A stretch of 21,945 nucleotides of DNA from a virus, in IMG/VR virus record IMGVR_UViG_3300046000_005764, positions 1 through 21,945 of that record; one strand, 5' to 3'. The translations under genes were made by a program, and so were the position numbers. The notes below the pieces were generated by a model. That model saw only the letters and a program-made list of their open reading frames with translations. It ran no database searches and had not been told where the DNA came from. Shown piece by piece: positions 1 to 21,945 of this stretch; within the stretch, counting starts at the first letter, position 1; each line of letters begins with the position of its first letter.

Positions 1-446
1 ACTAATTTACGCGTCATGAAACGAATTTTTACAGTTTTACCACTTGCTGGTAATTTAACTGTTAAGTTTGCCTCTTCCGGTAATTCTTTGGTATCCAATT
101 CGGTTAAATCTACTGCGTGATCTTGTTGCGTATTACACTTTGGACAAGTAACTGATAATTCATAATCTTTACCATATCCAAGAATACGTGCGGCAACCAT
201 TACCGCGTTTAAATCACCAACCAAAAAATCTTCATGAGACACACCTTTTGTAACAATTAAACTATCGATTAGCTTATCCAGGACCACCCCCTTTTGGATA
301 AGATTAGTTGAGGTTAAAATATCTTCTTCTTTTGCAGTCATGTATTTTAATTCTACTTGACCCGTCGCCAACGGATGTCCTGTTGGATAAAATTTACCTT
401 TACTTGGTAAATCAATTACTTCACTATGATACATCTCGGAACTCAT
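1..446 (-). CDS. T4-type baseplate hub protein (gp26/gp51-like), C-terminus missing
   Basis: Partial gene running off the left edge; about 148 residues are visible. It starts at the ATG ending at 446, with an excellent AAGGAGG ribosome binding site (454-460) seven bases upstream. The visible protein opens with a short leader and then I-D-L-P-S-K-G-K-F-Y-P, followed by TAKEEDILTS, a K-G-V-V-L-D-K-L-I-D-S-L stretch, VGDLNAVMVAARILGYGKDY and a CPKC pair. That order (LPSKGxxYP, then TAxEEDIL, then ARxLGYGKDY, then CPxC) is what I know from the T4 baseplate family that includes gp26 and gp51 in T4-like phages, where the protein helps build the baseplate hub or central plug. It is the last gene in transcription order here, after the homing endonuclease. 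Family assignment is fairly firm; which T4 gene it corresponds to is not. Confidence 0.82.
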   Translation of the reverse strand, partial: MSSEMYHSEVIDLPSKGKFYPTGHPLATGQVELKYMTAKEEDILTSTNLIQKGVVLDKLIDSLIVTKGVSHEDFLVGDLNAVMVAARILGYGKDYELSVTCPKCNTQQDHAVDLTELDTKELPEEANLTVKLPASGKTVKIRFMTRKL

Positions 447-526
447 TGTGTAACCTCCTTAATTTTATTATACATCATATAAATATCTCTAATCCACATT
501 TTCGTCGGTAAACCGTTCGTTATATA

Positions 527-1108
527 TTACTCCACATCTGTATATTTTTTTCCTTTTTTAATACAAATTATTATTGTTCTTGAGACATTGAACATTTTTG
601 CAATAGTTCGATCACCAACTCCGGATTCTTTCAATTTTCTAATTTCTTTAACTTGATTATCTGTTAATTTTCTTAGTCCTTTTTCTCTAGTAAATTGAAT
701 TCGTTTTTCTGCTATTTTAGTTTTGTGTTCATTGGATAGATTCTTCCCTTCCCATGCTCTACCGGCGGATTTTTTCATTTTTTCAATAGTTTCTTTTTTA
801 TGTCGCCTATTTCTAAAACTAGCACCTGCTATCAACGCTACATTGAATAAAACACCAGTATTAATATATTTGTCCAATATCAGTTGCTCTTCTTTTAATA
901 ATTCCACAACATCACAATACTTAATTACTTCGTACTCAAAAGATTGCTCTCCGTACAAATTATAAGAATTTTGCATGTGTGGATTTGGGTGTTTATTTGC
1001 CCGTAACCGATTAAAGTGATATACTTTTCTACGGTTTAATTCTTGACTAGATCCAATATAAAACTTATTAGTGATTTCACAGGTAATTTTATATATTCCA
1101 CTATTCAT
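527..1108 (-). CDS. GIY-YIG homing endonuclease with NUMOD-type and HTH DNA-binding region
   Basis: 193 residues. The N-terminus (about 1-95) is a GIY-YIG nuclease domain: GIYKI at residues 4-8, YIGSS at 17-21, the conserved Arg in the RRK that follows, a Q-N-S-Y-N-L-Y-G-E-Q-S-F segment, and the Glu of KEEQLILDKY as likely metal ligand. Next come two basic NUMOD3-like pieces (KKETIEKMKKSAGR and SNEHKTKIAEKR) and a C-terminal helix-turn-helix resembling those that end phage GIY-YIG enzymes (LTDNQVKEIRKL ... RTIAKMFNVSRTII). Such enzymes are free-standing or intron-borne selfish nucleases that cut a related phage genome and spread by repair. Start at 1108 is supported by AAGGAGA upstream. I see no obvious intron or split gene next to it, so it looks like a free-standing copy between the helicase and the baseplate gene. 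Confidence 0.9.
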   Translation of the reverse strand: MNSGIYKITCEITNKFYIGSSQELNRRKVYHFNRLRANKHPNPHMQNSYNLYGEQSFEYEVIKYCDVVELLKEEQLILDKYINTGVLFNVALIAGASFRNRRHKKETIEKMKKSAGRAWEGKNLSNEHKTKIAEKRIQFTREKGLRKLTDNQVKEIRKLKESGVGDRTIAKMFNVSRTIIICIKKGKKYTDVE

Positions 1109-1144
1109 ATATTTCTCCTTTAATATAAATAGTAGGAATCCAAC

Positions 1145-3037
1145 CTATTCACTGGGTATTTCCTCAAGTTCTAATAGCCCGAAAGTTTTCATTCTACCTA
1201 TGAATTCTTTAAAAAATGACTTATTACTTTCAGGTGTAATCAATGCTCCGTCCACAATAAGGTCCGCCACCTGTTGTTTTTCTTTGAGAATGTCTCGCAT
1301 ATATTCGTCTATTGTATTTGGACAAATCATATAATATGCTTGAACTTGGTTGGTTTGTCCTATTCGGTGTGTACGATCCTCGGCCTGTTCATGGTTTGCT
1401 GGAACGAAATCCATGTCCAAAAATACAACGGTATCAATAACCTTTTGTAATCCATCAATACCCATACCAGCCGCTCGTAAACTAAATAGTCCAATTTTAG
1501 CTTGACCATTCGTTAATTTGTCAATAGTTTCTTGACGAGCATTTCTGTTCATTTCACCCGTTAATATTGCTGCTTTGTTTCCGTAGTGTTCTAGTAATAA
1601 TTTTAACGGATTTAAATAACAACTAAAGATAAGAATTGGACGATCATTATCCAAAAATTCATCAATCATTTCTATTAAACGAGGTAATTTCTTTTCAATT
1701 AAAAATGCTTGTAATTTTGGCATATGTGTAACTGACGGTCTACCTTCCAATTTCCAACGACCAAAAATATCTTGTAATAGTTTATGATATTGTTTTTGTT
1801 CGTCCTTGGTCAATTCTACATATAAATCATTTCGTTGTTTATTAGGTAATTCTGTTAGTACTTCACTTTTCTTACGACGAATGACCAAATCTTTGGTACG
1901 ATCATGCAGGTCTTGAAGATTTCTTGGTGCGTCACCTTTCCACCCACCGTATCGTTCTACGAAGTGGTAAAAATTATTAAATCGTTCTTTATCCAAGAAG
2001 TTTAACAAACTAAACGCTTCAATGGGACGAGACATAACAGGAGTACCTGTTAAGAAGATACTGTATTTGGTCTTAACCCCAGGATACTTTCGGCGTTCTT
2101 TATACGAACCCAAGATACTTTTTGCCCGAATAGTTTGACGATTCTTAAGATAGGTTGCTTCATCACACACTAACAAATCAAACTTTTGATCACGCAGCCA
2201 ATGGTTATTCTTAGCTACGGCATCGTAATGGGTTATGTGAAAGTTATTTTTTAAGTTTCCATCGTAAGTTTTACTATCCCATATCGTACTATCTTTTCCA
2301 GTAAATTTTTTAATTTCTCGTTGCCAATTAATTACCACGGATAATGGGCAAACAATTAGTGTTTTTAAATTGTGTAATTGAGCATATCCAATTGCTTGCG
2401 CCGTCTTACCAAGACCAGGCGCATCGGCGATAAGACATCGACCACCTGCTTTATCAATAAACTTCACCCCAATAGTTTGATAATTATATAAGGGTAATTT
2501 TAGTCCGGGTATTTTAAACTCCGTATCATCTTCTTGTTTTCGTATTTCATCTAAATCGTGACGACGAGTTTTTAACTCCTCCAATTTTTGTAATATATCG
2601 GATTTACATTTTGCGTCAGGAAACACCGTGAAAAACTTGGGTAAGTGTACAATTGGAAACTCCCAATGTTTTTCGTCATTGTTCCATTTTCTACCATCAA
2701 TTTCATATTTAAATCGTGCCAGTAAAGTTTTGTTATAGGGCATGATAACAGCCGCCGTCTTTTTATCAACTAAAATGACTTCGACTGTATTAGAATTAGT
2801 TTCTGGTAAATTTTTATAGGACAAATTAGGTGCGTTGGTTCGTGGTAAATCTAGGTCACCAATATCCTCACCCAATAGTGTTTTTGCCGCAGCAATTCGC
2901 CACACCTCTGGTAGTCCTTCTTGCCCAGACATCCACTCCAGATATGAAGGAACACTCCTTGCCGCATGTGCCAAGGAGTGTCCTTTAAATCGTCCCCAAG
3001 TAAAAATTACATTTTCACTCGTCGGATGTAAGTTCAT
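1145..3037 (-). CDS. SNF2-family DNA helicase/translocase with ExoX-C-like and HARP-like N-terminal regions
   Basis: About 630 residues from the chosen start. Order of parts: residues 11-36 (IFTWGRFKGHSLAHAA...P-S-Y-L-E-W-M) match the small G-x-x-K-G-x-x-L...P-x-Y-L-x-W module seen at the C-terminus of exonuclease X and in many phage proteins. Residues about 85-140 resemble the HARP domain of SMARCAL1-type annealing helicases (IMPYNKTLLARFK, then W-E-F-P). The SNF2 motor follows: Walker A APGLGKT (205-211), DEAT (292-295), LTGTP (329-333) and motif VI QAEDRTHRIGQ (551-561). It probably remodels forks or joint molecules in phage replication or recombination, the niche UvsW fills in T4. The frame is open to an ATG at 3097, but that would overlap the 71-residue gene by 83 bases. 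The ATGs at 3064 and 3037 overlap it less. None has a clear ribosome binding site; I prefer 3037, with translational coupling. Confidence 0.88.
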   Translation of the reverse strand: MNLHPTSENVIFTWGRFKGHSLAHAARSVPSYLEWMSGQEGLPEVWRIAAAKTLLGEDIGDLDLPRTNAPNLSYKNLPETNSNTVEVILVDKKTAAVIMPYNKTLLARFKYEIDGRKWNNDEKHWEFPIVHLPKFFTVFPDAKCKSDILQKLEELKTRRHDLDEIRKQEDDTEFKIPGLKLPLYNYQTIGVKFIDKAGGRCLIADAPGLGKTAQAIGYAQLHNLKTLIVCPLSVVINWQREIKKFTGKDSTIWDSKTYDGNLKNNFHITHYDAVAKNNHWLRDQKFDLLVCDEATYLKNRQTIRAKSILGSYKERRKYPGVKTKYSIFLTGTPVMSRPIEAFSLLNFLDKERFNNFYHFVERYGGWKGDAPRNLQDLHDRTKDLVIRRKKSEVLTELPNKQRNDLYVELTKDEQKQYHKLLQDIFGRWKLEGRPSVTHMPKLQAFLIEKKLPRLIEMIDEFLDNDRPILIFSCYLNPLKLLLEHYGNKAAILTGEMNRNARQETIDKLTNGQAKIGLFSLRAAGMGIDGLQKVIDTVVFLDMDFVPANHEQAEDRTHRIGQTNQVQAYYMICPNTIDEYMRDILKEKQQVADLIVDGALITPESNKSFFKEFIGRMKTFGLLELEEIPSE

Positions 3038-3230
3038 CTGGTTTTGTAGTTTGTATACGAACATATCGTAAATTATCCAAATCCAATCTCCATCCATCCG
3101 ATGGTAACAAATTTAACATTTGCATTAATTCTAAATTTGAATCGGTAATATTTTTTAATGAATGTTCCATTCTTTCTTTATGCGATTCAATTAATAATTT
3201 CACTGCCAATGGTACTGGAATCGTTTCCAT
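3015..3230 (-). CDS. Small protein of unknown function (71 residues)
   Basis: I do not recognise this protein. It is 71 residues, begins one base after the TAA of the methyltransferase gene (TAA-C-ATG), and has a GGAAGG ribosome binding site inside the end of that gene. Its end overlaps the start of the helicase by about 23 bases if the helicase begins at 3037. The tight spacing on both sides suggests a translated, coupled gene. The sequence looks helical in its first half (ESHKERMEHSLKNITDSN) and has a W-R-L-D-L-D-N-L-R-Y stretch near the end. No signal peptide, membrane span or Cys pair is visible. It could be a small accessory protein of the helicase, but only position supports that. Confidence 0.6.
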   Translation of the reverse strand: METIPVPLAVKLLIESHKERMEHSLKNITDSNLELMQMLNLLPSDGWRLDLDNLRYVRIQTTKPDELTSDE

Positions 3231-3231
3231 G

Positions 3232-4704
3232 TTATACCTTCCTTTTAAATAATTGTGCTATATCATCGTTGCGATGTACTACAGTGCCTGCGGGTTCCCA
3301 TTCTGTATCCAACCCCGTTAAGACCATCATATTATCAATGGTTTTATATTTTACAGTCCAATCACACGTTAGATTAATAAGTAGTAGATCTGTTTTTTCA
3401 TATAACTGTTTACGGAACGCATCTGCTTTTTCTTTCGATGTTTCCAACAAACGGCCTGGCATTAATAGTACTACACTATAATAATCTTCTTTCCATGTAT
3501 TCAAATCAAATATATCACCCATTGTGAAATATCCCCAATGTATTATCGTTGCCGCGGACATACATCGTTGACGATCCATTTCCACACCATGTGGAATCAA
3601 CTCCGTTTTATCACCAATCACGCGACCAAGTAACACACCATTACCACATCCCAAATCAAGTACATTTCCCGCAGGGATATACTTCATATCACCAATTGCA
3701 TCGGTAATAACTTCATGGAAATGATCCATTGCTTCCTTAAATCGGAAACCATTTTCTTCCCACACCGACGTATCTTCCAATGACTTAAAAAATGATTTGG
3801 TCGTAGTAATCGGTTTAATTTTAATTTTCTCATCCGACCAAGGATACATTGTACCCGACATTCCATCTTCTGGATATCCATGGCTATGTTTTTGCACCGT
3901 GTATTTCCACGGTGTCATATCCGTTCGGGATGAAATTTTATTGATAGGAGTTTTAATTTCCGCAATTCCATGTAATGCTGACCATTCAACTTGCCATGAC
4001 AGTAGTTCATAGATCCAATCTACTTGTTCAGTATATCCTAATTGACGACCCAACTCTGCCATTTTCACACCAATATCTTGTGTGTGAGTACAATTAAACG
4101 AACATGGTAAATGTGATACTAATCGTACACCCTGCCATCTCCACAAAATATTACATTCAGGTGGTGTGTCTTCCTTAATATGGATAATTTTATCGTCGTT
4201 TGCTAATTGTAATTTATCAGCTGCCATGACCCACGAAGTGTCTACAAATTTCTGATCCACCCAATACTTCGTGTAAAAATCTATACAACACGGTGGATAC
4301 CCTAACAATGCACCAACTCTACGGTTATTCAAAGGAGTGGTATTCCATACATCATACCATTCCTTTGCCAATTCTTCCGACTTGGTAAAAACAACACGAA
4401 GTCGATAGGGTTTGCCTGGTTGATATGATTGTGATGTAGATGAATATGTAGTTGACATACCTTCCTTTGCCAACGGTACAATCATAACACCATATTGTTT
4501 ATATTCTTCAACCAATGTACTTAGTTCATCCGAATTAATAATGTCTAATGTACTTGGTCGTATATCGTGAACAACAGACATTCGTTCAATATGTTTCCAC
4601 GCCGAAGATATTGAAGATAATATGGGTTCGTATTTATTTTTATTTTCAATACTGGTCCACTGCACCCGTGTCCAGTCTGGTAATACTGTATTTAGTCTTT
4701 GCAT
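3232..4704 (-). CDS. DUF483-like Cys-rich domain fused to a class I SAM methyltransferase
   Basis: 490 residues with two parts. The N-terminal part (to about residue 230) has GYPPCC at 135-140 and PCSFNC at 200-205, with another Cys at 184. The G-Y-P-x-C-C signature resembles the DUF483 family, which has no established reaction. These Cys could hold a metal or Fe-S centre, but that is inference. The C-terminal part (about 300-490) is a Rossmann methyltransferase: motif I VLDLGCGNG at 348-356, an acidic E-M-D at the end of strand 2 (375-377) and an M-G-D-I-F-D motif near 395-400. The substrate is unknown. It lies 17 bases after the 122-residue gene and one base before the 71-residue gene, in one run with the radical SAM enzyme, so modification of the same target is plausible. 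Its ribosome binding site is weak (AGG close to the ATG). Confidence 0.8.
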   Translation of the reverse strand: MQRLNTVLPDWTRVQWTSIENKNKYEPILSSISSAWKHIERMSVVHDIRPSTLDIINSDELSTLVEEYKQYGVMIVPLAKEGMSTTYSSTSQSYQPGKPYRLRVVFTKSEELAKEWYDVWNTTPLNNRRVGALLGYPPCCIDFYTKYWVDQKFVDTSWVMAADKLQLANDDKIIHIKEDTPPECNILWRWQGVRLVSHLPCSFNCTHTQDIGVKMAELGRQLGYTEQVDWIYELLSWQVEWSALHGIAEIKTPINKISSRTDMTPWKYTVQKHSHGYPEDGMSGTMYPWSDEKIKIKPITTTKSFFKSLEDTSVWEENGFRFKEAMDHFHEVITDAIGDMKYIPAGNVLDLGCGNGVLLGRVIGDKTELIPHGVEMDRQRCMSAATIIHWGYFTMGDIFDLNTWKEDYYSVVLLMPGRLLETSKEKADAFRKQLYEKTDLLLINLTCDWTVKYKTIDNMMVLTGLDTEWEPAGTVVHRNDDIAQLFKRKV

Positions 4705-4721
4705 AGCCTATTTGTTGAATA

Positions 4722-5090
4722 TCAAATGTTGAGTTTACTTTTTTCTTCAGTAATTAGTTGTTGTAAAAATGATTTCCATTCTAAATTTGCTGAAGTTTCT
4801 GGTACGGTATTATTGTTATCTAGTGAACCAAACTGTGCTTCCCATGCACGACGATATTCTCCAGTTTCATCCACATGATCTGCGTGTTGATTACCGTATT
4901 CATCGGTAAACTTAAATTTTGGATGCTCCCCGCGTGATGGAATTTCTTGCACTGGTATTTCGTGTGGTGCTCGAAATTCTTCTGGTAGTTCTAACAACAC
5001 TCCACTTTCCCACAAATCGTTTATTACTTTAAATCGTTGCGAATAGGCACCACTTGTATCTACGTGGTCGGCATGTAATCCAGTTTGCAT
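4722..5090 (-). CDS. Protein with two HADHVD motifs, possible radical SAM partner or substrate (122 residues)
   Basis: No family recognised. The protein carries HADHVDTSGAY at residues 6-16 and HADHVDETGEY at 69-79. The same motif (HADHTDATGKY) ends the radical SAM protein encoded 19 bases upstream. After each motif comes an aromatic/charged stretch ending near F or F-G. Between the motifs is a proline- and glutamate-rich linker; the C-terminus (E-W-K-S-F-L-Q-Q-L-I-T-E-E) looks helical. Start at 5090 has GAGG nine bases upstream. Because each motif is two H-x-D units in a row, and H-x-[D/N] is the unit of the repeat proteins just upstream, I suggest it is a precursor, scaffold or adaptor of the radical SAM system. 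It could instead be a small fibre-associated protein that shares a structural motif. Confidence 0.7.
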   Translation of the reverse strand: MQTGLHADHVDTSGAYSQRFKVINDLWESGVLLELPEEFRAPHEIPVQEIPSRGEHPKFKFTDEYGNQHADHVDETGEYRRAWEAQFGSLDNNNTVPETSANLEWKSFLQQLITEEKSKLNI

Positions 5091-5109
5091 ATTATATATC
5101 CTCGTGTTG

Positions 5110-6411
5110 TTATAGTTCTAAACCAAATTTTTCAAAAAATTCTTGTCTGTATTTACCAGTTGCATCTGTATGGTCGGCGTGGGGAACTACATCTCCGAGT
5201 TTCATTCTATTTAACTGATTTGTTATGTATCGTTCTATATCAAATTTACCTTCCAAGTGTTTGGTAATTTGCGTGAGTCGTAATTCGACTCCTTTACTAA
5301 ATCCATGTAGCATAACTTCTTCATATTTCTTTAAATTTGGATGGAGTGAAAAGGGTTGTTGACCTTTTTTCAACATCAATTTTTCATACATGCTAAATAA
5401 TGTTTTCCAATTTAAACAAGTATCAGTTTTATTTCTCCAATCCATGTCGATTCCAGTACCAGGACAATGCCCCTTACACATAAGGAAAAATCTACAGCCT
5501 TGACATCCACCATGTTCTTCTGGCGTGTGGTATAACGCTAATTGTCGTTCGTATCCATCGTATTGTGCTTTGATCCAATTAATACCGTCTTTATTACCTC
5601 GACCACAATTCGATTGATTCCCTTGCGAATCAATTCCTTGCACGGCATGTGTAGTGTACGGATCACATGGGCGAAATGTACATGTTGCGGAATCATCATT
5701 AATCTTCATCATACCATCGATGTCACGGAACAAATCAAAAGTAAATCGTCCCTTTAATTCCGTTAATTCAAATTCCCACATGTCCAATAGAAATTCTACA
5801 TTTTGTTCTGGTGTTAATGCCAGCGTTTCTCCCACTGCATTATGATCAATTTCCAATGGATGTAATCGTGCACCGTCAACTCCCCACGACCGTAGTTCGT
5901 GAATCCAATTTCTAAATCGTTCACGATATTTTGGTAAACCATTCTTTTTATGAATAGTAATAATCAAACCCATGGAAATTTTTTCATCCAATAGACGCTT
6001 AATAGCTGTCATGGATTTTTTGGTCAGTTCACGAGTTTTCTCTAATGAACCAGCCCATCTAGTGTCATTCATATCATCAGGACCATCAACCGATATACCT
6101 ACATGTACTTTGTAGTTTTTAAACATTTCTATATGACGATCAGTAATTAGAGTTCCATTGGTCTGAATACCATTTGCCCCGTATTTTTCAAATCCCCATT
6201 TAAAAATAGTTTCTAAGTCATCGATATCAGTTAATAATGGTTCACCACCAAATAATATAAACGGTCCGCCTTCCTTTTCCAATCCGGCTAACATTTTTTC
6301 AACTGAATATGTCTTATGTCGAAAGTTTCCAGCATCACGCATGGGATGTTCATAACAATATGGACAACTTAAATTACATACTACTCCTACTGGTTCCAAT
6401 TCAATTGTCAT
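5110..6411 (-). CDS. Radical SAM/SPASM peptide-modifying enzyme
   Basis: 433 residues. The radical SAM cluster motif C-x3-C-x2-C is at C12, C16 and C19, followed by GGEP at 55-58, TNGTL at 84-88 and SVDGP at 107-111. The C-terminal half fits the SPASM consensus: C249-x14-G264-x4-C269, gap, C303-x2-C306-x5-C312-x3-C316, gap, C332. All seven expected Cys are present, so it should bind auxiliary [4Fe-4S] clusters in addition to the SAM cluster. Known relatives modify peptides or proteins (anaerobic sulfatase maturases, PqqE, RiPP thioether and C-C crosslinking enzymes). The last 25 residues carry HADHTDATGKY (411-421), a tail not usual for the family and shared with the next gene. It starts 59 bases after the H-x-D repeat protein, with GAGG upstream. 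The fold is firm; the exact reaction is unknown. Confidence 0.93.
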   Translation of the reverse strand: MTIELEPVGVVCNLSCPYCYEHPMRDAGNFRHKTYSVEKMLAGLEKEGGPFILFGGEPLLTDIDDLETIFKWGFEKYGANGIQTNGTLITDRHIEMFKNYKVHVGISVDGPDDMNDTRWAGSLEKTRELTKKSMTAIKRLLDEKISMGLIITIHKKNGLPKYRERFRNWIHELRSWGVDGARLHPLEIDHNAVGETLALTPEQNVEFLLDMWEFELTELKGRFTFDLFRDIDGMMKINDDSATCTFRPCDPYTTHAVQGIDSQGNQSNCGRGNKDGINWIKAQYDGYERQLALYHTPEEHGGCQGCRFFLMCKGHCPGTGIDMDWRNKTDTCLNWKTLFSMYEKLMLKKGQQPFSLHPNLKKYEEVMLHGFSKGVELRLTQITKHLEGKFDIERYITNQLNRMKLGDVVPHADHTDATGKYRQEFFEKFGLEL

Positions 6412-6469
6412 GTAAATAAAACCTCGTTTAATAAATCAAAATGTAATATACTCATTCAACACTAATTTG

Positions 6470-7336
6470 TCAAGCCCCAACTAACACAGGTTGATCACTA
6501 TGTGGAGTGGTTGCATCACTATGACTTGCGGAGGTGGTACCGTCACTGTGTGGTGTGGTTGCATTGCTGTGACTTGCGGTGGTAGTTCCGTCACTATGTG
6601 GGGTGGTTACATTCGTGTGACTTCCCACGATATCACTATGACTTAGTGGTGTGGTGTCATTCGTGTGCGTTGCAGTTACATTGGAGTGGGTGACCGGCGT
6701 GGTCGCATCACCATGGGCTCCAGGGTTAACCGTGTTCGCGTGGCTTGCTGGCACATCAGTGTGAGGAAATGGTGTATTACCATGTGGCGTGGTGCCATCA
6801 CTATGCGTGGGCGTGTCGGTGAAGTCACTATGACTTCCGCCGGCGCTGCTGTCACTGTGAGGTGCATAACTATCAGAATGACTTGCCGGTGTGGTGCCAT
6901 CACTATGTGCAGTGGTTGCATTTGTGTGACTTGAAACGGTATTACCGTGGCTTGCTGCTGTTGTTGCATTCGTGTGACTTGCCACAATATCAGAATGACT
7001 TGCCGGGGTGGTTACATCGGTGTGACTTGATGCCACATCCGTATGGCCTCGACGTTTATTCGTCGTGGTGGAAATCCAATGCCAAAAGGTACTTTCCGAC
7101 CACACTGATCCTGGTTTTGCACCACCCACAGCGCCCAAATCTGTACTCGCAATGTATCTGTCCGTTCCCGTAGCGTCAATATAATGAAAGTCATTTCCAT
7201 CAACCCACACAGAACCAAGTTTTGCACCGGCGGGAGTACCTGCCGATGTACCAATATAGTAGTATTCTACATTGGTATTATCTATAAAATGAAATTCTGT
7301 TCCACTAACCCATATACTACCTGGTGCCTTTGCCAT
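6470..7336 (-). CDS. H-x-[D/N] repeat protein with three G-S-[IV]-W modules, probable tail-fibre component
   Basis: 288 residues. Residues 5-90 hold three copies of a module of about 35 residues: PGSIWVSGTEFHFID (5-19), LGSVWVDGNDFHYID (40-54) and a degenerate PGSVWSESTFWHWI (75-88). From residue 98 to 281 the protein is only H-x-[D/N] repeats, 24 by my count, mostly HSD, HTN, HSN and HTD, joined by A/T/P/S linkers such as ATTP and GTTPAS. There is no Cys and no [CS]-x-P-x-R sulfatase-type motif in the array. No signal peptide is seen. GGAG lies upstream of the start. It lies downstream of the collagen-like genes and immediately upstream of the radical SAM gene, so it is a candidate substrate. 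A metal-binding trimeric fibre shaft is an alternative role that does not exclude modification. Confidence 0.85.
   Translation of the reverse strand: MAKAPGSIWVSGTEFHFIDNTNVEYYYIGTSAGTPAGAKLGSVWVDGNDFHYIDATGTDRYIASTDLGAVGGAKPGSVWSESTFWHWISTTTNKRRGHTDVASSHTDVTTPASHSDIVASHTNATTAASHGNTVSSHTNATTAHSDGTTPASHSDSYAPHSDSSAGGSHSDFTDTPTHSDGTTPHGNTPFPHTDVPASHANTVNPGAHGDATTPVTHSNVTATHTNDTTPLSHSDIVGSHTNVTTPHSDGTTTASHSNATTPHSDGTTSASHSDATTPHSDQPVLVGA
6494..7045 (-). repeat. H-x-[D/N] coding repeat array, 24 units
   Basis: Array inside the 288-residue protein. Histidines are mostly 6-10 residues apart. The third position of every unit is Asp or Asn; the second is usually Ser or Thr, sometimes Gly or Ala. At the DNA level HSD is often CAT AGT GAT and HTN often CAC ACG AAT, so the same ten-base words recur, which points to growth by duplication. 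Confidence 0.9.
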
Positions 7337-7374
7337 GTTTTACTCCAATATAATCAATTCACTTGTATACATAT

Positions 7375-8223
7375 TTAGATTGTAGGGGGACAGTTAAAAG
7401 AACCACCACAACCTGTTGGTAATGTTGCACATACCAACCCGTAGATCGATGTGTTTGTGGGGGTTAAACTGATACAGGTAACTGTACCTGGTGGGCATCC
7501 CGCATCCACCCCACGTAGACCCAGTGAACCAGATGGTCCTTGCACACCACTACTTCCACTCACACCAGCAGATCCAGATGCAGGGGAATCTGCCGTTGGC
7601 CCCGTTGGTCCTACTGGTCCTGTTGCTCCTTGTGGTCCTGTTGGACCTGTTCCACCTGTGGTTTGTGGTCCAATTAGTCCTTGTGGTCCCGTTGGTCCTA
7701 CAACATTCGTTAATCCTGTTGCTCCTGTAGGGCCATCGACACCAGCTACCAATCCCGTTGCTCCTTGTGGACCTGTTGGACCTGTTGGCCCCGAAACTCC
7801 TTGCACACCAGTACTTCCCGATACCAACGAGGCAATCCCCACCGGTCCAGTAACTCCTGTTAGTCCAATAACTCCTGTTGCACCAGTTGGTCCCGATGCA
7901 CCAGTTGGACCTGTAGATCCTGTTGGCCCTGTTATTCCCGTAATACCTGTTATACCGATAATTCCCGTAGGACCAGTTGAACCTACTCCAGTTGGACCTG
8001 TTGCACCAGTTGGTCCTGTGGGTCCTGTAGACCCCGATGTTGCTACACCAAGTATTCCTTGTGGACCTGTTGGTCCAATACTACCAATTGGTCCTGTTGC
8101 TCCCGACGCAAATGATGCGGTTAGTACATTAGCATTAATTGCAATACTTGCGGTAAGCGCATACTTTGCGGCACGTGCTATACTTGCTGTCGTCGGTGTA
8201 CCTAACGGAAAATATCGTGGCAT
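7375..8223 (-). CDS. Collagen-like tail-fibre protein with Cys-rich C-terminus
   Basis: 282 residues. The N-terminus ([14 protein letters not shown]) is paralogous to those of the two collagen-like proteins upstream and is followed by an A/S/T-rich stretch ending TASFAS. Residues 41-240 are Gly-x-y repeats dominated by G-P-T and G-A-T, with short interruptions. The last 40 residues contain five Cys (243, 250, 265, 272, 278), absent from the repeats, and end S-F-N-C-P-P-T-I. Collagen-like repeats in phage proteins form trimeric shafts of fibres or appendages, so this is probably a fibre with a small disulphide- or metal-stabilised tip. Its ATG lies two bases after the TAA of the chimeric gene upstream and has only a weak ribosome binding site, suggesting translational coupling. 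Confidence 0.87.
7507..8103 (-). repeat. Collagen-like Gly-x-y repeats
   Basis: About 200 residues of Gly-Pro-Thr-type triplets inside the 282-residue protein. The DNA is a run of short GGA/GGT-CC words whose reverse strand also stays open and encodes P-V-G-P repeats. Confidence 0.9.
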
Positions 8224-8225
8224 AG

Positions 8226-9902
8226 TTATGTTGTACTATTAGAGTGTGAAGCTGCTACATCTGTATGTGGTGTTGTGCCATCCACGTGAACTGAATATCC
8301 ATCACTATGCGGGGTCGCATTACTATGACTTGCACCGGTATCACTATGACTTGCTGGTGTGGTCGCATTACTATGACTGGCGGCTGAATCACTATGACTT
8401 GCTGGTGTGGTAGCATTACTATGACTCTCCGCGGCATCACTATGACTTGGTGGTGTACCGCCATCACTATGAGTTGCACCGATATCACTATGACTTGCTG
8501 GTGTGGTCGCATTACTATGACTCGCCGCGGCATCACTATGACTTAGTGGTGTACTTCCATCACTATGCGCTGTAGTTGCGTTGTTATGTGTTGCTGCTAC
8601 ATTGGAATGTGTTGAAGTACTATTTGTATGCGGGGTTACACTATCAGCGTGTGAGGGTGATGTATTTGTATGACTTGGCGCAATTGAATCATAAGTATCG
8701 GAATGGTTAGATGTTCCATCTTGATGCGATCCTGGAACATCTCCATGAAATTCATATGCATCACTATGTGATGTGGTCGCATTACTATGACTGGCGGCTG
8801 AATCACTATGACTTGCTGGTGTGGCGCCATCACTATGTGCCGTGGTTGCGTTAGCGTGACTTTCCGGGGTGTTACCATCACTATGTGGTGTGACTATATT
8901 GGCATGACTTCCGAATGAATATCCATCACTATGTGCTGTGGTTGCGTCGGCGTGACTTGCTGGTGTGGCGACATCACTATGTGGTGTGTTTATGTCGGAG
9001 TGACTTGCTCCCGATGTGTCATCACTATGCGGTGTGGTTGCGTTGTTATGTGCTATACTGTTTGTATGACCGGCGGCTGAATCGGAATGGCTTGGACTTA
9101 TATCCGAATGCGCAGTAGTAGCATTGGTATGTACCGCGGCACAAACACCTGTTACATAATATACCGTTCTACCTTGTGCACCTTGTGCACCAATTGGTCC
9201 ACCACTCCCCGTAACACCAGACGGACCAGTTATTCCAACCGTACCAAATGTATTTGGTCCGGCAGACCCCGATGGCCCACTTGCTCCTGTTGGTCCTGTT
9301 GATCCTCGTACTCCTGTTGATCCTGTTATTCCGGACGGTCCAATCGGTCCAGTAGATCCTGTCGGTCCCACACCTGTTGGTCCTATCGCTCCTTGTGGTC
9401 CGGTTGGTCCCAAACTTCCACTGGGGCCTGTAATTCCTACGACACCTGTTATACCTTGTATTCCAATTAATCCAATTGGTCCTGTTGGACCTGTTGCACC
9501 AGTTGGACCAGTTGCTCCTTGGGGACCTGTAGATCCTGTAACTCCCGTGATGCCGATCACTCCCGTTGATCCAGAATACCCAAGTGGTCCCGTAGGTCCT
9601 GTGGACCCAACAGGCCCCGTTGGTCCGGTAACACCAGTTGCGGTACTTCCTAATACACCATCAATACCTTGTATACCCACAGACCCCGATATACCTGTTG
9701 GTCCTGTTGGTCCCGTTGCACCCGTTGCACCTTGTAATCCTGTAGGTCCAATTGAACCCGATGGACCTCCGAGTGCATACGATGCGGTAACAAACGCCGA
9801 AGTGTTTGTTATAACGGATGCTGTAACAACAGTTCCCGTACTAAGTTTCTCTGCAAATGAACTTGTAGTTGGCGTACCAAATGGAAAGAATCCAAAAACC
9901 AT
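8226..9902 (-). CDS. Chimeric tail-fibre protein: collagen-like half plus H-x-[D/N] repeat half
   Basis: 558 residues. The N-terminus ([15 protein letters not shown]) is a paralogue of the neighbouring collagen-like proteins. Residues 45-245 are Gly-x-y repeats, then a short joint ([12 protein letters not shown]), then residues 258-555 are 40 H-x-[D/N] units by my count. So the repeat seen in the 288-residue protein is here joined to a collagen shaft, which places the H-x-D unit in a virion fibre. Much of the last third alternates H-to-H distances of 7 and 9 residues, giving a 16-residue superrepeat. The start has AGGG upstream; the stop is two bases before the next start. I infer a trimeric fibre with a distal H-x-D domain that could be decorated or metal-binding. 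Confidence 0.87.
8238..9131 (-). repeat. H-x-[D/N] coding repeat array, 40 units
   Basis: All 40 His in this region are followed two residues later by Asp or Asn. Toward the C-terminus the pattern [13 protein letters not shown]-xAA repeats with spacings 7, 9, 7, 9. Less regular units (HGD, HQD, HVD, HNN, HAD, HAN) sit mostly in the middle and N-terminal part. Confidence 0.9.
9168..9770 (-). repeat. Collagen-like Gly-x-y repeats
   Basis: About 200 residues of G-P-T, G-S-T and G-I-T triplets in the N-terminal half of the chimeric protein, ending at a non-repetitive joint before the H-x-D array. Confidence 0.88.
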
Positions 9903-9921
9903 ATCTATACCCTAATAAATG

Positions 9922-10629
9922 TTATGCCACACCTGTTGGTCCTGTTGGGCCTGTTGATCCTGAGGGACCAGTTGCCCCCGTAGGACCTGTAAACGCTGTA
10001 CCTTTTATTCCCGATGGTCCTGTTGGTCCTGTGATTCCTATTACTCCCGATATTCCGATTGGTCCTGACGGACCACTTGGTCCGATTGGTCCAGTTGGAC
10101 CTGTTGGTCCCGTGACCGAAACACCTGTTGATCCTTGCGGTCCCGTTGCTCCTTGTGGTCCGGTTGGGCCCACGGATCCTGTTGGTCCTGTTGGTCCCGT
10201 TATACCCGTTGCCCCCGTAGGACCAGTTGCACCAGTTGCACCAACAATTCCTGTAGATCCTGTTATTCCTGTTGGCCCCGTTGGTCCCGTTGGACCTGTT
10301 GGGCCTGATAATCCGGTAATTCCAGGACCAGTGGGGCCCGGTACCCCCGTTGGCCCCGTTGATCCTATTGGTCCTGTTACACCAAGTATACCCGTTGGTC
10401 CTGTTGGTCCCGTTGTTCCTCGTGGACCTGTTGGACCCACTCCTGTTGGGCCTGAAATACCTGTACTTCCGCTAATAATTCCCGTTGCCCCTGTTAACCC
10501 CGATGGTCCCCCACCCGTCAATGTAAATGACGCCGTAGCTCCATAAATCGCATAGGACGCGGATGGAGCAGCTGACGCTGTTAATGCTAATGATGCGGTT
10601 ACGGTACGAAATGGAAAATATTTAGCCAT
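9922..10629 (-). CDS. Collagen-like tail-fibre protein (235 residues)
   Basis: The N-terminus [19 protein letters not shown] resembles those of the other two collagen-like proteins and contains the ALTAS/ASYA pattern common in phage fibre proteins. From residue 39 almost to the end the protein is Gly-x-y triplets, mainly G-P-T and G-A-T, ending G-P-T-G-V-A with no separate tip domain. It is thus a bare shaft compared with its two paralogues, which carry a Cys-rich tip and an H-x-D domain. The gene follows the zinc-ribbon protein and ends 19 bases before the chimeric gene. The start has only a weak A-rich ribosome binding region. Loss of a former C-terminal domain through repeat recombination is possible but not shown. 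Confidence 0.85.
9931..10515 (-). repeat. Collagen-like Gly-x-y repeats
   Basis: About 195 residues of Gly-x-Thr-rich triplets making up most of the 235-residue protein, with a few one-residue phase breaks. Confidence 0.88.
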
Positions 10630-10659
10630 ATGTTATATATATTTCTTTAAATTTTATTT

Positions 10660-11322
10660 TTACGATGCCGCTGCCCATTTTCCAATCGGACATGACGCTG
10701 ATGCCAATTGTGTTTTTGTTTTCATAAAACATCCACATTTTTCACAACGAAACTGTTCGGTTTTTAAAAATTCACACGATTGACAAATTTTAAATCGGTT
10801 AAACGAAGCATCTGCGTCCAACAACACGGGTAATCCTGATGCGGCGTTTTTTCCCGAATGCCACATTTCTTTTGCAAAATTACGTGCTTGCTGAAACAAC
10901 GACGGGAAATTTGATGTGTCTTCATTTTTAATCATGTTTTCCGTTGCTTCGTATTGTTGCTTAACAGATGGGTCATACGCTGCGTCCAAATATTCCTGTC
11001 CGTGCGTCATTTTTGTGGCTACTGCAATATCAATTTCTACATTCATTGCACGATTTGCGTGACGCCAAAATAACGGTGTGTAATTTTTTGGTGCGAAATA
11101 ATACACAGCTTGTGTTAGTGGTCGTGGGAACACCATATTATCTTCACTATAACAGATAGTATGCACATGTACAGGATTTGCTTGATTTTGAATTTTTTCT
11201 TCTAAATCAGTTAAAAACATTCCTTTATACTGTTCGCATCCGTCTGCCAATATAATAGCCAATACAGGATCAGTTGCTTCATCAATTGTTTTTTTTAAAT
11301 CTAAAAATAATTCAGCGCTCAT
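10660..11322 (-). CDS. Thioredoxin-like protein with C-terminal zinc ribbon (220 residues)
   Basis: The C-terminal 45 residues hold C180-x2-C183, C193-x2-C196-x-C198 and C211-P, in the pattern C-x2-C...C-x2-C-G-C-F-M-x-x-K...C-P-x-G-K-W. I know this pattern from small zinc-ribbon tails (DUF6171-like) in many T4-like phages, often near tail genes. The N-terminal part (about 15-90) is compatible with a thioredoxin-like fold: a hydrophobic strand V-L-A-I-I-L-A-D-G-C, a helix, and a possible cis-Pro segment (F-P-R-P-L-T-Q-A-V-Y-Y-F), but with one Cys rather than C-x-x-C. The middle (110-165) looks helical. The start has AGAGG, and the gene lies eight bases after the two-domain protein. Role unknown; a structural or assembly factor is possible. 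Confidence 0.7.
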   Translation of the reverse strand: MSAELFLDLKKTIDEATDPVLAIILADGCEQYKGMFLTDLEEKIQNQANPVHVHTICYSEDNMVFPRPLTQAVYYFAPKNYTPLFWRHANRAMNVEIDIAVATKMTHGQEYLDAAYDPSVKQQYEATENMIKNEDTSNFPSLFQQARNFAKEMWHSGKNAASGLPVLLDADASFNRFKICQSCEFLKTEQFRCEKCGCFMKTKTQLASASCPIGKWAAAS

Positions 11323-11330
11323 AAAACCTC

Positions 11331-12179
11331 TTAATCTTCCAATGAAAATGTGTACAGTGATGCACTAACATCGGATGCTACTGATCCATTCGTTAGTGTA
11401 TAATAAGTAATTGGTACTGCAGTTGTGTTTCCTAATAAATCATTTGCATTTCTTCCCACAATAATAGGGGATAACGATGCAGTAGATGTAACATCCAAAT
11501 ATAAATCTGCGAGTATTCCCGATGATGATGACGGTTCTGTGTCAAATGACCGTGAATATTCTGTTAGTATATCTCTATAACTTTGACTCGCGTATAAACG
11601 CAATCGTATCGGACTTGTATTCGGTGTAACTTGTAATAATAGATATGTTCGTGGTGTAGGAATACTTCCAGTTATACTAGATCCACTTGCCAATGATCCT
11701 GATATTAAAAATGTTTGTCGTGTTGTAATACCAGGTAAATTTGATATTAATGGATCTTCTACAATAAATCTAACAAAATTAATCGAATTTATGCCAGTAA
11801 ACGGTGTAGCACTCCCTGTGTCAACGGTATAATATATACTAGAACTTACTGGGTTGTCAAGGTTTGCCCCGAATAATGCTGGATTTAAATGAAATACATT
11901 TGTATTGTCCAAAGAAATATCAGATATTAATGCAATATCCTGCCCCATAACACTATATGATACAAATGGTCGTATTAATTCGGTTGGTTCATTTCTACTG
12001 TATTGATTTCCATATAATCGAACTCGACACGGTGTTGTTGTTTGTGCTTCTAATAATACAAATGTACTTCCCACATCAAACGATCCTGTATATTGTGGTT
12101 TACTTCCTGATAAAGTTAGTACTACCGTATCTCGCTTGAGTCCCGTAGAACCCGCGTTTAATTGTTCTTTTAATCCCAT
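11331..12179 (-). CDS. Virion protein made of two tandem copies of one domain (282 residues)
   Basis: Function not recognised. Internal comparison shows a duplication: TFVLLEAQTTTPCRVRLYG...E-L-I-R-P-F in the first half aligns with TYLLLQVTPNTSPIRLRLYA...E-Y-S-R-S-F in the second, and each is followed by a D-I-x-L-D/D-L-Y-L-D segment, a stretch with F-G-A-N-L or V-G-R-N-A, and an IYYT or ITYYT strand. Each copy is about 135 residues and looks all-beta. The Ser/Thr-rich composition matches the fibre proteins around it. The start has AGAGG upstream. A baseplate- or fibre-attached beta-sandwich protein is likely. Confidence 0.72.
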   Translation of the reverse strand: MGLKEQLNAGSTGLKRDTVVLTLSGSKPQYTGSFDVGSTFVLLEAQTTTPCRVRLYGNQYSRNEPTELIRPFVSYSVMGQDIALISDISLDNTNVFHLNPALFGANLDNPVSSSIYYTVDTGSATPFTGINSINFVRFIVEDPLISNLPGITTRQTFLISGSLASGSSITGSIPTPRTYLLLQVTPNTSPIRLRLYASQSYRDILTEYSRSFDTEPSSSSGILADLYLDVTSTASLSPIIVGRNANDLLGNTTAVPITYYTLTNGSVASDVSASLYTFSLED

Positions 12180-12196
12180 GTTAGTATAACCTCTTA

Positions 12197-14755
12197 TTAA
12201 GTTGCGTATAAATTGGTTCCTACAGGAACTATCAATCGATATGCTGTTCCACTACCAGAAACAATTCCTTGGAAGTTTGAACCCGAAGGAACAATATATT
12301 GTCCCGATATTGCCGCTACTGCTTGAGCTGAACTGGATACCGTTTCACCAGGCAAGAATGTCTTGACTTGGGTAGAACTAGATACAGTGTCCGCTGGTAA
12401 TGCGTTGACTACACGAAGATTTGTGAAGTAAAGATTCGTTCCTTCGGTTAGATTTGTTGTGGTTGCTGTACCCAAGAAACTTCCTGAATGTACATTATCT
12501 GCGTTTAACTTAGTCTTAACTCGTGCATCGGTATAGTATAAGTTTGTTATACCCTCGGGTAAACCATCGGTATTTGTTGCCAATGTACCAGATACAACTA
12601 GTGCATAACTTGCCGTTAATGCTCGTGATGCAGTACCGAACGCGTTCCCTAAATCTACTTGATTTGAACTGGATACTGTTCCTATCGGTAAGAAATTTAT
12701 TATCTGATTTGAACTCGATACTGTATTTATCGGTAGTGCTGATATTACTCGTGGATTGGTAAAATATAAATTTGTACCTTCTATTAAATTAGTGGTGGTT
12801 GCCGTACCCAACGAACTTCCAGAATGTACTTCTTCTGCACTTAATTTTGTTTTAACTCTTGCATCAGTGTAATATAAGTTTGTAAATCCTTCCGACAAGT
12901 TATTCGTGGTTGCAGTACCCAAGAAACTACCAGAATGAACAGTATTATCTTTTAATATTTGTTCAACACCACTAGTAAATCCTGTTGTTGATGATGCCGT
13001 GACCTGACCAGAACTTGATATGGTTCCTGCTGGTAATTGTGCCGACGATGAAATAATTCCAGCAGGTAATGCAGTGCTTGAGATATTTGTTAATTGACTA
13101 CCGTTACCTCTGAATGAACCCGTAAATGCACCGGAGATAGGTGAGCTTACCGCCGGTGAACCTGATGGGCTTATCGATAACGCGCCACCAACATCGCTTA
13201 ATGCCAATGTACCCAGATACAACGTTGACGCGGACAGATATAAACTTCTAAACTTTAATGTTGGTGAACCAAGATCATAAATATCAGTTATCGCTGGAAC
13301 AATATGTCCCGATGAGGTCGTTGACCCCGTGATATATAATCCTGCTTCAATGTCTGTTCGTAATGTAGTAAAATCTACACGAATTGAACTAGAGGGTGTT
13401 CTATTATCTAAGTGATCGTCCCCAGTTGCAACAGGAATACGACCTGTTGTTAGTACTGGTTCGTTGCCGAGTGCTCCTGTATTTTTTGGTCCCGCCAACA
13501 ATATTGCACTATTATAATCGGAACCACTTAAATTTTCATATATAAATTTGTGATTTAACCCATCCCAATAAAGTGATGCAGTCGTCGGTGATATCGAACC
13601 AGAATCAATAATTTGTAACCCCGCAAATCGTAATAAATCGGTGGAGTTGACTATTATTTTATTATCACCAACAATTAATTCCGATGCGCTAGTATAAACA
13701 ATAGACGATGAACCTAATATATTTAAATTACCCGTAACGGTAACGGATCCTGACATAATTTGATTACCAACAAATGTATTGGACCCTGTGGTTGCTATTG
13801 TTGTAATACCGATAGTATTACGAACATCAATTTGACTTGATGCGGTGACCCATCCTGGTTGTTGTGCGGACGAGGACACCGTTCCAATAGGTAACGATTG
13901 CACCACTTGTGTTGATGATGATACTGTTCCCGCGGGCACACTGCTTGCCGACAATTGCATAGAGCTACTTACTGTTCCATCAGGCAAAAATACTTTTACT
14001 TGGGTTGACGATGATACCGTATTTGCTGGAAGATTTGCTACAACTTGTGCGGACGATGATACGGTTCCCCCAACAGTTTTCAATGTTATTTTTGCATTGG
14101 GTGCGTCGGTGGATACGTCAATTCCCGTGGATCCTGTAATGAATATACCGGCGGTAATTGTAAATGTTTTGTTTCCATCCGTACCGAGTGTATTGACCGA
14201 AGGTTGTCCAGTGACCGATTGATAATTAATTTGTCCAGACGAACTCACCACCGCTTCTGCACTCAACTTGGCTTTTACACGAGTGTCGGTGTAATATAAA
14301 TTACCACTTTCAGAAATATCTGCCGTAGTTAGAGTTCTACTAGCACCCAAGGCTACAGAAGTTCCGTTAATAGTAATAGTGTTATTCGTTAACGCCGCGT
14401 TTGGAATACTACTTAATCCTGCACCACTTCCACTAAACGATCCCGATGTAAAAATAGTTGATGATGCGGTTACTCCCGCGGGTGTAATAAATGTACCCGA
14501 TATTGCCGCGGCCACTTGAGCAGAACTAGTTACCAATCCTACTGGTTTATTAAGAATATTTACGAAATCTCGTGCATCATTGGTTAATTTTTCTTTTCCA
14601 ATCGTTCCATCACCGAATGTAACTCCTCCGGGTAAACTACCAATTAATACACTTGCTGAGATGGTTCCTGAGGTAATCGTTACAGGATCATTGAATACTA
14701 GGGTAGCACTACCAGTAGTAGCGCGGCGAATATCATTAACTTTTAGTATACTCAT
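12197..14755 (-). CDS. Large tail-fibre protein with LYYTDARV and V-S-S-S-x-Q repeats
   Basis: 852 residues. Two repeat types run through it: NLYYTDxRVK(A/T)KL or NLYFTNxRV (five copies, from residue 152 on), and G-T-V-S-S-S-x-Q-V (about a dozen, as at 231-237, 247-253 and 789-796). The middle holds D-I-Y-D-L-G-S-P-T-L-K-F-R-S-L-Y-L-S, a pattern common in phage fibre shafts. Residues 625-699 and 737-811 are a near-identical duplication of about 75 residues. N-terminal MSILKVNDIRRATTGSATLVF probably forms the attachment end. No enzyme motif is seen. It is the first gene after the terminator region, so a promoter may lie at 14756-14815. Confidence 0.88.
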   Translation of the reverse strand: MSILKVNDIRRATTGSATLVFNDPVTITSGTISASVLIGSLPGGVTFGDGTIGKEKLTNDARDFVNILNKPVGLVTSSAQVAAAISGTFITPAGVTASSTIFTSGSFSGSGAGLSSIPNAALTNNTITINGTSVALGASRTLTTADISESGNLYYTDTRVKAKLSAEAVVSSSGQINYQSVTGQPSVNTLGTDGNKTFTITAGIFITGSTGIDVSTDAPNAKITLKTVGGTVSSSAQVVANLPANTVSSSTQVKVFLPDGTVSSSMQLSASSVPAGTVSSSTQVVQSLPIGTVSSSAQQPGWVTASSQIDVRNTIGITTIATTGSNTFVGNQIMSGSVTVTGNLNILGSSSIVYTSASELIVGDNKIIVNSTDLLRFAGLQIIDSGSISPTTASLYWDGLNHKFIYENLSGSDYNSAILLAGPKNTGALGNEPVLTTGRIPVATGDDHLDNRTPSSSIRVDFTTLRTDIEAGLYITGSTTSSGHIVPAITDIYDLGSPTLKFRSLYLSASTLYLGTLALSDVGGALSISPSGSPAVSSPISGAFTGSFRGNGSQLTNISSTALPAGIISSSAQLPAGTISSSGQVTASSTTGFTSGVEQILKDNTVHSGSFLGTATTNNLSEGFTNLYYTDARVKTKLSAEEVHSGSSLGTATTTNLIEGTNLYFTNPRVISALPINTVSSSNQIINFLPIGTVSSSNQVDLGNAFGTASRALTASYALVVSGTLATNTDGLPEGITNLYYTDARVKTKLNADNVHSGSFLGTATTTNLTEGTNLYFTNLRVVNALPADTVSSSTQVKTFLPGETVSSSAQAVAAISGQYIVPSGSNFQGIVSGSGTAYRLIVPVGTNLYAT
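12323..12883 (-). repeat. Internal duplication in the large fibre gene (two copies of about 225 bases)
   Basis: Copies lie at about 12659-12883 and 12323-12547. They encode TNLYYTDARVKTKL...HSGS...LGTATTTNL...EGTNLYFTN...RV...ALP...TVSSS with only a few replacements, including S-A-E-E versus N-A-D-N. Between them is a shorter stretch containing R-A-L-T-A-S-Y-A-L. The similarity points to recent duplication or gene conversion. Confidence 0.85.
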
Positions 14756-14813
14756 AGTTTACTCAAATGAAGTGTAGAATCCCTATATAAATATCAATTT
14801 TTATGGGAAGAAA

Positions 14814-14845
14814 CAAAAAAGACACCATTAAAACAGGTGTCTTTT
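14814..14845 (-). terminator. Factor-independent terminator
   Basis: The stem AAAAGACACC pairs with GGTGTCTTTT (10 base pairs, 14816-14825/14826 with 14836-14845) around a nine-base loop. On the minus strand it ends in six T's, as required for termination of the genes to its right. It separates the 86-residue/17-codon end from the large fibre gene. It is nearly symmetrical and could also work for the plus strand, where I see no gene. Confidence 0.8.
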
Positions 14846-14871
14846 ATGTATTTTTATTTACTATCAGTATT

Positions 14872-14925
14872 TTAATTGATTTGACCAGAACTAGATACTG
14901 CATTCGTTAATTTCGTCGTTGCCAT
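14872..14925 (-). pseudogene. 17-codon fibre-gene remnant or mini-protein (MATTKLT...SSSGQIN)
   Basis: A short open frame of 17 codons begins one codon after the TAA of the 86-residue gene, in the same frame, with GAAGGA upstream. Its first 20 bases are identical to the start of the 168-residue fibre gene (ending at 20650), giving MATTKLT, and its end N-A-V-S-S-S-G-Q-I-N matches the V-S-S-S-x-Q repeat of the fibre proteins. It therefore looks like a fibre gene collapsed by internal deletion, keeping its start and one repeat. The terminator follows after about 25 bases. It could be translated into a 17-residue peptide, or be only a scar. Confidence 0.5.
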
Positions 14926-14928
14926 GTA

Positions 14929-15189
14929 TTATCCTTCTATTGGTGGTTCGGAATTAGTTATATTTCCCGATTCCGTTTCTGTATCTACTATGTTGTCTGT
15001 AACCGGTGGTATTTCGGTAGGTGGTGTTGTATTGGCAATCAATGTACTTACTTGTATTTCTAATTGATCATTTTTTGTTTGTACATCTTGCACCATAACA
15101 TATAAATCTATTAACGCACCCTCGATGCGAGACAATGTGTTCATAATTTGTTCATTCGGTTCATTTGAGGGACTTAGATATCGACTCAT
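14929..15189 (-). CDS. Small coiled-coil protein (86 residues)
   Basis: Begins two bases after the stop of the 1198-residue gene, so it is probably translationally coupled; AAGAG lies upstream. Residues about 15-50 have spaced hydrophobic residues (I-M-N-T-L-S-R-I-E-G-A-L-I-D-L) compatible with a short coiled coil. The C-terminal third is rich in T, P, E and N and probably unfolded. No family recognised. By position it may be an attachment or trimerisation partner of the large upstream virion protein. Confidence 0.65.
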   Translation of the reverse strand: MSRYLSPSNEPNEQIMNTLSRIEGALIDLYVMVQDVQTKNDQLEIQVSTLIANTTPPTEIPPVTDNIVDTETESGNITNSEPPIEG

Positions 15190-15191
15190 AA

Positions 15192-18100
15192 TTAATTACT
15201 CTTTTCAAATCCAGTGATGTTGATTGATACTGGGGTTGATGCGGAAATTTGTAAACTAATACCCGCACCCAAGACTTCACCCTTACGACTTAAAATACTA
15301 CCACTCGTAGTTAATACCGTTCCAAATTCCAAATATTCACTTTGTGGTGGTCCACTTGATGCCGTTACTGGGGTGATTGCTCCCGATGGAATAATACGAT
15401 ATACTTTTCCGTTATCGGATGCGATATAGGAGTGGAGTGATGTAACTACAGAACTGCTAACAAAATTCACCACATTCCATTTTTCTAAATTACCAAATGC
15501 TATACGATTATAATCGGGGAGTACGGTAAAGTTTTGTAAATTTGCCGTATAACTTGCACTCATATTTTGATCAAAGAATCTATATGTTAAGTCACTTAAT
15601 TTAACATAAGTAGAAATTTCTGTTGGGAGTCCTGTGTTTGCAACGGTCCAATTATATCCTGTATCAGTGGATACGGAGACACGACCCGATCCTGATTCTG
15701 CGAAAATAATAACACCCGTGCTACCCGATACTTCATAGAATCCACGAGCAATGCCAAGCAATTTGGTATTTCCAACAATATATTCTGCTGATGCGGTTGG
15801 AAAATAACTTGTTAAGGCAAGATTCGATGCACTAAAATGTGCTGATCCTGTTCGCGATACTGCTGGACTGGCGGCGGCCTGTCCTCCAAGACGGGACCAA
15901 AAGTTGGTAGTAGATGGTATAACTGCTCCACGAATCCCCAATACATTAGAGGATCCACGAGAATATAGGAAATTCACAGGATTAGCAGTTCCTCCACTGA
16001 CAATTAGATTTGCGGTGACATCACTGCCGCTTGCCACTGCTCGCCACGGAGCATCAAAAAATTGCACAATAATAGAACTAGTAAATGTTCCATTTACATT
16101 CGCCGGATATCCAAAAAAATCACTCAGAGTAGCATAATCTATATCAGGAAAATTATGTTGTCGTAATAATCTAACTTGTGCAGATCCTGTTAAATTGGTG
16201 GATACCAACAATGGCAACAATCCCGACGCGGATTCTGCTGCGTACGCGAGGCCCGCGCCCACGAACGGCACACCCAGAGCAAATGGTAGGATATTATATG
16301 GTGTGTTTGCCGACGCTGATATTCTACTGATTATATTAAATGTTTGTATTGATGATGCTTGATCATCTCGTGCATATGCTCGATTAAGTGTTCGACCCAC
16401 TACAAAATCATTATTATGTAATGTAACAAATACATCATCCAACGGACGATCACCGTTACCACCGATCGACGCGGACCAATATACAGAAAATTTAGCGTTA
16501 CTACCATCCATCCACGGACTACTAGCGTTAAATGGTAAATAATCAAATATGGTATCTTTTGGTGCACCACTCGCGGTGGATACAGAATGTAAGAAATATT
16601 TTCCACTACTTTGCGACGGGGTTGTTAATAACATGGGGTATGGGTTATGACCGGCGACGAGCATGCTGCGCGCGGGTATTAGTACACTGGAAGTTACTAC
16701 CCCCAATCCCCCACTCGTAAATGTGGACAAAAATGCGGACGATGAATAGGTAGCTTTGGGTATAACTACCATACTAACATGTCTACTTGCGGATGTTGGA
16801 TTGGTGTAATTAAAATACGGCATTTGTACATATCGAATAATATGTGTATGCTCGTCGATACTTTGTGGTCCACCCATTGTACTCTTTATAAATGGTGTTC
16901 GTGCGACCGGTCCGCCGGCGACCACGTTGGTGCCACCGAGTGGACCTTTGTTCATAAAAAATAATGCAGATCCTTCTGGATTAATAGCATTCGTATAATT
17001 ACCATTTGCATATGCAGTAAACGGTGTTACATCCAAATCCCCACTATATGTGGTCGGGGTCGCGTTACCAGTTCCAATACTGGCGGTCACATATGTATAC
17101 GGGGTATTACTTAAAATGTCAAACATTTTATTTTGTCTACCGATAGCCACTACCGAACCTGACGGATTTACATTACCACCCGGGAATCCATTCACTTTAA
17201 TTAATCCGTGTATTTTTCTTACTCGTGGCATACTCGTTGCTACAATCATCCCTTCGTGAATTACACCTGTAACGTTACCTGGACTAGTTGTTAACGTGGT
17301 TGGCGGGGCGGTGCCGGCACTGGAACTATACGCAAACGGTCGTGCAGATATTTTAGCTATGTTTGAGGTAGTTGCAACAGGTAAAGTAATTTGTGTAGCA
17401 AATGGTGGATTCGTTGCGGTAACTAGATTACTTGTGCTAGGGCTACGAATAATAATTGATTGCGATACCGGTGAACTGGCCGATACAGGAGTTTTTGTTA
17501 ATGTGATATTTCCAGCATTTGTTTGAATTGCCGGCACCACCGCGATTAATGGTCCCGTAGTTACTACTTCTGTTGCGAGTGTACTGGGGTTCACGAAATA
17601 AATTTGAGAACCTGCTACCAAGGTAAATGTATTATTATATTCGACCGCATCAGTTATTCGTGCGTTTGCACCACTGGGTTGTACGGTAATCCATTGCGAT
17701 CCTGTTAAATATGAGAACACATTAGCACTTGCCGTATTTGCGGGCGCGTACAGATTAATATCTCGGGTAGGTAGATATGTTAATAAAAAGTTACCATTGG
17801 TACTATTAACAATGTTCCCTGCACCTGATATACTTGCAGATCCCCATGTGGTTAAATTAGATGACGATAACACACCATGTGTTGATCCAATGTACCAACT
17901 GTTTAATACCGGCGGTACCCAATCAATTGTATAAAATACACCTGACGCAGAGGGTTGACTGAATGCGGGGGTGGTTAATGATGCTGTAGCGTTTGATGAC
18001 GTAAATACAGTACTTAACGATGCGGATACAGCAACAAATGCATAGATACTGGATGTGGGATTATAATCCACATCTAAGAAATCACCACTTGCCAATGTAA

Positions 18101-18788
18101 ACGATTGCCAATCAGAATCACGAACCGCATAACTACCGCTGTTGGTTAAAATAAAATGGATACCATCAATATATTTAATACGGCGATATGAACCAGAAAT
18201 ATTAGCAGGTAATGGTTGTGATGTAGGTTCTTGGAATTGCCAATACCAATAATCTCGTGCCAACGATTGACTTAATCGTGGATATACCGTGTTAAATACC
18301 ATACCACGAACACCGATTGCGACATGTTCTTTTCGAGATGTGGAGATTGGGGCAACGGGCATAAATGGAAAAATGGTACCACTTACAGGAACAATAACTT
18401 CACGGAAACTACTACTTTCCAGTCGCTCCCCGTGGCTAGTATAATTATAATCATATTGAGCTAATGTATACGATTGTGTTACTATTGCCAGAGATGACCC
18501 AGATAAATTGGTCATTACCATTGTTTCAATATTTGCATTAATATCAAATACTTCTTGTAGTGTAAATCCAACCGTTGACGAGGTAGTACCACCAATAAGA
18601 CTACCACTCACGCCTGCATATGATCCTGATGTTGCAATTACACTAATTCGTGCGGTTGATGGTACCGCGGTAGTGGTGTTAACCACATTAATATTAGCAA
18701 CCGCAGTTTTCCCCGCAGGAACTGTGTAGATTTGTGTCCATGTGTTGGATGCGGTGACCGCAACACTAGCTAATCTTCCATCTGGCAT
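15192..18788 (-). CDS. Large virion protein with sialidase-type Asp-box, probable host-recognition protein
   Basis: 1198 residues, the longest gene here. The N-terminus (A-S-V-A-V-T-A-S-N-T-W-T-Q-I-Y-T-V-P-A-G-K-T) resembles the T-V-P-A-G-K-x-A start known from virion proteins of marine T4-like phages. The body is Ser/Thr-rich and all-beta in look, with scattered repeats such as W-Y-I-G-S-T-H-G-V-L-S-S-S, typical of beta-propellers reporting time-stepped strands. One clear Asp-box S-x-D-x-G-x-x-W lies at 1040-1047 (S-T-D-T-G-Y-N-W), as in sialidase/BNR repeats. I see no full set of glycosidase catalytic residues, so binding rather than cleavage is the safer guess. AGAGG precedes the start. 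Placement among fibre genes supports an adsorption role; the fold remains unproven. Confidence 0.75.
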   Translation of the reverse strand: MPDGRLASVAVTASNTWTQIYTVPAGKTAVANINVVNTTTAVPSTARISVIATSGSYAGVSGSLIGGTTSSTVGFTLQEVFDINANIETMVMTNLSGSSLAIVTQSYTLAQYDYNYTSHGERLESSSFREVIVPVSGTIFPFMPVAPISTSRKEHVAIGVRGMVFNTVYPRLSQSLARDYWYWQFQEPTSQPLPANISGSYRRIKYIDGIHFILTNSGSYAVRDSDWQSFTLASGDFLDVDYNPTSSIYAFVAVSASLSTVFTSSNATASLTTPAFSQPSASGVFYTIDWVPPVLNSWYIGSTHGVLSSSNLTTWGSASISGAGNIVNSTNGNFLLTYLPTRDINLYAPANTASANVFSYLTGSQWITVQPSGANARITDAVEYNNTFTLVAGSQIYFVNPSTLATEVVTTGPLIAVVPAIQTNAGNITLTKTPVSASSPVSQSIIIRSPSTSNLVTATNPPFATQITLPVATTSNIAKISARPFAYSSSAGTAPPTTLTTSPGNVTGVIHEGMIVATSMPRVRKIHGLIKVNGFPGGNVNPSGSVVAIGRQNKMFDILSNTPYTYVTASIGTGNATPTTYSGDLDVTPFTAYANGNYTNAINPEGSALFFMNKGPLGGTNVVAGGPVARTPFIKSTMGGPQSIDEHTHIIRYVQMPYFNYTNPTSASRHVSMVVIPKATYSSSAFLSTFTSGGLGVVTSSVLIPARSMLVAGHNPYPMLLTTPSQSSGKYFLHSVSTASGAPKDTIFDYLPFNASSPWMDGSNAKFSVYWSASIGGNGDRPLDDVFVTLHNNDFVVGRTLNRAYARDDQASSIQTFNIISRISASANTPYNILPFALGVPFVGAGLAYAAESASGLLPLLVSTNLTGSAQVRLLRQHNFPDIDYATLSDFFGYPANVNGTFTSSIIVQFFDAPWRAVASGSDVTANLIVSGGTANPVNFLYSRGSSNVLGIRGAVIPSTTNFWSRLGGQAAASPAVSRTGSAHFSASNLALTSYFPTASAEYIVGNTKLLGIARGFYEVSGSTGVIIFAESGSGRVSVSTDTGYNWTVANTGLPTEISTYVKLSDLTYRFFDQNMSASYTANLQNFTVLPDYNRIAFGNLEKWNVVNFVSSSVVTSLHSYIASDNGKVYRIIPSGAITPVTASSGPPQSEYLEFGTVLTTSGSILSRKGEVLGAGISLQISASTPVSINITGFEKSN

Positions 18789-18833
18789 AATAATCCTCTA
18801 GTAGTTATTTCCTATATACATATCAATATAGAA

Positions 18834-19475
18834 TTATAAATTTCCGTAAAATAGTAATTCTGCGTTCGTTATGACCCCAGTTCCGGTAAACGACCCTGTA
18901 AACGAACCCGTGAATGGATCTGTTAAACTATTAAATTGTGTTGATGACGAAATTGTTCCCGCTGCTGCTCCTCCGGCAGATGCTACATACGAAGCAGTCA
19001 GTGCAAATGATGCCGAGGTACCAGTTAACGCATTAAATTGTGCAGAACTACTAACAACATCAGATAATTTATTCGTAATAGTATTATAATCAATCTGACT
19101 TGATGCGGTTATCCATCCTGGAAATTGTCCAGAACTGGATACCGTGCCCACTGGTAAGAATGGTGCAACTTGGGTAGATGATGACACCACACCCGCAAGT
19201 TGTCCTTGAATTGTAGAATTAATTGCGTACGAACTCGTTGCTGTATTTAATGCAGTAAGTGATACTTGTTGTGTCGCATCTACAGTGGCTAAGGATGAGC
19301 TAAATGTTGAATACCCCGTAGTTGCAGTAATATCAACTTGACCAGAACTCGATACCGTACCCACGGGTAACGAAGTCGCAAGTTGTGCGGACGCAGAAAT
19401 TACCCCACCACCTAATGCGGTAGCTGGAATACTTCCACTACGAATTAATTGTCCAGGTAATCGGGTTTGTGTCAT
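18834..19475 (-). CDS. Short tail-fibre protein with V-S-S-S-x-Q repeats (213 residues)
   Basis: N-terminus MTQTRLPGQLIRSGSIPATA and then L-G-G-G-V-I-S-A-S-A-Q align with the start of the 168-residue protein ending at 20650, so the two are paralogues. S-S-S-x-Q units recur (as in GTVSSSGQV, GVVSSSTQV, DVVSSSAQF), followed by A-S-F-A-L-T-A-S-Y and F-T-G-S-F-T-G-S-F-T-G patterns typical of phage fibres. The C-terminus is short and unique (I-T-N-A-E-L-L-F-Y-G-N-L). The start shares its 5' leader with the paralogue (20 of 21 bases). It lies between the PA14-type gene and the 1198-residue gene. Confidence 0.82.
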   Translation of the reverse strand: MTQTRLPGQLIRSGSIPATALGGGVISASAQLATSLPVGTVSSSGQVDITATTGYSTFSSSLATVDATQQVSLTALNTATSSYAINSTIQGQLAGVVSSSTQVAPFLPVGTVSSSGQFPGWITASSQIDYNTITNKLSDVVSSSAQFNALTGTSASFALTASYVASAGGAAAGTISSSTQFNSLTDPFTGSFTGSFTGTGVITNAELLFYGNL

Positions 19476-19493
19476 CAGTTTATCTCGTTACAA
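19473..19493 (-). repeat. Duplicated 5' leader plus start codon (copy 1)
   Basis: Coding-strand TTGTAACGAGATAAACTGATG. It matches 20648-20668 with one difference. It includes the start codon of the 213-residue fibre gene and its GAG-type ribosome binding region. Confidence 0.8.
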
Positions 19494-19549
19494 TTTCTGT
19501 AGGTGGTGATATTATACTAAATTCTATTGGCATTATATTATTTATTTAA

Positions 19550-20140
19550 TTAAAATCCGTTTGTTGTAGGATTGTAAAAAACTAAACCTGTTACATTTGT
19601 TGTTTTTGGTATAGTTGGAGTTTGGTAGTTGAAACTAAACACATCACCACCACCTATTTCACCAAATTGCATTCTAATTGGATAATAAGTTCCTGCTGTT
19701 AATGAAACTGTGGCACTTCGTTCCGTATTACCATGTGCTCCACCATTATTTATATTAGCATTAGCAGTAGTAAATCCCGATAATGCATTTGCTCCAATCC
19801 ATAAATACGAACCATCATCACTTGATATATAAAGTGTATATGTTTCTGTTGTTGTTGGTTTAAAATATCCTAACCACTGTACACTAAAATTAGAACCATC
19901 ATCCGAACTTGGTTCACTAATAGTAGTAGTTTGTACAGAAGTTGCCGGATTTGCTCCATAAGTAGTTGGTGTTGCCGTTGCAAAAAATGATGGGGTTTCA
20001 TTATGATATCCTGCATAAGTTGTTTTATATAACCCCGCATTATAATTGGTTGGTTGCCATACAATATTATTATTCAAATATGCTATTGTTGCAGTATTTC
20101 CATTAAATCGTATATTAGTTGCATCTCCAAATACTGGCAT
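19550..20140 (-). CDS. PA14/GLEYA-type carbohydrate-binding-like protein (196 residues)
   Basis: Residues about 85-180 carry the PA14-type pattern: F-S-V-Q-W-L-G-Y-F-K-P, then T-Y-T-L-Y-I-S-S-D-D-G-S-Y-L-W-I-G, a G-A-H-G loop, and L-T-A-G-T-Y-Y-P-I-R-M-Q-F-G-E...F-S-F-N-Y. The adjacent Asp pair (S-D-D-G) is where calcium-dependent PA14 lectins hold their sugar. The N-terminus (F-G-D-A-T-N-I-R-F-N-G) probably anchors it. The start ATG lies three bases after the TAA of the 168-residue fibre gene, with AGGA overlapping that stop, so the two are coupled. A receptor-binding tip protein is the best guess. Confidence 0.82.
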   Translation of the reverse strand: MPVFGDATNIRFNGNTATIAYLNNNIVWQPTNYNAGLYKTTYAGYHNETPSFFATATPTTYGANPATSVQTTTISEPSSDDGSNFSVQWLGYFKPTTTETYTLYISSDDGSYLWIGANALSGFTTANANINNGGAHGNTERSATVSLTAGTYYPIRMQFGEIGGGDVFSFNYQTPTIPKTTNVTGLVFYNPTTNGF

Positions 20141-20143
20141 AAC

Positions 20144-20650
20144 TTATCCTATTATTATATAAAGAGTTCCACTCACAGGGGTCAATGCTGCGTATGAAGC
20201 TGATGTTATTGTTCGCATTGAGAAAAGGTTTGGTGAAGTTACAATTAAACTACCAACCGAATTGGATTGCGATACTACATTTAAGTATGCACCTCTTGCA
20301 TTTCCACCTTGTTCAAAAATTCGTATTCTATCTTGATACGAGTCAATTGTTATACCACTACCTGTAAGTGAGTTGTTTGTTTGTGATTTTGCCAATAAAA
20401 GTTCACCACCTTCATCACCACTACCTGTTCCAATTTGTAATGTTCCATTTGACAAACTAATAAACCCAAAAGATGTTATTTGTGCGGATGCAGATACCGT
20501 ACCAGCAGGTAGTTGCGTAGAAGAAGATACCGTACCAGCAGGTAACTGTGCTGTAATCTGTACCGATGCGGATACTACCCCACCGCCTAATGCGGTGGTA
20601 GGAATACTACCTGTTTTAATTAATACCCCAGTTAATTTCGTCGTTGCCAT
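20144..20650 (-). CDS. Short tail-fibre protein with S-S-S-x-Q repeats (168 residues)
   Basis: Begins MATTKLTGVLIKTGSIPTTA, then L-G-G-G-V-V-S-A-S-V-Q and two A-G-T-V-S-[SA]-S-x-Q units, matching the 213-residue paralogue over the first 55 residues. The C-terminal part (about 65-168) differs: L-Q-I-G-T-G-S-G-D-E-G-G-E-L-L-L-A-K resembles the G-x-x-x-G-G-E-L-x-F patterns seen in fibre tips of marine T4-like phages, then beta strands to the end. The first 20 bases of the gene recur in the 17-codon remnant at 14872-14925. It is followed after three bases by the PA14-type gene. Confidence 0.8.
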   Translation of the reverse strand: MATTKLTGVLIKTGSIPTTALGGGVVSASVQITAQLPAGTVSSSTQLPAGTVSASAQITSFGFISLSNGTLQIGTGSGDEGGELLLAKSQTNNSLTGSGITIDSYQDRIRIFEQGGNARGAYLNVVSQSNSVGSLIVTSPNLFSMRTITSASYAALTPVSGTLYIIIG

Positions 20651-20668
20651 CAGTTCATCTCGTTACAA
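20648..20668 (-). repeat. Duplicated 5' leader plus start codon (copy 2)
   Basis: Coding-strand copy of the leader at 19473-19493, differing at one base (GATGAACTG instead of GATAAACTG). Confidence 0.8.
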
Positions 20669-20692
20669 GGTATATACTATAAATAGGTTATG

Positions 20693-21139
20693 TTATACCT
20701 TTTCTGGGAATTGTACTACCCAGATATTCTCAAATGTTTGTGGAATATCTCGTAATGCTTGACGATAGGTTGCCCATGCCGTTTTTTCTTCATCAGTTAA
20801 TGTTGACCACCGGTCAGCCATTGTGATATAATCCGTTTCTTTTAACAGATGATTTCGTTCAGTACGAAGTGGTTCCCATTCTGCGGTTATCGTTGCATGC
20901 ATTTCTTCTTCGGTTTTGTCTCGTTTCGTATAAGTTGCCGTGACAACACCCTCACCAATTTCTAAGATAGGGTCACTTAATACTTCTATGCGTTCCTTGA
21001 AGGTGTCAGGCATATTTTGGATTACCGGATACCATCCAATGTTCACCAATTCTTCTGGTGATGTTAATTGTAACGGTGCCGGTAATAAGGTTGGACCATC
21101 TATGATGGTGTTATCTTGTACAATGTAATATAATGACAT
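20693..21139 (-). CDS. Tail-fibre/tail assembly chaperone-like protein (148 residues)
   Basis: The C-terminal half has R-T-E-R-N-H-L-L-K-E-T-D-Y...W-x-x-Y-R-Q-A-L-R-D-I-P, the signature of the phage tail assembly chaperone family found next to fibre genes (R-x-x-R-N-x-L-L-x-x-x-D...Y-R-Q-x-L-R-D-I-P). The N-terminus (M-S-L-Y-Y-I-V-Q-D-N) and the following beta-rich stretch are of the kind that often precede this domain. Members help fold or attach fibre tips and are sometimes virion parts. AAAGGA lies upstream of the start. It sits between the Cys-rich fibre-like gene and the paralogous short fibres, so it probably serves one of them. Confidence 0.85.
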   Translation of the reverse strand: MSLYYIVQDNTIIDGPTLLPAPLQLTSPEELVNIGWYPVIQNMPDTFKERIEVLSDPILEIGEGVVTATYTKRDKTEEEMHATITAEWEPLRTERNHLLKETDYITMADRWSTLTDEEKTAWATYRQALRDIPQTFENIWVVQFPEKV

Positions 21140-21155
21140 ATAATAGTATCCTTTA

Positions 21156-21945
21156 TTAATAATAACAACCAGAGAAATCTATGGGAGCGTTGTAAGTACA
21201 GCTAACTGAAGTATAAACATCTTGATAGTATGTACCCCCACTAAAACCATAATCCGTACAAGGACCAGATGTTTGACTATATGTATATTGAAAACTACAA
21301 CTAGTAAACACATCGACCTGCGTGCCCCCGTTACATGTAGCAGTTCCCACAGTAACCCCACACGAACCATTCGCTGTTATTGGGGTAAATTGTCCATTAA
21401 AACACGACCCAGATAGTAGTGCAGTGCTACCAGGACAATAGTTAGCGGTGATTGATGCGGTCGTTGGTGATCCACCTCCGTTTTTAAAATATCGAAGATC
21501 ATGTTTGATGTTAATCGAATACGAAGGTGGTGCAATATATGCACGACTTGAACTTGGTCCTATATAAGTCACAAATTGACTACCTGTTGCATTCGGATAA
21601 CTACTGGATACTTGTATTTCCGCGTCACTCAAACTACTACTAAACTCTATATACGCATATCTAGGTAATTCGTTATTACTAGACCCAGTAAATATTTTAA
21701 ATGATAAGTTGGTTGGTGCTCCTGACGCAGTAGGGAAACTAGATCCGGATATCTTTTTGCCCAGTACCAATAATGTAGATTCATTAGTTGAATTTACATT
21801 ATATACCGTCCCCTTTGCAAAACCTTGAAAATTGTAGTTTGATGCAATACGGAACTTTGAACCGCTAACTTTAATATCATTCATACCCCAAGTCATATTA
21901 TTAACTTCGGACGACACAGATGGTGCAACTAATTGTGCATTTTTT
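21156..21945 (-). CDS. Fibre-like protein with Cys-rich C-terminus, N-terminus missing
   Basis: The reading frame stays open to the right edge. The first in-frame start-type codon is GTG at 21917, but residues encoded upstream of it (N-A-Q-L-V-A-P-S) continue naturally, so the true start is probably outside the window. Residues numbered from the GTG: a beta-rich first half (1-155), then a tail of about 95 residues with eight Cys (161, 172, 186, 195, 207, 220, 240, 251), many in N-G-S-C, S-G-S-C or T-S-C-type contexts, ending S-G-C-Y-Y. The even spacing suggests disulphides or a metal-stabilised tip. It ends 16 bases before the chaperone-like gene. No family recognised. Confidence 0.75.
   Translation of the reverse strand, partial: KNAQLVAPSVSSEVNNMTWGMNDIKVSGSKFRIASNYNFQGFAKGTVYNVNSTNESTLLVLGKKISGSSFPTASGAPTNLSFKIFTGSSNNELPRYAYIEFSSSLSDAEIQVSSSYPNATGSQFVTYIGPSSSRAYIAPPSYSINIKHDLRYFKNGGGSPTTASITANYCPGSTALLSGSCFNGQFTPITANGSCGVTVGTATCNGGTQVDVFTSCSFQYTYSQTSGPCTDYGFSGGTYYQDVYTSVSCTYNAPIDFSGCYY

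What the first reader, a model, noticed from the sequence alone, without database searches (positions are those of the whole stretch)
3232..9902. Candidate RiPP-like system: radical SAM/SPASM enzyme next to H-x-[D/N] repeat fibre proteins
In transcription order there are two proteins with 64 H-x-[D/N] units in total (separated by a collagen-like gene), a radical SAM enzyme with a complete C-x14-G-x4-C...C-x2-C-x5-C-x3-C...C SPASM signature, a 122-residue protein with two HADHVD motifs, and a DUF483-like/methyltransferase fusion. SPASM enzymes generally act on peptides or proteins, and His-Xaa-Ser repeat systems with radical SAM enzymes are annotated in bacteria. I infer that this phage modifies its own fibre repeats, for example by crosslinking, epimerisation or methylation. 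I know of no described phage system of this kind.
Basis: partly seen in the sequence, partly recalled or inferred. Interest (0 to 1): 0.88.

Follow-up and report, generated by a model that had tools for sequence, protein, structure and literature searches.

The report
Phage enzyme likely stapling tail fibres
A phage carries, next to its tail-fibre genes, a radical enzyme that very probably chemically modifies (most likely ring-staples) dozens of short His-x-Asp/Asn motifs in those fibres, a gene set found here in unrelated phages of bacteria and in an archaeal provirus-like element, with no published account found of its acting on fibres.

Summary
In detail: 64 H-x-[D/N] units in two fibre proteins, a complete radical SAM/SPASM enzyme, a 122-aa protein with two HADHVD motifs and a DUF483/methyltransferase fusion. 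A fibre–rSAM–DUF483 cassette recurs in about 70 viral contigs, three Thermus phages, a haloarchaeal element and a few bacteria. Of 43 rSAM clusters (70% identity), 40 have the repeats nearby, against 1 of 74 other rSAM/SPASM loci, and that one is a known cyclophane system (GrrM) with W-x-[N/D] repeats. A search started from the repeats found the rSAM in 12 of 12 genuine cases. The true code is aromatic-x-[D/N]: His gives way to Phe, Tyr or Trp, and one clade uses F-x-N. Spacing is irregular; residues 1 and 3 are conserved while residue 2 drifts. This is the substrate grammar of three-residue cyclophanes (triceptides); the cyclophane synthase ChlB is one of the two nearest solved folds (the other is anaerobic sulfatase maturase). 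Best explanation: the phage staples its fibre shaft at dozens to hundreds of sites. The bond itself is inferred. A 2024 paper saw the module in two Thermus phages and guessed DNA modification.

The parts
8226..9902 (-). fibre protein 1: collagen-like N-terminal part, then 40 H-x-[D/N] units (proposed substrate)
   Evidence: 40 units against 3.6 expected; Pfam collagen repeats; same kind of gene upstream of the rSAM in relatives
7375..8223 (-). collagen-like protein between the two repeat proteins
   Evidence: Pfam Collagen 3e-22
6470..7336 (-). fibre protein 2: PGSxW...YID N-terminal domain, then 24 H-x-[D/N] units (proposed substrate)
   Evidence: 24 units against 3.5 expected; N-terminal domain homologous to phiMa/Cumys fibres
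5110..6411 (-). radical SAM/SPASM enzyme (proposed fibre-modifying enzyme) with its own C-terminal HADHTD tail
4722..5090 (-). 122-aa protein with two HADHxD-xTGxY motif regions resembling the rSAM tail; role unknown (substrate, adaptor or scaffold)
   Evidence: present in the whole clade L001-L013
3232..4704 (-). DUF483-like domain (invariant CC and C-x3-C) fused to a methyltransferase domain; cassette partner
   Evidence: near to or fused with the rSAM in relatives

Best explanation
This is a virus-encoded protein-modification cassette. The radical SAM/SPASM enzyme recognises the tripeptide aromatic-x-[Asp/Asn] (in this phage almost always His-x-[Asp/Asn]) along unstructured or extended fibre shafts. 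It abstracts a hydrogen from the beta-carbon of Asp/Asn and joins that carbon to the aromatic ring two residues upstream, giving one strained three-residue cyclophane per unit. Dozens to hundreds of such staples per chain would turn a flexible, hydrophilic repeat tract into a stiff, protease- and heat-resistant rod. DUF483 is a regular partner, probably for substrate handling or an auxiliary metal/Fe-S function; its fused methyltransferase is optional. Shown here: the cassette, its bidirectional association with the repeats, the aromatic-x-[D/N] code, conservation of positions 1 and 3, and the enzyme fold class. Inferred: that the enzyme acts on the repeats, that the product is a cyclophane, and that its purpose is stiffening.
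For: Cassette order: in Thermus phages phiMa and Cumys the repeat fibre, rSAM and DUF483 genes are immediate neighbours just after baseplate genes, and the same three genes occur in a haloarchaeal plasmid/provirus with a 31%-identical rSAM. Association: 40/43 clusters against 1/74 controls, Fisher p = 1.5e-26; excluding two clusters found through the repeats, 38/41. The one control with a tract is GrrM/OscB (398 bits, cut-off 310), a known cyclophane former, beside a W-x-[N/D] repeat protein, an unplanned positive control. Converse: 12/12 genuine repeat proteins found by DNA pattern have the rSAM on their record. Code: 98% of 2,700 His in 87 non-redundant tracts have D/N at +2; D/N lacking His have Y/F/W at -2 in 29.8% against 4.9% background and 4-7% at other offsets; X2 is free except Pro (1 in 2,643); spacing is irregular, 3-25. 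L109 is an F-x-N fibre, and the L133 and L028 fibres mix H, Y and F. Conservation: between L122 and L124 amino-acid changes are 1/40, 22/40, 0/40 at unit positions 1/2/3 and 40/87 in linkers, despite synonymous changes. Enzyme: all 36 members match the cyclophane-maturase models DynA, YhhB and AmcB; nearest solved folds are anSME and ChlB, and ChlB is a 'multiple cyclophane synthase'. Known three-residue cyclophanes join His, Tyr, Phe or Trp to C-beta of residue i+2, Asn and Asp among them (PMC11002830). rSAM tails: 45/66 carry at least 2 HxD units against 0/72 control rSAMs. Two of the three exceptions sit beside RiPP C-methyltransferases.
Against: No biochemical or mass-spectrometric data. 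The enzyme scores far below the curated cut-offs of every known cyclophane maturase, and anSME matches as well as the cyclophane enzymes do, so fold and family do not fix the chemistry. The substrates are long virion proteins without an obvious leader peptide, protease or exporter, unlike classical RiPPs. The role of DUF483 is unknown. Three clusters (L027, L031, L033) have no repeat tract within the sequence held.
Confidence: 0.7

Rival explanations
1. The rSAM modifies the same aromatic-x-[D/N] units, but by other chemistry, for example epimerisation, C-methylation, beta-hydroxylation started by a radical, or crosslinks between chains.
For: The substrate assignment does not by itself fix the product; a methyltransferase domain is fused to DUF483 in many members; anSME-type oxidation is the other nearest structural class; the L031 and L033 relatives sit beside RiPP C-methyltransferases.
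Against: Epimerisation or methylation would not need an aromatic at i and D/N at i+2; F-x-N, Y-x-D and W-x-N alternatives match the known i to i+2 aromatic-to-C-beta crosslinks; the methyltransferase domain is absent from several cassettes (L032, L128, L133, L149, L151, L155).
Confidence: 0.2
2. The H-x-[D/N] units are metal-binding sites that fold or rigidify the fibre, and the rSAM acts on something else.
For: His/Asp pairs can bind metals, and HxH iron sites are known in T4-type fibre tips (own knowledge); HADHxD is very strictly conserved in the 122-aa protein.
Against: Phe-x-Asn repeats (L109) and Tyr/Trp substitutions do not replace a His metal ligand well; irregular spacing of 3-25 argues against a structural register; it does not explain the near-perfect link to the rSAM.
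Confidence: 0.05
3. The rSAM module modifies phage DNA, as suggested by Kolesnik et al. 2024 for Cumys/phiMa.
For: Published suggestion based on cyanobacterial homologues near deazapurine genes (PMC11437467).
Against: The third gene of the module is the repeat fibre; 40/43 clusters have such repeats; enzyme tails carry the same motif; the Bradyrhizobium and Lysobacterales exceptions lie beside RiPP peptide C-methyltransferases; the enzyme's closest families are mostly peptide or protein modifiers. The cyanobacterial loci themselves were not examined here.
Confidence: 0.03
4. The repeats are compositional low-complexity sequence and the neighbourhood is coincidence.
For: Some viral contigs hold spurious HxD strings from perfect DNA tandem repeats.
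Against: Those spurious cases never have the rSAM, while genuine ones always do; positions 1 and 3 are conserved despite synonymous change; observed counts exceed shuffles.
Confidence: 0.01

Closest known systems
Triceptides / three-residue cyclophane-forming rSAM enzymes (XncB, GrrM/OscB, FxsB, YhhB, HaaB, YxdB; PMC11002830)
   Same: rSAM/SPASM enzyme next to a protein with aromatic-x-X3 units; His, Tyr, Phe or Trp at position 1, Asn or Asp among the residues at position 3
   Different: Substrates are mostly 150-1,470-residue fibre proteins with tens of units, not short leader-core peptides; partner is DUF483; no protease or transporter seen; below all curated family cut-offs
ChlB / ChlBH, multiple cyclophane synthase (PDB 9gm3, 9gmc; cited in PMC12636437)
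   Same: Top structural match together with anSME (TM about 0.6, about 19% identity); makes several cyclophanes per substrate
   Different: ChlB acts on a RiPP precursor bound through its leader and is fused to a HExxH hydroxylase; no such domain here
Anaerobic sulfatase-maturating enzyme (anSME; TIGR03942, PDB 4k36-4k39)
   Same: Best or near-best sequence and fold match; oxidises a side-chain beta-carbon within a protein
   Different: 83 bits against a cut-off of 349; no sulfatase found in the cassette; the associated motif is aromatic-x-[D/N], not C/S-x-P-x-R
His-Xaa-Ser system (HxsA-HxsD)
   Same: His-based tripeptide repeats beside radical SAM enzymes
   Different: Third residue is D/N, not Ser; no HxsB/HxsC pair; HxsB not among the listed matches of the window enzyme
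'rSAM module' of Thermus phages Cumys and phiMa (Kolesnik et al. 2024, PMC11437467)
   Same: Same rSAM and DUF483 families beside a repeat fibre; a homologous module
   Different: In the passages read, the paper does not describe the repeats or name a substrate, and suggests DNA modification

Membership tests
Radical SAM/SPASM superfamily | C-x3-C-x2-C cluster motif plus 7-Cys SPASM signature | tested here: met
Triceptide (3-CyFE) system | Adjacent substrate with aromatic-x-X3 units, X3 bearing an abstractable C-beta hydrogen | tested here: met
Triceptide (3-CyFE) system | Enzyme above the curated cut-off of a known maturase family (YhhB, AmcB, GrrM, FxsB, XyeB, DynA) | tested here: not met
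   e.g. YhhB 65 bits against 445, GrrM 49 against 310
Triceptide (3-CyFE) system | C-C bond from ring carbon of residue i to C-beta of residue i+2 | not testable with these tools
   needs mass spectrometry/NMR
Classical RiPP | Short leader-core precursor with protease or exporter in the cluster | tested here: not met
   substrates are large fibre proteins; no protease or transporter seen in the cassette
His-Xaa-Ser (Hxs) system | H-x-S repeats with HxsB and HxsC | tested here: not met
   third residue is D (2,259) or N (384); HxsB model matches only 3 of 36 members at 1e-10, not the window enzyme
Anaerobic sulfatase maturase | Above TIGR03942 cut-off | tested here: not met
   83 against 349 bits
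Thermus-phage rSAM module (Kolesnik 2024) | rSAM + DUF483 + third gene in one run | tested here: met
   46-52% identical rSAM, 29-32% identical DUF483 part, homologous fibre N-terminal domain

The most novel reading that the evidence does not exclude
Viruses of bacteria and archaea build covalently stapled fibres: a dedicated rSAM enzyme installs tens to over a hundred three-residue cyclophanes per fibre chain, and the enzyme carries the same motif (H-[G/A]-D-H-x-D) on its own tail, which it may modify or use to dock on the growing fibre.
Probability: 0.6. Interest if true: 0.93.

Novelty: new variant of a known kind. Interest (0 to 1): 0.88.

Why it matters
Radical SAM peptide crosslinking is known from small natural products. 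Here the same logic appears to make a structural material: a virion fibre stapled at up to a hundred or more positions per chain. I found no published account of an rSAM-modified virion protein (searches; open-licence papers only). It would give a substrate to a module seen in Thermus phages whose function was unknown, and it is directly testable, because those phages grow on T. thermophilus HB8. It would add multi-site, apparently leaderless peptide-stapling enzymes, some from thermophile phages, useful for peptide engineering.

Tried and rejected
Pfam, PHROGs and NCBIfam name no family for the H-x-[D/N] tracts or the 122-aa protein. The 122-aa protein's weak PHROG hit (E = 0.06) was disregarded. 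The fold search for the DUF483 protein listed only matches to its methyltransferase half, so the DUF483 fold remains unassigned. Surveys of 297 and 296 genomes from the phyla of L030 and L034 found only the members already known: the family is rare in cells, so no larger cellular statistic was possible. Eleven HxD-rich loci from the DNA-pattern scan were rejected as perfect tandem DNA repeats or wrong-frame strings, judged by eye from the sequences. A DNA-modification role, metal binding and compositional drift were considered and rejected (see rivals). The cyanobacterial homologues mentioned by Kolesnik et al. were not examined.
Full report
1. Observation. The two repeat proteins hold 40 and 24 H-x-[D/N] units against 3.6 and 3.5 expected from composition. 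The enzyme has the radical SAM motif and the complete SPASM spacing, both invariant among relatives. The 490-aa protein is DUF483-like plus a methyltransferase domain.

2. Relatives. Close rSAM relatives lie in 22 IMG/VR contigs, close and distant ones together in about 70, in Thermus phages phiLo (52%), Cumys and phiMa (46%), in haloarchaeal plasmids (31-33%) and in six bacterial genomes (42-48%). In Cumys and phiMa the order is baseplate genes, collar fibre, small gene, repeat fibre, rSAM, DUF483. In the haloarchaeal element of Halomicrococcus a baseplate J gene is followed shortly by a repeat fibre with the same kind of N-terminal domain, then rSAM and DUF483. In Bryobacterales rSAM and DUF483 are one protein. 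phiLo has three further repeat proteins with 75, 104 and 58 units.

3. Association, forwards. Of 43 rSAM clusters at 70% identity, 40 have an aromatic-x-[D/N] tract in the flank held; of 74 other rSAM/SPASM loci, 1 has (Fisher p = 1.5e-26). Two of the 40 clusters (L164, L215) were found through the repeats; without them it is 38 of 41. The single control with a tract, L104, is a GrrM/OscB enzyme (398 bits, cut-off 310), a known cyclophane former, beside a protein with HHWNNWHDWKDWKDW repeats; so the criterion also picks up an established triceptide-type system. A DUF483 partner is recognised by profile in most family loci and in 0 of 74 controls; several of the loci without one are short or end near the rSAM, but L148 looks like a real exception. 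Exceptions L031 and L033 lie beside RiPP radical SAM C-methyltransferases at twice the cut-off; L027 has DUF483 but no tract.

4. Association, backwards. 23 loci have dense ORFs. By inspection, 12 are genuine degenerate repeat proteins and 11 are perfect DNA tandem repeats or wrong-frame strings. All 12 genuine cases have the family rSAM on their record, and none of the others searched does (L181 and L223 lie on contigs whose rSAM was already known). In 50,697 phage records, close rSAM homologues, the DUF483 partner and the repeat fibre each point to the same three phages only.

5. The code. 87 non-redundant tracts with 2,643 units were analysed. 98% of 2,700 His have D or N two residues on. 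X2 is any residue, with Pro almost absent. Spacing between units runs irregularly from 3 to 25, so this is a local tripeptide signal, not a structural period. D/N without His two residues before have F, Y or W there in 29.8% of cases, against 4.9% background and 4-7% at other offsets. Fibre L109 is built mainly of F-x-N (47 aromatic units, 6 with His), and fibres L133 and L028 mix H, Y and F. Comparison of homologous fibre pairs shows positions 1 and 3 held while X2 and linkers change, with synonymous changes throughout (clearest in L122/L124 and L131/L135; in three pairs, L006/L012, L009/L010 and L009/L008, the contrast is lost, perhaps through misaligned repeats).

6. Mechanism. Three-residue cyclophane-forming rSAM enzymes join the ring of Trp, Phe, Tyr or His at i to C-beta of i+2, including Asn and Asp (PMC11002830); ScaB accepts Tyr in place of His. 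The aromatic-x-[D/N] code here is that grammar. The enzyme model (pLDDT 87, pTM 0.85) is nearest to anSME and ChlB; ChlB is described as a multiple cyclophane synthase. All 36 members match DynA, YhhB, AmcB and anSME models; for the window enzyme all scores lie below curated cut-offs: works like a triceptide maturase, but is not a member of a named family. I put about 0.9 on the enzyme acting on these units and 0.7 on the cyclophane.

7. Enzyme tails. 45 of 66 distinct family rSAMs have at least two HxD units near the C-terminus after the SPASM domain, and 41 have the double form HxDHxD (HGDHTD, HGDHWD, HADHTD); 0 of 72 control rSAMs have two units. The double form is much rarer in fibres (188 of 2,643 units). 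The tail may be self-modified, be a tethered pseudo-substrate, or dock the enzyme; this is open. The tail of the window model has low confidence, so no position can be claimed.

8. DUF483. Invariant residues include the GYPxCC pair (C139, C140) and C-x3-C (C201, C205), suggesting a metal or Fe-S site. The methyltransferase domain is missing in several members, so methylation is not the core function.

9. Prior art. Kolesnik et al. 2024 described the 'rSAM module' of Cumys/phiMa and prophages, noted DUF483 fusions, and suggested DNA modification (PMC11437467). I found no paper that connects it to fibres or describes an rSAM acting on virion proteins; the library holds only open-licence papers.

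Noticed in passing
L024:17807-23663 (Thermus phage phiLo, minus strand): Three proteins with 75, 104 and 58 H-x-[D/N] units, annotated as hypothetical; the densest stretch reaches 24 units per 100 residues.
   Followed up: yes
L034:12829-13302: Actinobacterial protein with what looks like a Tat/lipoprotein signal followed by 18 H-x-D units, overlapping the end of the DUF483 gene: a possible cell-surface use of the cassette outside recognisable phage genes.
   Followed up: partly
L031:8040-12591 and L033:4272-8248: The rSAM + DUF483 pair follows a RiPP radical SAM C-methyltransferase (TIGR03975) in Bradyrhizobium and a Lysobacterales MAG, with no repeat tract: possibly a different peptide substrate.
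   Followed up: partly
L030:10001-11977: Single-protein fusion of rSAM and DUF483 (658 aa), preceded by two small HxD-rich proteins.
   Followed up: yes
L104:925-2509: Oligoflexaceae GrrM/OscB locus with a W-x-[N/D] repeat protein; an unplanned positive control.
   Followed up: yes
L129:10001-12914 and L128:10001-14857: Two family rSAM genes in one cassette.
   Followed up: no
window 4722-5090 and the C-terminus of 5110-6411: HADHxD-xTGxY motif region shared by the 122-aa protein and the rSAM tail, far more strictly conserved than the fibre units; role unknown.
   Followed up: partly
window 12197-14755: 852-aa protein with many copies of a GTVSSS(A/T)Q-like motif, a second kind of repeat in the structural region.
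   Followed up: no
window 19550-20140: 196-aa protein that resembles a PA14-type adhesin domain by eye (not tested in Pfam); NCBIfam gives nothing.
   Followed up: no
window 10660-11322: 220-aa protein with a C-terminal DUF6171-like Cys motif, just under the Pfam cut-off, between collagen-like and structural genes.
   Followed up: no
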